From Bradyrhizobium ontarionense (GTDB lineage: Bacteria > Pseudomonadota > Alphaproteobacteria > Rhizobiales > Xanthobacteraceae): a DNA stretch of 64,000 bases. Below are positions 1 to 64,000 of this stretch, one piece after another. The DNA lies in the NCBI RefSeq assembly GCF_021088345.1, contig NZ_CP088156.1, positions 5,456,001-5,520,000 on the forward strand, read 5' to 3'. Position 1 is the first letter of the stretch. Each line of letters starts with the position of its first letter. The notes beneath the pieces are model-generated. The model searched no databases, was not told where the DNA came from, and was given only the letters and a program-made list of their open reading frames with translations. The translations under genes and the position numbers were made by a program.

Positions 1-591
1 ATCATTGCGCCGCATCCCAAAGTCGGCATCATCTTCCAGGAGCCGCGGCTGCTGCCGTGGCTGTCGGTCGCCGACAATATCGGCTTCGGCCTCGCCGAGC
101 TTTCGGCCGCGGAGCGCCGCGACCGTGTCGCGCGCGCGCTCGCCCGGGTCGGCCTCACTGAGAAGGCCAAGGTCTGGCCGCGCGAATTGTCCGGCGGGCA
201 GGCGCAGCGGATCGCGATCGCCCGCGCTTTGGTGGCGCAGCCCGAGGTGCTGCTGCTCGACGAGCCGTTCTCGGCGCTCGATGCCTTCACCCGCAAGGAC
301 CTGCAGGACCATCTGCTGGATCTGTGGGCCGACACGCGCCCGACGCTCGTTCTGGTCACGCACGACGTCGAGGAAGCGGTGGTGCTGGCCGACCGCGTGC
401 TGGTGATGCGGCCGCATCCCGGCCGCCTGTTCGAGGAGATCACGGTCAACCTGTCGCGGCCGCGCGACCGCAATGCGCCGCTGTTCGACCAGTTCAAGCG
501 CCACGTGCTGACCGCGTTGGACCGCTCGCTCGACCGGACGATGCCTGATGCGCAGGGCAGGCGTGACGCCAGCGGCGGCCTGTGGTGGTGA
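1..591 (+). CDS. ABC transporter ATP-binding protein, nitrate/sulfonate/taurine type (5' end outside the window)
   Basis: The reading frame is open from base 1, so the gene starts upstream and the Walker A part is not in the window. The visible 196 residues hold the Q-loop (FQEPRLLPW), the ABC signature LSGGQ, Walker B with LLLDEPFSALD, and the switch histidine in LVTHDVEEA. This combination, with a RLLPW Q-loop, is typical of SsuB/TauB/NrtD-like importers for sulfonates, nitrate or similar small anions. The protein energises uptake at the inner membrane together with a permease and a binding protein that must lie upstream. The exact substrate cannot be read from this part. Confidence 0.9.
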   Translation: MIAPHPKVGIIFQEPRLLPWLSVADNIGFGLAELSAAERRDRVARALARVGLTEKAKVWPRELSGGQAQRIAIARALVAQPEVLLLDEPFSALDAFTRKDLQDHLLDLWADTRPTLVLVTHDVEEAVVLADRVLVMRPHPGRLFEEITVNLSRPRDRNAPLFDQFKRHVLTALDRSLDRTMPDAQGRRDASGGLWW

Positions 592-649
592 CAGCGGCGC
601 TGTCGCCCGGTACATCTCTCCGGCAAATGAATCCGGGAGAGAACGACAA

Positions 650-1159
650 ATGGATGCTGCAGAGCTGCGCGCCATGCAGGCGCCGATCAAGGAGCGCTAC
701 AAGGCTGATCCTTCCGCTGCCGTGATCACGTTGAAGGCCAAGGGCGAGGTCGGCGGCGATGGCCTGACCTGCAAGCTCGAAACCGGCCGCGCGCTTGCGG
801 TCGCCGGCCTGCATCCGGCCACCGGCGGCTCCGGCCTCGAGCTCTGCTCCGGCGACATGTTGCTGGAAGCGCTGGTCGCCTGCGCCGGCGTCACCTTGAA
901 GTCGGTCGCAACCGCGGTCGAGGTGCCGCTGAAGAGCGGGCATGTCTACGCCGAGGGCGATCTCGATTTCCGCGGCACGCTCGGCGTCGACAAGGAGGCC
1001 TCTGTCGGCTTCGAGGAGATCCGCCTGCGCTTCGAGGTGGATACCGATGCGCCACAGGACAAGCTCGACCTGCTGCTGAAGCTCACCGAGCGCTATTGCG
1101 TGGTCTATCAGACCATCAAGAACGGCCCGAAGACCGCGGTAAGCATGAAGCGGGTATAG
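650..1159 (+). CDS. OsmC family peroxiredoxin-like protein
   Basis: A protein of 169 residues with the OsmC/Ohr fold pattern. The helix with GDMLLEALVACAGVTL carries Cys78, and the C-terminal RYCVVYQT carries Cys150. This Cys pair is how OsmC and Ohr proteins reduce organic hydroperoxides. I chose the ATG at 650 because GGGAGAG lies just before it and the OsmC homology begins there; a longer frame from 548 would overlap the ABC gene and adds no recognisable sequence. It follows the ABC gene by 58 bases and may be read with it. A role in detoxifying organic peroxides is inferred from the family. Confidence 0.85.
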   Translation: MDAAELRAMQAPIKERYKADPSAAVITLKAKGEVGGDGLTCKLETGRALAVAGLHPATGGSGLELCSGDMLLEALVACAGVTLKSVATAVEVPLKSGHVYAEGDLDFRGTLGVDKEASVGFEEIRLRFEVDTDAPQDKLDLLLKLTERYCVVYQTIKNGPKTAVSMKRV

Positions 1160-1214
1160 TTGCTTTCGCCCTGCCGCTGACGATGACAAGCTGTTGAGGC
1201 TTGCTCAGTCCGCG

Positions 1215-1350
1215 CCTCCCCCGCGTGCGGGGGAGGTCGCCTCGCATCGGAGGTGCGAGGCGGGTGGGAGAATTCTCTCCACTCGGCGCGTACGTCAACA
1301 CCACCCGAGCCGCGCCCCCACCCCGACCCTCCCCCGCAGGCGGGGGAGGG
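1215..1350. repeat. Intergenic palindromic repeat, family C, copy 1
   Basis: Two GC-rich hairpins, CCTCCCCCGCGTGCGGGGGAGG at the left (a stem of CCTCCCCCGC type) and CCTCCCCCGCAGGCGGGGGAGG type at the right, flank about 90 bases. The same arrangement recurs at 5578-5703. It fills the gap between the OsmC gene and the membrane protein gene and is not coding, although it is open in one frame. Confidence 0.75.
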
Positions 1351-1377
1351 AGCACACCGCCCGCGCCGCATGAGCTG

Positions 1378-2184
1378 ATGTCCCTCGATCCCGCCTTCCT
1401 GCTGCTGCTGGCCCTGCGCATGGCGATTGCCGCCTCGTTCGTGGTGTCGGCCTCGATGATCGCCGAGCGCACGGGTCCCGTGATCGGTGCGCTGGTCGCG
1501 ACCCTGCCGATCTCGGCGGGGCCGACCTACGTGTTCCTGGCGCTCGATCATGACGCGGCCTTCATCGCGGAGGGCGCGTTGACCAGCCTGCCGATCAACG
1601 CCGCGACCATCTTTCTCAGCCTCGCTTATGCCGTGCTGGCGCAGCGCCACAGCGTGCTGGTGGCGAGCGCCACGGCGGTTGCGGTGTGGCTAGGCCTGGC
1701 GTCATTGATCAAGAGCGTGCAGTGGACGCTCGCGATGGGCATCGTCGCCAACGTCGTGACCTTCGCGATCTGCCTGCCGCTGCTGCAGCGCTATCGCCAC
1801 GCGAAGATGCCGCTGATCACCAGGCGCTGGTACGACGTGCCGCTGCGCGCCTCGCTGGTGGCGGCGCTCGTGGCCACCGTGACCTCGGTGTCCGGTTGGG
1901 CCGGCCCCGGCGTCTCCGGGATGCTGGCGCTGTTTCCGATCGTGTTCACCTCGATGATGCTGATCCTGCAGCCGCGCATCGGCGGCCCGGCAACCGCGGC
2001 CGTGCTGGCCAATGGCGCCTACGGCCTGATCGGCTTCTCGCTTGCCGTCGTCGTGCTGCATCTCGGCAGCCTGCACCTCGGCGCCGCCTTCGGCCTCAGC
2101 GGCGCACTCGCGACCTGTGTCGGCTGGAATCTCGGTCTGTGGTGGATGGGGCGGCGGAAAGTCGCAAAGCAGCAGATTGCGTAG
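1378..2184 (+). CDS. Multi-spanning membrane protein of unknown function
   Basis: A protein of 268 residues that is hydrophobic over almost its whole length, with about seven to eight membrane segments separated by short loops. The start at 1378 (MSLDPAFLLLLALRMA) is where membrane-like sequence begins; the open frame upstream to 1201 is translated repeat DNA (family C) and is not plausible protein. I do not recognise a transport signature. The stop codon TAG lies within the first bases of the next palindromic repeat. The protein is probably an inner-membrane protein; its function is unknown. Confidence 0.8.
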   Translation: MSLDPAFLLLLALRMAIAASFVVSASMIAERTGPVIGALVATLPISAGPTYVFLALDHDAAFIAEGALTSLPINAATIFLSLAYAVLAQRHSVLVASATAVAVWLGLASLIKSVQWTLAMGIVANVVTFAICLPLLQRYRHAKMPLITRRWYDVPLRASLVAALVATVTSVSGWAGPGVSGMLALFPIVFTSMMLILQPRIGGPATAAVLANGAYGLIGFSLAVVVLHLGSLHLGAAFGLSGALATCVGWNLGLWWMGRRKVAKQQIA

Positions 2185-2269
2185 GGTGGGCAAAGCGAAG
2201 CGTGCCCACCGACTCCCATCGCGCGACGCAAATGGTGGGCACGACGCTTCGCGTCTTTGCCCACCCTAC
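2181..2269. repeat. Intergenic palindromic repeat, family D
   Basis: The sequence starts GTAGGGTGGGCAAAG and ends CTTTGCCCACCCTAC, which are exact reverse complements, so it can fold into a long hairpin. Its first TAG is the stop codon of the upstream gene. It is one of three repeats stacked between the membrane protein gene and mutS. Confidence 0.8.
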
Positions 2270-2289
2270 GAATTCTGTAGGTCTCAGCC

Positions 2290-2404
2290 GTCATTGCGAG
2301 CGAAGCGACGCAATCCAGGGGCGGGGCCAGGACTCTGGATTGCTTCCGCCTACGCCCAATGGGCTTCGGCGGACGCCGTCGGCGCAAGTGCGCCTCGCAA
2401 TGAC
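2290..2404. repeat. Intergenic palindromic repeat, family A, copy 1
   Basis: It begins GTCATTGCGAGCGAAGCGA and ends CGCCTCGCAATGAC, an inverted pair around a GC-rich middle. Related copies lie at 21569-21648, 51887-51960 and 63142-63214. All are intergenic. Confidence 0.8.
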
Positions 2405-2442
2405 AGGCGCATTTTGAGCGACTCCGCCGCACCACACTCAGT

Positions 2443-2548
2443 GTCATTCCGGGGCGACGCCGAAGGCGGCGAGCCCGGAATCCATTTGGCCGCATGCGCT
2501 GTCGTGAGATGGATTCCGGGCTCGCGCTGACGCGCGCCCCGGAATGAC
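2443..2548. repeat. Intergenic palindromic repeat, family B, copy 1
   Basis: It starts GTCATTCCGGGGCG and ends CGCCCCGGAATGAC, with internal arms GAGCCCGGAATCCAT and ATGGATTCCGGGCTC. A second copy with the same outer and inner arms is at 5416-5523. The two copies lie just after and just before mutS. Confidence 0.8.
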
Positions 2549-2559
2549 GGAGACACAAA

Positions 2560-5292
2560 CTAACTCTTGCCCAACTTCGTCTTCAGCGCATACAGCGCGT
2601 CCATGGCCTCGCGCGGGGTCATCTCGTCCGGATGCAGCGCCTTCACCGCGGCGATCAGCTCTTTCGCTTCCTTTGACATCGTGGGCTCGATCGCCGCGCG
2701 CGAGGGCACCGCGAACAGCGGCAGATCGTCGACCAGAACGCGCGCGCTCTGGCCGCGGTCCTGCGCTTCCAGCTTGGCCAGCACCGATTTGGCGCGGCTG
2801 ATCACGGCCGGCGGCAGGCCGGCAAGCTTCGCGACCTGGATGCCGTAAGAGCGATCGGCGGAGCCCGGCAGCACCTCGTGCAGGAACACGACGTCGCCCT
2901 GCCATTCCTTGACCCGCACCGTGGCGTTGAACAGCCGCGGCAGCTTGGCTGCGAGCGCCGTCAGCTCGTGGTAATGCGTCGCGAACAAAGTGCGGCAGCG
3001 GTTGCTCTCATGCAGATGCTCGATCGCGGCCCACGCGATCGACAGACCGTCGAAGGTCGCGGTGCCGCGTCCGATCTCGTCGAGGATGACGAGCGCGCGC
3101 TCGCCGGCCTGGTTGAGGATCGCCGCGGTCTCGACCATCTCGACCATGAAGGTCGAGCGTCCGCGCGCGAGATCATCAGCGGCGCCGACGCGCGAGAACA
3201 GCCGGTCGACGATGCCGATGCGGGCGCGGCTCGCCGGCACGAAGCTGCCGATCTGTGCCAGCAACGCGATCAGCGCGTTCTGGCGCAGGAAGGTCGATTT
3301 GCCGGCCATGTTCGGACCGGTGAGCAGCCACAGCTGGCCGCTCTTGTGTCCCGGCGTCGGCGACAGATCGCAGGAATTGGCGATGAACGGCTGGCCTTCG
3401 CGCCTGAGCGCCTGCTCGACCACGGGATGGCAGCCGCCCTCGATGGCAAAGCCGAGCGAGCCGTCGACCTCCGGCCTGACGTAGTTGTCGTCCACCGCGA
3501 GCTTGGCCAGTGCGGTTGCGACATCGAGCATCGCAAAGCCGTGGGCTGCGGCACGCAGATCGTCGCCGATCGCAAGCGCCTGTCCGCACAGGCGATCGAA
3601 GATCTCGAGCTCCAGGTTGAGCGCGCGCTCGCCGGCATTGGCGATCTTGGCCTCGATCTCGCCGAGCTCTGATGTCGTGAAGCGCACCTGGCCGGCGAGC
3701 GTCTGGCGATGAATGAATGTCGCGTTGAGCGGCGCCGACATCAGCTTGTCGCCGTGCTGCGCGGTGACCTCGACGAAATAGCCGAGCACGTTGTTGTGCC
3801 GGATCTTGAGCGCCTTCACGCCGGTCTGGTCGGCGTAGCGCGCCTGCATCGAGGCGACGACGAGGCGGGAGGCGTCGCGCAGATTGCGCGTCTCGTCGAG
3901 CGTCGCATCGTAGCCGGCGCGGACGAAGCCGCCGTCGCGCTTGATCAGCGGCAGCTGCTCGTCGAGCGCGCGGGCGAATTCGTCCGCCAGCGCACGCGCA
4001 GGCCTCGCCAGCGCCGTCATCACGGATGCGACTTCCTGCGGCGGCTGGTCGAGCGCGGACAACCGCGCCATCGCCTGGTCGGCGGCGAGGATGCCGTCGC
4101 GCAAGGCCGCGAGATCACGTGGGCCACCACGGCCGACCGAGAGCCGCGCCATCGCCCGGGTCATGTCGGGCGCGCCGCGCAGGATCGAGCGGATGTCCTC
4201 CCGCGCGGCGCCATCGGCGACGAAGGTGGCGACCGCATCCAGGCGGCGCCCGATCTGCGCCGCTTCCGTCAACGGCGCGGCGAGCCGCTGCGCCAGCAGC
4301 CGCGAGCCGGCCGAGGTCACGGTGCAGTCGATCGCGTCGAGCAGCGAGCCTCGTCGCTCGCCGGCGAGCGTGCGCGTCAGTTCGAGATTGGCGCGGGTCG
4401 CCGGATCGATCGCCATCGTGCTGCCGGTCGCCTCGCGCGCGGGAGGGGCCAGCGGCGGGCGCTGGCCGACTTGCGTGCGCTCGACATAGGTGACGCAGGC
4501 GGCGGCGGCCGTCGCTTCCAGCCGCGACAGCACGGCGAGCCCGTCCATGGTGGCGACCGCGAAATAGTCGCACAGCCTTCGCTCGGCGGTCGCGCCGTCG
4601 AACACATCGCGCGTCAGCGGTGTGACCGCGGCGAGCTCGCGCAGCACCGGCTCGAACGCCGCGTCCGAATAGAGCGCGTCCGAGATGATCACCTCGTTCG
4701 GATTGATGCGCGCCAGCGTCGCGGTGAGCTCGGCGAACGCGCATTCAGTGACGATGAAGTCGGAAGTCGAGATGTCGATCCAGGCGAGCCCCAGCCGGTC
4801 GCCGCCGGACGAGCCGCGGCTGCGCGCGATCGACAACAGATAATTGTTGGCGCGCGCATCGAGCAGGTTGTCTTCCGTCAGCGTGCCCGGCGTCACCACG
4901 CGCACCACGCCGCGCTTGACCACGCTCTTGTTGCCGCGCGCGCGGGCCGCGGCCGGATCCTCCATCTGCTCGCAGACGGCGACGCGTATGCCCTGCGCGA
5001 TCAGCCGGTGCAGATAGTCCTCGGAGCGCTCGACCGGCACGCCGCACATCGGAATGTCCTGGCCCAGATGCTTGCCGCGCTTGGTCAAGACGATGCCGAG
5101 CGCCTTCGAGGCCACTTCCGCGTCCTCGAAGAACAGCTCGTAGAAATCGCCCATCCGGTAGAACAGCATCAGTCCCGGATGGGCCGCCTTGATCTCGAGA
5201 TATTGCTCCATCATCGGCGTGAGCTTGGCCGGCGCCTCGGCGGGCGCGGCATCGGGCGGAACCGAAGCGGGGATAGGCTGCTGGATCGTCAT
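2560..5292 (-). CDS. mutS: DNA mismatch repair protein MutS
   Basis: This is a full-length MutS of 910 residues. The N-terminal mismatch-reading domain holds the Phe-x-Glu motif in [12 protein letters not shown] near residue 55. The ATPase at the C-terminal end has Walker [14 protein letters not shown] near residue 660, Walker [16 protein letters not shown] and the downstream signature FATHYHEL. The protein finds base mismatches and small loops as a dimer and recruits MutL. I placed the start at the ATG at 5292 (MTIQQPI); an upstream start at 5310 adds six residues. The gene stands alone between two family B repeats and I see no operon partner. Confidence 0.97.
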
Positions 5293-5415
5293 GGCGCGGA
5301 AACTAGCCAATTTGCCCGGACGGTCCTACCGCTTTGCAGGCGATGTCCCGGTTTTCCACGTTGGCAAAACCTCCCGGATGGGGTCCGCCCGAGATCATCG
5401 CAGGTCTCTCCCTTC

Positions 5416-5523
5416 GTCATTCCGAGGCCTGCGCAGCACGAGCCCGGAATCCATCGTGCGGCGGGTCGTGAAGCCCAATGGATTCCGGGCTCGCCGCGCT
5501 GTCGCGCGCCGCCCCGGAATGAC
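5416..5523. repeat. Intergenic palindromic repeat, family B, copy 2
   Basis: It starts GTCATTCCGAGGC and ends GCCCCGGAATGAC, with internal GAGCCCGGAATCCAT and ATGGATTCCGGGCTC as in the copy at 2443-2548. Confidence 0.8.
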
Positions 5524-5577
5524 GGCGAGATTTGAGGCGGGGTCTGCAGCAAATCTGGGACGGTGGCGGCTTTTGCA

Positions 5578-5703
5578 CCTCCCCCGCGCGCGCGGGGAGG
5601 TCGCATCGAAGATGCTATGCGGGTGGGGGAAGTCACTCCGCACGAAGATTCTCGCTTGGGGCTGGCCCCCACCCCAGCCCTCCCCCGCAAGCGGGGGAGG
5701 GGG
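5578..5703. repeat. Intergenic palindromic repeat, family C, copy 2
   Basis: Two hairpins built from CTCCCCCGC / GCGGGGGAG arms enclose about 80 bases, as at 1215-1350. The gap 5293-5845 between mutS and the thiolase holds this and a family B repeat. I see no gene in it. Confidence 0.75.
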
Positions 5704-5845
5704 CGCACCAACCCCGTCGAAACGGCACGTTTACGCCATTCTCCACGCATACCACCCCGCGCGCCCGTCATTTGACCTGCCCCCGGCGCACTCCTAAAAC
5801 CGCCGTCAACATCGACCAGAAACATTGAGATCCCGGGAGAGAGCG

Positions 5846-7054
<1,209 letters not shown>

Positions 7055-7061
7055 CATCACT

Positions 7062-7164
7062 CCTCATCCTGAGGAGCCCGCCCCCTTGGCGGGCGTCTCG
7101 AAGGATGAGGCCCCGCAGTGGCCTCATGGTTCGAGACGGCGCTTCGCGCCTCCTCACCATGAGG
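7062..7164. repeat. Double palindromic repeat, family E
   Basis: The first hairpin runs from CCTCATCCTGAGGAGC to CTTCGAGAC-like sequence and ends AAGGATGAGG; the second runs from CCTCATGGTTCGAGAC to CCTCACCATGAGG. Together they fill most of the 132-base gap between the thiolase and dioxygenase genes and may affect the joint transcript. Confidence 0.7.
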
Positions 7165-7186
7165 GGAAGCTGCCTGGAGCATCGCC

Positions 7187-8080
7187 ATGACCATCTCCCG
7201 CGAACAGGACGTCACGCCGGCCGTGCTGGCGGTGATGGAGCAGACCACCAATCCGCGGCTGCGCGAGATCATGGTCTCTCTCGTCAAGCACCTGCACGGC
7301 TTCGTGCGCGACGTCAGGCTGACCGAGGCCGAATTCCGCGAGGCCGCCGCTGTTATCGCCGAGCTCGGCCAGCGCACCAACGACACCCACAACGAGGTCG
7401 TGCTGATGGCCGGCTCGCTCGGCGTCTCGCCGCTGGTCTGCTTGCTCAACAATGGCGATGGCGGCAACACCGAGACGGCGCAATCGTTGCTCGGCCCGTT
7501 CTGGCGGCTGAACTCGCCGCGCACCGAGAACGGCGGCTCGATCGTGCGCTCGGCAACGCCGGGCCCGGCGCTGTTCGTGCACGGACGCGTGGTCGATCCC
7601 CAGGGTGCGCCGATCGCAGGCGCCGAGGTCGACGTCTGGCACGCCTCGCCGGTCGGCTACTACGAGAACCAGGACCCCGATCAGGCCGACATGAACCTGC
7701 GCGGCAAGCTCTTAACCGATGCCGACGGCCGCTTCTGGTTTCGCTCGGTGATGATGGTCGGCTATCCCATTCCGACCGACGGCGTGGTCGGCCGGCTGCT
7801 GAAGGCGCAGCATCGCCACCCATTCCGCCCCGCGCATCTGCATGCGCTGATCGTCAAGCAAGGCTTCAAGGTGCTGATCTCACAGGTCTACGACCCCAAC
7901 GACCCGCACATCGACAGCGACGTGCAGTTCGGCGTGACGAAAGCGCTGCTCGGCAATTTCATCCGGCACGATGAGCCGCACCCGATGGACGCCGACGTCA
8001 CCGCGCCGTGGTACTCGCTCGATCACGTCTACCGGATGGAAGCCGGCGACACCGTGCTGCCGCGGGCGCCGATCAAGTAG
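7187..8080 (+). CDS. Intradiol dioxygenase, hydroxyquinol/catechol 1,2-dioxygenase type
   Basis: A protein of 297 residues. The first ~100 residues match the N-terminal helical dimerisation domain of catechol and hydroxyquinol 1,2-dioxygenases, followed by the beta-sandwich core. Fe(III) ligands are expected in GYYENQD (Tyr, about 160), in the MVGYPIPTDG Tyr (about 194) and in HRHPFRPAHLHALI (two His, about 218-220). The family cleaves 1,2-dihydroxy aromatics between the hydroxyls to muconates or maleylacetate. The N-terminal sequence and the WHASPVGYYENQDP segment lean to the hydroxyquinol 1,2-dioxygenase group. With the upstream thiolase it suggests funnelling of an aromatic substrate to the 3-oxoadipate route, but the maleylacetate reductase is not in the window. 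Confidence 0.85.
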   Translation: MTISREQDVTPAVLAVMEQTTNPRLREIMVSLVKHLHGFVRDVRLTEAEFREAAAVIAELGQRTNDTHNEVVLMAGSLGVSPLVCLLNNGDGGNTETAQSLLGPFWRLNSPRTENGGSIVRSATPGPALFVHGRVVDPQGAPIAGAEVDVWHASPVGYYENQDPDQADMNLRGKLLTDADGRFWFRSVMMVGYPIPTDGVVGRLLKAQHRHPFRPAHLHALIVKQGFKVLISQVYDPNDPHIDSDVQFGVTKALLGNFIRHDEPHPMDADVTAPWYSLDHVYRMEAGDTVLPRAPIK

Positions 8081-8131
8081 CAGAGCCATTCTTCCACGGT
8101 GGCGACGAGCGATCGCGCTGAGTAGTTACTC

Positions 8132-8207
8132 GTCATCCCGGGGCAAGCCCCGCCATGACGGCGTGAGAGATCTGGCCAAAGCCCGATCCTCATATGCGAT
8201 AGCCCTG
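8132..8207. repeat. Palindromic repeat with conserved tail, family F, short copy
   Basis: The hairpin GTCATCCCGGGGCAAGCCCC...GCCATGAC is followed about 30 bases later by the tail TCATATGCGATAGCCCTG. The tail recurs as TCATATGCGATTGCCCTG at 18698-18715, also downstream of a GTCAT...CATGAC hairpin. The gap 8081-8465 otherwise holds only the hairpin at 8444-8464; I see no gene in it. Confidence 0.65.
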
Positions 8208-8443
8208 CTTTGATCGGCCACTGCGTCCGTTAGGCGACTGCACGTGCCTCGCGAGTTCGCAGCGACGTTGCACGCCACTGCTGCGCATTTGGCGCCGCCG
8301 CGACCAGTCCTCTTAACGATCACCAGAGATTGTTCGCTGGCCGTCAAACGTCCAGCAGGCTCGGCGCGACATAACCGCATGTGCATGGCGTTCGGCGTGG
8401 TCACGGAAACGTGGTGCTCCCCTGGGTTCCCCGGGCAATTGCA

Positions 8444-8464
8444 AAAGCACGAAATCCGTGCTTT
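8444..8464 (+). other. Stem-loop directly before the TnpB-like reading frame
   Basis: AAAGCACG at 8444-8451 and CGTGCTTT at 8457-8464 are exact reverse complements around a 5-base loop. The stem ends two bases before an ATG at 8466. It could mask translation initiation or be a relic of an IS200/IS605 left-end hairpin; neither is shown. Confidence 0.5.
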
Positions 8465-8474
8465 CATGTTCCCC

Positions 8475-8969
8475 ATGGGTTTATCCCACTACGATAGGAC
8501 TCTCCGGTACCGGCTGCTCCTCGCTCCCGAAGCGCGAGCGGCGATCGAGTCGACCTTCGCCGACTATGCCCGGATGATGGACATGCTCGACGCGATCGCA
8601 GCAGCGAAAGGGATCGGCGCCAATCTCGTCGCGCTGCATGGCCATGCCTATGAGCCGATCCGGAAAGCGACCCGGCTGCCGTCGCGGCTCGTCACGCTCG
8701 GCCTGCGCGATCGCACGGCCTTCCGCGCCGCAGCGAACCCGCGGCTGCCGCTCGATGACCGTTTGGTGAATGTCAGGGACGCCGGCACGCTGTCCCTCGG
8801 CACCGCGCTCGGCCGTTTCACGATTCCGTTCGAGGTCACCGGCTACGCCGCCGGCTGGACCCACGCGACGCCGGCGCAACTGGTGCGCACCGATAAAGGC
8901 GACTTCGAAATCCACTTCGGCGTCAGCGCCAGCTCGCATCCCAATCTCAGCCCAGGAAAGGACCACGTC
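8475..8969 (+). other. TnpB/IS605 OrfB-like N-terminal domain, in frame with the PspA gene
   Basis: From the ATG at 8475 (a further ATG lies at 8466) the frame encodes about 165 residues before PspA and has no stop between them. It opens HYDRTLRYRLLLAPEARAAI, like the start of TnpB/OrfB proteins (YRL.P....), passes a helical region with LPSRLVTLGLRDRTAFRA, and ends in a beta-rich stretch (TLSLGTALGRFTIPF, AQLVRTDKGDFEIHFGVS) that matches the wedge domain pattern of TnpB and Cas12 proteins. The RuvC nuclease domain and zinc ribbon that should follow are absent. It may be a truncated insertion-sequence gene or a domain kept for another use. Translation from 8475 would give a 386-residue fusion with PspA. 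Recognition is by eye, so confidence is moderate. Confidence 0.55.
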
Positions 8970-9635
8970 ATGCTCGCCGAACACGCGCCGGCCCCCGACA
9001 CGCTCCTGTCACGCGCCGGGCGACTCATCGCCGGCATCGCCTATGGCGCCATCGAGAAGGCCGAGGACAAGAACCGGGTCGCGCTGGTCAAGCAGGCGAT
9101 CCGCGAGATCGAGCAGGCCGAGCGCGAGGCGCGCGACAGCCTGTCCCACGCGCGTGCCGAGGAGTATCGGCTCAACGCGCGCCGCGCCGAGATCGAGCGC
9201 GAGACCACGGTGCTGGCCGAGCAGATCCGCATCGCCATTTCTGAGAGCCGCGACGATCTCGCCCGCGCCGGCATCGCCCGGCAGATGGATCTCGAAGCGC
9301 AGTTCGAGGTGCTGTCCCGTGCGATCGACGAGAATGCCGAGCGGATCGATGCGGTGCTGACGACCTTGCGCGCTGTTCTGTCGAGCCTGCAGGATGCGCA
9401 GACACGTCTCGCCGAGCTCGAACGCAGCGAAGCGGCCGTGGCGCATCCGGTCGCCACCGCGCGCAAGGGCGGCGATGCCGGCCTCGCCAAGGCGGCGCGT
9501 GCGTCCCGCGTCATCGCCCGCGCGACCGGCGTGCCGGAGGGCATCACGCCGTCACCCGACATCGACGAATTGTCGAAGCTGCAGCGCGACAAGGACATCG
9601 CCGAGCGATTGGCGCGGCTGAAGTCGCAGAACTGA
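8970..9635 (+). CDS. PspA/IM30 family membrane-stress protein
   Basis: A protein of 221 residues, almost wholly alpha-helical and charged, with long coiled coils (about residues 25-165) as in PspA, IM30 and YjfJ. These proteins assemble on the inner face of the membrane and help keep it intact under stress. The ATG at 8970 is preceded by a strong AGGAAAGG at 8953-8960, so PspA can be made on its own, yet the same frame is open upstream into a TnpB-like domain. The YqiJ-like gene follows after 22 bases and a flotillin gene after that, a neighbourhood known for PspA homologues. The C-terminal tail beyond residue 165 is less conserved. Confidence 0.8.
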   Translation: MLAEHAPAPDTLLSRAGRLIAGIAYGAIEKAEDKNRVALVKQAIREIEQAEREARDSLSHARAEEYRLNARRAEIERETTVLAEQIRIAISESRDDLARAGIARQMDLEAQFEVLSRAIDENAERIDAVLTTLRAVLSSLQDAQTRLAELERSEAAVAHPVATARKGGDAGLAKAARASRVIARATGVPEGITPSPDIDELSKLQRDKDIAERLARLKSQN

Positions 9636-9657
9636 ACCGGGCCGGGGGCGTCAGCCC

Positions 9658-10323
9658 ATGAACATCGTCGACCATTTCATGCAACCGGAGGTGCGGCCTT
9701 TCGCCGTGGCCGCCATGATGATCGTCCTGGTCGGCGGCGTCGAGGTCGGCTCGATGCTCATCGGCCTGTCGATCAGCGAGCTGCTCGGCCAGACCGTCGA
9801 TCTCGGCCATGACGGCAACGGAGGCTCAATCAGCCACGTGCTGTCCTGGATCAATGTCGGCGGCGTGCCGCTGATGATCTGCATCCTGCTCGCGCTCGGC
9901 ATCTTCTCGATGCTAGGCTTCCTCATCCAGGATGTCGCGCGGCTGATCGCGGCGGCGCTGCCGCCGTCGGCCGCGGGCGTGCTCGCCGCGATCGTAACCG
10001 TGCCGCTGTTGCGCAGCTCGACGCGCTATGCAGCGCGGCTGATCCCGCAGGACGAGAGCTATGCGGTCGGTCTCTCCGATCTCGTCGGCCGCACCGGCGA
10101 GGTCGCGGTCGGCCCGCTCGACCAGGGCCTGCCCGGGCGCGTCCGCGTCAGGGACATCCATGGCAACTGGCACACCGTGACGGCCTCGGCGGCACCGGAC
10201 TCGCCGCCGCTGCCCGAGGGCGCATCCGTTCTTCTCGTCGACCGCAAGGGCGGCCGCTTCGTGGCAATCGCCGCAGCCGACGAGCTCACTCCGTCACAAC
10301 CGGATCGTTTGTCCAGAAAGTGA
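9658..10323 (+). CDS. yqiJ: YqiJ-like inner-membrane protein with OB-fold domain
   Basis: A protein of 221 residues with three membrane segments (about residues 15-40, 62-86 and 95-118) followed by a small soluble beta-rich domain (LVGRTGEVAVGPLDQGLPGRVRVRDIHGNWHTV) of the NfeD/YqiJ OB-fold type. Such proteins are encoded next to flotillins and are thought to act with them at membrane microdomains. The gene lies between pspA (22 bases) and the flotillin gene (7 bases), so the three are probably one operon. Function in this organism is inferred from that context. Confidence 0.82.
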   Translation: MNIVDHFMQPEVRPFAVAAMMIVLVGGVEVGSMLIGLSISELLGQTVDLGHDGNGGSISHVLSWINVGGVPLMICILLALGIFSMLGFLIQDVARLIAAALPPSAAGVLAAIVTVPLLRSSTRYAARLIPQDESYAVGLSDLVGRTGEVAVGPLDQGLPGRVRVRDIHGNWHTVTASAAPDSPPLPEGASVLLVDRKGGRFVAIAAADELTPSQPDRLSRK

Positions 10324-10330
10324 TCTCATC

Positions 10331-12040
10331 ATGATCGATCTCGTTCTCCCCGCCACGGTCGGCGTCGCCTTGCTGGTCGTGCTCGGGACCGTCTTTGCCG
10401 TGCTCTACCATCGCTCCACCCGCGACGAGGCCTTCGTGCGCACCGGCCTCGGCGGCAAGAAGGTCGTGCTCGACGGCGGCGCCGTGGTGCTGCCGATCTT
10501 CCACTCGATCGCCCGCGTGAACCTGAAGACCTTGCGGCTGCGCGTCGAACGCTCGAAGAAGGATTCGCTGATCACCAAGGATCGCATGCGCGTCGACATC
10601 GACGCCGAGTTCTACGTGCGCGTGAAGCCCGACGTCGATTCGATCGCGCTCGCAGCGCAGACGCTCGGCGCCGTCACCAACAACGCCGAATTACTGCGCG
10701 ACCAGGTCGAGGCCAAATTCGTCGACGGCCTGCGCTCGGTCGCGGCGACGATGGAGCTCATGGACCTGCAGGAGAAGCGGTCCGATTTCGTCAAGCACGT
10801 GCAGGCGGCGGTCGAGGCCGACGTACAGTCGAACGGCCTGGAGCTGGAATCGGTGTCGCTGACCAAGCTCGACCAGACCGATATTTCCTTCTTCAACGCG
10901 GAAAATTTCTTCGACGCCGAAGGCCTTACGCTGTTGAAGACGGTGACCGAGACGCGGCGGCGCGATCGCAACGCGATCGTGCGCGACAACGAGGTTGCGA
11001 TCGCGCAGAAGGATCTGCAGGCCAGGCAGCAGACGCTCGAGATCGAGCGTACCAAGAAGGAGGCCGAGCTCAGCCAGGAGCGCGACATCGCCAACAAGAC
11101 CGCGAGCACCCGCGCCGAGGTGGCGAGCGCGACGCAGACGGCGTGGCAGACCGAGGAGAACGCCCGCATCGAGGCGCAGCAGAAGATCGCCCAGCGCGAG
11201 GCGGAAGCGCTGAAGGTGCGCGAGACCGCCGCGATCGAATCGAGTCTGGCGATCAACCGGCGCAAGACCGACGCCGACCGCGAGATCCAGATCGCGACCC
11301 AGGACAACGACATCCAGATCGCGACCAAGAGCAAGGAGACGTCGGAGGCCCGGGCGGTGGCCAAGGCGGCCGAGGCGCTGGCCGTATCCGCGGAGGAAAA
11401 GGTGACGACCGCGCGCGCCATCGAGATCGCCGACCGCGAACGTCAGACCGCGGTCATGGCGGCGCGCAAGGAAGCCGAGCAGCGCTCCACCGGCATTACG
11501 GTCGCGGCGGAAGCCGAAAAGCGTGCGGCGGTCGATCGCGGCGCGGCGGCCAAGACGCTCGCCGAAGCGGAAGCCGAGGCCAACAAGATCAAGGCGGTCG
11601 GCGTGCGCCAGATCGGCGAGGCGGAAGCGGCCGTGATCCTGATGAAGAACGAGGCCCAGAACAAGCTCGGCAGCAACGTGATCGATTTCGAACTCGCCAA
11701 GCAGCGCATCGCGACGATGCCGGCGGCGCTCGGCGAGATGGTGAAGCCGATCGCCAACCTGAAGGACGTCCGCATCCTGCACACCGGCGGCGCGTTCGGC
11801 GGCAACGGCAATGGCGGCAGCGGCGGCAATGTCGGCTTCGGCGAAGGCCTCGCCGGCGAGCTCTTGCGCGTGCATGCGCTGAAGCCCTTGATCGACGAGA
11901 TCCTGGTGCAGTCGGGCTTCAAGCCGGGCGATGACCCGGTGCAGACGCTGACGGGCGTGATCCTGCCGAAGGCGGAGGCGAAGGGCGCTGCAGGTGCTGC
12001 GAAGATCGAACCGCTGCCGGTCTCGGCGCCGTCATCATAG
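10331..12040 (+). CDS. yqiK: Flotillin family protein (YqiK type)
   Basis: A protein of 569 residues. It has an N-terminal membrane anchor (about 5-27), an SPFH/band-7 domain (about 30-200, with GGAVVLPIFHSIARVNLKTLRLRVE), a long Ala/Glu-rich coiled coil (about 210-440) and a Gly/Asn-rich linker (about 478-498) before the C-terminal part. Flotillins oligomerise on the inner membrane and organise membrane domains. The start at 10331 is seven bases after the YqiJ-like gene. Coupled with PspA it suggests a membrane-integrity module. No regulator is encoded next to it. Confidence 0.92.
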   Translation: MIDLVLPATVGVALLVVLGTVFAVLYHRSTRDEAFVRTGLGGKKVVLDGGAVVLPIFHSIARVNLKTLRLRVERSKKDSLITKDRMRVDIDAEFYVRVKPDVDSIALAAQTLGAVTNNAELLRDQVEAKFVDGLRSVAATMELMDLQEKRSDFVKHVQAAVEADVQSNGLELESVSLTKLDQTDISFFNAENFFDAEGLTLLKTVTETRRRDRNAIVRDNEVAIAQKDLQARQQTLEIERTKKEAELSQERDIANKTASTRAEVASATQTAWQTEENARIEAQQKIAQREAEALKVRETAAIESSLAINRRKTDADREIQIATQDNDIQIATKSKETSEARAVAKAAEALAVSAEEKVTTARAIEIADRERQTAVMAARKEAEQRSTGITVAAEAEKRAAVDRGAAAKTLAEAEAEANKIKAVGVRQIGEAEAAVILMKNEAQNKLGSNVIDFELAKQRIATMPAALGEMVKPIANLKDVRILHTGGAFGGNGNGGSGGNVGFGEGLAGELLRVHALKPLIDEILVQSGFKPGDDPVQTLTGVILPKAEAKGAAGAAKIEPLPVSAPSS

Positions 12041-12314
12041 CTCGCGGATCTGGGGAAGACCCCCGGGGGCTGGGGGCGGCGCTGGAGGAGCCACCGCCCC
12101 CGCCCGGCACATCATGAGTGGGGCGCCCATGAGGTGCAGTCTCTGCGCGCAACTCATACGCAGAGAACCGAGTGGGGTGAGCCGACGATAGCCTCAAGCG
12201 CGCCGGATTTGCGTTAAAAATGCATCACGCGCCGGTCACCTTTTCGCTATCCCGGCAGTCGCGTGTCGGATCGCCGCACGGCGTTCCGTCGCAGCGAATG
12301 CGCCGCGACCGCAC

Positions 12315-13874
12315 CTACTCGATCACGGCATGATCCGCCGGTGCCGCCTGCGCGCGCAGCGCCGTCCGGGTCGATCCGATCATGACGGCGAGCGGGATCG
12401 ACACCAGGATGAAAACCATCACCAGCTGGTAGTCGTGCGAGAAGGCGAGGATCTGCGCCTGGACCATCACCATCGCATCCGCCATTGCGCGGCCGGCGTC
12501 GGTCGACAGGTTCAACAGGCCCGCGACATTGGGCATCTGTAGCGCGTGATTGAACGGGTTGATGTGCTCGACCAGGATGGCGTGGTTGCGCCGCGTTCCC
12601 TCGGTCAGCTGCGCGATCGCAATGGAGATGCCGATCGAGCTGGCGACATTACGCACCAGGGTCAGCATCGAGGTTCCATCGGTCCGCAACTCGCCGGGCA
12701 AAGTGAGGAACGCCACCGTCGACAGCGGCACGAATACGAGGCCGAAGCCAAACCCCTGCATGATGCTGATGGCGATGATCTCGGGCACGCCGGTCTGGTC
12801 GGTCCACGCGGTCATCTGGAACAGCGATAGTGCGGTCAGCGCCAGGCCGACGATGATCAGCGTGCGCGCCTCGATATAGCGCAGCATTCGCCCGACCAGC
12901 ATCATCGCGACGAAGGTGCCGCAGCCGCGCGTCGCCAGGAGCACGCCGGCGGTGATGATGGGGTAGCCGATCACGTTCTGCAGATAGGGCGAGGAGAGTG
13001 CCATGGTCGAGAACAGCACCAGCCCCATCACGGTCATGAACACGCATCCGCCGACAAAGTTGCGATCCTTGAACAGCGCGAACTGGATGAACGGCCGCTG
13101 CGTGGTCAGCGAGTGCGCCAGGAAGTAGTAGAAGCCTAAGCCGGCGACGATGAACTCGATGATGATCTCGTTGCTCTCGAGCCAGCCTTGGTCCTCACCG
13201 CGGTCGAGCGCGATCTGCAGCGAGCCGATGCCGATCGCGAGCGCCGCGAATCCGAACCAGTCGAAGGTGAGCGCAGCGTTCGGCTTGGTCTCCTCCATGA
13301 AGGCGATCAGACCGAGCACGGTGACGGCGCCGAATGGCAGATTGACGAAGAACACCCAGTGCCAGGAATAGCTCTCGGTGAGCCAGGCGCCGAGCGACGG
13401 GCCCATGATCGGGCCGAGCATCACGCCCATGCCCCAGATCGCCATCGCCTTGGCCCGCTCGTGCAGCGCGTAGGAATCGAGCATCACGGCCTGCGACAGC
13501 GGCACCAGCGCGGCGCCGAACACGCCCTGCAGCAGCCGGAACAGCACCATCTGGGTGATGTCCTGGGCGAGCCCGCACATCACCGAGGCGATGGTGAAGC
13601 CGGCGGAGCAGACGATGAAGGTGCGCTTGCGGCCGAAGCGGTTGGCGATCCAGCCGACCGGCGCGGTCATGATCGCGGCCGCCACGATGTAGGACGTCAG
13701 CACCCAGTTGATCTGGTCCTGCGAGGCCGACAGCGTGCCCTGCATGTAGGGCAAAGCGACGTTGGCGATGGTGGTGTCGAGCGCCTGCATGATCGTCGCC
13801 GTCATGGCGCAGATCGTCACCATGTTGCGCCGAAATCCGGGAACGGCGGACGATGAGGCGGCAGACGCGGTCAT
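12315..13874 (-). CDS. emrB: DHA2 family multidrug efflux MFS transporter (EmrB type)
   Basis: A protein of 519 residues with about 14 membrane segments. The first half carries the MFS motif GWIANRFGRKRTF and the DHA2 signature LDTTIANVALPYMQGTL near the N-terminus; SWHWVFFVNLPFG is also typical of EmrB. It exports hydrophobic toxic compounds using the proton gradient, with the EmrA-like adaptor encoded six bases upstream and an outer-membrane channel from elsewhere. Operon order is marR, emrA, emrB, all on the minus strand, so the MarR protein is the likely repressor. Substrate is unknown. Confidence 0.93.
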   Translation of the reverse strand: MTASAASSSAVPGFRRNMVTICAMTATIMQALDTTIANVALPYMQGTLSASQDQINWVLTSYIVAAAIMTAPVGWIANRFGRKRTFIVCSAGFTIASVMCGLAQDITQMVLFRLLQGVFGAALVPLSQAVMLDSYALHERAKAMAIWGMGVMLGPIMGPSLGAWLTESYSWHWVFFVNLPFGAVTVLGLIAFMEETKPNAALTFDWFGFAALAIGIGSLQIALDRGEDQGWLESNEIIIEFIVAGLGFYYFLAHSLTTQRPFIQFALFKDRNFVGGCVFMTVMGLVLFSTMALSSPYLQNVIGYPIITAGVLLATRGCGTFVAMMLVGRMLRYIEARTLIIVGLALTALSLFQMTAWTDQTGVPEIIAISIMQGFGFGLVFVPLSTVAFLTLPGELRTDGTSMLTLVRNVASSIGISIAIAQLTEGTRRNHAILVEHINPFNHALQMPNVAGLLNLSTDAGRAMADAMVMVQAQILAFSHDYQLVMVFILVSIPLAVMIGSTRTALRAQAAPADHAVIE

Positions 13875-13880
13875 GGCGTG

Positions 13881-15029
13881 CTACTCGTCCTTGTCAGCCG
13901 CATGCGCTGATCCGAGCAGGCCGGCGAGCGTGCGCTGATGGCCGGTGTCGATCGCGACGTTGACGCTCATGCCGGCCTTCAGCTTCGCGACATATTTGTC
14001 GGTCTTGTCGAAATAGATTCTGACGGGCACGCGCTGCACCACCTTGACGAAATTGCCGCTGGCATTCTGCGGCGGCAGGATCGCGAACTGCGCGCCGGTG
14101 CCCGGCGACAGCGAGCCGATCGTGCCCTTGAAGCGGTGGTTGGGGAAGGCGTCGACGTCGAGCTCGACCGGCTGGCCGACAGCGACATAGGTGAAGTCGC
14201 TCTCCTTCGGATTGGCGTCGACCCAGGGATTGGCGATGTCGATCACCGCGAACACCGGCGTGCCCGCGGTGACGAAGCGGCCGAGCTGGATCTGGTCGAC
14301 TTGCGTGGCGACACCCGGCATCGGCGCGCGCAACGTCGTGTGGTCGAGGTCGCGCTGGGTGTCGTCGAGCTTGGCCTTGGCCTGGACGTAAGGCGGGAAC
14401 TGCTCCAGCGGCAGCTCGGGATTGCCGAGCAACTGGGTCCGCGCATTTGAAAGCTGCTGCTTGATGAACTGGGCCTGTGCACTCGCCGTGACCAGGGCGT
14501 TGGCGGCGTTGTCGAGGTCGAGCTGCGAGCCGAAATTGTTCTTGGCCAGCGTCTGCTTGCGCTCCACATCCTTCTGCTTCAGATCGATGCCCTGATTGGC
14601 AAGGTCGAGCATTTGGCCGTAGATCTTGATGTTGGCGGTCAGGTTGTCGTAGCTGGTGCGCGCCTGCTCCAGCGCCGCCTTGGCCTGGTCGACGGCGAGG
14701 CGATAGGGCACCGGATCGATCTCGAACAGCTCGTCGCCCTTCTGCACCTGCTGGCCTTCCGTGACGACGATCTTGACGATCTTGCCGGAGATGTCGGGCG
14801 TGATCAGCACCTTCTGGGCGCCGACATAGGCGTCGTCGGTGGTCACGTAGCGGCCGCCGTTGAGATAGAGGGCGACGCCGCCGATCGCGGCGATGACCGG
14901 CAGCACGACCAGCAGCAGCGTGCGGCGGTAGCGGCGCAGGAAGCCGGGGCGTGCGGGCTTCGCGGCCGCCGTGGCAGCGTCGGGGCTGGCCTTCTGTTCC
15001 GGGGCCATTTTCAGGGCTGGCTCAGCCAT
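13881..15029 (-). CDS. emrA: HlyD family secretion periplasmic adaptor (EmrA type)
   Basis: A protein of 382 residues. A proline- and Ala-rich cytoplasmic tail is followed by one membrane segment (about 35-55, RTLLLVVLPVIAAIGGVALYL). Then comes a biotinyl-lipoyl half (GGRYVTTDDAYVGAQKVLITPDISGKIV), a long coiled-coil hairpin, the second lipoyl half (LRAPMPGVATQVDQIQLGRFVTAG) and a beta-barrel. Such adaptors bridge the EmrB pump to an outer-membrane channel. The start at 15029 overlaps the marR stop by eight bases, which indicates translational coupling. Confidence 0.93.
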   Translation of the reverse strand: MAEPALKMAPEQKASPDAATAAAKPARPGFLRRYRRTLLLVVLPVIAAIGGVALYLNGGRYVTTDDAYVGAQKVLITPDISGKIVKIVVTEGQQVQKGDELFEIDPVPYRLAVDQAKAALEQARTSYDNLTANIKIYGQMLDLANQGIDLKQKDVERKQTLAKNNFGSQLDLDNAANALVTASAQAQFIKQQLSNARTQLLGNPELPLEQFPPYVQAKAKLDDTQRDLDHTTLRAPMPGVATQVDQIQLGRFVTAGTPVFAVIDIANPWVDANPKESDFTYVAVGQPVELDVDAFPNHRFKGTIGSLSPGTGAQFAILPPQNASGNFVKVVQRVPVRIYFDKTDKYVAKLKAGMSVNVAIDTGHQRTLAGLLGSAHAADKDE

Positions 15030-15495
15030 AGCGCGGCTCCTTTCGCTGCTCGTCGCACAGCGACTGCAGGGCGTTTCTGATGTTTTCTTTGATGGTTTCG
15101 AGGTGGGTCATCAGCCGCTCGGCCTCGGCCGGGCTGATGCCTTGAAGCGCGGTGTCGGTCAGCTCGGCGCGCAGCACGGCGAGCTTGGCGAGCAGCGGCC
15201 GCGCGGCCTTCTTCAGATAGAGCCGGTTGACGCGGCGGTCGCTGTCGTCGCCGCGGCGCTCGATCAGGCCGGCGTCGGCGAGCTTGTCGATCAGTCGCGT
15301 CAACGTGATCGGCTGCATCTCCATCAGCTCGGCGAGTTCCGACTGCTTCATTCCCTCGCGGCGCTCGACCTTTGCCAGCACGGCCCATTGCGCACGGGTC
15401 ATGCCGAAGCGTGCGGCCTCCTTGTCGGCATAGCCGCGCACCAGGCGCTGCAGCTCGCCGAGCGTAAACAGGAAGTCCACGGGCGCACCGGCCAT
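15022..15495 (-). CDS. MarR family transcriptional regulator
   Basis: A protein of 157 residues with a winged helix: QWAVLAKVERREGMKQSELAELMEMQPITLTRLIDKLADAGLIERR... followed by the wing DDSDRRVNRLYL. The DxRxxxL pattern of MarR wings is present. As the first gene before emrA and emrB it probably represses the efflux operon and is released by a transported compound. A 14-base perfect palindrome 59 bases upstream of the start, at 15554-15567, is a candidate operator. Confidence 0.93.
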   Translation of the reverse strand: MAGAPVDFLFTLGELQRLVRGYADKEAARFGMTRAQWAVLAKVERREGMKQSELAELMEMQPITLTRLIDKLADAGLIERRGDDSDRRVNRLYLKKAARPLLAKLAVLRAELTDTALQGISPAEAERLMTHLETIKENIRNALQSLCDEQRKEPRYG

Positions 15496-15549
15496 GCTGA
15501 TCTCGATTCGAGCTGAGGGAACTGACCTTCGGTCCTAATGAGCCTAGAA

Positions 15550-15567
15550 TATAATAAGCAAGCTTAT
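15550..15567. promoter_or_regulatory. Candidate MarR operator overlapping a TATAAT box
   Basis: ATAAGC-AA-GCTTAT at 15554-15567 is a perfect palindrome in an AT-rich patch inside GC-rich DNA. It overlaps TATAAT at 15550-15555 on the plus strand. It lies between the divergent marR-emrAB operon and the Fur/Zur-type gene, where an operator would be expected. Binding by MarR is inference. Confidence 0.5.
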
Positions 15568-15667
15568 GAATTTTTGATGGTGCCCTGGTGCGGACCCGCT
15601 CCAACGGAGACGCATAGCTCGGCTACGGGCTTTGGCGCGGCGGACCTGAAATGCTAGATTGTCCGTA

Positions 15668-16159
15668 ATGACCCTTGCCAAGCCCACCTTCCCGGCGCCA
15701 GACCATGATCATGGTCGCTGCGCGGCGGATGCGATCACCCATGCCGAGCGCGTCTGCGCCCAGCGCGGCCAGAAATTCACGCCGTTGCGCCGCCAGGTGC
15801 TGCAGGCGCTGCTGTCGAGCCACCGGCCGCTCGGGGCTTATGAGATCATCGAGGAACTCGCCAGGGTGGCGTCGCGGCCGGCGCCGATCACGGTCTATCG
15901 CGCGCTCGAGTTCCTGATGGCCAACGGCCTGGTGCACCGCATCGAAAGCCGCAACGCCTTCCTCGCCTGCGCGCACGACCACGAGCAGACCGCGCTGGTG
16001 GCGTTCCTGATTTGTGAGCGGTGCGGTGCGGTCGGCGAGGTTCCCGCAGCGCCGATCGCGGAGAGCCTGAAGGTGGCCGCTGCTGCATCGGGCTTCACGC
16101 CGAAGCTTTCGGTGGTCGAGATCACCGGCACCTGTGCGCATTGCCAGGCGGCGGCGTGA
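15668..16159 (+). CDS. zur: Fur family regulator, Zur type
   Basis: A protein of 163 residues of the Fur family. It has an N-terminal winged helix (AERVCAQRGQKFTPLRRQVLQALL... ITVYRALEFLMANGLVHRIESRNAF) and C-terminal metal sites with two CxxC pairs (ICERCGAVGE and TCAHCQAA) that hold structural zinc. The sequence around HDHEQTALVAFLICERCG is more like zinc-sensing Zur than iron-sensing Fur. The short start at 15668 (MTLAKP) is preferred. It overlaps no gene; a DMT permease gene follows after 49 bases and may be cotranscribed. Zinc specificity is inferred. Confidence 0.82.
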   Translation: MTLAKPTFPAPDHDHGRCAADAITHAERVCAQRGQKFTPLRRQVLQALLSSHRPLGAYEIIEELARVASRPAPITVYRALEFLMANGLVHRIESRNAFLACAHDHEQTALVAFLICERCGAVGEVPAAPIAESLKVAAAASGFTPKLSVVEITGTCAHCQAAA

Positions 16160-16208
16160 GGGCGATAACCGTTCGGCCACCTCGATAATAAACGTCTGCC
16201 GGGAGCAA

Positions 16209-17162
16209 ATGTCCGCAACGTCATCGCCATCCGCCGCGACCCGGCCGCTCGGCCCGGGCGCGATCGCCGTCATCCTCGTGCTCTGCCTGTCCTGGGCCTT
16301 CAACCAGATCGCGGTGAAGCTGGCGCTGCCGGAAATTTCGCCGCTGCTGCAGGCCACTTTCCGTTCGCTCGGTGCGCTCCCGGTGCTGCTGATCTTCGCC
16401 CAGTTCCGCGGCGTCAAGATGTTCGAGCGCGACGGCACGCTGACGCTCGGGCTGGTGGCGGGAGCGCTGTTCGGCCTGGAATTCGTGCTGATCTATCAGG
16501 GCCTGCTGCTGACCTCGGCCTCGCGCGCCGTCGTGTTCCTGTATACCGCGCCATTCTTCGTCGCGCTCGGCTCGTTCCGCTTCCTCGGCGAGCGGATGGG
16601 GCCTGCGCAATGGGGCGGCCTGGCGCTCAGCTTCACTGGCGTGGCGCTGGCGATCGGTATTCCCCAGGCCAATGTCGACGGCAAGGTTCTGCTCGGCGAT
16701 CTCCTGGTGGTCGGCGGCGGCCTGCTGTGGGGCGTGACCACCGTGTTCGTCAAAGGCAGCCGCCTGCGCTTCATCGCTCCGGAGCGGGCATTGGGCTACC
16801 AGGTCGCGGTCTCGGTGCCGATCATGGCGCTGGCGGCCCTGATCGCCGGCGAGCGGCTCGGCCAGGTTCCGAGCCCGTTCGTGATCGGGCTGATGGCCTA
16901 CCAGTCGATCTGGGTGGTCGGGACCACGTTCACGATCTGGTTCGCGCTGATCAAGGCCTATTCGGCCAGCAAATTGTCGGCATTTACCTTCATCACCCCT
17001 TTATTCGGGGTGGTGGCGAGCTATTTCATCCTGCATGACGCCCTGACGCTGGCTTTTGGCTTTGCCGCGGTGCTTGTGATCATTGGGCTTTTTCTCGTAA
17101 ACCGCCCGAACCCAGCCGCCGCCCGGCCGACTGATCCATTGCTGAATGTCACCAAAACCTGA
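16209..17162 (+). CDS. EamA/DMT family permease
   Basis: A protein of 317 residues with ten predicted membrane segments arranged as two EamA repeats (about 15-145 and 160-300). The start at 16209 is preceded by GGGAGC; an upstream ATG at 16134 would overlap the zur-type gene and adds non-membrane sequence. DMT permeases of this type export metabolites such as amino acids, but the substrate cannot be told. The 3' end overlaps the longest possible ispG frame by a few bases. Confidence 0.88.
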
Positions 17163-17175
17163 TATCCGAGGCCCC

Positions 17176-18477
<1,302 letters not shown>

Positions 18478-18579
18478 TGGGGCTCCGCGGTTGATTGGAA
18501 CCGGTGGCGCCTTCTGCGCCCCGGGCTGATCGCGCGGTGCTTGCAATCGCGGCGAGAATGCCTGCCCATTCGTTACTCC

Positions 18580-18715
18580 GTCATGCCCGGGCTTGTCCCG
18601 GGCATCCACGTCCTTCCCAGGATGCCGAACGACGTGGATGGCCGGGACAAGCCCGGCCATGACGATGTGGAAGCAGGCGGGCGCATAACACCGATCGTCA
18701 TATGCGATTGCCCTG
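18580..18715. repeat. Palindromic repeat with conserved tail, family F, long copy
   Basis: Arms GTCATGCCCGGGCTTGTCCC and GGGACAAGCCCGGCCATGAC enclose inner arms GGCATCCACGTC and GACGTGGATGGCC. The tail TCATATGCGATTGCCCTG follows, as in the copy at 8132-8207. A weaker partial copy is at 35245-35316. The rest of the gap 18478-18974 shows no gene. Confidence 0.75.
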
Positions 18716-18974
18716 TCGCAGCCGGGGAGAGCTCGAGAAAGAGCCCGCGGCTCGATCTCATGTCCAATCTGGCTGTCGTGAGGGCGACAGCTGACCCTGC
18801 AACCGTCGGCTGCTTGTGCCGCGCGCCTCAGTCTGAAATTTTCACCCGCGGATCGGCCGCAACGCGCCGCCGCCGTGTCGCGCGGCGGTGTTGCGGTTGA
18901 CCTCATCAGGACGGCGCCGCCCCACTGCTGCCCGCATGATCAGCACCTTGAGGCCTGCTGAAGAGGACGCCTCG

Positions 18975-19487
18975 ATGGATCTCGACATCCGTGAAATGAC
19001 TCTCGACGAGACCGGGATGGTCATCGACTACTTCTATGCGTCGAGCGTCGAGCAGCTCGATCTCATGGGCATCGATCCGACGCGGATGCCGACACGGCCG
19101 GTCTGGAGCAATCTGTTCAAGACGCTCTACGCGACGCCGTTGGCCGAGCGCGCGGCGCTCTTGATGATCTGGCGGCTCGACGATCGGCCGGTCGGCTTCT
19201 CCACCTGCGACCGCATCGTGTTCGGCAACCGCGCCCACATGCATCTGCACGTCACCGAGCCGGAGCTGCGTGGCCGCGGCATCGGCACCGAATGCGTCCG
19301 CCGCAGCATCGATCTGTATTTCGAGCGGCTGCAGCTCCAGCAGCTGTTCTGCGAACCGCACGCCTACAACATCGCCCCCAACCGCGCCCTGCAGAAGGCC
19401 GGCTTCCGCTACCTGAAGACCTACAAGACCGTGCCCGGCCCGATGAACTACCACCAGGCGGTGACGCGCTGGATGATCGAGCGGTGA
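18975..19487 (+). CDS. GNAT family N-acetyltransferase
   Basis: A protein of 171 residues. The acetyl-CoA binding motif A is visible as LHVTEPELRGRGIGTECVRR (about 90-110) and motif B as EPHAYNIAPNRALQKAGFRYL. The start at 18975 has AAGAGG ten bases upstream; longer frames lack support. GNAT enzymes move an acetyl group to an amine, and the substrate is not evident. It stands alone between a repeat-bearing gap and the IS region. Confidence 0.87.
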   Translation: MDLDIREMTLDETGMVIDYFYASSVEQLDLMGIDPTRMPTRPVWSNLFKTLYATPLAERAALLMIWRLDDRPVGFSTCDRIVFGNRAHMHLHVTEPELRGRGIGTECVRRSIDLYFERLQLQQLFCEPHAYNIAPNRALQKAGFRYLKTYKTVPGPMNYHQAVTRWMIER

Positions 19488-19922
19488 AGGCGGGGGCACG
19501 AGGTCCGGCAGCGGCAGGTCCGCTTGCCAATGAGTTACCCGTCAAGGCCGGCCATGAGGGTGTGGATGCGTCCCGCGCCTCATTTCAGATCGCTATCGCG
19601 ACATCCCGGTTTTGCCCGTCGCGTTACCATGTCGCACCTCATCAGGCTTGTGCCGTCGGGCAAATCAGGTCGATCTTTCCGCACGTCCCGCCTCGCTGAG
19701 AGGGGCGCTTCGCGGTCGTCACGAACGTGGAGGCGGGATGCGGTGGACGCGATGTGGCGCAGTGAGCCCAACGGGCTTCACGGACGAACGCCATGGCGCG
19801 GACGGTCAAGTCGCATGGTCCTGACATCCCGATGCTGATGCCAAGCTGGCCGATGATCGCCAGTGACGGGGGCAACAAAGCCCGGTCCCCGGGGAGAGTG
19901 CGAAGCAGCCGTTAAAACCATT

Positions 19923-20028
19923 GCGCAGGGAAGGCTGGGTCGTTCCGGCTGAACCTGTGGTTCCTGCCGCCTGCATTTTTTCCGCAGGCGGGCCACGGGC
20001 CTCAGCCGAGGCCCGGCCTTCCCTGCGC
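19923..20028. repeat. Structured intergenic repeat with nested hairpins, family H1
   Basis: GCGCAGGGAAGGC at 19923-19935 pairs with GCCTTCCCTGCGC at 20016-20028, and inside CCGCCTGC at 19967-19974 pairs with GCAGGCGG at 19984-19991 around a T-rich loop. This is a recurrent Bradyrhizobium-type intergenic element as far as I recall. The stretch 19488-20230 has no gene I can support; it holds this element and the hairpin at 20142-20172. Confidence 0.6.
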
Positions 20029-20141
20029 CCTCCGATTGGAGAGGGCGACGAGCTCCTCATAACTCGGGCAGACCGTGCCGCGAGATCATGAACTCATGAC
20101 CGATGTCAGCGATCGCGGCGTGCGTGCCCGGCATTCTCGGT

Positions 20142-20172
20142 GTCATCACCCGCGCAGGCGGGTGATCCAGTA
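20142..20172. repeat. Palindromic repeat hairpin, family H2, intact half
   Basis: ATCACCCGC and GCGGGTGAT form a 9-bp stem around the loop GCAG. The segment is the reverse complement of the hairpin that the IS481 element has split (20212-20230 plus 21503 onward), with two differences that pair with each other in the stem. Confidence 0.75.
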
Positions 20173-20230
20173 CGCCGCGGCCGCGGTGATTGAGCCGCGC
20201 CGCCGGTGGAATACTGGATCGCCCGCCTGC

Positions 20231-21498
20231 TGTTCAGACCGGGCACATAGCTTACACCTGTTCGGAGACATAGTTGACACTTTTCGGGTCGCGCAAATCG
20301 ATGGCTGCGATCTGATTTGCGGCAAAGAATATTCCGAACTTCCCGTCGCTACTGAGCGGGCGAATGGCGAGCCGCTCGCCACGAAAGGCTTGCGGCACTT
20401 TCCAGAGACGTCCCTTGAAGCTGACGTAGGCCTTCGTCGTAGAAACGGAACGGACGACCTCGCCCTCGTCGTACTCCACCGTTGGAAGGCGATCCGGCAT
20501 CGTGCGCTGGCTGGGTCGATAGCGGCTTGCCGGCACATCGAAGTCCAACGCCTCGTGCGGCCGGTCGAGATTGTAGACGGCTCGCCATTCGTCGAGTGCC
20601 CGCTGGACATCGTCAAGGTCGCGGTAGCGCCTGAAGGCAAAGACCTCGGCCTTCAGGGTGCGATGGAAGCGTTCGTTCTTGCCCCGGCTCTGGGGATGGT
20701 AGGGGCGGCTGTGGATCGTTCGGATACCGAGCTTCAGAAGCCATACTGTCAGCGTGGTCCAGGGATCTTCAAGGGTGAAGCCCCAGGGGCCGCCGTTGTC
20801 GACGAACATCGCATCCGGCAGTCCGTAGCGGTGGAACGTCGTCTCCAGATGTCCTCGTACCGTCGAGCCTCGTTCGTTGTCACAAGCTGCCAGGCACAAG
20901 GAAAAGCGCGAGTGGTCGTCCAACGCCGTCAGCGGATGACAGGACACGCCGTTCTCCAGCGCGCTGTGCCCCTTGAAGTCCATTTGCCAAAGCTGATTGG
21001 GCGCATCCTTCTCGAACCGTTTGTAGGGCTGCCCAGGCGTGCCCGCAGGCTCCGTCACCCGATCGTAACGGCACAGGATATTGTGCACCGTCGATATCGC
21101 GGGAACGGCTTGCCCGTCGCGATCGAGACGACGCGCGAGCTTGCGCGCTCCCCAGGCTGGGTGAGCATCGCGCAATGCGACAATCTGCTGCTCAGTCGCA
21201 GCTGCGGTGCGCTCCGGACTGCGATGAGGCCGCCGCGACCGATCCGCCAGCGTTGTATCGCCGGCATCATGCCGCTGGATCCACTTGTAGCCGGTCTGAG
21301 CGCTGATGCCGAACTGCCGGCACAGCTTCCGCCGGTTCACTCCCTCCTGCTTGGCAAGCATCACAAACTCTCGTCGTTGGTCCATGACAGACACCTCTCG
21401 CCACGGCATCGCTCGCCCCTTTGCTTGACGAATCGAGCCGATTTTGACGTGTCAACCATGTCTCCGAACACCTGTCAGCCATGTCCCCGGGCTGAACA
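20231..21498. mobile_element. IS481-family insertion sequence, apparently complete
   Basis: The element starts TGTTCAGACCGGGCACATAG and ends CATGTCCCCGGGCTGAACA. These outer ends are imperfect inverted repeats (22 of 28 positions). Just inside, TGTTCGGAGACATAGTTGACA-type repeats at 20259-20279 and 21450-21470 match at 20 of 21 positions. CTGC is present directly before (20227-20230) and directly after (21499-21502), a 4-bp target duplication. Removing the element and one CTGC restores a perfect 9-bp stem. It carries one intact transposase gene on the minus strand. Confidence 0.88.
20252..21409 (-). CDS. IS481 family transposase
   Basis: A protein of 385 residues. The N-terminal helix-turn-helix is seen in EGVNRRKLCRQFGISAQTGYKW and the central rve integrase core in NQLWQMDFKGHSALENG (first Asp), MFVDNGGPW (second Asp) and HPQSRGKNERFHRTLKAE (Glu). 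This DDE triad and the overall order match IS481 transposases. A C-terminal beta domain (STTKAYVSFKGRLWKVPQAF) follows. The frame is intact, so the element may be active. Its stop codon lies left of the inner inverted repeat, so the gene runs slightly into the terminal region. Confidence 0.93.
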   Translation of the reverse strand: MPWREVSVMDQRREFVMLAKQEGVNRRKLCRQFGISAQTGYKWIQRHDAGDTTLADRSRRPHRSPERTAAATEQQIVALRDAHPAWGARKLARRLDRDGQAVPAISTVHNILCRYDRVTEPAGTPGQPYKRFEKDAPNQLWQMDFKGHSALENGVSCHPLTALDDHSRFSLCLAACDNERGSTVRGHLETTFHRYGLPDAMFVDNGGPWGFTLEDPWTTLTVWLLKLGIRTIHSRPYHPQSRGKNERFHRTLKAEVFAFRRYRDLDDVQRALDEWRAVYNLDRPHEALDFDVPASRYRPSQRTMPDRLPTVEYDEGEVVRSVSTTKAYVSFKGRLWKVPQAFRGERLAIRPLSSDGKFGIFFAANQIAAIDLRDPKSVNYVSEQV

Positions 21499-21568
21499 CT
21501 GCGCGGGCGATGACGGCGGAGAGGATCATGGGCGATGATTGTGGAGGGATACGCGCTGCTCCTTCTCC

Positions 21569-21648
21569 GTCATCGCGAGCGCAGCGAAGCGATCCAGGGC
21601 CGTGCAAGGATTCGGGATTGCTTCGCTGTGCGCTACGCTCGCAATGAC
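21569..21648. repeat. Intergenic palindromic repeat, family A, copy 2
   Basis: It begins GTCATCGCGAGCGCAGCGAA and ends ACGCTCGCAATGAC. It lies between the IS element and the antiporter stop codon. Confidence 0.75.
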
Positions 21649-21699
21649 GGCATTTGCCGCACCATCGCGTCCGACAACTCCGTCACCAGCTCTCATCTC

Positions 21700-23307
21700 C
21701 TACAACGGCAGTTCGCCATACGACCGGTTGGCGAGGCTTGCTTCCTCCAGGTCGAGATCGCGCTCGATGCGGCGGCGGGTCTCATCGGTGATCTTGCCGT
21801 CGCGCAGCATTACGTGGATGAATTTTCGTTCCACCGTGATCAGTTCGCGCGTCAGTTCGATGCCGAGGGCGGACGCGTCGTTGTCGTCAGGCTTGAGACC
21901 CTCCGGGAGCTGATTGGTCCGCACCTCATGGCGTGCCCGCAGCAAGCGCACCACCTCGTCCGACAGCTCGCGGTCGTTGGTCATCGTCTCCAGCGAGCGC
22001 AGGGCGCTGTCGAGGGCCTCGCGCCGGGCCGCGATCTCCTGCTCGTGCTCGCGCTGATGCTCGGCGCGGCCCTGGTTGCCGAGCCCGAGCCAGCGAACGA
22101 CGGCCGGCAGGGTCAGGCCGAGGCCGATCAGGGTGAAGAAGATCACGCCGAAGGCGATGAACAGAATCTGGTCGCGATAGGGAAACGCAGCGCCGGTCGA
22201 AAGCGTCAGCGGCAGCGCCAGCGCTGTCGCGAGCGAGACCGTGCCGCGCACGCCGGTGAAGCCGATGATGAAGGTCTGCCGCCACGGCGGCAGCGGATCG
22301 CGGGCGCGCAGCGAACTGCTCAGCAAACGCGGCAGGATCGTCGCCGGAAAGGTCCAGGCGAAGCGCGCGATGACGACGATGGCGAGCACCAAAGCGGTTG
22401 CGATCATGATCTCATCGAGCGGAAAAATCTTCGACTTCTCGTAGATCAGCCGCATCTGGAAGCCGGTCAGCAGGAACAGCATGCCCTCGATCAGATAGAC
22501 CATGAGGTCCCAGAAGAAGACGCCCTGCAGACGGGTCGCCGAGGAGATCCACAGCGGGCCGTTCCAGCTCATGTAGAGGCCGCAGGCCACGGTCGCGATC
22601 ACGCCGGAGCCGCCGACATGCTCGGGGATCCAGAACGCCAGATAGGGCGTCAGCACCGACAATGTGATCTCGACCTGCGGGTCGCGCGAATAGTGACGGG
22701 CGCGAAGCATCAGCCAGCCGACGCCGATGCCGAAGGCGATCTCGCCGACCACGATCGCTGCGAACTCGCCTGCGGCGACGGGAAGGGAAAACGCGCCGGT
22801 GGTGATCGCGGCGACCGCGAAGCGATAAAGGATCAGCGCGGTGGCGTCATTGGCGAGGCCTTCGCCTTCGAGGATCACCATCACCCGGCGCGGCAGATGC
22901 AGCCGGCGAGCGATCGCGAGCGGCGCCACCACGTCGGGCGGCGCGACGATGGCGCCGAGCAGGAAGCCGATGCTCCAGGGGAGGCCGAGAAGATAGTGGG
23001 TCGCCGTCGCCACTGCAAAAGCGGTGAAGAGCACGCAGCCGACCGCCAGCAGCACGATCGGCCGCAGATTGCGCTTGAACTCGCGCCAGCTCATCGCGAC
23101 GCTGGAGGAATAGATCAGCGGCGGCAGCACCACCAGCAGCACGAGCTCGGGCGGCAGCGCGAAGGCCGGCATGGTCGGCACGAAGGCGAGCGCGATGCCG
23201 GCAAGCATCAGCAGGATCGCCGGCGCGAGGTTGGCGCGCCGCGCGATCAGGGCGGTTCCTGCCAGCACCGCCAGCAGGATCAGGAATATCTGAAAATGAG
23301 CTTCCAT
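21700..23307 (-). CDS. Na+/H+ antiporter (CPA1 family)
   Basis: A protein of 535 residues with about 12 membrane segments (residues 5-410) and a cytoplasmic C-terminal tail of about 120 charged residues with likely helices (REHEQEIAARREALDSALRSLE). The CPA1 pattern GAIVAPPDVVAPLAIARRL and the downstream EGEGLANDATALILYRFAV hold the conserved acidic residues for cation/proton exchange; TGVRGTVSLATALALPLT is also typical. It exchanges Na+ or K+ for H+ at the inner membrane in pH or salt homeostasis. The small NTF2-like gene lies 30 bases upstream on the same strand. Confidence 0.93.
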   Translation of the reverse strand: MEAHFQIFLILLAVLAGTALIARRANLAPAILLMLAGIALAFVPTMPAFALPPELVLLVVLPPLIYSSSVAMSWREFKRNLRPIVLLAVGCVLFTAFAVATATHYLLGLPWSIGFLLGAIVAPPDVVAPLAIARRLHLPRRVMVILEGEGLANDATALILYRFAVAAITTGAFSLPVAAGEFAAIVVGEIAFGIGVGWLMLRARHYSRDPQVEITLSVLTPYLAFWIPEHVGGSGVIATVACGLYMSWNGPLWISSATRLQGVFFWDLMVYLIEGMLFLLTGFQMRLIYEKSKIFPLDEIMIATALVLAIVVIARFAWTFPATILPRLLSSSLRARDPLPPWRQTFIIGFTGVRGTVSLATALALPLTLSTGAAFPYRDQILFIAFGVIFFTLIGLGLTLPAVVRWLGLGNQGRAEHQREHEQEIAARREALDSALRSLETMTNDRELSDEVVRLLRARHEVRTNQLPEGLKPDDNDASALGIELTRELITVERKFIHVMLRDGKITDETRRRIERDLDLEEASLANRSYGELPL

Positions 23308-23337
23308 CGGGGCGGGCCGGGCGTCGCTGCGCCGGTC

Positions 23338-23712
23338 TCAGTCCCTGAGGTCGTAGCGGTAGGACTTGGAGACGATCTGCCACCCGTCGCTCAGCCGCAT
23401 CGCCACCAGATAATCGGTGAAATAGCGCGGCGGCAGCTGGCAGCGCACCTTGATGAAGGCGGTCTTGTCGTCCGAACGGTCGATGGTCACGATGACGTCC
23501 TCGCGCGCCTTGCCTTCGCCCTTCGCGGAGGGGCGCTTGCGCACCCAGGCCAGCCAGTCGGGCACGGTCAGGATCTTGAGGTCGCCGTTCTCGACCCAGC
23601 GCAGGTCGGCGCTGGGGTGAAAGACCGCGCCGAGCTTGTCGGCATCGCCCTCGTAGAGCGCATCGAAGTAGCCCTGCACGACGGCCTCGACGGTGGAACG
23701 GTCTGTGCTCAC
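23338..23712 (-). CDS. NTF2-like/SnoaL fold protein
   Basis: A protein of 124 residues from a GTG at 23712, preceded by AGGGAG with six bases of spacing. The start VSTDRSTVEAVVQGYFDALYEGDADKLGAVFHPSADLRWVENGDLKIL and the end SDGWQIVSKSYRYDL fit the cone-shaped NTF2-like fold (nuclear transport factor 2 family, lumazine-binding-like). Such proteins can be enzymes or binding proteins; nothing here shows which. It lies 30 bases before the antiporter gene on the same strand. Confidence 0.8.
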   Translation of the reverse strand: MSTDRSTVEAVVQGYFDALYEGDADKLGAVFHPSADLRWVENGDLKILTVPDWLAWVRKRPSAKGEGKAREDVIVTIDRSDDKTAFIKVRCQLPPRYFTDYLVAMRLSDGWQIVSKSYRYDLRD

Positions 23713-23931
23713 GGCCAACTCCCTGGGAACCCGGACAAACAACGATCGCATTTTCGATGCAAAACCGGGCTTGGCAAGCCATGAACTGCGGTCGACGCGC
23801 CAGCGACAGAACTATAGTGGCTGAAGCCGGCTGGAACGGGAATACATCTGCGTGATCCCGGTCACAAGCCGAACGGCTTGCAATCTGATAGGCAGAGCCA
23901 GCAGGTCTCCCAGGGCTATGGGGTAGGTACG

Positions 23932-25833
23932 ATGTCTTGGTCAGTTCGATTGGGCGGTTACATCCTGGCGGCAGCGCTGCTGCTGGCCGGCCATCCGGCG
24001 CTCGCCGAGAAGCGGGTGGCGCTCGTCATCGGCAACTCCGCCTATCAGAACGTGCCGCCGCTCACGAACCCGGCCAATGACGGCGCGGTGATGACCGCAA
24101 CCTTCAAGAATGCGGGCTTCGACGTCGTCGATTACCGCCGCGACCTCACCGCCCGGGAGACCCGGCGGGCGCTGCGCGATTTCGCCGACGCCGCGCGCGA
24201 TGCCGACATCGCCGTGGTCTATTATGCCGGCCACGGCATGGAGGTCGAAGGGGCAAACTATTTGATCCCGATCGATGCCCGGCTCGAGCGCGATACCGAT
24301 GTTTATGACGAGACGCTGTCGCTCGACCGCATCCTGGTGGCCGTCGAGCCCGCCAAGAAGCTGCGGCTGGTCATTCTCGACGCCTGCCGCGACAATCCGT
24401 TCACGCGGAACATGCAGCGGACGGTGGCGACCCGCAGCCTCGGCCGCGGCCTCGCCAAGGTCGAGCCGACCAGCCCCAACACGCTGGTGGCCTATTCTGC
24501 CAAGGCCGGCTCGACCGCGCAGGACGGCGACGGCAAGAACAGCCCGTTCACGCTGGCGCTGTCGCGTCACATCGCGACCCCCGGCCTCGACGTCCGCAAG
24601 GCGTTCGGCTTCGTGCGCGACGAGGTGTTAAAGGCGACCGGCAACCGCCAGGAGCCGTTCGTCTATGGTTCGCTCGGCGGTGAGGACATGCCGCTGGTGC
24701 CGGGCGTGCCCCGCGTCGTCACGCAGATGCCAGTCGCACCGGTTGCGAACCCGCAGGCAGACATGCGGCGCGATTACGAGCTCGCGATGCAGGTCGGCAA
24801 CAAGGGCGCGCTCAACGCGTTCCTGGCTCAATACCCGGATGGTTTCTACGCGAGCCTCGCCAAGCTGCAGCTCGAAAAGCTGACCGCCGAGGACAATCGC
24901 AACGCGGCGGCGGAGAAGGCGCGCGTGACTGAGGCCGAGCGGGCCCGCCTCGTCGCCGAGGGCGCGCGCAAGGACACGCTCGTCAAGGCGGAGGCCGAAG
25001 CAAAAGCGGCCGAGCAGGCGCGCCTCGCGGCCGAGAAGGCCAATCAATTGGCGCAGCAGCAGGCGGCCGAGGCCGAGAAGAAGCGTGCCGAGCAGCAGGT
25101 CGCGGCCGTCGACAATCCGCGCGCGGCAACCTCGCCGAGCGCGCCGGCGGCCGCCCCGGATAAGGGACCGCAGGTGGCCTCGCTCAGCCCGGCGGCACAG
25201 CCGGCCGACCTCGCCAAGTCGGTGCAGCTGGAGCTGCGCCGCGTCGGCTGCCTGACCGAGGATGCCGACGGCGATTGGGGCTCGGCCTCGCGCCGGTCGC
25301 TGTCGCAATTCAACCGCTATGCCGGCACCAGGCTCGACACCCAGGCCGCGTCGGCGGATGCGCTGCAGGCGATCAAGCTCAAGCAGGCGCGGGTGTGCCC
25401 GCTGGTCTGCCAGCAAGGCTACAAGTCGGATGGCGACCGCTGCAGCCGCATCGTCTGTGCCGAGGGATCGTTCGTCAACGACGACAACGAGTGCGAGAAG
25501 CGGCGGGAGAAGAAGCCGGTTGCCAAGCGCGGGCAGGACGAGGAGGACGTGCCGTCGCGTCGTCGCGCCCGAGCCGAGCCCAGCCTGCCGCTGCCCAATC
25601 CTGGCGCGGGCGTTGGCGTCGGCGCGGGGATCGGTGTCGGCGGACTTGGGATTGGCGTCGGCGCGGCGCCGAGCTTTGCCAAGCCGCAGACCCAGGCCGC
25701 TCGGCCGGCCAAGTCGACCGGCCAGATCTACTGCGATGCCTATCTGTGCCGCGCGGTCAGGCCCGGCTGCCGTCTCGAATATCGCGGCGGTGGCGGCCCG
25801 GGCAACAACGCCAGCGTCGAGGTGTGCAACTAG
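23932..25833 (+). CDS. Secreted caspase-like protein (peptidase C14, metacaspase type)
   Basis: A protein of 633 residues. A signal peptide (MSWSVRLGGYILAAALLLAG, cleavage after about 28) precedes a caspase p20-like domain: KRVALVIGNSAYQNVPPLTNP, catalytic His in VYYAGHGMEVEG (about 103) and catalytic Cys in LVILDACRDNPF (about 152). Then come a charged Ala/Glu/Lys coiled coil (about 320-400), a domain around KSVQLELRRVGCLTEDADGDWGS that resembles a peptidoglycan-binding fold, a Cys-containing segment, a Gly/Val-rich low-complexity stretch and a Cys-bearing C-terminus. It probably acts in the periplasm or at the surface. Substrate and role are unknown. Confidence 0.88.
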   Translation: MSWSVRLGGYILAAALLLAGHPALAEKRVALVIGNSAYQNVPPLTNPANDGAVMTATFKNAGFDVVDYRRDLTARETRRALRDFADAARDADIAVVYYAGHGMEVEGANYLIPIDARLERDTDVYDETLSLDRILVAVEPAKKLRLVILDACRDNPFTRNMQRTVATRSLGRGLAKVEPTSPNTLVAYSAKAGSTAQDGDGKNSPFTLALSRHIATPGLDVRKAFGFVRDEVLKATGNRQEPFVYGSLGGEDMPLVPGVPRVVTQMPVAPVANPQADMRRDYELAMQVGNKGALNAFLAQYPDGFYASLAKLQLEKLTAEDNRNAAAEKARVTEAERARLVAEGARKDTLVKAEAEAKAAEQARLAAEKANQLAQQQAAEAEKKRAEQQVAAVDNPRAATSPSAPAAAPDKGPQVASLSPAAQPADLAKSVQLELRRVGCLTEDADGDWGSASRRSLSQFNRYAGTRLDTQAASADALQAIKLKQARVCPLVCQQGYKSDGDRCSRIVCAEGSFVNDDNECEKRREKKPVAKRGQDEEDVPSRRRARAEPSLPLPNPGAGVGVGAGIGVGGLGIGVGAAPSFAKPQTQAARPAKSTGQIYCDAYLCRAVRPGCRLEYRGGGGPGNNASVEVCN

Positions 25834-25929
25834 AGCATGATCCGGAAAAGTGGAAACCGGTTTTCCGAAAAGATCATGCTCAAACAAGCAGATGAGGTCA
25901 TGATGCGGTTTGGTGGAATCGCATCATGA
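25833..25929. repeat. Double-hairpin repeat between convergent genes, family I
   Basis: GAGCATGATC at 25833-25842 pairs with GATCATGCTC at 25872-25881, with inner CGGAAAA/TTTTCCG. A second hairpin pairs CATGATGCG at 25899-25907 with CGCATCATG at 25920-25928. The pair sits between the convergent caspase-like and DUF1345 genes and could act as a shared transcription end, but there is no U-run. Confidence 0.75.
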
Positions 25930-25935
25930 TCTCAA

Positions 25936-26628
25936 TCAGGACGAGATCGCGCTCGCGGCGATGTTGACCATCAGGGCGACGAGCGCGGTGTTGTAGATGA
26001 ACGAGATGATGCCGTGCACGGTCGCGGTGCGGCGGATGATCTTGTCGGTGATGCCGACGTCGGAGACCTGGGCGGTCATGCCGATGATGAAGGAGAAGTA
26101 GACGAAGTCCCAGTAGTCGGCGTGCTCGTCCTTGTCGCCGCTCGGAAACTGCAGCCCGCCCGGCTTGGCGCCCCGATAATAGTCATGGGCGTAGTGCAGG
26201 GCGAAGGTCGCGTGCACCGCGGCCCAGGACAGCGAGACGGTGAGCAGCGCCAGCGTCAGCGCCGGGGCGTCGCGTTTGGAGGCGCCGAGCTCGAGCACGA
26301 TCGCGGCGATGCTGGCGAAGGCGCCGAGCGCGGTGACCAGCAGGATCACGAAGCGACCGTCATCCTGCATGATCGCCTTGCGGCGGATGTGCTGGTGCTC
26401 GCAACGCAGCATCATCACCGCGACCAGCACGAGGTAGATCGTGGTGAAGATGTCCCAGCCGAGCAGCAGCCGCGTGATCAGCCGCAGCGCCGACGGCAGC
26501 AGAAAGAAGGCGACGATCGCGATGCCCAGCGCGACGAAGGTGCGTGGGCGCGCATAGACAACGCGAAGCGGGGCCGGCAGCCGCGTGAAGCGGGCAAGGT
26601 CCGGATCGTCGGGATGGACTGCGGCCAA
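25936..26628 (-). CDS. DUF1345 family membrane protein
   Basis: A protein of 230 residues with about five membrane segments (about 32-50, 55-80, 93-115, 124-148 and 205-228). The sequence [15 protein letters not shown] and [20 protein letters not shown] is characteristic of DUF1345. These proteins are inner-membrane proteins without a known function. The gene starts nine bases after the polyprenyl synthase stop codon on the same strand, so the two are likely cotranscribed. Confidence 0.9.
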
Positions 26629-26637
26629 CGCCTCGCC

Positions 26638-27561
26638 TCAGCTCTTGCGTTCGGCGACGAAGTGGGCGGCAGCGCGCAGCACGTCGCCCTTGGCGCCGAA
26701 GATCGACAGCGCGGCGTCGCCTCGGGCCAGGAGGTCGCGCACGCGCTGCTTGGCGCCCTCGATGCCGAGCTGGGTGACGAAGGTGGTCTTGCCGAGCTCG
26801 GCGTCGGCGCCGGCCGGCTTGCCGAGCGTGGCGGCGTCGCCCTCGACGTCGAGCAGGTCGTCGGCGATCTGGAAAGCCTCGCCGAGCGCGCGGCCGTAAT
26901 CGTCCAGCGCCTGGTACTCGGCCGGCGCAGCCTGGCCGAGCAGGGCGCCGGCGATGCAGCCGAAGCGGAGCAGGGCGCCGGTCTTCATCTGCTGCACCCG
27001 GGCGACATCGACCGGGTCGCGGTCGCCGAACCGGCCCTCGCCGGCGAGGTCGAGGATCTGGCCGCCGGCCATGCCGCCGACACCGGCGCAGCGGGCCAGC
27101 GCCCGGGTCAGCGCCAGGCGCACACCGGCGTCGGGATGGATCTCGTCGCGGGTGATGATGTCGAAGGCGATGGTGAGCAGCGCATCGCCGGCGAGAATGG
27201 CGGTGGCGTCGTCATAGGCCTTGTGCAGGGTGGGGCGGCCGCGGCGCAGGTCGGAATTGTCCATCGCCGGCAGGTCGTCATGGATCAGCGAGTAGCAGTG
27301 GATGCATTCCAGCGCCGCGCCCGCCATCAGCGCGCCCTTGCGGGGCACGCCGAACACGGCGGCGCTCTCGACCACCAGGAAGGGGCGCAGCCGCTTGCCG
27401 CCGCCGAGGCTCGAATAGCGCATCGACTCGATCAGCCGCTTCGGCCGGGCGATCTCGTCGGCCATCGGCGCATCGCCGAGGAGCTCGCCGAGCAGGGCTT
27501 CGGTCTCTTCCGCGGTCTTGTCCAGGCGTTGGGTGAAGTCGGTGAGGGCCGTCGCAGTCAT
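26638..27561 (-). CDS. ispA: Polyprenyl (farnesyl/geranylgeranyl) diphosphate synthase
   Basis: A protein of 307 residues of the all-trans prenyltransferase family. The first Asp-rich motif is [18 protein letters not shown] (about 100) and the second DDLLDVEGD (about 233), which bind Mg2+ and the diphosphates. It condenses isopentenyl diphosphate with an allylic diphosphate to C15 or C20 products for quinones, undecaprenol and, in this group, hopanoids or carotenoids. Chain length cannot be told from sequence by eye. It is divergent from mtgA, 123 bases away. Confidence 0.9.
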
Positions 27562-27684
27562 TTAAGAAGAGCTCCAGGGGGCGAAATTCGCCGGACAATC
27601 GTTGATGGCGGCGACTTCGTCAATTGCGGGGAAAGCGGCGGCTTTCGGCCGCAAGGACGGAAAAAAGCAGGAAAGCTCGCGGAG

Positions 27685-28419
27685 ATGTCGGATAATCCGG
27701 GCGAATTGTCGGCCCCTGCGGTGGTCCAACCCGAGCGAAGCCTGCCCTTGCGTACCGTCAGAACCATCCTCCTGATCGTCCTGCTGGTGCTGCTCGTGCC
27801 GTATGTGCTGACGCCGTTCTATGCCATGGGTCATCCGGTCTCGACGCTCATGATGTGGCGGTCGCTGATCGGCCGGCCCGTCGAGCGGCACTGGATCGAC
27901 CTCTCGGCGACGTCGCCCTATTTGCCACGCTCGGTGGTCGCGGCGGAGGACGCCAAATTCTGCAGCCATCATGGCATCGACTGGGGCGCGCTGCGCGAGG
28001 TGATGGACGATGCCGAGGATGGCGAGGTGACCCGCGGCGGCTCCACCATTACCCAGCAGGTCGCCAAGAACCTGTTCCTGTGGCCGGGCCGCAGCTTCGT
28101 CCGCAAGGCGCTGGAGCTGCCGCTGGCGCTGTGGATCGACGCGGTGCTCAGCAAGCGGCGGATCCTGGAGATCTATCTCAACATCGCCGAACTCGGCCCA
28201 TCCGGGCAGTTCGGGGTCGAAGCCGGGGCGAATTACGCGTTCGGCCGCTCGGCCGCCGGCCTCGGTCCGCGCGAGGCGGCGCTGATGGCCTCGATCCTGC
28301 CGAACCCCGCCCGGCGCAGTGCCCGAAATCCGGGCCCCGGCGTCCGCCGGCTGTCCGCCACCTACATGGTGCGCGCGCAGGCATCGGGCCTGCAGACCTG
28401 CTGGGGCGAGCGACATTGA
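27685..28419 (+). CDS. mtgA: Monofunctional biosynthetic peptidoglycan transglycosylase
   Basis: A protein of 244 residues. After a basic N-terminus comes one membrane anchor (about 25-45, [21 protein letters not shown]), then the GT51 domain with [17 protein letters not shown] (catalytic Glu), [20 protein letters not shown] and [14 protein letters not shown]. No transpeptidase domain follows, so it is MtgA and not a bifunctional PBP. It polymerises lipid II into glycan strands. I chose the ATG at 27685 (MSDNPGELS); the frame extends far upstream only because it is antisense to the polyprenyl synthase gene. Confidence 0.93.
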
Positions 28420-28597
28420 GGGCGATATTGACGATGGCAGGCACGATTTTTGGCCAAAATTGCCCCGGAGGGCCCTAGCCTTACCGCACCCCTTCCTCTA
28501 TAAGCGCGGCCTTGATCGGCATCCCGGCTCGCCAGCTGCATGGCTGCAGCCGTCCTTTGCGGACGATGCCTTACAAAATACCCTAGAGGATACCGAT

Positions 28598-28780
28598 ATG
28601 GCCGTCCCCAGAAGAAAAACCTCGCCGTCGCGCCGCGGCATGCGCCGCTCGGCTGACGCCATCAAGAAGCCGACCTATGTCGAAGACAAGGACTCCGGCG
28701 AGCTGCGTCGTCCGCACCACCTGGACCTGAAGACCGGCATGTACAAGGGCCGCCAGGTCCTGAAGAAGAAAGACGCCTGA
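28598..28780 (+). CDS. rpmF: 50S ribosomal protein L32
   Basis: A protein of 60 residues, [18 protein letters not shown]..., the usual L32 N-terminus, with a lysine-rich end ([10 protein letters not shown]). The alphaproteobacterial form lacks the zinc-binding Cys residues found in some other L32 proteins, and none is present here. It is part of the large ribosomal subunit. mtgA ends 178 bases upstream. A hairpin at 28805-28823 follows the gene. Confidence 0.97.
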
Positions 28781-28804
28781 TCGTCCGCAGGGCAGATTTG
28801 AAAA

Positions 28805-28823
28805 GGCCGCTTTCGAGGCGGCC
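28805..28823. other. Hairpin downstream of rpmF
   Basis: GGCCGC at 28805-28810 and GCGGCC around a short loop form a stem after rpmF. On the plus strand no T-run follows, so it is not a classical terminator in the rpmF direction; on the minus strand it is followed by TTTT. The gap 28781-28980 shows nothing else. Confidence 0.35.
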
Positions 28824-28980
28824 CGAATTCGGCCATTGATGGGGTTGAGATCGGTCCCGTGCGATTTGATTCGCGGGGGCCGTTGCGCATGAGTTCGGCG
28901 TGATCCCTTCTCGCTGAAATATCTTCGGACCATTTGATCTCGCGCCGAGCAATCGCCAGCGCCATCCAAGGCTTTAGCCG

Positions 28981-29700
28981 ATGTCCATGGTCGGTTTCCC
29001 GCTGCTGCTGATCCCGCTGGCGATCTACAACATGATCGTCTTTCTGATGCCCGGGGTGGCCTTCAGCGAGACGCTGCTGCGCCTTCAGCTTCCGTCCGGC
29101 GAGGTCTGGACGGTGTCGCTCGGCGACATGCTGCTGGCGCTCGGCGTGCTGCTGCTGCTGCTCGAGGTCATCAAGGCCGCGAAGCCGAACGGCAAATACC
29201 TGACCGACCACCTGCTCTCGCTGCTGGTGTTCGGCGGCGCCGCGGCCGAATTCGTGATGTGGCCGAAGTTCGGCAACTCGACCTTCCTGCTGCTGACGCT
29301 GCTGGCGATGGTGGATTTCTTCGGCGGCATTTCGCTTCGCACCAAGCGCCGCGCCCGCGCCGTCGTTGCGGCGCCTGCTGCCACGCTGGCACCGCCGCCT
29401 GCCGGAGAGACCCCCTCCGACCCCACGCCCGAGCCGATCGAGGAGCCGGCCAGGGCGGAGATGCTGGAGCCGGATGTTGCTGCCGCTCCCGCCGCCCCTC
29501 CTGTCGAAGAGCCTGCTGATGCCGTGCCGGCGGCGGCTTCGGTCGCCGAATCGGTGCTGCTCGATCGCTCCGGGCCACGGCCGTCCGCCGCGGCGTCAAC
29601 CGCTGAGCCGACCGTCGCAGTTCCGGAGGTGCATTCTGCGCCCGTCCCGGGCCCGTCCTCGCCGGAGCTGCCAAAGACGTCGGAGCCGCTCAAGCCCTGA
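28981..29700 (+). CDS. Membrane protein with Pro/Ala-rich tail, unknown function
   Basis: A protein of 239 residues. About four hydrophobic segments occupy residues 5-115. A basic stretch (RTKRRARA) follows and then a 110-residue tail rich in Pro, Ala and Glu (PPPAGETPSDPTPEPIEEPARAE), which is likely disordered. I do not recognise a family. The codon use is like that of the neighbours. It lies between rpmF and a small minus-strand gene and has no clear operon partner. Confidence 0.75.
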   Translation: MSMVGFPLLLIPLAIYNMIVFLMPGVAFSETLLRLQLPSGEVWTVSLGDMLLALGVLLLLLEVIKAAKPNGKYLTDHLLSLLVFGGAAAEFVMWPKFGNSTFLLLTLLAMVDFFGGISLRTKRRARAVVAAPAATLAPPPAGETPSDPTPEPIEEPARAEMLEPDVAAAPAAPPVEEPADAVPAAASVAESVLLDRSGPRPSAAASTAEPTVAVPEVHSAPVPGPSSPELPKTSEPLKP

Positions 29701-29728
29701 AGGGGCAGGGCGACCCGCTTGCTGCGCT

Positions 29729-30007
29729 TCAAATCACCTGCCGGGTCTTGCCACCGACATTCGCGACCGGCTGCAGCCGCGCCGCATAGGCTGACTGGGC
29801 AACGGCGGGCGCGGCACGCCTGATGGTGCGGGTCTGCGGCAGCTGGGCCGCGGTCGCGATCAGATGCGTGACGAAGCTGGCGTCGGGACGGGCCGCGCGA
29901 GCGAGCGGCGCGCGGCGGTCATAGCTCCCGCCGGTGTGTACCAGCACAACGGAACGGGAGGTCTCATCCGACTTGCGCGAGCCGTCGTCCTGATCGATCG
30001 TTAACAT
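29729..30007 (-). CDS. Small conserved hypothetical protein
   Basis: A protein of 92 residues, MLTIDQDDGSRKSDETS..., ending in a segment with FVTHLIATAAQLPQTRTIRRAAPAVAQSAYA. The HLIATAxxxPQTRxxRRAxP pattern is one I know from small rhizobial proteins of unknown function. No membrane segment or Cys motif is present. It is convergent with the membrane protein gene, 28 bases away. Confidence 0.65.
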   Translation of the reverse strand: MLTIDQDDGSRKSDETSRSVVLVHTGGSYDRRAPLARAARPDASFVTHLIATAAQLPQTRTIRRAAPAVAQSAYAARLQPVANVGGKTRQVI

Positions 30008-30226
30008 CGTCCCACCACACCCGGCGCGATTGTCACGTTATGGGACGCCCGGGCCTTTCGCAATTCGATCTCGCAAGGAAGATGCCGCCCGCGCGCGACT
30101 GTTCCTCCCTGGTCGAAACATGGTTGACGCGGCTCCGACGCTCGCCCGTCGCATCGGCATGCTCTCCGTTAACCAGAGATGCGTAGTCTGATTCGCGAAG
30201 TTCGCGGCCGCCGCTCGCGCGGGTAG

Positions 30227-31981
30227 GTGTCGGCCGTACCCAAATCGACGCCGGGTCGCACCGGCTTGTCCCGAAACGAGGCGATCTTGACATCCGATTT
30301 GCCGCAGACCTCGATGATCCTGGCGTCGCTGGGCCAAGCCGCCTTCGTATGGGATATCGCGAGCGACGTCATCGTCTGGAGCGATCACGTGGGCGCGGTG
30401 TTTCCGGACGTTCCGCTGCCGCAGCTCTGCAACGGGACGGAATTCGGCAAGCTGATCGAACCGGACCGCAAGGTCCGCTCCGAGGTGATGTGGCAGGCCG
30501 CGCCGCTGCACGGGGATGGTGGTACGCCCTACCGCATCGAATATGGCGTGCGGACCCACGCCGGTGCGCCGCTGATCTGGGTCGAGGAGACCGGATGCTG
30601 GTTCGCCGGTCCGGACGGGCGCCCGTCGCGTGCTCAAGGCATCCTGCGGATCAACAATGAGCGCCACGCCCGCGACGAGCAGCTGCTCGAGCTGTCGCGC
30701 CACGATCCGCTGACCGGCGAATTGAACCGCACGCATCTGCTGGCGACGCTCGCGGAGGTGATCGAGGAGTCGCAGCGCTTCCGCTTCTCCTGCGCCTTCA
30801 TGCTGATCGGCATCGACCATCTCGCGCGTATCAACGACGCGTTCGGCTTCGACGTCGCCGATGGTGTCGTCCTGGAGATCGCGCAGCGTATCCGCGCCCG
30901 GCTGCGCGGCGCCGACACCCTCGGCCGGTTCTCGGGCAACAAGTTCGGGCTGATCCTGAAGAGCTGCACGATGGACGACATGACGGTCGCCGCGGAGCGT
31001 TTCCTCGCCGCCGTCCGCGACGATGTGGTGCCGACGAAGTCCGGCCCGGTCGCTGTCACCGCGACGATCGGCGCGGTCAGTATCCCGCGCCATGCGCGGT
31101 CGGTCGAGGAGGCGATCAATCGCGCCCACGAAACGCTGGAGGCCGCCAAGCGGCGCCGTATCGGATCGTTCTCGACGTGGCGGCCGAACGTCGAGCGTGA
31201 TGCGCAGCGCAAGGTCAACATCCGGGTCACCGACGAGATCGTCACCGCGCTCAACGAGCGGCGCATCGTTACGGCGTTCGAGCCGGTCGTCCATGCGCAG
31301 ACGCGTGAGCCTGCCTTCTATGAATGCCTGGTGCGGATGCAGCAGGACGACGGTCGCGCCATCCTGGCGCCGGACATCGTGCCGGTCGCCGAGCGTCTGG
31401 GTCTGATCCGTCTGGTCGATCACCGCATTCTTGAGCTCGTCGTCGCCGAACTCGCGAGCGCGCCGGGAGTGACCCTAAGCCTCAACATCTCCCCGGAGAC
31501 CACGATGGATCCGGATTGGTGGGCTTCGATCGAGTCCATGATGCGCGCGCATTCCGGCGTCGCCGAACGTCTGATCGTCGAGATCACCGAGACGGTGGAG
31601 ATCCAGGACATCGATGATCTCCGCGGCTTCGTGACGCGGCTGAAGGATCTGGGCAGCCGGATCGCGATCGACGATTTCGGCGCCGGGCACACCTCGTTCC
31701 GCAACCTGCGCAAGCTCGGCGTCGATATCGTCAAGATCGACGGCGCTTTCGTCCAGAAGCTCGCGCGTTCGGCGGACGATCGCGCCTTTGTGCAGACCCT
31801 GGTCGAGCTGGCGCGGCGGCTGCAGATCAAGACGGTCGCGGAGTGGGTCCAGGACGAGGAATCCGTCGCGCTGCTGCGCGACTGGGGGTGCGATTACATC
31901 CAGGGACGGCTGATCGGCCTGGCTTCGATCGATCGGCCGTGGGCCGAAATCGGCGAGACCGCATTGCCGGCGGCGGGCTGA
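30227..31981 (+). CDS. PAS-GGDEF-EAL domain protein with degenerate GGDEF
   Basis: Up to 584 residues. A PAS-like region (about 30-145, GQAAFVWDIASDVIVWSDHVG) leads into a GGDEF domain whose signature reads SGNKF instead of GGDEF, so cyclase activity is doubtful. The EAL domain (about 335-570) has ECL in place of EAL but keeps the Glu, LNIS, EITETVEI, IDDFGAGHTS, VKIDG and YIQG motifs, so c-di-GMP hydrolysis is possible. The start is uncertain: GTG at 30227 lacks a good ribosome site, while TTG at 30287 has GAGGCGA before it. No membrane segment is seen, so it is probably cytoplasmic. Confidence 0.88.
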   Translation: MSAVPKSTPGRTGLSRNEAILTSDLPQTSMILASLGQAAFVWDIASDVIVWSDHVGAVFPDVPLPQLCNGTEFGKLIEPDRKVRSEVMWQAAPLHGDGGTPYRIEYGVRTHAGAPLIWVEETGCWFAGPDGRPSRAQGILRINNERHARDEQLLELSRHDPLTGELNRTHLLATLAEVIEESQRFRFSCAFMLIGIDHLARINDAFGFDVADGVVLEIAQRIRARLRGADTLGRFSGNKFGLILKSCTMDDMTVAAERFLAAVRDDVVPTKSGPVAVTATIGAVSIPRHARSVEEAINRAHETLEAAKRRRIGSFSTWRPNVERDAQRKVNIRVTDEIVTALNERRIVTAFEPVVHAQTREPAFYECLVRMQQDDGRAILAPDIVPVAERLGLIRLVDHRILELVVAELASAPGVTLSLNISPETTMDPDWWASIESMMRAHSGVAERLIVEITETVEIQDIDDLRGFVTRLKDLGSRIAIDDFGAGHTSFRNLRKLGVDIVKIDGAFVQKLARSADDRAFVQTLVELARRLQIKTVAEWVQDEESVALLRDWGCDYIQGRLIGLASIDRPWAEIGETALPAAG

Positions 31982-32052
31982 TCGCCCGCCAGCTTAGAAC
32001 GGCAAAGCGCGACGGCTCGTGCGCTGCACAAGCGCCCCGCGCTGCGCGGGTC

Positions 32053-32637
32053 TCAGCCTTGCTCGTCCTTCTTGGGCTCGGACATGCGGTCGAGCCGCTC
32101 CTGCATGTCCTTCATCTGACGGCGCAGGTCGTCGATGTTGTCGTCCGGTACGGCCGGCTCCGGCGCCTTGTCGTCGGGGCGCGTCGGCGAGAACGGCTTG
32201 AACATCGAGAAGGTCTGCTGGAACAGCTCCATGTTGCGGCGCACGTGCTCTTCGAGCGGCGCGAACGGCGTCCCGCTGAAGGTGTCGGTCATCTGCTTGC
32301 GGAACTTTTCCTGCTCCCGGGTCAGCGTGTCGATCGACTGCTCCAGGTATTTCGGAACCACCATTTGCATGCTGTCGCCATAGAAGCGGATCAGCTGGCG
32401 GAGGAAGGTGGTGGGCAGCAGGTTCTGGCCGGCCTTGTTCTCCTGCTCGAAGATGATCTGCGCCAGCACGGATCGAGTGATGTCGTCGCCAGTCTTGGCG
32501 TCGTAAACCAGGAAATCCTCGCCGTTCTTAACCATCGAGGCCAAGTCTTCGAGGGTCACGTATGTACTCGTCCCGGTATTGTAGAGCCGCCGGTTCGCGT
32601 ATTTCTTGATTGTCGTGGGTTGGTCAGATTTCGCCAT
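32053..32637 (-). CDS. phaR: Polyhydroxyalkanoate synthesis repressor PhaR
   Basis: A protein of 194 residues. The N-terminal DNA-binding domain (IKKYANRRLYNTGTSTYVTLEDLASMVKNGEDFLVYDAKTGDDITRSVLAQIIFEQE) and the following PHB-accumulation domain (FLRQLIRFYGDSMQMVVPKYLEQS) are textbook PhaR. The C-terminal part is charged with a predicted coiled coil (DDLRRQMKDMQERLDRM). PhaR binds PHB granules and DNA and represses phasin and other PHB genes until polymer accumulates. It is divergent from phaA across a 384-base gap. Confidence 0.96.
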   Translation of the reverse strand: MAKSDQPTTIKKYANRRLYNTGTSTYVTLEDLASMVKNGEDFLVYDAKTGDDITRSVLAQIIFEQENKAGQNLLPTTFLRQLIRFYGDSMQMVVPKYLEQSIDTLTREQEKFRKQMTDTFSGTPFAPLEEHVRRNMELFQQTFSMFKPFSPTRPDDKAPEPAVPDDNIDDLRRQMKDMQERLDRMSEPKKDEQG

Positions 32638-32823
32638 GGAGCTCACACATGCAAACCGAGAACAGGGAACCCAACGGCGTTGCCGCGGGGCGAAGACCTA
32701 CGCAATGCAATAACGTAATCACTTTCGAGCGAGTTCGGCTACGGTTTTGTGCGGAACGGTTAATCCGGCAGCAGAAATCTTGCTCATGAAACGGCCAAGC
32801 GCCTCATTTTGAATGCGCTGCAG

Positions 32824-32835
32824 CAGCAATTGCTG
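32824..32835. promoter_or_regulatory. Candidate operator palindrome in the phaR-phaA gap
   Basis: CAGCAATTGCTG is a perfect 12-base palindrome rich in TGC/GCA, which is the kind of sequence reported for PhaR sites in other alphaproteobacteria. TTGACA follows at 32846-32851, in the phaA direction, with no strong -10 box at the usual spacing. The gap 32638-33021 is clearly less GC-rich than the genes around it and holds no gene I can support. Confidence 0.4.
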
Positions 32836-32934
32836 ATGCCGCCAATTGACATGTCGCAACGACGTTAACAGGATGACGGGCGAAGGTTGCGCACTCGCCA
32901 ATCCGGGGCTTGCGGACGGCCGGCACAACCGTGA

Positions 32935-34200
<1,266 letters not shown>

Positions 34201-34264
34201 AAACTCGGCAGTGATTGCGAACCGTTCAGCCTTCGCAATCGTATCGGCCTCAACTAAAGATCAA

Positions 34265-34291
34265 CGCCCGGCGATTTCGCCGGGCGTTTTG
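34265..34291 (+). terminator. Rho-independent terminator after phaA
   Basis: CGCCCGGCG-ATTT-CGCCGGGCG is a perfect 9-bp stem with a 4-base loop, followed by TTTTG. It lies between phaA and phaB, so phaB probably has its own promoter in 34292-34469. Confidence 0.85.
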
Positions 34292-34469
34292 TTCTTGATG
34301 TCCGTCAAACACGTCGCATAATCGACCACTAAAAAAATGGAGTTGAACGAACATGGACGTCTCGGCGGCAAGGTGATTGTCGTGCGGACGACCATGATCC
34401 AATAACAACGGAATGCACGGCAGCATCCAGAGGTTGTCGTGCGATCAGTCATCGAGGGAAGGATTCGAC

Positions 34470-35195
34470 ATGGCACGTGTGGCGTTGGTGACGGGGGGAA
34501 CGCGCGGTATCGGAGCGGCGATCAGCAAGGCGCTGAAGGCCGCGGGATACAAGGTCGCAGCGAATTACGGCGGCAACGATGCCGCTGCGGAGAAGTTCAA
34601 GGGCGAGACCGACATCCCCGTCTACAAATGGGACGTCAGCTCGTTCGAGGCCTGCGCGGAGGGGATCAAGAAGGTCGAAGCCGATCTCGGCCCGGTCGAC
34701 GTGCTGGTCAACAACGCGGGCATCACCCGCGACACCGCGTTCCACAAGATGTCGCTCGAACAATGGAGCGCCGTCATCAACACCAATCTCGGCTCGCTGT
34801 TCAACATGACGCGTCCAGTCATCGAGGGCATGCGCGCGCGCAAGTTCGGTCGCATCGTCAACATCTCCTCGATCAACGGGCAGAAGGGCCAGTTCGGTCA
34901 GGTCAACTACTCCGCCGCGAAGGCGGGCGACATTGGCTTCACCAAGGCGTTGGCGCTCGAGACTGCCAAGGCCGGCATCACCGTCAACGTGATCTGCCCC
35001 GGCTACATCAACACGGAAATGGTGCAGGCCGTACCGAAGGACGTCCTCGAGAAGTCCATCCTCCCGCTGATTCCGGTCGGCCGCCTCGGCGAGCCGGAAG
35101 AGATCGCGCGCGCCGTCGTGTTCCTCGCGGCCGACGAGGCCGGCGCGATCACCGGCTCGACCCTCTCGGTCAACGGCGGTCAGTACATGGTGTGA
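34470..35195 (+). CDS. phaB: Acetoacetyl-CoA reductase PhaB
   Basis: A short-chain dehydrogenase of 241 residues. The NADPH site is TGGTRGIG (about 8-15), followed by VNNAGITRD. The catalytic Ser lies in NISSINGQKGQFGQ (about 134) and the YxxxK pair in NYSAAKAGD (about 148-152). GQKGQFGQTNYSAAKAG-like sequence is typical of PhaB. It reduces acetoacetyl-CoA to (R)-3-hydroxybutyryl-CoA, the monomer for PHB. The start at 34470 follows GAGGGAAGGA. The PHB synthase phaC is not in the window. Confidence 0.96.
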   Translation: MARVALVTGGTRGIGAAISKALKAAGYKVAANYGGNDAAAEKFKGETDIPVYKWDVSSFEACAEGIKKVEADLGPVDVLVNNAGITRDTAFHKMSLEQWSAVINTNLGSLFNMTRPVIEGMRARKFGRIVNISSINGQKGQFGQVNYSAAKAGDIGFTKALALETAKAGITVNVICPGYINTEMVQAVPKDVLEKSILPLIPVGRLGEPEEIARAVVFLAADEAGAITGSTLSVNGGQYMV

Positions 35196-35244
35196 TCCAC
35201 CCCGGCGGCGTTGCCTCCGGACGCCATCTCCGGCAAAAGACACG

Positions 35245-35316
35245 TGATGCCCGCGCTCGTCGCGGGCATCCACGTCTTTGAGGCTGCTCGACACGAGCAC
35301 AGGCGTGGACGGCCGC
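35245..35316. repeat. Partial family F palindromic repeat
   Basis: TGCCCGCGCTCGTCGCGGGCATCCACGTC-type sequence followed by AGGCGTGGACGGCC resembles the hairpin at 18580-18663 but lacks the outer GTCAT/ATGAC ends. It fills most of the gap between phaB and the DMT permease gene. Confidence 0.45.
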
Positions 35317-35348
35317 CACGAAGCGGCTGTGACGGAGCCCACTGCCTG

Positions 35349-36221
35349 ATGTCCCAGCGCACCGCGACCCTGATCGGACTCACGGCGATCCTGATGTGGT
35401 CGCTGCTCGCCGTGATGACGGTCGCGACCGGCACCATCCCGGCCTTCCAGCTTGCGGCCATGACCTTTGCTATCGGTGGCGCGGTGGGTCTTCTGACCTG
35501 GATCGGCCGGCCAGAGGCGCTGAAAGCCCTACGGCAGCCGGCGCGGGCCTGGGCCGTCGGAGTCGGCGGTCTGTTCGGTTACCACGCGCTGTACTTCCTG
35601 GCGCTGCGCTTTGCGCCGCCTGCGGAAGCCGGACTGTTGAACTACCTCTGGCCGCTGCTCATCGTGCTGTTTTCTGCCTTCCTGCCCAATGAGCGGCTGG
35701 CGATCCATCACGTGGTCGGGGCCGCGCTCGGGCTTGCCGGCACCGTGCTGCTGTTTGTCGGCAACGGCGCAAGCTTCGACGCGAGCCAACTGCCGGGGCT
35801 CGCTGCAGCGTTCGTCGCGGCCTTCGTGTGGGCGATCTACTCGGTGCTGTCACGCCGCCTGAAAGCGGTGCCGACGGATGCGGTCGCCGGCTTCTGTCTC
35901 GCGACCTCGTTGCTCGCCAGCCTGGTCCACGCCGCAGTCGAGGTGACGGTGTGGCCGGACAGCACGACCCAATGGCTTGCCATCATCGGGCTGGGCATCG
36001 GTCCCGTCGGCGCCGCCTTCTATGCCTGGGATATCGGCATGAAGCGCGGCGACATTCGCGTGCTCGGGGCGGCGTCGTACGCGACGCCATTGCTGTCGAC
36101 GGCGTTCCTGATCCTCGCAGGCTTTGCCAGTCCGAGCGCCAACATCGCGCTCGCGGCGCTCCTGATCGCGGGCGGCGGCCTGGTCGCGGCCAAGGACATG
36201 TTTCGGCTGCGTCGCCGCTGA
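35349..36221 (+). CDS. EamA/DMT family permease
   Basis: A protein of 290 residues with ten membrane segments in two EamA repeats. AILMWSLLAVMTVATGTIPAFQLAAMTFAIGG and LRFAPPAEAGLLNYLWPLLIVLFSAFL are close to the YddG-like aromatic amino acid exporter group. I chose the ATG at 35349 because the membrane pattern starts there; the frame upstream is repeat DNA. The substrate is not certain. It has no close operon partner. Confidence 0.87.
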   Translation: MSQRTATLIGLTAILMWSLLAVMTVATGTIPAFQLAAMTFAIGGAVGLLTWIGRPEALKALRQPARAWAVGVGGLFGYHALYFLALRFAPPAEAGLLNYLWPLLIVLFSAFLPNERLAIHHVVGAALGLAGTVLLFVGNGASFDASQLPGLAAAFVAAFVWAIYSVLSRRLKAVPTDAVAGFCLATSLLASLVHAAVEVTVWPDSTTQWLAIIGLGIGPVGAAFYAWDIGMKRGDIRVLGAASYATPLLSTAFLILAGFASPSANIALAALLIAGGGLVAAKDMFRLRRR

Positions 36222-36426
36222 CTGCGCCTGCACCCGGCAAACTCCGCCCGGTACCAACCCTGGTTCCGGCGGTTATCCTTGATGCCGATTTAATCCGGAG
36301 CACGGAAGGCCCGCTTACCGGTAGTTTACAACCGCCGATCCGAATTCGGCGCTATCTGCACCTAACCCGGCCTTTACCCGTCGTGCGCGAGACTTTTCGC
36401 CGAATGGTAGTGACAACGGGGCGGCG

Positions 36427-38439
36427 ATGCCGGACGTGAGACGTTACATGGCCCGCGCGGGGGAGTTGTTTCGCGTTCCCGCTGACAGTCCCGAGCTGAC
36501 GCGCGCGCAGTTCCAGGCGTTCTCCAAACAGGTGCCGCTGCTTTATTTCATTCTCATCACCAACAGCCTGGCGCTCGCCTTCACGTTCCTGCCGCTGGCG
36601 CCGACTTGGCTGACGATTTCGGTGCCGGCGCTGCTGTCGACGATTACCGGCGTTCGCATGCTGTGGTGGTTACGACAGGGCGAGTCCGCCAACAGTGACG
36701 CCGAGGTGCTTCACAACCTGCGTGTCACGAATCGAATCGCCGGACCGATCGGAGCGCTGTTCGTCGTCTGGTCGTTCGCGCTGTTTCCCTATGGCGATCC
36801 GTTCGCCAAGGGGCAGGTCGCATTCTACATGGCGGTCACCGTCATCGGCATCATCTTCTGTCTGATGCATCTGCGCTCGGCCGCGCTGATCGTGACCCTG
36901 GTGGTCATCGTGCCCTATGTGATCTTCTTCCTGGCGACCGGTGTCCACGCCTTGCGGGCGATCGCGGTCAATCAGCTGCTGGTGTCCGGGGCCATGGTCA
37001 CGGTGCTGTTCATCTACTATCGCGATTTTGCCGCGCTGGTCGCCAGCCGGAAATCTCTGCTGGCCGAGCAGGCCGCGACCCAGGCGCTTTCGGATGAGAA
37101 CTTCCGGCTCGCCAATCTGGATTCGCTGACCGATCTTCCCAACCGGCGCCGCTTCTTCTCGGAGCTCACGCATGCGTTCACCGAGGCCGGGCGGGATGGG
37201 ACGAGGCTCGCCGTCGGCATCATCGATCTCGACGGCTTCAAGCCGATCAACGACACCTATGGGCACAGTGTTGGTGATCGCGTGCTGATCGAGGCGGCGC
37301 GCCGGATCAGGGAAGTCTGCGAGAGCGTTGGCGGCCAGGTGCATCTTGCGCGGCTCGGCGGCGACGAGTTCGGGCTGCTCGTCGTCGGCAACCCGTCAGA
37401 CGACGATCTTCTCGCGCTTGGGCGGCAGATTACCGAGCGCATCAAGCTCCCTTACGAACTCGACACCGCGCATACCGGTCTGTCGTGCTCGACGGGGTTC
37501 GCGCTCTACCCGCGCTCCGCCACTGCCGCGGAAGCGCTCTATGAATGCGCTGACTATGCGCTCTACCACGCCAAGCGCCGCGCGCGCGGTCAGGCCATCA
37601 TCTTCTCGAGCGAGCTCGAGGCGGAGATCCGCAGCCGAAGCGTGATCGAGCATCTGTTGCACGCGGCGGATTTCGAGTCCGAGATGGACTTGGTGTTCCA
37701 GCCGATCATGGACGCCGTGAATGCCCGCACCACCGGTTTCGAGGTGCTGGCACGCTGGCGCAGCCCCAAGCTGGGCCTGGTGTCGCCGGCCATCTTCATC
37801 CCGGCGGCCGAGCGCATCGGTGTCATCCGCAGCCTCACCCGCGTCTTGCTGGTCAAGGCGCTGGCGGTCTCGCGGACCTGGCCGGAGGACATCCGGATGT
37901 CGTTCAATCTATCCGCGCACGACATTTGCTCTCCCGACGGCATCCTGCCGCTGATCGCGGTCATCAACGCCAGCGGCGTGCCACCCCGCCGCATCGAATT
38001 CGAGATCACGGAAACCGCCGTGACGTTCGACTTCGTCCGCGCCGAGCAATCGATCGCCGCGCTGAAGGCGCTAGGTTGCGGCATCTCGCTGGACGATTTC
38101 GGCACCGGCTATTCGTCGCTCAGCCACGTCCATCGGTTGCCGCTCGACAAGCTCAAGGTCGACCGCAGCTTCGTGAGCGACGTCAACGCCAATCCGATCA
38201 GCCACAAGATCATCAAGTCGCTGACCGGCCTGTGCGCAGACATGGAGATCGCCTGTGTCGTCGAGGGTGTCGAGACCAAGGAGCAGCTCGACTGCCTGCG
38301 GCGTCTGGGCGCCGACTACATCCAGGGCTATTACTTCGCTCAGCCGATGCCTGCCGATGCGATAGCCGGATTCCTGGCCAAGGAACATCAGCGCTTCGCC
38401 GAAGCGTCCGGCGCCAAGGTGGCCGCCGCGAGCGCGTAG
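36427..38439 (+). CDS. Membrane-bound GGDEF-EAL protein (c-di-GMP cyclase/phosphodiesterase)
   Basis: A protein of 670 residues. Five to six membrane segments at about 38-200 form an N-terminal sensor of the kind seen in MHYT-free integral sensors. The GGDEF domain (about 230-395) has an intact LGGDEFGLLV motif and IIDLDGFKPINDTYGH. The EAL domain (about 410-655) has EVL for EAL, with LSAHD, EITETAVTF, LDDFGTGYSS, LKVDRSFV and VEGVET present. Both activities are possible. A signal sensed in the membrane probably controls c-di-GMP level. Start ATG at 36427. Confidence 0.92.
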   Translation: MPDVRRYMARAGELFRVPADSPELTRAQFQAFSKQVPLLYFILITNSLALAFTFLPLAPTWLTISVPALLSTITGVRMLWWLRQGESANSDAEVLHNLRVTNRIAGPIGALFVVWSFALFPYGDPFAKGQVAFYMAVTVIGIIFCLMHLRSAALIVTLVVIVPYVIFFLATGVHALRAIAVNQLLVSGAMVTVLFIYYRDFAALVASRKSLLAEQAATQALSDENFRLANLDSLTDLPNRRRFFSELTHAFTEAGRDGTRLAVGIIDLDGFKPINDTYGHSVGDRVLIEAARRIREVCESVGGQVHLARLGGDEFGLLVVGNPSDDDLLALGRQITERIKLPYELDTAHTGLSCSTGFALYPRSATAAEALYECADYALYHAKRRARGQAIIFSSELEAEIRSRSVIEHLLHAADFESEMDLVFQPIMDAVNARTTGFEVLARWRSPKLGLVSPAIFIPAAERIGVIRSLTRVLLVKALAVSRTWPEDIRMSFNLSAHDICSPDGILPLIAVINASGVPPRRIEFEITETAVTFDFVRAEQSIAALKALGCGISLDDFGTGYSSLSHVHRLPLDKLKVDRSFVSDVNANPISHKIIKSLTGLCADMEIACVVEGVETKEQLDCLRRLGADYIQGYYFAQPMPADAIAGFLAKEHQRFAEASGAKVAAASA

Positions 38440-38565
38440 GCCTATGGCGTGACGCGTTTCAGCTGTAGCGAGCGGTCCAGTCGCGATCTCGGTTCATCCA
38501 TTCCCGGTTGGGGGAATGTCGAGTTCGCCTGCGGCTGCCTATCAACCTAACGGTCGCGCATTGGT

Positions 38566-39000
38566 TCAAATCGGCGGCTCCCATCCGCGGGGCGCGAGCT
38601 CGAACCCCGCAAATGTGAACCCCGGTGCGACCGTGCAGCCGACCAGGGTCCAGTCGCCGGTGCTCTCGGCCGACTGCCAGGCATGCGCCGGCACGACTGC
38701 CTGCGGCTGCTGGCCCGACGCGAGGTCGATGCCCAGCATGGTCGTTTGCGCCGGCTGTTGCTCGCCTGCGATCCGCAAGGTCAGAGGCGCTCCGGCATGG
38801 AAGTGCCAGATCTCGACCGCGTCAACTTTGTGCCAGTGCGACCGCTCGCCGCGGGCGAGCAGGAAATAGATCAGCGTCGATGCGGCTCTTCCGTTCGCGT
38901 CGGTGGCCGGATCGCGAAACGTCTCGCGAAAATGTCCGCCCTCCGGGTGCGGCTGCAAACCGAGACGCGCGATGATGTCTGCGGCCGAGAGTGCGGTCAT
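38566..39000 (-). CDS. DUF985 cupin-like protein
   Basis: A protein of 144 residues. ADIIARLGLQPHPEGGHFRETF at the start, STLIYFLLARGERSHWHKVDAVEIWHFHAG in the middle and APGFTFAGFELAPRG at the end are the DUF985 (cupin_5) pattern. The His residues of the cupin barrel are present. Proteins of the family are small beta-barrels of uncertain function. Its stop is followed closely by no gene; gloB starts upstream on the same strand, and its stop codon is 14 bases before this start, so the two are likely cotranscribed. Confidence 0.88.
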   Translation of the reverse strand: MTALSAADIIARLGLQPHPEGGHFRETFRDPATDANGRAASTLIYFLLARGERSHWHKVDAVEIWHFHAGAPLTLRIAGEQQPAQTTMLGIDLASGQQPQAVVPAHAWQSAESTGDWTLVGCTVAPGFTFAGFELAPRGWEPPI

Positions 39001-39014
39001 CGTCGTTTTCAGCC

Positions 39015-39782
39015 TTACGATTTGTTCTTGCGCTCGCGCAATTCGCCGAACACCTGCTCGGCGCTGGCGCCCTTCATGCGCAGCCGGACCGCAACGGCAG
39101 GATCGTCGGCGCGCAGGAACACGTTGGCCTTCTTCTCATCGCCGAGCAGACAGGGGATGGTCGGCAGATTGGCGGCACGGAGCCGGGTCACCTCGTCGGC
39201 GCGCGCCTTGAGCGCTTCGTTGTCCGGATCGACGGTGAGGGCGAACTTGACGTTCGAAGCGGTATATTCGTGGCCGCAATAGAGCTGGAAATCGTCCGGC
39301 AGCGCCCGCAGCTTCAGAAGCGAATCCCACATCATTGGATAGGTGCCCTCGAATACGCGGCCGCAACCGATCGAGAACAGCGTATCGGCCGCGAACACGG
39401 CCTTGTCGGCATCGAGCACGTAAGAGACGTGGTCGAGCGTATGACCCGGAGTTTCGAGCACGCGCGCGAGCAGTTCGCCGATCTTGACCACGTCGCCATG
39501 CGCCACGCGCAGATCGACGTCGGCAATCGCTGACGTCCTGTCATGGGGCGCCACGACCCGGCAGCCATATCGTTCTTTCAGTTCGGCGACGCCGCCGACA
39601 TGGTCGTGATGATGATGCGTGATCAGGATGTCGGTCAGTCTCCAGCCCGCAGCCTCGAGCTGTCGGACGATCGGACCGGCTTCGGGTGCGTCGATGGAGG
39701 CGGTGGCGCCCGTCGCGGGGTCATGAACGAGATAACCGAAATTGTCGGACAGGCAGGTGAAGACGCGGATGTCGGCGGCCAT
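39015..39782 (-). CDS. gloB: Hydroxyacylglutathione hydrolase (glyoxalase II)
   Basis: A protein of 255 residues. The metallo-beta-lactamase motif THHHHDHVGG is at residues 55-64, GHTLDHVSY and FAADTLFSIGCGRVFEGT follow, and CGHEYTASNVKFAL is the glyoxalase II mark. It hydrolyses S-lactoylglutathione to lactate and glutathione, finishing methylglyoxal removal. GGAG lies five bases before the ATG at 39782. The methyltransferase gene is divergent at 39980 (197 bases). Confidence 0.94.
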   Translation of the reverse strand: MAADIRVFTCLSDNFGYLVHDPATGATASIDAPEAGPIVRQLEAAGWRLTDILITHHHHDHVGGVAELKERYGCRVVAPHDRTSAIADVDLRVAHGDVVKIGELLARVLETPGHTLDHVSYVLDADKAVFAADTLFSIGCGRVFEGTYPMMWDSLLKLRALPDDFQLYCGHEYTASNVKFALTVDPDNEALKARADEVTRLRAANLPTIPCLLGDEKKANVFLRADDPAVAVRLRMKGASAEQVFGELRERKNKS

Positions 39783-39979
39783 GATGTCTCCGTCGGCTGT
39801 ACCGGGCGAGGCACGATCGTGCGGTTCGCGATGTCGGAATGTCGTGAGAGACGGGAGCCTGGCGCGGCGCTGCGGGCGGTCTCCTGCATCTCCGGCGGCC
39901 AGAGATATGGCGTTAACGCTGCAGGCGCAACGCAATATTCGGCGCGCGGCAGCTCGCGCCCGCATGGTACATTGACGTC

Positions 39980-40732
39980 ATGGACGTGATCGATCTGCGC
40001 AACTTCTATTCGGGTCGCCTGGGGATCGTCGCGCGGCTGCTGATCAACCGCGGCATCCGCGCACGCTGGCCGCGCGCGACCGGGCAGCGCGTGCTCGGGA
40101 TCGGCTATCCCACACCCTATCTCGGCTTGTTTCGTGAGGATTCGGAGCGCTGCATCGCCTTCATGCCGGCCGCGCAGGGGGTGCTGAAATGGCCGACGGC
40201 GCGGCCGACGCTGGCCTCGCTGGTGGACGAATTCTCGCTGCCGCTGCCGGATTCGGCGGTCGACCGGATCCTGATCGTCCATGCCCTCGAGATGTCCGAC
40301 GATCCGGCCGGACTGCTGCGGGAAGTCTGGCGGGTGCTGGCGCCGGCGGGACGCGTGATCATCGTGATTCCGAACCGCCGCGGCGTTTGGACGCGGACCG
40401 ACAATACACCGTTCGGTCACGGCCGGCCCTATTCGCGCTCGCAGATTACGCAATTGCTGCGGCAGACTTGGTTCACGCCGACCGCCTGGGGCGAGGCGCT
40501 GTTCATGCCGCCGGTCGGCGGCTGGTTTCTGAAATCGGCGATGGCTTGGGAGCGGGTCGGCGCGGCGCTGTCGTTGCCGTTCGCAGGCGTTCACATCGTC
40601 GAGGCCACCAAGCAGGTCTACCGCGTGATCCCCGCGCGCCGCGAGCGCATCAGGCTGATCCCGCGGCTGGAACCGGTGCTGGCGCCGTCTCCGTCCAGCA
40701 CGGGGGCCAGTCGGGCACCGCACGAGGGATGA
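39980..40732 (+). CDS. SAM-dependent methyltransferase-like protein
   Basis: A protein of 250 residues. The middle part reads DSAVDRILIVHALEMSDDPAGLLREVWRVLAPAGRVIIVIPNRRG, the pattern of a class I methyltransferase (motifs II-III). Motif I is weak: RVLGIGYPTPYLG has one short Gly-rich turn where DxGxGxG is usual. The C-terminal part (KSAMAWERVGAALSLPFAGVHIVEATKQVYR) is conserved in alphaproteobacterial homologues as I recall. The substrate is unknown, and SAM binding is not certain because of motif I. Confidence 0.8.
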   Translation: MDVIDLRNFYSGRLGIVARLLINRGIRARWPRATGQRVLGIGYPTPYLGLFREDSERCIAFMPAAQGVLKWPTARPTLASLVDEFSLPLPDSAVDRILIVHALEMSDDPAGLLREVWRVLAPAGRVIIVIPNRRGVWTRTDNTPFGHGRPYSRSQITQLLRQTWFTPTAWGEALFMPPVGGWFLKSAMAWERVGAALSLPFAGVHIVEATKQVYRVIPARRERIRLIPRLEPVLAPSPSSTGASRAPHEG

Positions 40733-40810
40733 GGCGGGCCTCTGATTCGCTCGAAGAAAAAGCGGGCGAGCTCGACGCCCACCCGCTTCGCCTTCAAACC
40801 ATGAGGTCAG

Positions 40811-41653
40811 CTATTCGCCGGGATTGAGGTCCTCGCTGGGTGCCGGCGCGGCCGCGGCTTCCGAACGTGGACCATTCGGGCGCCGGCGGCGGCGCGGATA
40901 GCGTTCGCCACCGCCCTCGAACGCAGCTGGCACACTGGCGATCTGCGGCTGCGGACCCGTGATGAAGGACGGCAGACGATCGACGCCGCTATCCGCGATC
41001 ACAGGCTGCGGTTGCGGTTGCGGCTGATATTGGGGCTGCGGACGCTCGCGATGCTCACGTGGTTCACGCGGCTCGCGCTGCTCACGGGGCTCCCGCTGCT
41101 CACGGGGCTCCCGATGCTCACGGGGCTCGCGCTGCTCACGGGGCTCACGATGCTCGCGGGGCTCACGTGGCTGCTGATCGCGCTGAAACGGCTGATTGTC
41201 GCCACGCTCACGCTGCCCACCACCTTCGCGGTCGCGCATGAAAGGCTGAGGCTGAGGCGGCTGCTGGGCGGGGACGAAGCCAGGCTCCTGGCCGAAATTC
41301 GAGAAGCTTTCGCCGTCGTCCTCGAGGTCGTCGACCGTGAGATCGTCGGTGTTGCGCGGCTGCGGCTGGTTCTGGCGGAACTGCTCCTGGGCGGCGGCAA
41401 TCAGGCGAAAATAGTGCTCGGCGTGCTGGTAGTAGTTCTCGGCGGCAACGGGGTCGCCCGAGGAGCGCGCGTCGCGGGCGAGTTGGACATATTTCTCGGC
41501 CACATGAGAGGCGGTGCCGCGGATCTTGATGTCCGGTCCGTTGGACTCGAACACCCTGGTCAGCGGGTTCTGGCCGCGCCGGTTATTATTATTATTGTTA
41601 TTGCCGCCGCTATTCCGGTTGCGCATCCGCTTGTTGTTCTGACCGTTTCTCAT
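40811..41653 (-). CDS. DUF4167 protein with low-complexity repeats
   Basis: A protein of 280 residues. The N-terminal DUF4167 domain holds a run of Asn (NNNNNNN), then NPLTRVFESNGPDIKIRGTASHVAEKYVQLARDA and AENYYQHAEHYFRLI. The middle has Gln/Pro-rich sequence and about seven copies of a six-residue unit (REPREH or REPREQ) between about 160 and 200. The end is basic (RRRRRPNGPRSE). The family is common in Rhizobiales and has no known function; the basic, Asn/Arg-rich make-up suggests RNA or DNA binding, which is inference. It is the next gene after prmC on the same strand, but 510 bases lie between. Confidence 0.88.
   Translation of the reverse strand: MRNGQNNKRMRNRNSGGNNNNNNNRRGQNPLTRVFESNGPDIKIRGTASHVAEKYVQLARDARSSGDPVAAENYYQHAEHYFRLIAAAQEQFRQNQPQPRNTDDLTVDDLEDDGESFSNFGQEPGFVPAQQPPQPQPFMRDREGGGQRERGDNQPFQRDQQPREPREHREPREQREPREHREPREQREPREQREPREPREHRERPQPQYQPQPQPQPVIADSGVDRLPSFITGPQPQIASVPAAFEGGGERYPRRRRRPNGPRSEAAAAPAPSEDLNPGE
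41053..41172. repeat. In-gene tandem repeat of 18 bases
   Basis: Units like GCTCACGGGGCTCCCGCT repeat with small changes (plus-strand reading) and encode REPREH/REPREQ on the minus strand in DUF4167. All units keep the frame. Confidence 0.8.
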
Positions 41654-42163
41654 GTCCTGCCTTTATTCCAACCCTGCGTTAGGAGCACTGATTGTCATCG
41701 GAATACCGATACCGTATTGAAATACCTCCGCCTGGACCGGGCGTCTCGCGCGCGGTCCAAACGTTGCAATCCGACCCATGCCGATGTGATCGACAGCCGA
41801 TTCTCTCGACAAAAGCGCGTTCAACACGCGTTCCCCACCCACCAGCCCATCAAGGCCGGCGAACCACGTCATTCAGCCGGCCACGGCGACGTGCGCGCCA
41901 CGACAGACCCAGTTTGCTTTAGCGTAAGACCTCAAGTGCAAAGTCAGGCTTTCGTTCGCTTTGCAGTCGCGGGCAGCGCAGCCATCCGGCTCTCGCGCTC
42001 AACAGATCTGCGTTCTGGAACCAATCGCCCGGCGCGGCTCTCTGGCATCTGTCCGTGGCGGTCTTCCGTGAATACCGCTCAGCGGGGCCTGCACCGATGC
42101 TGTACGCGGAACGTAGTCGCTCCCGGACGATATTCCAAGACCTTTTTCTGTCTCTGCCAGCCT

Positions 42164-43051
42164 TTACTGGACCTTTTTTAGGGCCAGGACGGCCCTCGGG
42201 ATTCCGGCAAGATCGGCGCTTATCGCCGACGAATCGGTCGCCAGCCCGGCCTGTGTCATCAGCATTGCGACGTCACCGCTTTGGCCGAGCCCCACCTCCA
42301 CGATCAGCGCGCCGCCGGGCCGAAGCAGGCTCGCTGCCTGCGGGATCAGTGCGCGGTAGGCGTCGAGACCGTCACGGCCACCGTCCAGGGCGCGGAGTGG
42401 GTCATGGACGCGCACGTCGATCGCGAGACTATCAATCTCCGTCGACGCGATGTAGGGCGGGTTGGACACGATTAGGTCGAACGACGCCGACAGCGCGGTC
42501 GCATAGGAGCAGGCGACGAAGCTCGCACGATCGCCAAGCCCGAGGGCGCGCGCATTCTCTCCCGCCGTCCGGAGCGCAGCGATGCTGACGTCGGTGCCGA
42601 CGCCGAACGCCCGCGGCAATTCCGACAGAAGCGCGAGAAGGATTGCGCCGGAGCCGGTGCCGAGATCGGCGATCCGCAGGGGCCGCTTCAGGTCGCCGCC
42701 GACCGCCAGATGATCCAGCGCCAGCGCGACCACGGTCTCGGTGTCGGGGCGCGGCACCAGCGTGTCCGCCGACAGCCGCAGCGGCAGGCCCCAGAACTCT
42801 TTCAGGCCGAGAATGCGTGCGACCGGCTCACCCGCGAGCCGGCGCTCGGCCAGCGTCTCCAGATGCTGCGCTTCTTCAGGAGAGAGCGCGCGGCTGCCAT
42901 GCGTGACGAGACCGGTCAGATCGAGCTGGAGCGCGTGGCCGACCAGCAGCCGTGCATCGAGCTCGGGCGAGTCAAGGGCCGCGGCGGCGAAGCGCGCCGC
43001 GAGCGCGCGGCGGGCTGAGTCGATGGTTGCCCCGGCGATGACCTCGCTCAT
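42164..43051 (-). CDS. prmC: Peptide chain release factor N5-glutamine methyltransferase PrmC
   Basis: A protein of 295 residues. IADLGTGSGAILLALLSEL is the SAM motif and DLIVSNPPYIAS holds the NPPY motif that binds the target glutamine. The N-terminal helical bundle (about 1-90) is typical of PrmC. It methylates the Gln of the GGQ motif in release factors. prfA, its substrate gene, lies 193 bases upstream on the same strand. The ATG at 43051 has GGGG eight bases before it; a GTG at 43069 would add six residues. Confidence 0.95.
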   Translation of the reverse strand: MSEVIAGATIDSARRALAARFAAAALDSPELDARLLVGHALQLDLTGLVTHGSRALSPEEAQHLETLAERRLAGEPVARILGLKEFWGLPLRLSADTLVPRPDTETVVALALDHLAVGGDLKRPLRIADLGTGSGAILLALLSELPRAFGVGTDVSIAALRTAGENARALGLGDRASFVACSYATALSASFDLIVSNPPYIASTEIDSLAIDVRVHDPLRALDGGRDGLDAYRALIPQAASLLRPGGALIVEVGLGQSGDVAMLMTQAGLATDSSAISADLAGIPRAVLALKKVQ

Positions 43052-43071
43052 CGCCAACGCCCCATCCACGC

Positions 43072-43191
43072 GTCATCTCCGCGAAAGCGGGGATCCTTAC
43101 GCCGCGACGTCGCGACGAGGGCGGTCGGAGTTGCCGTCTGAGAATACCACGAACGGCTGTGGTTATGGGTCCCGGCGTTTGCCGGGACGAG
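43072..43191. repeat. Palindromic repeat, family G-like, in the prfA-prmC gap
   Basis: One end is GTCATCTCCGCGAAAGCGGGG and the other GTGGTTATGGGTCCCGGCG followed by TTTGCCGGGACGAG. The second end matches the right end of the GIY-YIG-associated repeats at 50293-50331. Confidence 0.65.
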
Positions 43192-43244
43192 ATTGCCCAC
43201 GTTGAGGCAGTGTCGCATCGCAGCGCACACTGCGTGCGCCTTGC

Positions 43245-44330
43245 TCACGCCGCCGCGCCTTGGGCGGCGAGCTGGGCCGCCTGATGTTCGGTCGTCAACG
43301 CGTCGATCAGCTCGCCCAGCGCCTCGCCGGCAATCACCTGCGGCAGTTTGTAGAGGGTGAGATTGATGCGGTGGTCGGTGACGCGCCCTTGCGGGAAATT
43401 GTAGGTGCGGATGCGCTCCGAGCGGTCGCCGGAGCCGACCTTCTCCTTGCGCTCGGCCGAGCGTGCGGCGTCCAGCTTCTGCTGCTCGGCGTCGTAGATG
43501 CGCGAGCGCAGGATGTTCATGGCCGAGGCGCGGTTCTTATGCTGTGAGCGGCTGTCCTGCATCATCACGACGATGCCGGTCGGGATGTGGGTGATGCGGA
43601 TCGCCGATTCGGTCTTGTTGACGTGCTGGCCGCCGGCGCCTTGCGCGCGCATCGTCTCGATGCGCAGGTCGTCGTCCTTGATGTCGACGTCGACGTCCTC
43701 GACCTCGGGCAGCACGGCGACGGTCGCGGCCGACGTATGGATGCGCCCCTGCGTCTCGGTATCGGGCACCCGCTGCACACGATGCACGCCGGATTCGAAT
43801 TTGAGCTTGGCGAAGGCGCCGCGGCCCTGCACCTCGGCGATGATCTCCTTGTAGCCGCCCACGGTACCCTCGGAGGCCGAGATCACCTCGACCTTCCAGC
43901 CCTGCAGGGCGGCGAAGCGCTCGTACATGCGGAACAGGTCGCCCGCGAACAAAGAGGCCTCGTCGCCGCCGGTGCCGGCGCGGATTTCGAGCACGACGTT
44001 GCGATCGTCCATCGCATCCTTGGGCAGCAGCGCGACGCGAATCTGCTGCTCCAGCCCCGCGCGGCGCTCGATCAGCGTGTCGCGCTCGGCCTCCGCCATG
44101 CTGCGCATCTCGGCATCGCTGGCTGCGTCGGCGATCAGCGCCTCGGTGTCGGCAAGCTCCTTCACGCCGGCGCGATAGGCCTTGACGGCCTCGATCAGCG
44201 GATTGAGCTCGGCGAGCTCGCGGGTGATCTGCACGTAGCGGTCGGAATTGACCTGGCCGAGCAGCTCCGCCTCCAGCGAGGCGTGGTGCGCGAGCAGAAC
44301 ATCCAGTTTGGCTTCGGGAAGCGACGACAT
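43245..44330 (-). CDS. prfA: Peptide chain release factor 1
   Basis: A protein of 361 residues, the usual length for RF1. The stop-codon-reading tripeptide region is [13 protein letters not shown] (PxT, about 187-189), and [15 protein letters not shown] (about 228) holds the GGQ motif that triggers peptide release. It reads UAA and UAG. It is followed by prmC, which modifies the GGQ Gln. ptsP ends 61 bases upstream on the same strand, so lysC-ptsP-prfA-prmC may share transcripts. Confidence 0.97.
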
Positions 44331-44391
44331 TCTTGCAATCTGATCTAATGGCGAACGGTAGGGACGGGAGAGGCGTGACGCAGCCGGCCCG

Positions 44392-46659
44392 CTACAGCGC
44401 GAGGCCTTCGCTCTCGGCGAATTCGGTCAGCTTCTGCCGCATCGAGAAACTGCCGGCCGGCGCGGCCAGCCATTCAGCCATCTTCGTCTCTGCCTTTGCG
44501 GCGTCGAGCTCGAGGATCATGGCCTTCACCGGGCCATGCGCCGTGGCCGACAGCGACAGCGAGCGGTAGCCGAGCGCGATCAGGGCCAGTGCGCCGATCG
44601 GCTTCGAGGCCATCTCGCCGCACAGTGACACCGATTTCTTGGCCGCCTTGGCCTTGCTCACGATGTCGCGCAGCGCGCGCATGATGGGCGATGACAACGT
44701 ATCGAAGCGCTCGGACACTTTGGCGTTGCCGCGATCGACCGCGAACAGGAACTGGAACAGGTCGTTTGATCCGACCGAGATGAAGTCGACCTTCGAAAGC
44801 AGCTCGTCGAGCTGATAGAGCAGCGCGGGGACTTCCAGCATGGTGCCGACGTCGACCCGCGCCGGCAGCGTGTGGCCGTGCTGGCGCAAGTAGGTCAGCT
44901 CGCGCTCGACGATGGCCTTCGCGGTGTCGAACTCGGCGACTTCCGAGATCATCGGGAACATGATGCGCAGCGAGCGGCCGCCGCCGGCGCGCAACAGCGC
45001 CCGGATCTGGCCGCGCAGCAGACCCGGACGGTCGAGGCCGAGCCGGATCGCGCGCCAGCCCAGCGCCGGGTTCTCCTCGATCACGGTCTCCATGTAGGGC
45101 AGGGCCTTGTCGCCGCCGATGTCGAGCGTGCGGAAGGTGACGGGCCTGTTGCCGGCGGCGTCGAGCACGGTGCGATACAGCGCGAGCTGGTCGCTCGAGC
45201 GTGGCAGGCTCGCCGAGACCATGAACTGCAGCTCGGTGCGGAACAGGCCGATGCCGGCGCTGCCGGTGTCCTCGATATGCGGCAGGTCGATCACCAGACC
45301 GGCATTGATCATCAGCTCGATCGGCTGGCCGTCCTTGGTGACGCAGGCCTTGTTGCGCAACTCGCCATATTGCGCCTGGCGGCGGGCGCGGAAGCGGACC
45401 CGCTCGGCATAGGCGGATTCGATCTCCGTCGACGGTCGCACATAGATCGAGCCCGAGGTGCCGTCGACGATGATGGCGTCGCCGGGATCGGCGATGCCCG
45501 GCGCGTTCGGCACCTCACCGACCGCGGGGATGCCGAGCGCGCGCGCCACGATCGCCACGTGCGAGTTGGCCGTGCCTTCCTCGAGCACGAGCCCGCGCAG
45601 CCGCTTGCGGTCATAGTCGAGCAGCGCCGCCGGACCCATCGCGCGCGCGATCAGGATCGCATTGTCGGGCATGTGCTCACGGCTCGGCGCGTGGTCCTGG
45701 CCGACCAGCTGGCGCAGCAGCCGGTAGCCGAGATCCTCGAGGTCATGCAGCCGCTCGCGCAAATAGGGGTCGGTCGAGCGCAGCATGCGGGCGCGGGTGT
45801 CGGACTGCACGCGCTCGACGGCGGCCTCCGCAGTGAGGCCCGTCGCCACCGCCTCGTGCAGCTTGTGCGACCAGCCCTGGTCGTTGGCGAACATGCGGTA
45901 GGCTTCGAGCACGTCGCGGTGTTCGCCGCCGTCGGCGACGTCGCCGCGCTCCAGCATGCGGTCGAGGTCGGCGCGCAGCTTGACCAGCGCGGCGTCGAGC
46001 CGCTTGATTTCCTTCGGCAGGTCCTCGGCGATGTAGTTGTTGATGACAACGCGCGGCTCATGGAGCACGACGTGGCCGAGCGCGATGCCGTCGGACAGTA
46101 CCGTCCCGGTCTTGTGGATCGAGTGCCGCGCGGCCGGCTCGGCGCCTGGCTGGGCCAGCGCCGCGAGCTCGCCGGAGGCGATCATCTCGGCGAGGACCAT
46201 CGCCGTGGTCTGCAGCGCCTCGACCTCTTCCTCGACATAGGTGCGCTTGGCGCGGTTCTGCACCACCAGCACGCCGAGCGTGTTGCCGGCGCGCAGGATC
46301 GGCACGCCGAGGAAGGAGTGGTAGATCTCTTCACCCGTTTCAGGGCGATACGAGAAGGCAGGGTGGCTTTGCGCGTCGCTCAGGTTGAGCGGGGTCGCCT
46401 CGCTGGCGACGAGACCGACGAGGCCCTCATGCGCGCTCAGCACGGTCATGTGCACGGCGTCGCGGTTCAGACCTTCGGTGGCGTAGAGCTCAAGCGTGTT
46501 GTCGACGCGCAGCACATAGACCGAGCAGACCTCTGCGACCATGTTGGCCGCGATCAGCACCACGATCTTGTCGAGCCGCTCCTGTGCCGAGACCTGCTCC
46601 GCCATGGTCTCGCGAAGCCGTCTGAGCAGGACGCGGGGGCCTCCCGACGTGCTTCGCAT
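44392..46659 (-). CDS. ptsP: PTS enzyme I(Ntr), PtsP
   Basis: A protein of 755 residues. An N-terminal GAF domain (about 20-165) is followed by the enzyme I phosphotransfer domain with the phosphorylated His in [21 protein letters not shown] (about 363) and the PEP-binding barrel ([40 protein letters not shown] and SLCGEMAS). It starts the nitrogen PTS relay by moving phosphate from PEP to NPr. The GAF domain may sense glutamine. I chose the ATG at 46659 with GGGGGA nine bases upstream. lysC is upstream on the same strand; the product is reported to bind aspartokinase in B. japonicum. Confidence 0.96.
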
Positions 46660-46738
46660 GTGGCACAATCCCCCTTCCTGGGCCAGCCCGGCGACAGCCG
46701 AGATCTGGCGCTAACCTCGCGACATCGAACAGCTTTCT

Positions 46739-46780
46739 TGATTCGGCACTATCGCACGCACAGAGTGCCGGTCCGAATCA
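46739..46780. promoter_or_regulatory. Inverted repeat in the ptsP leader
   Basis: TGATTCGGCACT at 46739-46750 faces AGTGCCG at 46764-46770 and CCGAATCA at 46773-46780. Together they make a 12-bp stem with a short bulge, 80-120 bases before the ptsP start. It could be an operator or a leader hairpin. Confidence 0.4.
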
Positions 46781-46840
46781 GAACAACCATCACTGGAGCA
46801 CAGTTCGCGGCAGCCATCCTGCGAGGCGTATAGCGAATTG

Positions 46841-46867
46841 AGGCTTGTTTTGCCAAGCAAAACGCCT
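46841..46867. other. Stem-loop between lysC and ptsP
   Basis: GTTTTGC-CAA-GCAAAAC (46847-46863) with outer AGGC/GCCT makes a compact hairpin in the 300-base gap between lysC and ptsP. No T-run follows on the minus strand, so a terminator role is doubtful. Besides this and the inverted repeat at 46739, I see nothing in the gap. Confidence 0.4.
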
Positions 46868-46959
46868 GCCACCGATGGCGGCGTCAACGGCTTTCGATGC
46901 CTCCGGACCACTTTCCGCTGTCACATAATGGGACATGTGTGGCCGAGGAGAAGGATTTT

Positions 46960-48216
46960 CTAGGCCTGGTCCAGCCCGTAGAGCGTATGCAGCGTGCGGA
47001 CCGCAAGCTCCGTATAGGCGGCGTCGATCAGGACAGAGAACTTGATCTCCGACGTTGTGATCGCGCGAATGTTGATGTTGCGCGCGGCCAGCGCAGCGAA
47101 GCCCTGGGCGGCCACCCCGGCATGGCTGCGCATGCCGGAGCCGATGACCGAGACCTTGGCAACATCGGTCGCGGTATCCAAGCGCTGGTAGCCGATCTTG
47201 TCCTTGGCAGCGGCGATCGTCTCGCGCGCCCGATTGTAGTCGGTGGCCGGCACGGTGAAGGTGAGATCGGTGGTCTTGCCGTCCTCGGAGACGTTCTGGA
47301 CGATCATGTCGACGTTGATGTTGGCATCCGCCAGCGGTCCGAAGATCGAGGCAGCGATCCCCGGTTTGTCCTCGATCTGGCGCACCGAGATCTGGGCCTC
47401 GTCCTTGGAGAAGGCGATACCGGTCACGACGTGATTTTCCATGATTTGTTCCTCGCTGCAGATCAGCGTCCCCGGCGGCTGGTTGGCGTACGGGTCGATA
47501 TCCTCGGGCTTGTCGAAGCTGGAGCGGACGAAGATCGGCATGTTGTGCACCATGCCCAGTTCCACCGACCGGACCTGCAGCACCTTGGCGCCCTGCGAGG
47601 CCAGCTCCAGCATGTCCTCGAACGCGATCTTGTCGAGGCGCGTGGCCTTCGGCACGACGCGCGGATCGGTCGTGTAGACACCGTCGACGTCGGTATAGAT
47701 ATCGCAGCGGTCGGCCTTGATGGCGGCCGCGATCGCCACCGCCGAGGTGTCGGAGCCGCCGCGGCCGAGCGTGGTGATTCGATTCGTGGCGGGGTTGATG
47801 CCCTGGAAGCCGGCGATGACGGCGACCTCCTTGCGCTCCTGGAAGCGATGGATCAGCTCGGCGCCGTCGATCTCGACGATTCGCGCCGAAGCATGCGCGT
47901 CGCTGGTCTTGATAGGTATCTGCCAGCCCTGCCAGGACCGCGCCTGGATTCCCATGCTCTGCAACACGATCGCAAGCAGGCCGGACGTGACCTGCTCGCC
48001 CGAAGCCACCACGGCGTCATATTCCCGCGCATCATGCATCGGCGACGCTTCGGTGCACCAGGCGACGAGCTCGTTGGTCTTGCCGGACATCGCGGAGACG
48101 ACCACGGCGACCTCGTGACCGGCATCGACCTCGCGCTTTACGTGGCGGGCGACATTGCGGATGCGATCGATGTTGGCGACGGATGTGCCGCCGAATTTCA
48201 GCACGAGGCGACCCAT
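46960..48216 (-). CDS. lysC: Aspartate kinase
   Basis: A protein of 418 residues. The kinase domain starts MGRLVLKFGGTSVANIDRI and has VVVSAMSGKTNELV and TTLGRGGSDTSAVAIAAAIKAD. Two ACT domains follow (about 265-340 and 345-418, VSVIGSGMRSHAGVAAQGFAAL), so it is probably inhibited by lysine and/or threonine. It phosphorylates aspartate, the first step to lysine, threonine and methionine. Start ATG at 48216. It is upstream of ptsP on the same strand. Confidence 0.97.
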   Translation of the reverse strand: MGRLVLKFGGTSVANIDRIRNVARHVKREVDAGHEVAVVVSAMSGKTNELVAWCTEASPMHDAREYDAVVASGEQVTSGLLAIVLQSMGIQARSWQGWQIPIKTSDAHASARIVEIDGAELIHRFQERKEVAVIAGFQGINPATNRITTLGRGGSDTSAVAIAAAIKADRCDIYTDVDGVYTTDPRVVPKATRLDKIAFEDMLELASQGAKVLQVRSVELGMVHNMPIFVRSSFDKPEDIDPYANQPPGTLICSEEQIMENHVVTGIAFSKDEAQISVRQIEDKPGIAASIFGPLADANINVDMIVQNVSEDGKTTDLTFTVPATDYNRARETIAAAKDKIGYQRLDTATDVAKVSVIGSGMRSHAGVAAQGFAALAARNINIRAITTSEIKFSVLIDAAYTELAVRTLHTLYGLDQA

Positions 48217-48361
48217 GACGACGCGCTCATTCCCATCAGGAGGATAAGTTGACCGGCATGCGCAAAACCGGAGGCGCGCCCGCCGAAACGCGCGTATACA
48301 TAGCGGCGCGGCCGGGGGCAAGCCGGTTCCTTGTGGTGAAGGGGTGGGGTAGAGGCGGAGT

Positions 48362-48829
48362 ATGGCGCGTTACATCGACGAGATCCTGCAACCCGGCGAG
48401 AAGGTGCTTTATTCGACCAATGCGCACTGGATGTTCTACCTGCCCGCCATCGGCGGCTGGATCGTTGCGTTCGCGCTCGTCGTTCTTTCGCGGATGACCG
48501 TCAACGACAACCTCACGATGCTGTGTCTGGCCACCGCTGCCGTCGTCGCCGTGGTCGCGCTGTATTGGACGGTCCGGGCCTGGTTCCACCGGCTGACCAC
48601 CGAGACCGACGTCACCAATCGCCGCGTCGTCCATAAAACCGGTTTCATCAAGCGCCGTACCTTCGAAATGGCCCTCGACAAGGTCGAAAGCGTCGACGTC
48701 AACCAGACCATCATGGGACGGCTTCTCAACTACGGCGACGTCACCATCTTGGGTGTGGGCGAAGGCAAGGAAACCATTGCGACCATCGCGGAGCCGCTGG
48801 CGTTTCGCAACGCTATCACGGCGCGCTAG
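48362..48829 (+). CDS. Small PH-domain (bPH2/DUF304-like) membrane protein
   Basis: A protein of 155 residues. MARYIDEILQPGEKVLYSTNAHW starts it, two membrane segments follow (about 27-45 and 51-72), and the C-terminal half (TTETDVTNRRVVHKTGFIKRRTFEMALDKVESVDVNQTIMGRLLNYGDVTILGVG) is the bacterial PH-like pattern of YdbS/YdbT-type proteins. The function is unknown; membrane association is clear. It is divergent from lysC (145 bases) and runs into ubiG after 42 bases. Confidence 0.87.
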   Translation: MARYIDEILQPGEKVLYSTNAHWMFYLPAIGGWIVAFALVVLSRMTVNDNLTMLCLATAAVVAVVALYWTVRAWFHRLTTETDVTNRRVVHKTGFIKRRTFEMALDKVESVDVNQTIMGRLLNYGDVTILGVGEGKETIATIAEPLAFRNAITAR

Positions 48830-48871
48830 CCGATCACGGTGCGTCAGGTCAGATCATTTGAGTATTCAGCG

Positions 48872-49642
48872 ATGACAATGCCTCAGGATTCCCGCAGCAC
48901 CCCTGTTTCTCCAGGATCGACCGTCGATCCGGCCGAGATCGCGAAGTTCTCGAAGCTGTCCGAGACTTGGTGGGACCCCAAGGGCAAGATGGCGCCCCTG
49001 CACAAAATCAACCCGCTGCGCCTGGCTTATATCCGCGACGCCGCTTGCCGGAAGTTCGAGCGCAACGCCAAGAGCCTGAACTGCCTGTCGGGATTGCGGA
49101 TGCTCGATATCGGCTGTGGCGCAGGGCTGCTGTGCGAGCCGTTCACGCGGCTGGGTGCCCAGGTGGTCGGCGTCGATCCGTCGGCGAGCAACATCGCCGC
49201 GGCCAGGCTGCACGCCGAAAAAGGTCATCTGTCGATCGACTACCGCTGTACCACGGTCGAGGAGATGGACCTGCGCGAACGCTTCGATATCGTGCTCGCG
49301 ATGGAGGTCGTCGAGCACGTCACTGACGTCAGCGCCTTTCTCGGCCGCTGCGCGGCGCTGCTGAAGCCCGGCGGATTGATGGTGGTGTCGACCCTGAACC
49401 GGAACTGGAAGAGCTTTGCGCTGGCCATCGTCGGCGCGGAATATGTGCTGCGCTGGCTGCCGCGCGGGACCCACCAGTGGAACAAGTTCGTCACGCCGGA
49501 CGAGCTCACCAAATGTCTGCTCGACAATCGTCTCGTCATCACGGAGCAGAGCGGCGTCGTCTACAGCCCGTTCGCCGATCGCTGGAGCCTGTCGCCCGAC
49601 ATGGACGTGAACTACATGATGGTCGCCGAGCAGATGGTGTAG
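48872..49642 (+). CDS. ubiG: Bifunctional ubiquinone biosynthesis O-methyltransferase UbiG
   Basis: A protein of 256 residues. EIAKFSKLSETWWDPKGKMAPLHKINPLRLAYI is the UbiG mark. The SAM motif is MLDIGCGAGLLCEPFTRLGA, followed by IVLAMEVVEHV and LKPGGLMVVSTLNRNWKSFALAI. It does both O-methylations in ubiquinone synthesis. Two ATGs, 48872 and 48878, are possible. The gene follows the PH-domain gene and may be read from the same promoter. Confidence 0.95.
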   Translation: MTMPQDSRSTPVSPGSTVDPAEIAKFSKLSETWWDPKGKMAPLHKINPLRLAYIRDAACRKFERNAKSLNCLSGLRMLDIGCGAGLLCEPFTRLGAQVVGVDPSASNIAAARLHAEKGHLSIDYRCTTVEEMDLRERFDIVLAMEVVEHVTDVSAFLGRCAALLKPGGLMVVSTLNRNWKSFALAIVGAEYVLRWLPRGTHQWNKFVTPDELTKCLLDNRLVITEQSGVVYSPFADRWSLSPDMDVNYMMVAEQMV

Positions 49643-49689
49643 CGAGGCCTCGCTTTTCGCTTCGGCCCGGATGTCGCTCCAAAAATGGT

Positions 49690-49842
49690 GTCGTCCCTGC
49701 GAACGCAGGGACCCATAACCACGGGCAGATGTGTTTTGCCCGACAAGTCCAACGTAAAGCCTGCCTCATGACAGATCACGCGGTATGGGTCCCGGGTCTG
49801 CGCCCGCTGACGCGTCGCGTCATCGGGCTTGCCCGGGACGAC
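49690..49842. repeat. Gene-less family G repeat (GTCGTCCC...GGGACGAC), copy 1
   Basis: The left hairpin GTCCCTGCGAACGCAGGGAC and CCATAACCAC are the same as in the GIY-YIG unit 49912-50331. The right end reads ATCACGCGGTATGGGTCCC and closes GGGACGAC. The middle is about 50 bases without a gene. The gap 49643-49967 holds this repeat and the left end of the next unit. Confidence 0.8.
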
Positions 49843-49911
49843 AGCTTTGCTCTCCTCGCCAGCTCCACCCTCTGGTGTCGTCGGTCAAGCCCGCTAAGCT
49901 GCCTAACAAAT

Positions 49912-50331
49912 GGTGTCGTCCCTGCGAACGCAGGGACCCATAACCACAGGGAGGGGTTTGAGGCACGCTAGGAGATCAGGTCACTGAGATCGCGCCATTC
50001 GAGATTATCGCGCTCGATCAGCTCGATTTTCCAGTCGCGTTTCCAGCGCTTCAGCTGTTTCTCGCGGATGATCGCCTCTTCCGCGACACCATATGTTTCG
50101 ACATAGACCAGCCGAAAGACGCCGTATTTCTTCACGAAGAGCGAGCCTTCGCCATCGCGATGCTGCTGAAGCCGCTTCTGAATCGAGTTCGTGACGCCGA
50201 TATACAATGTGCCGTGACGACCGCTCGCCAGAATATAGACGTAGTACATAGCCGTACCATCACGCGGATGGATCGTCGAAAAACAACTGAAGCCGGTGGC
50301 TATGGGTCCCTGCGTTCGCAGGGACGACACC
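49912..50331. mobile_element. Putative GIY-YIG element: nuclease gene between 39-bp inverted repeats
   Basis: Positions 49912-49950 and 50293-50331 are inverted repeats of 39 bases with two mismatches. Each holds the hairpin GTCCCTGCG-AA/TT-CGCAGGGAC. The nuclease stop codon lies 17 bases from the left repeat and its start codon 43 bases from the right one, so the unit is little more than gene plus ends. Gene-less relatives are at 49690-49842, 58791-58909 and 63248-63398. No clear target duplication is seen. Mobility is inference. Confidence 0.6.
49968..50249 (-). CDS. GIY-YIG nuclease family protein
   Basis: A protein of 93 residues. The start MYYVYILASGRHGTLYIGVTNSIQKRLQQHRDG holds the two-strand GIY-YIG core (as VYI...LYIG), Arg of the next helix and a conserved His. 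KKYGVFRLVYVETYGVAEEAIIREKQLKRWKRDWKIELIE holds the metal-binding Glu and the REKQLKxWxR segment of the small UPF0213/COG2827 group. The domain is complete. The ATG at 50249 begins the domain; the frame upstream is repeat DNA. The gene is enclosed by inverted repeats, which makes it a candidate for the enzyme that moves or maintains them. Confidence 0.9.
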   Translation of the reverse strand: MYYVYILASGRHGTLYIGVTNSIQKRLQQHRDGEGSLFVKKYGVFRLVYVETYGVAEEAIIREKQLKRWKRDWKIELIERDNLEWRDLSDLIS

Positions 50332-50486
50332 GTCTTTGTGGCGCGAGCTTACCACAAACCGCAGAAGGGCTGCACCGTCCCTGACGTCTACTGCAATCCT
50401 GACATGCGGCTGAACCGCGGCCTGTGCTGTTGACCCGGCGCGCCGCGCTGGTCACGGTGCCGGCCCCACTGTCGCGCAGTACCCCC

Positions 50487-51386
50487 ATGCTCTCCATCAC
50501 CTCGCTCTGGATCCCCTTCACGCTGGTCGCAGCCGTCGGCCAGGTCGCGCGCAACGCGATGCAGCGGTCGTTGACGGCGAAGCTCGGCACCTGGGGCGCG
50601 ACCAACATCCGCTTCCTGTTCGGCTTCCCGTTCTCGCTGGTGTTCCTGACGGTGGTGCTGCTGGCGACCGGCGATCGCCTGCCGTGGCCGTCGGCCGTGT
50701 TCTGGCCCTGGCTGCTGCTCGGCGCGCTCAGCCAGATCATCGCGACCGGGCTGATGCTGCTGGCGATGACCGACCGCTCCTTCGTGGTCACGACCGCCTA
50801 TCTGAAGACCGAGGCGATCCAGACCGCGATCTTCGGCTTCATCTTCCTCGGTGATCCGCTCTCGGTCGCCAAGTTGATCGCGATCCTGATCGCCACCGTT
50901 GGTGTCGTGATCACGGCGCTGCGGCCCGGTGGCGAGAAGAGCTTTGCGGAGTTGAAGCCGACCGTGACCGGCCTGGTCGCAGCCGCCGCCTTCGCGTTGT
51001 CGGCCGTCGGTTTCCGTGGCGCGATCATCACGGTGGAGGGCGTTTCCTTCGTCACCGCTGCGTCCTATACGCTGGTCTGGGGCCTGTTCGTGCAGACGGC
51101 GATCCTGACCGTGTATCTGCTCGCGCGGGCGCCGGACATCCTGCGCGGCATCCTGTCGCTGTGGCGGCCGTCGATGATGGCCGGCTTCGTCGGCGCGTTC
51201 GCCTCGCAGTTCTGGTTTCTCGCCTTTGCGCTCACCGCAGCCGCCAACGTCCGCACGCTCGCGCTGATCGAGGTTCTGTTCGCGCAGGGCGTCTCGTATT
51301 ATTCGTTCAAGCAGCCGGTCTCGCTGCGTGAGGTCTGCGGCATCATGCTGATCGTGGCCGGTGTTGCTCTGCTGATCGCGGTGTAG
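50487..51386 (+). CDS. EamA/DMT family permease
   Basis: A protein of 299 residues with ten membrane segments. MLSITSLWIPFTLVAAVGQVARNAMQRSL and AMTDRSFVVTTAYLKTEAIQTAIFGFIFLGDPLS are the first EamA half; VTAASYTLVWGLFVQ to the end is the second. I used the ATG at 50487; an upstream start at 50424 adds a short polar stretch. The substrate is unknown. A single-domain EamA gene is convergent with it, 15 bases away. Confidence 0.87.
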   Translation: MLSITSLWIPFTLVAAVGQVARNAMQRSLTAKLGTWGATNIRFLFGFPFSLVFLTVVLLATGDRLPWPSAVFWPWLLLGALSQIIATGLMLLAMTDRSFVVTTAYLKTEAIQTAIFGFIFLGDPLSVAKLIAILIATVGVVITALRPGGEKSFAELKPTVTGLVAAAAFALSAVGFRGAIITVEGVSFVTAASYTLVWGLFVQTAILTVYLLARAPDILRGILSLWRPSMMAGFVGAFASQFWFLAFALTAAANVRTLALIEVLFAQGVSYYSFKQPVSLREVCGIMLIVAGVALLIAV

Positions 51387-51401
51387 TCAGCCCTTGATCG
51401 C

Positions 51402-51839
51402 TCAGCCCTTGATCGCGATCAGCACGGCGCCGGCCGCGATCATGGCGATGCCGATCCAGCCCTGCGGCGACGGACGCTCACCGAGGAAGACGACGCCGAA
51501 CAGCGCCACCAGCACCACGCTGAGCTTGTCGATCGGAGCGACCAGCGTCGCGGGACCGAGCTTCAGCGCCCGGAAATAGCACAGCCAGGAGGCGCCGGTG
51601 CCGAGCGCCGACAGGGTGAGGAACAACCAAGTCCGGGCCGAGATCGGGCCAGGGCTCGTGAGCTGCCCGGTCGCGAACAGGATCATCGCCAGGGTCACCA
51701 GCACGATCGCGGTGCGGATCAGGGTGGCGAGATCGGAGTTGATGCCCTCGACGCCGACCTTGGCGAAGATGGCGGTCAGCGCCGCGAACAGCGCCGACAA
51801 GAGAGCCCAGAGCTGCCAGGAGGAGGAGATGGGGGACAT
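51402..51839 (-). CDS. Half-size EamA family transporter
   Basis: A protein of 145 residues with about five membrane segments, one EamA repeat only: QLWALLSALFAALTAIFAKVGVEGINSDLATLIRTAIV... LGPATLVAPIDKLSVVLVALFGVVFLGERPSPQGWIGIAMIAAGAVLI. Such half-size proteins pair as dimers to make a full DMT fold. It is intact for that class and not a truncated gene. I chose the ATG at 51839; the longer frame upstream is unlikely. It is convergent with the full-size DMT gene. Confidence 0.86.
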   Translation of the reverse strand: MSPISSSWQLWALLSALFAALTAIFAKVGVEGINSDLATLIRTAIVLVTLAMILFATGQLTSPGPISARTWLFLTLSALGTGASWLCYFRALKLGPATLVAPIDKLSVVLVALFGVVFLGERPSPQGWIGIAMIAAGAVLIAIKG

Positions 51840-51886
51840 GTCGTCACTCAGGGGAACGTCGCAGTTCAGGTCGATATATCTCAACC

Positions 51887-51960
51887 GTCATTGCGAGCGC
51901 AGCGAAGCAATCCAGAATCTTTCCTCGGCACCCGGATTGCTTCGCTGCGCTCGCAATGAC
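51887..51960. repeat. Intergenic palindromic repeat, family A, copy 3
   Basis: It begins GTCATTGCGAGCGCAGCGAA and ends TTCGCTGCGCTCGCAATGAC, an exact inverted pair of at least 20 bases. It lies between two minus-strand genes. Confidence 0.82.
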
Positions 51961-52022
51961 GGAGCCAACTGCAAAATTCCGAATGCGCCGCCGATGCTGC
52001 CCGGACTGACGAGCCCCGCGCC

Positions 52023-52502
52023 TCAATTCCTGTCGTCCGGCAGCACGGGAATTGGCGCGACCTCGATGCCTTCCTCGACCAGCTCGCGCGCCTCCTGCAG
52101 TGACGCCTCGCCGTAGATCGGCCGGTGCTCGGTCTCGCCATAGTGCATCTTGCGCGCCTCGGTCGGGAAGCGCTCGCCGACATCGTCGGCGTTCTTGACG
52201 ATGTGGTCGCGCAGCTCCTTGAGCTTGGCGCGCAGCTCGCGCTCCTGCGCCATCATCAGCGACGTCGATCCCGGCGGAATCACTTCCGGCGCTGGCGCCG
52301 GCGCCGCAGCAGGCACGGGCGCGACCTCGCGGCCCTTCTTGCTCACGATGCGCGGTGCCATGATCGCCTTCTCGACCTTGGCCGAGCCGCAGGTCGGGCA
52401 TTCCACGAGCTTGCGCTTGACCTGCGATTCGTAGGCCGAGGAGCTCTGGAACCAGCTTTCGAAGCTGTGACCTCGCTCGCAGCGCAGCGCGTAACGGATC
52501 AT
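52023..52502 (-). CDS. DUF1178 family protein
   Basis: A protein of 159 residues. MIRYALRCERGHSFESWFQSSSAYE and VECPTCGSAKVEKAIMAPRI form a small zinc-ribbon-like start (Cys8 and the CPTC at about 35-38). A Pro/Ala-rich linker leads to the conserved end MMAQERELRAKLKELRDHIVKNADDVGERFPTEARKMHYGETEHRPIYGEA. The family has no known function. Its ATG overlaps the stop of the nitrilase gene by four bases, so the genes are coupled. Confidence 0.9.
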   Translation of the reverse strand: MIRYALRCERGHSFESWFQSSSAYESQVKRKLVECPTCGSAKVEKAIMAPRIVSKKGREVAPVPAAAPAPAPEVIPPGSTSLMMAQERELRAKLKELRDHIVKNADDVGERFPTEARKMHYGETEHRPIYGEASLQEARELVEEGIEVAPIPVLPDDRN

Positions 52503-53377
52503 GCCGAGCCCCGTACGAGGTGCAGATGGTCCGGACCGGCCTTGGGGTCGGCGATACCGAACCGGCGGCCGTGTTGCAGCGAGGGAATCGTCTGGCGCAC
52601 GGTTTCGACCCGTGAAGGATCGATGCGCGCCAGGAACACGCCCGGCTCGACGCCGCCCTCGGAGAGCACCTCGCCCCAGGGATCGATGATCAGCGAGTGA
52701 CCGAAGGTCTCGCGCTTGTTCTCGTGCAGCCCGCACTGGGCGGCGGCGAAGACGAAGCAGCCGGTCTCGATGGCGCGGGCGCGCAACAGTGTGTGCCAAT
52801 GCGCCTCGCCGGTCTTGCGGGTGAAGGCGGAGGGGACGCTGATGAAGGAAGCGCCACTTTCCGCCAGCGCCCGGTACAGCGCTGGAAAGCGGACATCGTA
52901 GCAGATGGTCAGACCCAGCCGGCCCCAGGGCAGGTCGGTAATCACGGCCGACTCGCCCGGCTGATAATTGGCGGATTCGCGATAGCTCTCGCCGCCCGGC
53001 AGGTCGATGTCGAACATGTGGATCTTGTCGTAGCTCGCCAGCACGTTGCCGTCGGGTCCGATCAGGAACGAACGGTTGACGGCCTTGTCCTCCGAGAAGC
53101 GCAAGGCCAGCGAACCGATATGGAGATGAATGTTCAGCTCCTTGGCCAGGGCCCGGTAGGCCTTCAGCGAGGGGTCGTCGTCCTCGCTCTTGAGCTGCTC
53201 GAACAGTGCCGTCCGGTTGAGCTGCATCATGTTGCTCACTTCGGGCGTCTGGACGTATTCGGCACCTTGCGCCACCGCTTCCCGGATCAGCCGGGTGCCC
53301 TGCTCGAGGCTCGGCTCAGCCAGCAGGGAGGTGCGCATCTGCACCATTGCGGCGACGAAGCTGCGGTCCGTGCTCAT
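52499..53377 (-). CDS. Carbon-nitrogen hydrolase (nitrilase superfamily, Nit1/Nit2-like)
   Basis: A protein of 292 residues with the Glu-Lys-Cys triad: Glu46 in QTPEVSNM, Lys118 in YDKIHMFD and Cys159 in TICYDVRFP. The sequence fits the Nit1/Nit2 or omega-amidase/deaminated-glutathione amidase group. The link to glutaredoxin, whose gene overlaps this start by four bases, suits removal of deaminated glutathione, but this is inference. The DUF1178 gene overlaps its stop codon in the same way. Confidence 0.9.
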   Translation of the reverse strand: MSTDRSFVAAMVQMRTSLLAEPSLEQGTRLIREAVAQGAEYVQTPEVSNMMQLNRTALFEQLKSEDDDPSLKAYRALAKELNIHLHIGSLALRFSEDKAVNRSFLIGPDGNVLASYDKIHMFDIDLPGGESYRESANYQPGESAVITDLPWGRLGLTICYDVRFPALYRALAESGASFISVPSAFTRKTGEAHWHTLLRARAIETGCFVFAAAQCGLHENKRETFGHSLIIDPWGEVLSEGGVEPGVFLARIDPSRVETVRQTIPSLQHGRRFGIADPKAGPDHLHLVRGSA

Positions 53378-53649
53378 GTTGTTGCCTTGTCTCCGGCCAG
53401 CATGGCGTCGAGCCTGCCCTCGCGATCGAGCGCATAGAGATCGTCGCAGCCGCCGATGTGGGTTTGTCCGATGAAGATCTGCGGAAAAGTCGAGCCCGGT
53501 CCGACCAGGTCGTACATTTTCTGCCGGACTGACGGATCCTTGCCGGCATCGTGCTCGGTGAAGGCGACTTTCTTGCGGGTGAGGAGCGATTTGGCAGCGG
53601 TGCAGTAGCCGCACCCCGGACGCGTATAGATTTCGATCGCAGCGGTCAT
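53374..53649 (-). CDS. grxC: Glutaredoxin 3
   Basis: A protein of 91 residues. The active site is CGYC at 13-16 (TRPGCGYCTAAKSLL), with TFPQIFIGQTHIGGCDDLYAL giving the cis-Pro and glutathione-binding residues. It reduces disulfides with glutathione in the cytoplasm. It is the first gene of a three-gene group (grxC, nitrilase, DUF1178) with four-base overlaps. The comF-like gene lies 29 bases upstream on the same strand. Confidence 0.95.
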   Translation of the reverse strand: MTAAIEIYTRPGCGYCTAAKSLLTRKKVAFTEHDAGKDPSVRQKMYDLVGPGSTFPQIFIGQTHIGGCDDLYALDREGRLDAMLAGDKATT

Positions 53650-53678
53650 GTCGTGCTCAGCTGTTACGGAACCTCGGA

Positions 53679-54482
53679 TTATATGGGAGCGCGGGGCGCA
53701 TCGACAACCCGGGCGAAGACGAGCACGCTGACCTCGGCCGCCTTTGCCCGCAGCAAGGCGCGAGCGCAGGCATCGACTGTTGCGCCCGTGGTCAGGACAT
53801 CGTCGACCAGCACGATGCAGCGCCCCTGCACATCCTGCAGACGGTCTGCTGATACCTGGAATGCACCCTGCACATTGCTGGCGCGCTGGGCGCGCGACAG
53901 GCCGACCTGCTGCTCGGTCGCGCGCACGCGGCGCAAGGCACTGCCATGCAATCTGGTGCCGCTGTGCCGGGCGATCACCCGTGCCAGTGCGCCGGACTGG
54001 TTGTAGCGGCGGCTGAAGCCGCGCTGCCAGTGCAGCGGCACCGGGACCAGCATGTCGGCCCCGTCGAGCAGCTCGCGCCCGGCCCGCGCCATCCAGCGCC
54101 CCATGATCGGCGCCAGATCGGTGCGGTCTTGATATTTCAGCGCATGCACCAGCGTGCGCGCGGCGTCGTCATAGCGCACGGCGGCCCGTGCCCGCGCATA
54201 GGCGGGCGGTGCGGCGATCGCCTCCATGGACAGCAGCTCCGGGCCGGGATCGTAGACGAAGGGAATGCCGAGCTTCGGGCAATAGGGCCGCTCGATGAAC
54301 GACAATTTGCCCCAGCAGGCGGCGCAGACGCCTTCGCCGTCGACCGGCTCGCGGCAGGAGATGCACAAGGTCGGCAGCGCGATGTCGAGCGCGAGCTTGG
54401 CGGCGTGGGCAAGTCCGCCGCGCAGCGCGCCGAGGGCGGCCCGGATTCGCGCCGCGCCGATAGGAGCGATCATGCCGTCCAT
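53679..54482 (-). CDS. ComF family protein (phosphoribosyltransferase fold)
   Basis: A protein of 267 residues. A Cys-rich zinc region (LCISCREPVDGEGVCAACWGKLSFIERPYCPKLG, about 39-72) comes first and then the double-wing and PRPP-binding domain with IVLVDDVLTTGATVDACARAL (about 222-242). ComF proteins help DNA uptake in competent bacteria, but in most alphaproteobacteria their role is not known. RRYNQSGALARVIARHS and NVQGAF are typical. The gene ends 29 bases before grxC. Confidence 0.9.
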   Translation of the reverse strand: MDGMIAPIGAARIRAALGALRGGLAHAAKLALDIALPTLCISCREPVDGEGVCAACWGKLSFIERPYCPKLGIPFVYDPGPELLSMEAIAAPPAYARARAAVRYDDAARTLVHALKYQDRTDLAPIMGRWMARAGRELLDGADMLVPVPLHWQRGFSRRYNQSGALARVIARHSGTRLHGSALRRVRATEQQVGLSRAQRASNVQGAFQVSADRLQDVQGRCIVLVDDVLTTGATVDACARALLRAKAAEVSVLVFARVVDAPRAPI

Positions 54483-54560
54483 GCGTCGAGGCTACCGCTG
54501 CGCCGAGGCTCGCTCAAGCGCGGATTGCTCATTTCGCGCCAGCGGCGTAACCCAGCCATC

Positions 54561-55418
54561 ATGACCCAGACTGCCACGGCCCCCGTCCTGTTCGATCGTG
54601 CAATTCTCGCGCTCAGGCAGCGCCGGGCTTTGCGTGCGCCGGAGACTTTCCTGTTGGAGCGGGTGGCGGAGGACCTCAAGGACCGGCTCGCCGCGGTGAA
54701 CCGATCCTTCGTCGACGCCGCCGATATCTGGACGCCGGGGGCGGGCTTGAAGCCGCATCTTGCGGGGCAGGTTGGTCAGCTTGCGCATCTCGCGGCGCCG
54801 GAAGCCGCTGCTGAAGAGCTGCGGCTTGCACCGCAATCGCTCGATCTCGCGCTTTCGGCGCTGGCCTTTCAGTTCGTCAACGACCTGCCCGGCCTGCTTG
54901 CGCAGGTTCGCCGTGCGCTGCGCCCGGATGGTCTCCTGCTGGCAGCGATGATCGGCGGCGATACGCTGACCGAACTCAGGCAAAGCTTCGCTGCGGCGGA
55001 AGCCGAATGCGAGGGCGGCGTGTCGCCGCGCGTCGCACCGTTCGCCGATCTGCGCGATGTCGGCGGCCTGCTGCAGCGGGCAGGATTTGCGCTGCCTGTC
55101 GCCGACGTCGACCGGATCGTGGTCCGCTACGGCAATGCATTCGCGCTGATGCAGGATCTCAGGCGCATGGGCGCCACCAATGGCCTGGTCGAGCGCCGCC
55201 GCATGCCGACCCGGCGGGCGACCTTGCTGCGCATGGCCGAGATCTATCAGCAGCGCTTCGCCGATCCCGACGGCCGCATCCGTGCCACCTTCGACATCAT
55301 CTGGATGTCCGGCTGGGCGCCGCATGAGAGCCAGCAGAAGCCGCTGAAGCCTGGTTCTGCAAAGGCGAGCCTGGAGGCGGCGGTGAAGCGAGGCCCAAGC
55401 GCGGGGAGCGACGAGTAA
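54561..55418 (+). CDS. SAM-dependent methyltransferase, BioC/NDUFAF5-like
   Basis: A protein of 285 residues. It starts MTQTATAPVLFDRAILALRQRRA. The middle reads SLDLALSALAFQFVNDLPGLLAQVRRALRPDGLLLAAMIGGDTLTELRQSF, a class I methyltransferase with the GGDTLxEL motif of the alphaproteobacterial NDUFAF5-like group. Motif I at the N-terminal side is degenerate. In mitochondria the relative hydroxylates an arginine in complex I; a role in respiratory complex assembly is only a guess here. It is divergent from the comF-like gene, 78 bases away. Confidence 0.82.
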   Translation: MTQTATAPVLFDRAILALRQRRALRAPETFLLERVAEDLKDRLAAVNRSFVDAADIWTPGAGLKPHLAGQVGQLAHLAAPEAAAEELRLAPQSLDLALSALAFQFVNDLPGLLAQVRRALRPDGLLLAAMIGGDTLTELRQSFAAAEAECEGGVSPRVAPFADLRDVGGLLQRAGFALPVADVDRIVVRYGNAFALMQDLRRMGATNGLVERRRMPTRRATLLRMAEIYQQRFADPDGRIRATFDIIWMSGWAPHESQQKPLKPGSAKASLEAAVKRGPSAGSDE

Positions 55419-55452
55419 CGACAGTCGTCATCGCCGGGCGCCGCACCGCCTG

Positions 55453-55863
<411 letters not shown>

Positions 55864-56052
55864 GATCCGGTCGGTTCGAGAGGTCAGCGGCGCGCGTCCG
55901 TCTGGAAAAGCCAAACGCGCCTCTTGGGGGAATTTTAACCTAGGCTGTTTCGAGCCGTGTTTCCACGATCCAAATAAGCGAACCTTAATCGGCTCACGCG
56001 TATTTTCATGGGCGAACGCCGTAACCTCCTCATGGTTCGTTAGGCATACTTC

Positions 56053-57393
56053 ATGCGAATTTTATCCAGTCTGTTTGCCGGTCTGCTGGCCCGCCTGCGC
56101 CGCGACGTCGGCGGCAACGTCGCCGTGACGTTCGCCATCGTCTGCGTCCCGGTGATCTCTGCGGTCGGCTGCGGTGTCGACTACAGCCGGGCCAACCAGA
56201 TGCGCGCCAAGCTGCAGGCGGCGGTGGACGCCGCGTCGGTCGGCGCCGTGTCCAGGACGGCGCCGGCCTTCATCGCGGCGGGCGCGATGACCGCGGACGG
56301 CGTCATCGACGCCGGCAATGACGATGCCAAGAAGATCTTCAACGGCAACATGTCCGGTACGAGCGGCTATACGCTCAACAGCCTGACCCCGGACGTGAAG
56401 AAGAGCGGCTCGGTGCTGACGGCCACGGTCTCGTTCTCGGCCACCGTGCCGACGATGTTCATGAACGTCGTCGGGTTCAAGACCATGACCCTGCAGGGGT
56501 CGTCGAAGGCGACGGCTTCGATGCCGAAATATATCGACTTCTACCTGCTACTCGACAATTCTCCGTCGATGGGCGTCGCGGCGACCCCCGACGACGTGAC
56601 CAAGATGGTCAATGCGACCACGGACAAGTGCGCCTTCGCCTGCCACGACTACAACGATTCGAACAACTACTACAATCTCGCCAAGACGCTCGGTGTGACC
56701 ACGCGGATCGACGTGCTGCGCAGCGCCACCCAGAAGCTGATGGATACGGCGACGCAGACTCAGACCTATCCGAATCAGTTCCGCATGGCGATCTACGATT
56801 TCGGTGCGGCGTCCAAGACGATCGGCCTGCGGGCGCTGTTCTCGCTGTCGTCGAGTCTCTCCAGCGCCAAGAGCGCCGCAGGGAATATCGACCTGATGGG
56901 TGTCTACGGCAACAACGACGCCTACACGGCCGACAAGGATACGCCGTTCACCACCGTCTTCCCGGCCGTCAACAACGAGATCTCGACCCCGGGCGACGGC
57001 ACCACGGGCGCACCCTTGAAATATCTGTTCTTCGTCTCCGACGGCGTCGCCGACGAAAGCAATGCCGCGTGTCTCAAGCCCAAGGCCAGCGGCAATCGCT
57101 GCCAGTCGCCGATCGATCCCGCGCTGTGCACCACGTTGAAGAACCGCGGCATCAAGATTGCCGTGCTCTACACCACCTATCTGCAGCTGCCGACCAACAG
57201 CTGGTACATGAGCTGGATCGATCCCTTCAACAAGGGTCCGTTCGGTCCGTCGCCGAACAGCGAGATCGCGCAGAAGATGCAGGCCTGCGCATCGGACGGG
57301 TTCTATTTCGAGGTCTCACCGACCCAGGGCATTTCCGACGCCATGAACGCACTATTCAAGAAGGCGGTCGCCGACGCGCGCATCGCAAGTTGA
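56053..57393 (+). CDS. Tad-like pilus assembly protein with von Willebrand A domain
   Basis: A protein of 446 residues. A TadG/TadE-type N-terminus (RRDVGGNVAVTFAIVCVPVISAVGCGVDYSRANQMRAKLQAAVDAASVG) gives one membrane segment at about 23-43. After about 100 residues of exported sequence comes a VWA domain with the metal site DNSPSMG (about 168-174) and FFVSDGVADES (about 325). It probably extends into the periplasm and takes part in Flp/Tad-type pili or surface adhesion. No other tad gene is next to it, as is often seen for such orphan genes. Confidence 0.88.
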   Translation: MRILSSLFAGLLARLRRDVGGNVAVTFAIVCVPVISAVGCGVDYSRANQMRAKLQAAVDAASVGAVSRTAPAFIAAGAMTADGVIDAGNDDAKKIFNGNMSGTSGYTLNSLTPDVKKSGSVLTATVSFSATVPTMFMNVVGFKTMTLQGSSKATASMPKYIDFYLLLDNSPSMGVAATPDDVTKMVNATTDKCAFACHDYNDSNNYYNLAKTLGVTTRIDVLRSATQKLMDTATQTQTYPNQFRMAIYDFGAASKTIGLRALFSLSSSLSSAKSAAGNIDLMGVYGNNDAYTADKDTPFTTVFPAVNNEISTPGDGTTGAPLKYLFFVSDGVADESNAACLKPKASGNRCQSPIDPALCTTLKNRGIKIAVLYTTYLQLPTNSWYMSWIDPFNKGPFGPSPNSEIAQKMQACASDGFYFEVSPTQGISDAMNALFKKAVADARIAS

Positions 57394-57462
57394 GCGCAAC
57401 CATTGTCCCGGGACGGCGGAACGACGCCGAACCCGGGATCTCGATCCTGAGTGCGGGAACGA

Positions 57463-58704
57463 TCAGGACCTGTAGTCGCCGTTGATCGCGACATATTCCT
57501 TGGTGAGGTCGCAGGTCAGCACGCGGTCGCGGCCCTTGCCGAGCCCGAGTGCGACCTTGATCTGCACCTTCTGCGCCTTCATGGCCTCCGACACTTCGGC
57601 CTCGTCATAGGACGGATCGCGCGCGCCCTTGGAGGCGACGCGGATGCCGTTGAAGGAGATCGACAGCTTGTCGCGGTCGGCCGGCTCGCCGGCCTTGCCG
57701 ACCGCCATCACGACGCGGCCCCAATTGGCGTCCTCGCCGGCGATCGCGGTCTTCACCAGCGGCGAGTTGGCGATCGACATTGCGATCCTGCGGGCGGACG
57801 GCTTGCTCTTGGCGCCCTCGACGATGATCTCCACCAGCTTGCGGGCGCCCTCGCCGTCGCGCGCGACCTGCTCGGCGAGATCCGCCAGCACGGCGTTGAA
57901 GGCCTTCACGAACGCCTTCGCCCTGGGATCGCTGGCGCGGCTGATCTTCGGCGCGCCCTTGGCCGCCGCGGCACCGGTGGCAAAGGCGAGCAGCGTGTCC
58001 GAGGTCGAGGTGTCGCCGTCGATCGTCACGGCGTTGAATGTGTCCTCGACGCCGGCCTTGAGCAGGGCCTGCAGCGCTGCTGCCGTGATCGGCGCGTCGG
58101 TGAAGACGAAGGACAGCATCGTCGCCATGTCCGGCGCGATCATGCCGGCGCCCTTGGCCATGCCGTTGATCGTCACCTTGGCCTTGCCGAGCTTGACGGT
58201 GGCGGTCGCCACCTTCGGAAAGGTGTCGGTGGTCATGATGGCGCGCGCCGCCCCCATCCAGTCGTCGGAGGCGGCGGTGCCGGCAAGGCCCTCCAGCACG
58301 CCGTCGAACTTGGTGGCGTCGAGCGGCTCGCCGATCACGCCGGTCGAGGCCAGGTAGATCTCGTCCTGCTTGCAGCCGACCGCCTTGGCGGCGATCGCCG
58401 CGGTCAACGCGGTCGACTGCTTGCCGGTCTTGCCGGTGAAGGCATTGGCGTTGCCGGAATTGACCACCAGCGCGCGGGCCTTGCCGCCCTTCAGCTTGGC
58501 GCGGCACCATTCGACCGGCGCCGACGGGCATTTCGACAGCGTGAACACGCCGGCGACGGTGGTGCCGGGATCGAGCAGGGCCAGCAGCACGTCGGTGCGG
58601 TTCTTGTAGCGGATGCCGGCCGCCGCGGTCGCGAGCTTGACGCCGGCGAGCGCCGGCATGTCGGGGACTTCGGTCGGGGCGAGCGGGGAAACGGCTGAGG
58701 ACAT
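57463..58704 (-). CDS. argJ: Bifunctional glutamate N-acetyltransferase / N-acetylglutamate synthase ArgJ
   Basis: A protein of 413 residues. The self-cleavage site lies in [15 protein letters not shown] between Ala194 and Thr195; Thr195 is the nucleophile. [15 protein letters not shown] sequence ([10 protein letters not shown] at 119-128) forms the oxyanion hole. The end [15 protein letters not shown] is a mark of ArgJ. It moves acetyl from N-acetylornithine to glutamate and may also use acetyl-CoA, serving the arginine cycle. It is the gene after the parvulin gene on the same strand, 266 bases away with repeat DNA between. Confidence 0.97.
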
Positions 58705-58790
58705 CGAGGGCTTCCGGCAGAGATGAGCGGGAAGCGCTCTGTATCACCTCGGTCGGCGTTGTGGGAGTGGATGTCTCCACACCCACCGCT

Positions 58791-58909
58791 GTCGTCCCGG
58801 CGAACGCCGGGATCCATAACCACAGGGTTTAGTCGTGGCACTTGGTACTAACCGCGTGCCTGTTTCGCACATCACGCGGTATGGGTCCCGGCGCGGAGGC
58901 CGGGACGAC
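58791..58909. repeat. Gene-less family G repeat, copy 2
   Basis: GTCGTCCCGGCGAACGCCGG and ATCCATAACCACAGGG at the left, ATCACGCGGTATGGGTCCC at the right, closing GGGACGAC. The gap between argJ and the parvulin gene consists mainly of this unit. Confidence 0.8.
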
Positions 58910-58970
58910 ACCTTTTGTGACGCGGCTGTGATGACTCTTACGCGACGACGTCGCGTTCGAGCGCTGCCGC

Positions 58971-59870
58971 TTACTTCTTCGCCGGCTCGGCCGGCTTCGC
59001 GTCTGCTGGCTTGGCGGCGTCGGCGGCCGGCTTGTCCAGGCGCTCGATCTTGGCGGCCTCGCGCAGCTTGCCGACGTAATCGGCCTGGGCCTTGCGGGTC
59101 ACGTAGGTCTCGATCTGGCTCTTGACCTGGTCGAATTCCGGCGGCTTGCGGTTGCGCTTCTCCTCAACCTTGATGACGTGCCAGCCGAACTGGGTCTTCA
59201 CGGGATCGGAGATCTTGCCCGGTTCCATGCCGAAGGCGACGTTGGCGAATTCCGGCACCATCTGCTCCTTGGTGAAGAAGCCGAGGTCGCCGCCATCGGA
59301 GGCGCCGGGGTCCTTGGACTTCTTCTTCGCGAGCTCGGCGAAATCGGCGCCCTTGGCGAGCTCCGCCTTGACGGCCTTGGCCTCGTCCTCGGTCTCGACC
59401 AGGATGTGGCGGGCGTGCACCTCCTGCTCGCCGCCGATCTGCTTGGAGGCCTCCTCATAGACCTTCTTCATCGCGTCGCCCGTGGTGGCGGCCTTGCCCT
59501 CGCTGGCGAGCAGGCTGTCCATCAGGAGCCGGTTGCGGGTGAAGCCGAGGCGCTTCTTGAAGTCCTCGCTGTCGCCGACCTTCTTGTCCTCGGCCGCCTT
59601 GGCGACGAGCTTCATGTCGATCAGGAACGACAGCACGTTCTCGTCCTTGGTCGCCGGGTCCATCTGGGCGAGGCTCGGTCCGAGCTCCTCCTCGGCCAGT
59701 GCCACGTCGCTCTTGCGGATCTCGGCACCGTTCACCTTGGCCAGCACCGGGTTGGCGTCCTCGGCTGCGCGCGCGGGCAGGACGAGCAGGGACAACGCGA
59801 GACTGCCGGCGAGTGCGGTGGCAAAGCCGAAGCGCAGGCCGGTTTTCGTAACCGGGAACGACGTGGTCAT
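58971..59870 (-). CDS. Periplasmic parvulin-type peptidyl-prolyl isomerase
   Basis: A protein of 299 residues. A signal peptide (LRFGFATALAGSLALSLLVLPARA, cleaved after about 36) is followed by an N-terminal helical chaperone part and the parvulin domain (EVHARHILVETEDEAKAVKAELAKGADFAELAKKKSKDPGASDGGDLGFFTKEQMVPEFANVAFGMEPGKISDPVKTQFGWHVIKVEEK, about 145-245). The tail is a low-complexity Ala/Lys/Pro stretch. It helps fold exported proteins, like SurA or PpiD-type proteins. It is divergent from secA, the export motor, across 392 bases. Confidence 0.94.
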   Translation of the reverse strand: MTTSFPVTKTGLRFGFATALAGSLALSLLVLPARAAEDANPVLAKVNGAEIRKSDVALAEEELGPSLAQMDPATKDENVLSFLIDMKLVAKAAEDKKVGDSEDFKKRLGFTRNRLLMDSLLASEGKAATTGDAMKKVYEEASKQIGGEQEVHARHILVETEDEAKAVKAELAKGADFAELAKKKSKDPGASDGGDLGFFTKEQMVPEFANVAFGMEPGKISDPVKTQFGWHVIKVEEKRNRKPPEFDQVKSQIETYVTRKAQADYVGKLREAAKIERLDKPAADAAKPADAKPAEPAKK

Positions 59871-60024
59871 GGAAAATCCTTGTTTACAAGACGGGGCTCG
59901 AAGGGAGAGGCCTCAGGGCGGCCGGGACACTCGCCCAATCGCACTGCCTTGGCAACGCGAAAAGTCTGTCAATTTCGTGAAATCGGCGACAGATTCGACG
60001 CATCGGTCCGGGCGTCGGGCGCCG

Positions 60025-60053
60025 TTGACAACGTTCCCCCCCAGCCATATCTC
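60025..60053 (+). promoter_or_regulatory. Candidate secA promoter
   Basis: TTGACA at 60025-60030, a 17-base spacer and TATCTC at 60048-60053 resemble a housekeeping promoter in the right direction, about 210 bases before the secA start. The rest of the gap 59871-60262 holds no gene I can support. Confidence 0.4.
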
Positions 60054-60262
60054 TGCCCGATCGCTTCAAGGGCGATAGCGCTTATTTTGCTGCGTTTTTG
60101 GCCGTTGAACCCTGGTTTGCCTGTCTCCCACTCATCTGACGGACGCCGCCCGGCGCCGAAGTTCGAGCCAGGCGCGGGTGCTGCGGTGCACCACGTCGGG
60201 AACAGCAAACCCAAAGCACGAGTTACGGCTGCAACGCAGACCCAGAGAAGTAGGATTTCAGT

Positions 60263-63115
60263 ATGATCGGCGCGCTCGCCCGTAAGCTCTTCGGCTCAGC
60301 CAACGACCGTCGCGTCAAGGGCTACCAGGCCCGTGTCAATGCCATCAACGCCCTGGAGCCGGAGCTGGCCAAGCTGTCGGACGAGGCGCTGAAGGCGCGC
60401 ACCGGTGAGTTCAGGACGCAGCTCGCCGAGGGCAAGACGCTCGACGACCTCCTGGTCCCGGCCTTTGCGACCGTCCGCGAAGCTTCCAAGCGCACCCTCG
60501 GCCAGCGTCATTTCGACGTCCAGCTGATCGGCGGCATGGTGCTGCACGAGGGTGACATCGCCGAGATGAAGACCGGCGAAGGCAAGACCCTGGTCGCGAC
60601 CCTCGCCGTCTACCTCAACGCGCTGGCGAGCCAGGGCGTCCACGTCGTGACGGTGAATGATTACCTCGCCCGCCGCGACGCCAGCTGGATGAGCCAGATC
60701 TACGGCTTCCTCGGCCTGACCACGGGCGTGATCGTCCACGGCCTCGACGATGCCGAGCGCAAGGCCGCCTATGCCTGCGACATCACCTACGGCACCAACA
60801 ACGAATACGGCTTCGACTATCTGCGCGACAACATGAAGTACCGGCTGGAGGACATGGTCCAGCGCGGGCACTATTTCGCGATCGTCGACGAGGTGGACTC
60901 CATTCTCATCGACGAAGCGCGCACGCCGCTGATCATCTCCGGCCCGCTCGACGATCGCTCCGAGTTCTACAACACGATCGACACCTTCGTGCCGCGGCTC
61001 GACAAGACCGACTACGAGGTCGACGAGAAGCAGCGCACGGTGACCTTGACCGAAGCCGGCATGGAGAAGATCGAGACCCTGCTGCGCGACGCCGGCCAGT
61101 TGAAGGGCGAGTCGCTCTACGACGTCGAGAACGTCTCGGTCGTGCATCACATCAACCAGGCGCTGCGCGCCCACACGCTGTTCACGCGCGACAAGGATTA
61201 CATCGTCCGCGACGGCGAGGTCGTCATCATCGACGAGTTCACCGGCCGCATGATGCCGGGCCGGCGCTATTCGGAAGGCCTGCACCAGGCGCTCGAGGCC
61301 AAGGAGCACCAGCCGGTGCAGCCCGAGAACCAGACGCTGGCCTCGATCACCTTCCAGAACTATTTCCGCATGTACAAGAAGCTCGCTGGCATGACCGGCA
61401 CGGCCGCGACCGAGGCCGACGAGCTGTTCGACATCTACAAGCTCGAAGTGCTGGAGATCCCGACCAACCTGCCGGTCGCGCGTCTCGACGAGGACGACGA
61501 GGTCTACCGGACGCAGCAGGAGAAATACGCGGCCATCCTCGCCGAGATCGAGCGCGCCAATGCGCGGCTGCAGCCGGTGCTGGTCGGCACGGCGTCGATC
61601 GAGAAGTCGGAAGTGCTGGCCGCCTATCTCAAGGAGCACGGCTACAAGCAGATCGATTTCGGCAGCGAGCGTGCGCTCGACAAGCTCTATGCGGCGGCCC
61701 GTGCCGGCAAGCCCGCAAAACTGTTCGCGGTGCTGAACGCGCGCTTCCACGAGCAGGAGGCGTATATCGTGGCGGAGGCCGGCGTGCCCGGCGCGATCAC
61801 GATCGCCACCAACATGGCGGGCCGCGGTACCGACATCAAGCTTGGCGGCTCGCTGGACATGCGCCTCCAGCAGGAGACCGCCGGCATCACCGACGAGGCC
61901 GAGAAGGCCACCAAGATCGAGCAGCTCAAGGCCGAGATCGCCAGCTTCCGCGAAATCGTGCTGAAGGCCGAGGAGACCGTCGAGATCGAGCCGGCCAAGG
62001 GCTCCAAGCCGGCCAAGACCGTGGTCAAGCCGGGCGGCCTCTACATCATCGGCTCCGAGCGTCACGAATCCCGCCGCATCGACAACCAGCTGCGCGGCCG
62101 TTCCGGCCGTCAGGGCGATCCCGGCCGCTCGAAATTCTTCCTGTCGCTGGAAGACGATCTGATGCGGATCTTCGGCTCCGACCGGCTCGACAGCATGCTG
62201 ACCCGCCTCGGGCTGAAGGAAGGCGAGGCGATCATCCATCCCTGGATCAACAAGGCGCTGGAGAAGGCGCAGCAGAAGGTCGAGGCGCGCAACTTCGACA
62301 TCCGCAAGAACCTCCTCAAGTTCGACAACGTCCAGAACGACCAGCGCAAGGTGATCTTCGACCAGCGTGTCGAGCTGATGCAGGACGACAGCGTCGCCGA
62401 GACCGTCACCGACATGCGCCATGCCTTCATCGACGACCTCGTCGCCAAGCACGTGCCCGAGCATGCCTATGCCGAGCAGTGGGACGTGGCCGGCCTGAAG
62501 GAGGAGCTGAAGCGCGTGCTCGACGTCGAGCTGCCGGTCGACGAATGGGCCAAGGAAGAGGGCATCGCCGAGGAGGAGCTGCTCAAGCGCATCGAGACCC
62601 ATGTCGACGAGCGCATGGCCGCCAAGGTCGGGCAATGGGGTCCCGACGTGATGCGTTACGTCGAGAAGACCATCCTGCTGCAGACGCTCGACCACCTCTG
62701 GCGCGAGCATCTGGTGATGCTGGACCACCTGCGCCAGGTCATCGGCCTGCGCGGCTATGGCCAGCGCGATCCGCTGCAGGAGTACAAGTCGGAGGCCTTC
62801 ACGCTGTTCGAGGCCATGATCGCGCATCTGCGCGAGGCCGTCACCGCGCAGCTGATCCGGGTCGAGATCGTGCCGCCCGAGGAGCAGCAGCCGGTCTTGC
62901 CGCCGATGCAGGCGCATCACGCCGACCCGACCACCGGTGAGGACGAACTGGCCTTCGCCAACGTCTCGCTGGTGCCGTCGTCCGGAGCGGCCACCGTCGC
63001 GGCCGAGGCGCGCAACCCCAACGATCCTTCGAGCTGGGGCAAGATCGGCCGCAACGAGGACTGCCCGTGCGGCTCCGGCAAGAAGTACAAGCACTGCCAC
63101 GGCCGCTACGCGTAA
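60263..63115 (+). CDS. secA: Preprotein translocase subunit SecA
   Basis: A protein of 950 residues. The Walker A motif is [15 protein letters not shown] (about 105), the DEAD-box-like site is [21 protein letters not shown] (about 208) and [14 protein letters not shown] (about 515) marks the second nucleotide domain. The end [14 protein letters not shown] (about 932-945) is the zinc-binding SecB/lipid-binding tail. It drives proteins through SecYEG with ATP. All parts are intact. It stands alone downstream of its own probable promoter. Confidence 0.99.
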
Positions 63116-63141
63116 GCGCGGGCTGCGGCAGTCTCTCCATC

Positions 63142-63214
63142 GTCATTGCGAGCGTAGCGAAGCAATCCAGAGTCCCGCGAAGACTCTGGATTGCTTCGCT
63201 ACGCTCGCAATGAC
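63142..63214. repeat. Palindromic repeat, family A, copy 4, perfect 33-bp stem
   Basis: Positions 63142-63174 and 63182-63214 are perfect reverse complements of 33 bases around a 7-base loop. It starts GTCATTGCGAGCGTAGCGAA. It lies 26 bases after the secA stop codon. There is no T-run. Confidence 0.92.
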
Positions 63215-63247
63215 GTTGTTGGCCGAGCTGTCTCCCCAAACGCCACT

Positions 63248-63398
63248 GTCGTCCCGGCGAACGCCGGGACCCATAACCACAGGGCAACGTGGTGGCGCAC
63301 GCAGTGGCTCCAGCTTGCCGGCTCATATCCGCCGGTGGCTATGGGTCCCGGGTCGGCGTCCTGCAACGCTGCGCGTTGCCGGACTTGCCCGGGACGAC
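63248..63398. repeat. Gene-less family G repeat, copy 3
   Basis: The left end is GTCGTCCCGGCGAACGCCGG with ACCCATAACCACAGGG; the right inner end is GCCGGTGGCTATGGGTCCC, the same as in the GIY-YIG unit, closing GGGACGAC. About 80 bases without a gene lie between. The gap 63116-63417 holds this unit and the family A palindrome. Confidence 0.8.
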
Positions 63399-63417
63399 AG
63401 CTATATGTTGGGTTGAA

Positions 63418-64000
63418 TCAGGCGGCCTTCACCGCCTCCACCTTCGCGCCCTCCGCAATCGTCCGTGGCGCGGTGTTGAGCTGCTCGATGGCGAAGCCGG
63501 CCGCCTTCTTGTAGCCGGCCATGAAGGCATCGCGCTCGGCGGGCGGGATGACCTCGTCAATATCAGTGAACGTGCCGCCGCAGCGTTCGTCGACCATGTT
63601 CAACAGGCCGAACGGGCCGGCGCCGCGGTTGCGCAGGATGACTTGCGAGATCGGGCCGCACAGTTTCTCGTCATAAGCTGACAGCGCCGCCGGCGTGACG
63701 CCGTGGGCCAGCAGCATGGTGCCGAGCACGCGGGCGTCGACGATCGCCTGGCTGGCGCCGTTGGAGCCGGTCGGATACATCGCATGCGCGGCGTCGCCCA
63801 TCAGCGCGACCGGGCCGTCGACCCAGGTCGGCACCGGGTCGCGATCGATCATCGGGTTCTCATAGGCGCCGTCGGCGCCCGCGATCAGCGCGGGCACGTC
63901 GAGCCAGTCATAGGTCCAGCCCGCGAAGTGATGGGCGAACTCCTTGATCGGCACCTGCCGGAACCAGCCGGTCTGCTTCCAGCCGTCGGTGTTGTCCATC
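63418..64000 (-). CDS. FAD-dependent monooxygenase, C-terminal part (gene continues beyond the window)
   Basis: The visible 194 residues hold the second FAD-binding motif, PVPTWVDGPVALMGDAAHAMYPTGSNGASQAIVDARVLG, with the GDAAH Asp that contacts the flavin ribityl chain, as in PHBH-fold hydroxylases. The end (EQLNTAPRTIAEGAKVEAVKAA) is short. The sequence fits the flavin-dependent oxidoreductase group that includes salicylate hydroxylase-like and PhzS-like enzymes. The N-terminal GxGxxG motif is outside the window, so substrate and start cannot be judged. Confidence 0.9.
   Translation of the reverse strand, partial: MDNTDGWKQTGWFRQVPIKEFAHHFAGWTYDWLDVPALIAGADGAYENPMIDRDPVPTWVDGPVALMGDAAHAMYPTGSNGASQAIVDARVLGTMLLAHGVTPAALSAYDEKLCGPISQVILRNRGAGPFGLLNMVDERCGGTFTDIDEVIPPAERDAFMAGYKKAAGFAIEQLNTAPRTIAEGAKVEAVKAA

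Follow-up and report, generated by a model that had tools for sequence, protein, structure and literature searches.

In RAYT systems, the gene of the enzyme is bracketed by its own REPs, several enzyme–repeat pairs occur in one genome, and the repeats are arranged as inverted dimers. The RAYT enzyme is an HUH/Y1 tyrosine transposase, and its repeats carry a GTAG tag. As a kind of system, nuclease genes accompanied by dispersed palindromes of their own are known from RAYTs. The locus described here resembles them in that dispersed palindromic repeats belonging to the nuclease gene enclose it, pair-specifically with exceptions, that several enzyme–repeat pairs share a genome, and that the repeats form inverted dimers. 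Unlike RAYT, the enzyme is a GIY-YIG nuclease and the repeats are CGTC/TGTC-tagged, so that both components, enzyme class and repeat superfamily, differ.

According to the main text of Di Nocera et al. (2013, PMC3733652), CGTC-tagged REPs are known from five phyla, with alphaproteobacteria predominating, and dRS3 of Neisseria and RPE-4/6 of Rickettsia belong to them. The repeats are described there as a CGTC/TGTC tag, a stem of 8–9 bp, a loop of 4–5 bases and a CCA tail; the stems start with AT almost invariably, and the dispersed copies are mostly head-to-head dimers. In that text the repeats show no association with transposase genes beyond a few regarded as fortuitous, and they "apparently lack a dedicated transposase"; an E. 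coli RAYT is reported to cleave single-stranded REP DNA at the tag (PMC3733652). GIY-YIG has 0 mentions in the main text of the paper. Among the papers listed by our literature search, none joined GIY-YIG genes with REP repeats in its title or the beginning of its abstract; subscription papers and preprints lay outside its scope, and a prior report is possible. A preliminary description of the locus knew of no described element of this kind. In the literature searched this holds for the link between GIY-YIG and REP, and it fails for the repeats, which fit the described CGTC-tagged REPs.

The window is a stretch of 64,000 nucleotides of the Bradyrhizobium ontarionense genome, and the features of the locus are listed in Table 1. 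The inverted hairpin arms and the gene between them, as claimed in the preliminary description, were confirmed. Positions 49912–49950 are identical to the reverse complement of 50293–50331 at 37 of 39 bases, the perfect hairpin GTCCCTGCG-NN-CGCAGGGAC is present in both arms, and the complete gene of 93 residues lies between them (PF01541, E = 3.6e-16, with the Pfam scan made of that frame only, among overlapping ORFs). The first possible start codon gives a frame of 120 aa, which overlaps the right-hand repeat. The tags of R2 and R3 face outward from the gene. The third copy R1 has a divergent inverted partner, so that the site combines a REPIN-like dimer with the inverted pair that encloses the gene. 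As single-stranded DNA, the window hairpins fold better than most shuffles (z −2.2 to −3.4), and the segment 49684–49850, which holds the REPIN-like dimer, folds at −41.7 kcal/mol (z −3.4 versus shuffles). The palindrome 9-mer has 6 matches in the window on both strands versus 1.31 expected, and at least 6 were found in 0 of 100 shuffles. The neighbours of the site are presumably a ubiG-like methyltransferase gene and an EamA-like transporter gene, as named from their sequences. Elsewhere in the window, at about 51880–52010, frames overlapping on both strands encode HCERSEAIQ / LRCARNDG-like peptides; this region resembles another dispersed palindromic repeat family.

Table 1. Features of the GIY-YIG locus in the window
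Feature	Position	Strand	Basis or remark
Gene for the 93-aa GIY-YIG nuclease (clade A; protein group 2 in Bradyrhizobium)	49968..50249	−	Pfam, tree (locus L004), group assignment
REP hairpin R2, TGTC-tagged, tail CCCATAACCAC, 3' of gene	49909..49950	+	sequence; ssDNA fold −10 kcal/mol, z −3.2
REP hairpin R3, inverted versus R2, 5' of gene	50293..50331	−	37/39 match to R2; fold z −2.2
REP hairpin R1, third repeat copy	49684..49727	+	96% identity to R2 over 46 nt; fold z −2.4
REPIN-like dimer: R1 plus divergent inverted arm (about 49780–49842), long loop	49690..49842		by-eye reading
Intergenic site holding gene and repeats	49643..50484		empty, REPIN-only or gene-bearing in other Bradyrhizobium

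The protein scores 59.7 bits against PF01541 (curated cut-off 22.6), and GIY-YIG and T5orf172 are its only Pfam domains; the HUH Y1 tyrosine transposase domain was not among them. Across six relatives 28 columns are invariant, and Y16, R26, H30, E63 and N82 are among the invariant residues; we take the conserved Tyr, Arg, Glu and Asn to have the catalytic roles. The sequence matches the UPF0213 structure 1zg2 with E = 5.3e-10. The small UPF0213 GIY-YIG proteins (1zg2, 1ywl), which we take to be of the YhbQ/YazA type, have the same domain and size, and the window protein probably has the same fold. PDB matches to SLX1 were not significant (E 0.06 and above). A PADLOC search of the nuclease gave no defence-system match, and PHROG gave a single weak match, to a GIY-YIG homing endonuclease (E = 3.6e-4). 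On these results a defence or phage gene was rejected.

The hairpin is dispersed through the genome. Exact copies of the palindrome core number 15 in the genome of 8.44 Mb, including the 3 at the window locus, and a wider 25-base pattern has 69 matches (reversed control, 0). A BLAST search with the hairpin as the query gave 47 matches, including at least 7 opposite pairs about 80–100 bp apart, that is, head-to-head dimers. Private transposon ends were rejected as a reading, because the repeat is dispersed. The structure TGTC-GTCCCTGC-GAAC-GCAGGGAC-CCA gives the tag, stem, loop and tail in the order described for CGTC-tagged REPs, with the CGTC/TGTC tag, the 8–9 bp stem, the short loop, the CCA tail and the head-to-head dimers in common. 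According to this resemblance in sequence, the window repeat fits that class. Unlike the published CGTC REPs, for which no associated transposase gene was found, it accompanies a GIY-YIG gene, and its stem starts with GT, not with the usual AT; the repeats of several other groups described below start with AT.

The preliminary description proposed to ask how often homologues of the gene are flanked in the same way. Eighty close homologues were collected by similarity, of which 79 were measurable; these loci are not independent, because most of them are from Bradyrhizobium. Two flank tests were used, namely GTC-tagged hairpins within 250 bp on both sides, and a repeat common to the left and right flanks. 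GTC-tagged hairpins were found on both sides in 61 of the 79 loci, on one side in 10 and on neither side in 8, and a repeat common to both flanks was found in 75. At least one test was passed by 77 of the 79, and only L100 and L129 failed both. Among 522 control genes of the same loci, hairpins lay on both sides of 2 and on one side of 56, and 6 shared a flank repeat. With each of five control tags, hairpins lay on both sides in 0 of 79 loci. The flanking frequency is thus far above that of other genes, and also of other small GIY-YIG genes and UvrC as given below. The RAYT-like pairing of REP hairpins with another nuclease fold, as proposed in the preliminary description, hereby withstood the refutation that the description itself had named. 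The set spans contigs labelled Rickettsiales, Daviesbacteria, Microgenomates, Berkelbacteria, Zixiibacteriota, Ignavibacteriales and Chlorobi, and the repeat sequences differ among them. Genes bracketed by a dispersed repeat of their own are thus found in different species and in several phyla. In a second tree, to which 24 of the more distant loci were added, all 24 belong to clade A. By exact matches, one repeat from the distant loci is dispersed in 2 of 9 such genomes (15 and 24 copies) and has 0–6 copies in the other 7.

A PF01541 search was performed against 100 evenly drawn Pseudomonadota genomes including that of the window. The tree was made from the 93 small GIY-YIG proteins among the matches listed (<420 aa, not UvrC-like), 6 from the window's genome and 87 from the other 99; the UvrC-like L239 was dropped before the tree, and L181 was not measurable. 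The threshold for flank sharing was the 99th percentile of 524 control genes. All 31 flank-sharing genes in this sample of 93 fall into only two supported clades, 24 of 37 in clade A (support 99/98) and 7 of 10 in clade C (support 100/98). None of the 46 small GIY-YIG genes outside clades A and C and none of the 19 UvrC genes share a flank repeat. Unlike the genes of the two clades, the small GIY-YIG genes of the YhbQ/YazA type are among those without it. With the window's genome excluded, 21 of 33 genes in clade A and 6 of 9 in clade C share a flank repeat. These results show that within the sample the bracketing is confined to two clades of GIY-YIG genes. The remaining 13 of the 37 clade A genes fall short in the flank test, including one that was not measurable. 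When the genes were classed by motif, GTC hairpins lay on both sides in 11 of 33 class A genes and on at least one side in 22 of 33, versus 1 on both sides and 23 on one side among the 524 controls. The motif-based split misplaced three flanked genes, and the tree clades were used instead. The clade A copies L006, L270, L286, L312 and L329 contain stops or truncations, as expected of non-essential or mobile genes.

The repeat of clade C differs from that of clade A and is an imperfectly palindromic family of the CATCCTGAGG / CTTCGACAAGCTCAGGATG type. This type brackets the clade C loci L005, L166, L186, L173, L226, L156 and L176. A second enzyme–repeat pairing, of clade C with its own repeat family, may thus exist. 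Besides the window gene, the same genome has three genes of clade A and one of clade C; read by eye, all four are bracketed, and the repeat differs from gene to gene. In one of its loci, L002, the arms are too different for the sharing test, but GTC hairpins are present on both sides.

Nineteen of 35 named records were also analysed, with near-duplicates omitted (L135 was reached by another route). Seventeen of the 19 loci belong to clade A, and 14 of these 17 are positive in one or both flank tests (the exceptions are L137, L144 and L145); the two outside the clade, L152 and L153, pass neither test. The neighbours of L152, an example of the YhbQ/YazA type, are a tRNA methyltransferase gene and rsmI. 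The control set of these loci was small and noisy, with 3 flanked genes among 16. A. lipoferum, S. meliloti, N. aromaticivorans and Neisseria, which are named as carriers of CGTC REPs in the text of PMC3733652, each have a clade A gene passing a flank test. The S. meliloti gene has the strict hairpin on one side only, yet a repeat common to both flanks. In Azospirillum lipoferum (L136), the repeat-flanked GIY-YIG gene lies between the annotated sufB and sufC genes. In Shinella sp. PSBB067 (L151) such a gene apparently also lies between genes that we take to be sufB and sufC.

In order to describe the pairing, the copies in 41 Bradyrhizobium genomes were compared. Thirty-nine of the genomes match the clade A alignment, with 113 matches in total and 0 to 6 per genome, and the best 93 of the 113 were used, the lowest-scoring being omitted. 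These 93 copies form ten protein groups, and GTC hairpins lie on both sides of 70 of them. Most groups have characteristic stems: GTCGTCCCTGCG in group 2, to which the window gene belongs, GTCATCGTCCGC and GTCAT[GA]CCCCGC in group 5, GTCATTCCGGGG in groups 6 and 7, and GTCAT[TG]GCCGGG in groups 8–10. Sister groups share stems (6 with 7; 8, 9 and 10), and group 4 has GTC hairpins on both flanks in 0 of 6 copies. When group-by-site units were compared by the median, the repeat was shared in 15 of 15 pairs of the same group at different sites, and in 16 of 154 other pairs; 0 of 20,000 label shuffles reached the same-group sharing, and the Mantel rho was 0.63 (kinship ignored). Among single copies, 92.4% of 170 pairs of the same group from different genomes and sites share the repeat, versus 10.1% of 89 pairs of different groups within one genome. 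Same-group pairs within one genome share it in 3 of 5 cases and do not in 2 of 5. As the repeat is shared within a group across genomes, and little between groups in one genome, the repeat type follows the nuclease and not the host.

The number of repeats is also linked to the gene for one enzyme–repeat pair. The window-type repeat has a median of 42 copies in the 18 genomes with a group 2 gene versus 4 in the 23 without (p = 0.0043, with three flanking copies subtracted per gene, one group 2 gene having an internal stop, and kinship ignored). For group 5 the medians are 2 versus 1 (p = 0.072), which is a trend only, and mismatched enzyme–repeat pairs gave no copy-number link (p = 0.56 and 0.47). 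G117 (51 copies) and G101 (35) have window-type repeats without a group 2 gene and are plain exceptions; G103 (148) and G104 (31) have many such repeats and only partial gene copies. Of the 11 genomes with 5 or more pattern copies in the 100-genome sample, 7 have a clade A gene among the matches listed, versus 14 of the 89 others (p = 0.0014, kinship ignored and one stem class considered). Four pattern-rich genomes have no clade A gene among the matches listed, namely G037 (154), G053 (47), G085 (577) and G001 (8). In G037, G053 and G085, gene loss or gaps in draft assemblies are possible causes of the missing gene.

The 93 Bradyrhizobium copies sit at 17 sites, two of which carry genes of two groups. 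The gene is mostly inherited in place, and in this it is closer to a RAYT gene than to an element that hops. The mobile unit proposed in the preliminary description accordingly survives as a RAYT-like pairing of hairpin and nuclease, and not as an element with private ends. At the window's site, 26 of 30 loci were bounded, 11 with long spacers (637–1270 bp) and 15 with short ones. Nine of the long spacers contain a gene copy (one with an internal stop) and two contain partial copies. According to a by-eye reading of the short spacers, six are clear REPINs without the gene, four are relics, and five show none or traces. In L365 (G035) the site matching window positions 49643–50484 is empty and reads cggtgtcg directly followed by gtggcg, possibly a scar left at the tag when a REPIN was lost. 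The empty sites that the preliminary description suggested looking for were thus found, along with REPIN-only alleles; target duplications, which it named with them and which together with terminal inverted repeats would mark an insertion sequence, were not readable at the two sites compared, where the relatives have diverged. The REPIN-only state could also result from gene loss by recombination between direct repeats.

At site 7 (L282), a gene copy is present in 1 of 41 genomes, and the occupied allele is REPIN–gene–REPIN. Among 30 loci of this site, a by-eye reading showed one REPIN in each of seven short spacers, the REPINs being of several types, and no REPIN in an eighth, empty spacer of 17 bp; sixteen longer spacers lay outside the by-eye reading, and five loci were not bounded. 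The gene can therefore arrive where relatives hold a REPIN, which fits alike a nuclease that spreads REPINs and a nuclease that homes into them. Homing is the main rival explanation. GIY-YIG homing endonucleases are known in introns, where the gene is copied into the cut site by repair. Here another agent would spread the REPINs, the nuclease would cut its cognate REPIN, and repair would then copy the gene into the break with a gene-bearing copy as the template. The window nuclease shares with these enzymes the fold and the position of its gene at a presumed recognition sequence, and the allele series at site 7, the weak PHROG match and the repeat-rich genomes without a clade A gene among the matches listed are points in favour of homing. 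The presumed target differs in being a multicopy hairpin repeat, and no intron or intein was seen, nor any added domain in the 93 aa. A genome mostly carries a single copy of a given group (e.g. 20 copies in 18 genomes, 18 in 16), which is low given dozens of sites. Homing also gives no account of the rise of the cognate repeat number with the gene, nor of the spread of the CGTC repeats. We consider it unlikely, while keeping it ahead of the explanations that follow.

The gene may instead serve the host. GIY-YIG proteins include structure-specific nucleases such as SLX1, and a caretaker of this kind would remove or resolve local hairpins, the adjoining repeats being a regulatory or terminator device. 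Inheritance in place agrees with such a role, and the SLX1 structures in the PDB, as given above, are not significant matches. A caretaker does not predict that group-specific repeats stay with the gene at new sites, and the copies vary from 0 to 6 per genome, some of them truncated or with stops. This explanation appears improbable to us. We give still less weight to the gene being cargo between repeats moved by another enzyme, such as a RAYT or an IS transposase. The window's genome does contain two Y1_Tnp-like genes. One of them, the RAYT-like gene of L054 (G000:C1 near 2441293), has GTAG repeats on both sides (1259–1370 and 1952–2075); this is the arrangement known from REPtrons, and it offers a natural positive control from the same genome. 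One CGTC stem type was searched for in L054 and in the second RAYT-like locus, and was found in neither, so that a RAYT was rejected as the driver. The limitation of the bracketing to two GIY-YIG clades in the sample also speaks against a passenger, as does the text of PMC3733652, in which CGTC repeats accompany transposase genes in a few cases only, regarded as fortuitous. That repeats are so frequent as to flank any intergenic gene by chance has a negligible probability: some genomes do hold hundreds of repeats and 3 of 16 genes were flanked in the small named-record control, but the 522 and 524 control genes, the five control tags and the clades without flank-shared repeats contradict it.

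On balance, we lean towards the reading that the gene encodes a dedicated nuclease of one CGTC-tagged REP/REPIN family, a counterpart of the RAYT–REPIN system on the GIY-YIG fold; its cutting and its role in movement are inferred. The results as a whole suggest that small GIY-YIG enzymes of one branch are the missing partners that spread or maintain these hairpin repeats. In such a mechanism, the enzyme would recognise the hairpin or cruciform into which its own repeat folds and would nick at or near the GTC tag. The nick would then start the copying of the REPIN or its transfer to new sites. The gene itself would move seldom, and then with its repeats; in the one case read closely, this would have been to a site that holds a REPIN in relatives.

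A broader proposal, which we put forward tentatively and with slightly less than even confidence, is that two clades of tiny GIY-YIG enzymes drive the CGTC-tagged REP superfamily and a second palindromic family of the CATCCTGAGG type. They would form a widespread non-HUH class of repeat-spreading enzymes, with several enzyme–repeat pairs per genome. If this is true, the REP/REPIN way of life has at least two origins, on nucleases unrelated to each other, and a function can be given to a common gene that is annotated just as "GIY-YIG nuclease family protein". The CGTC-tagged REPs, for which no enzyme was named in 2013, now have a candidate enzyme, and each enzyme group has a cognate repeat.
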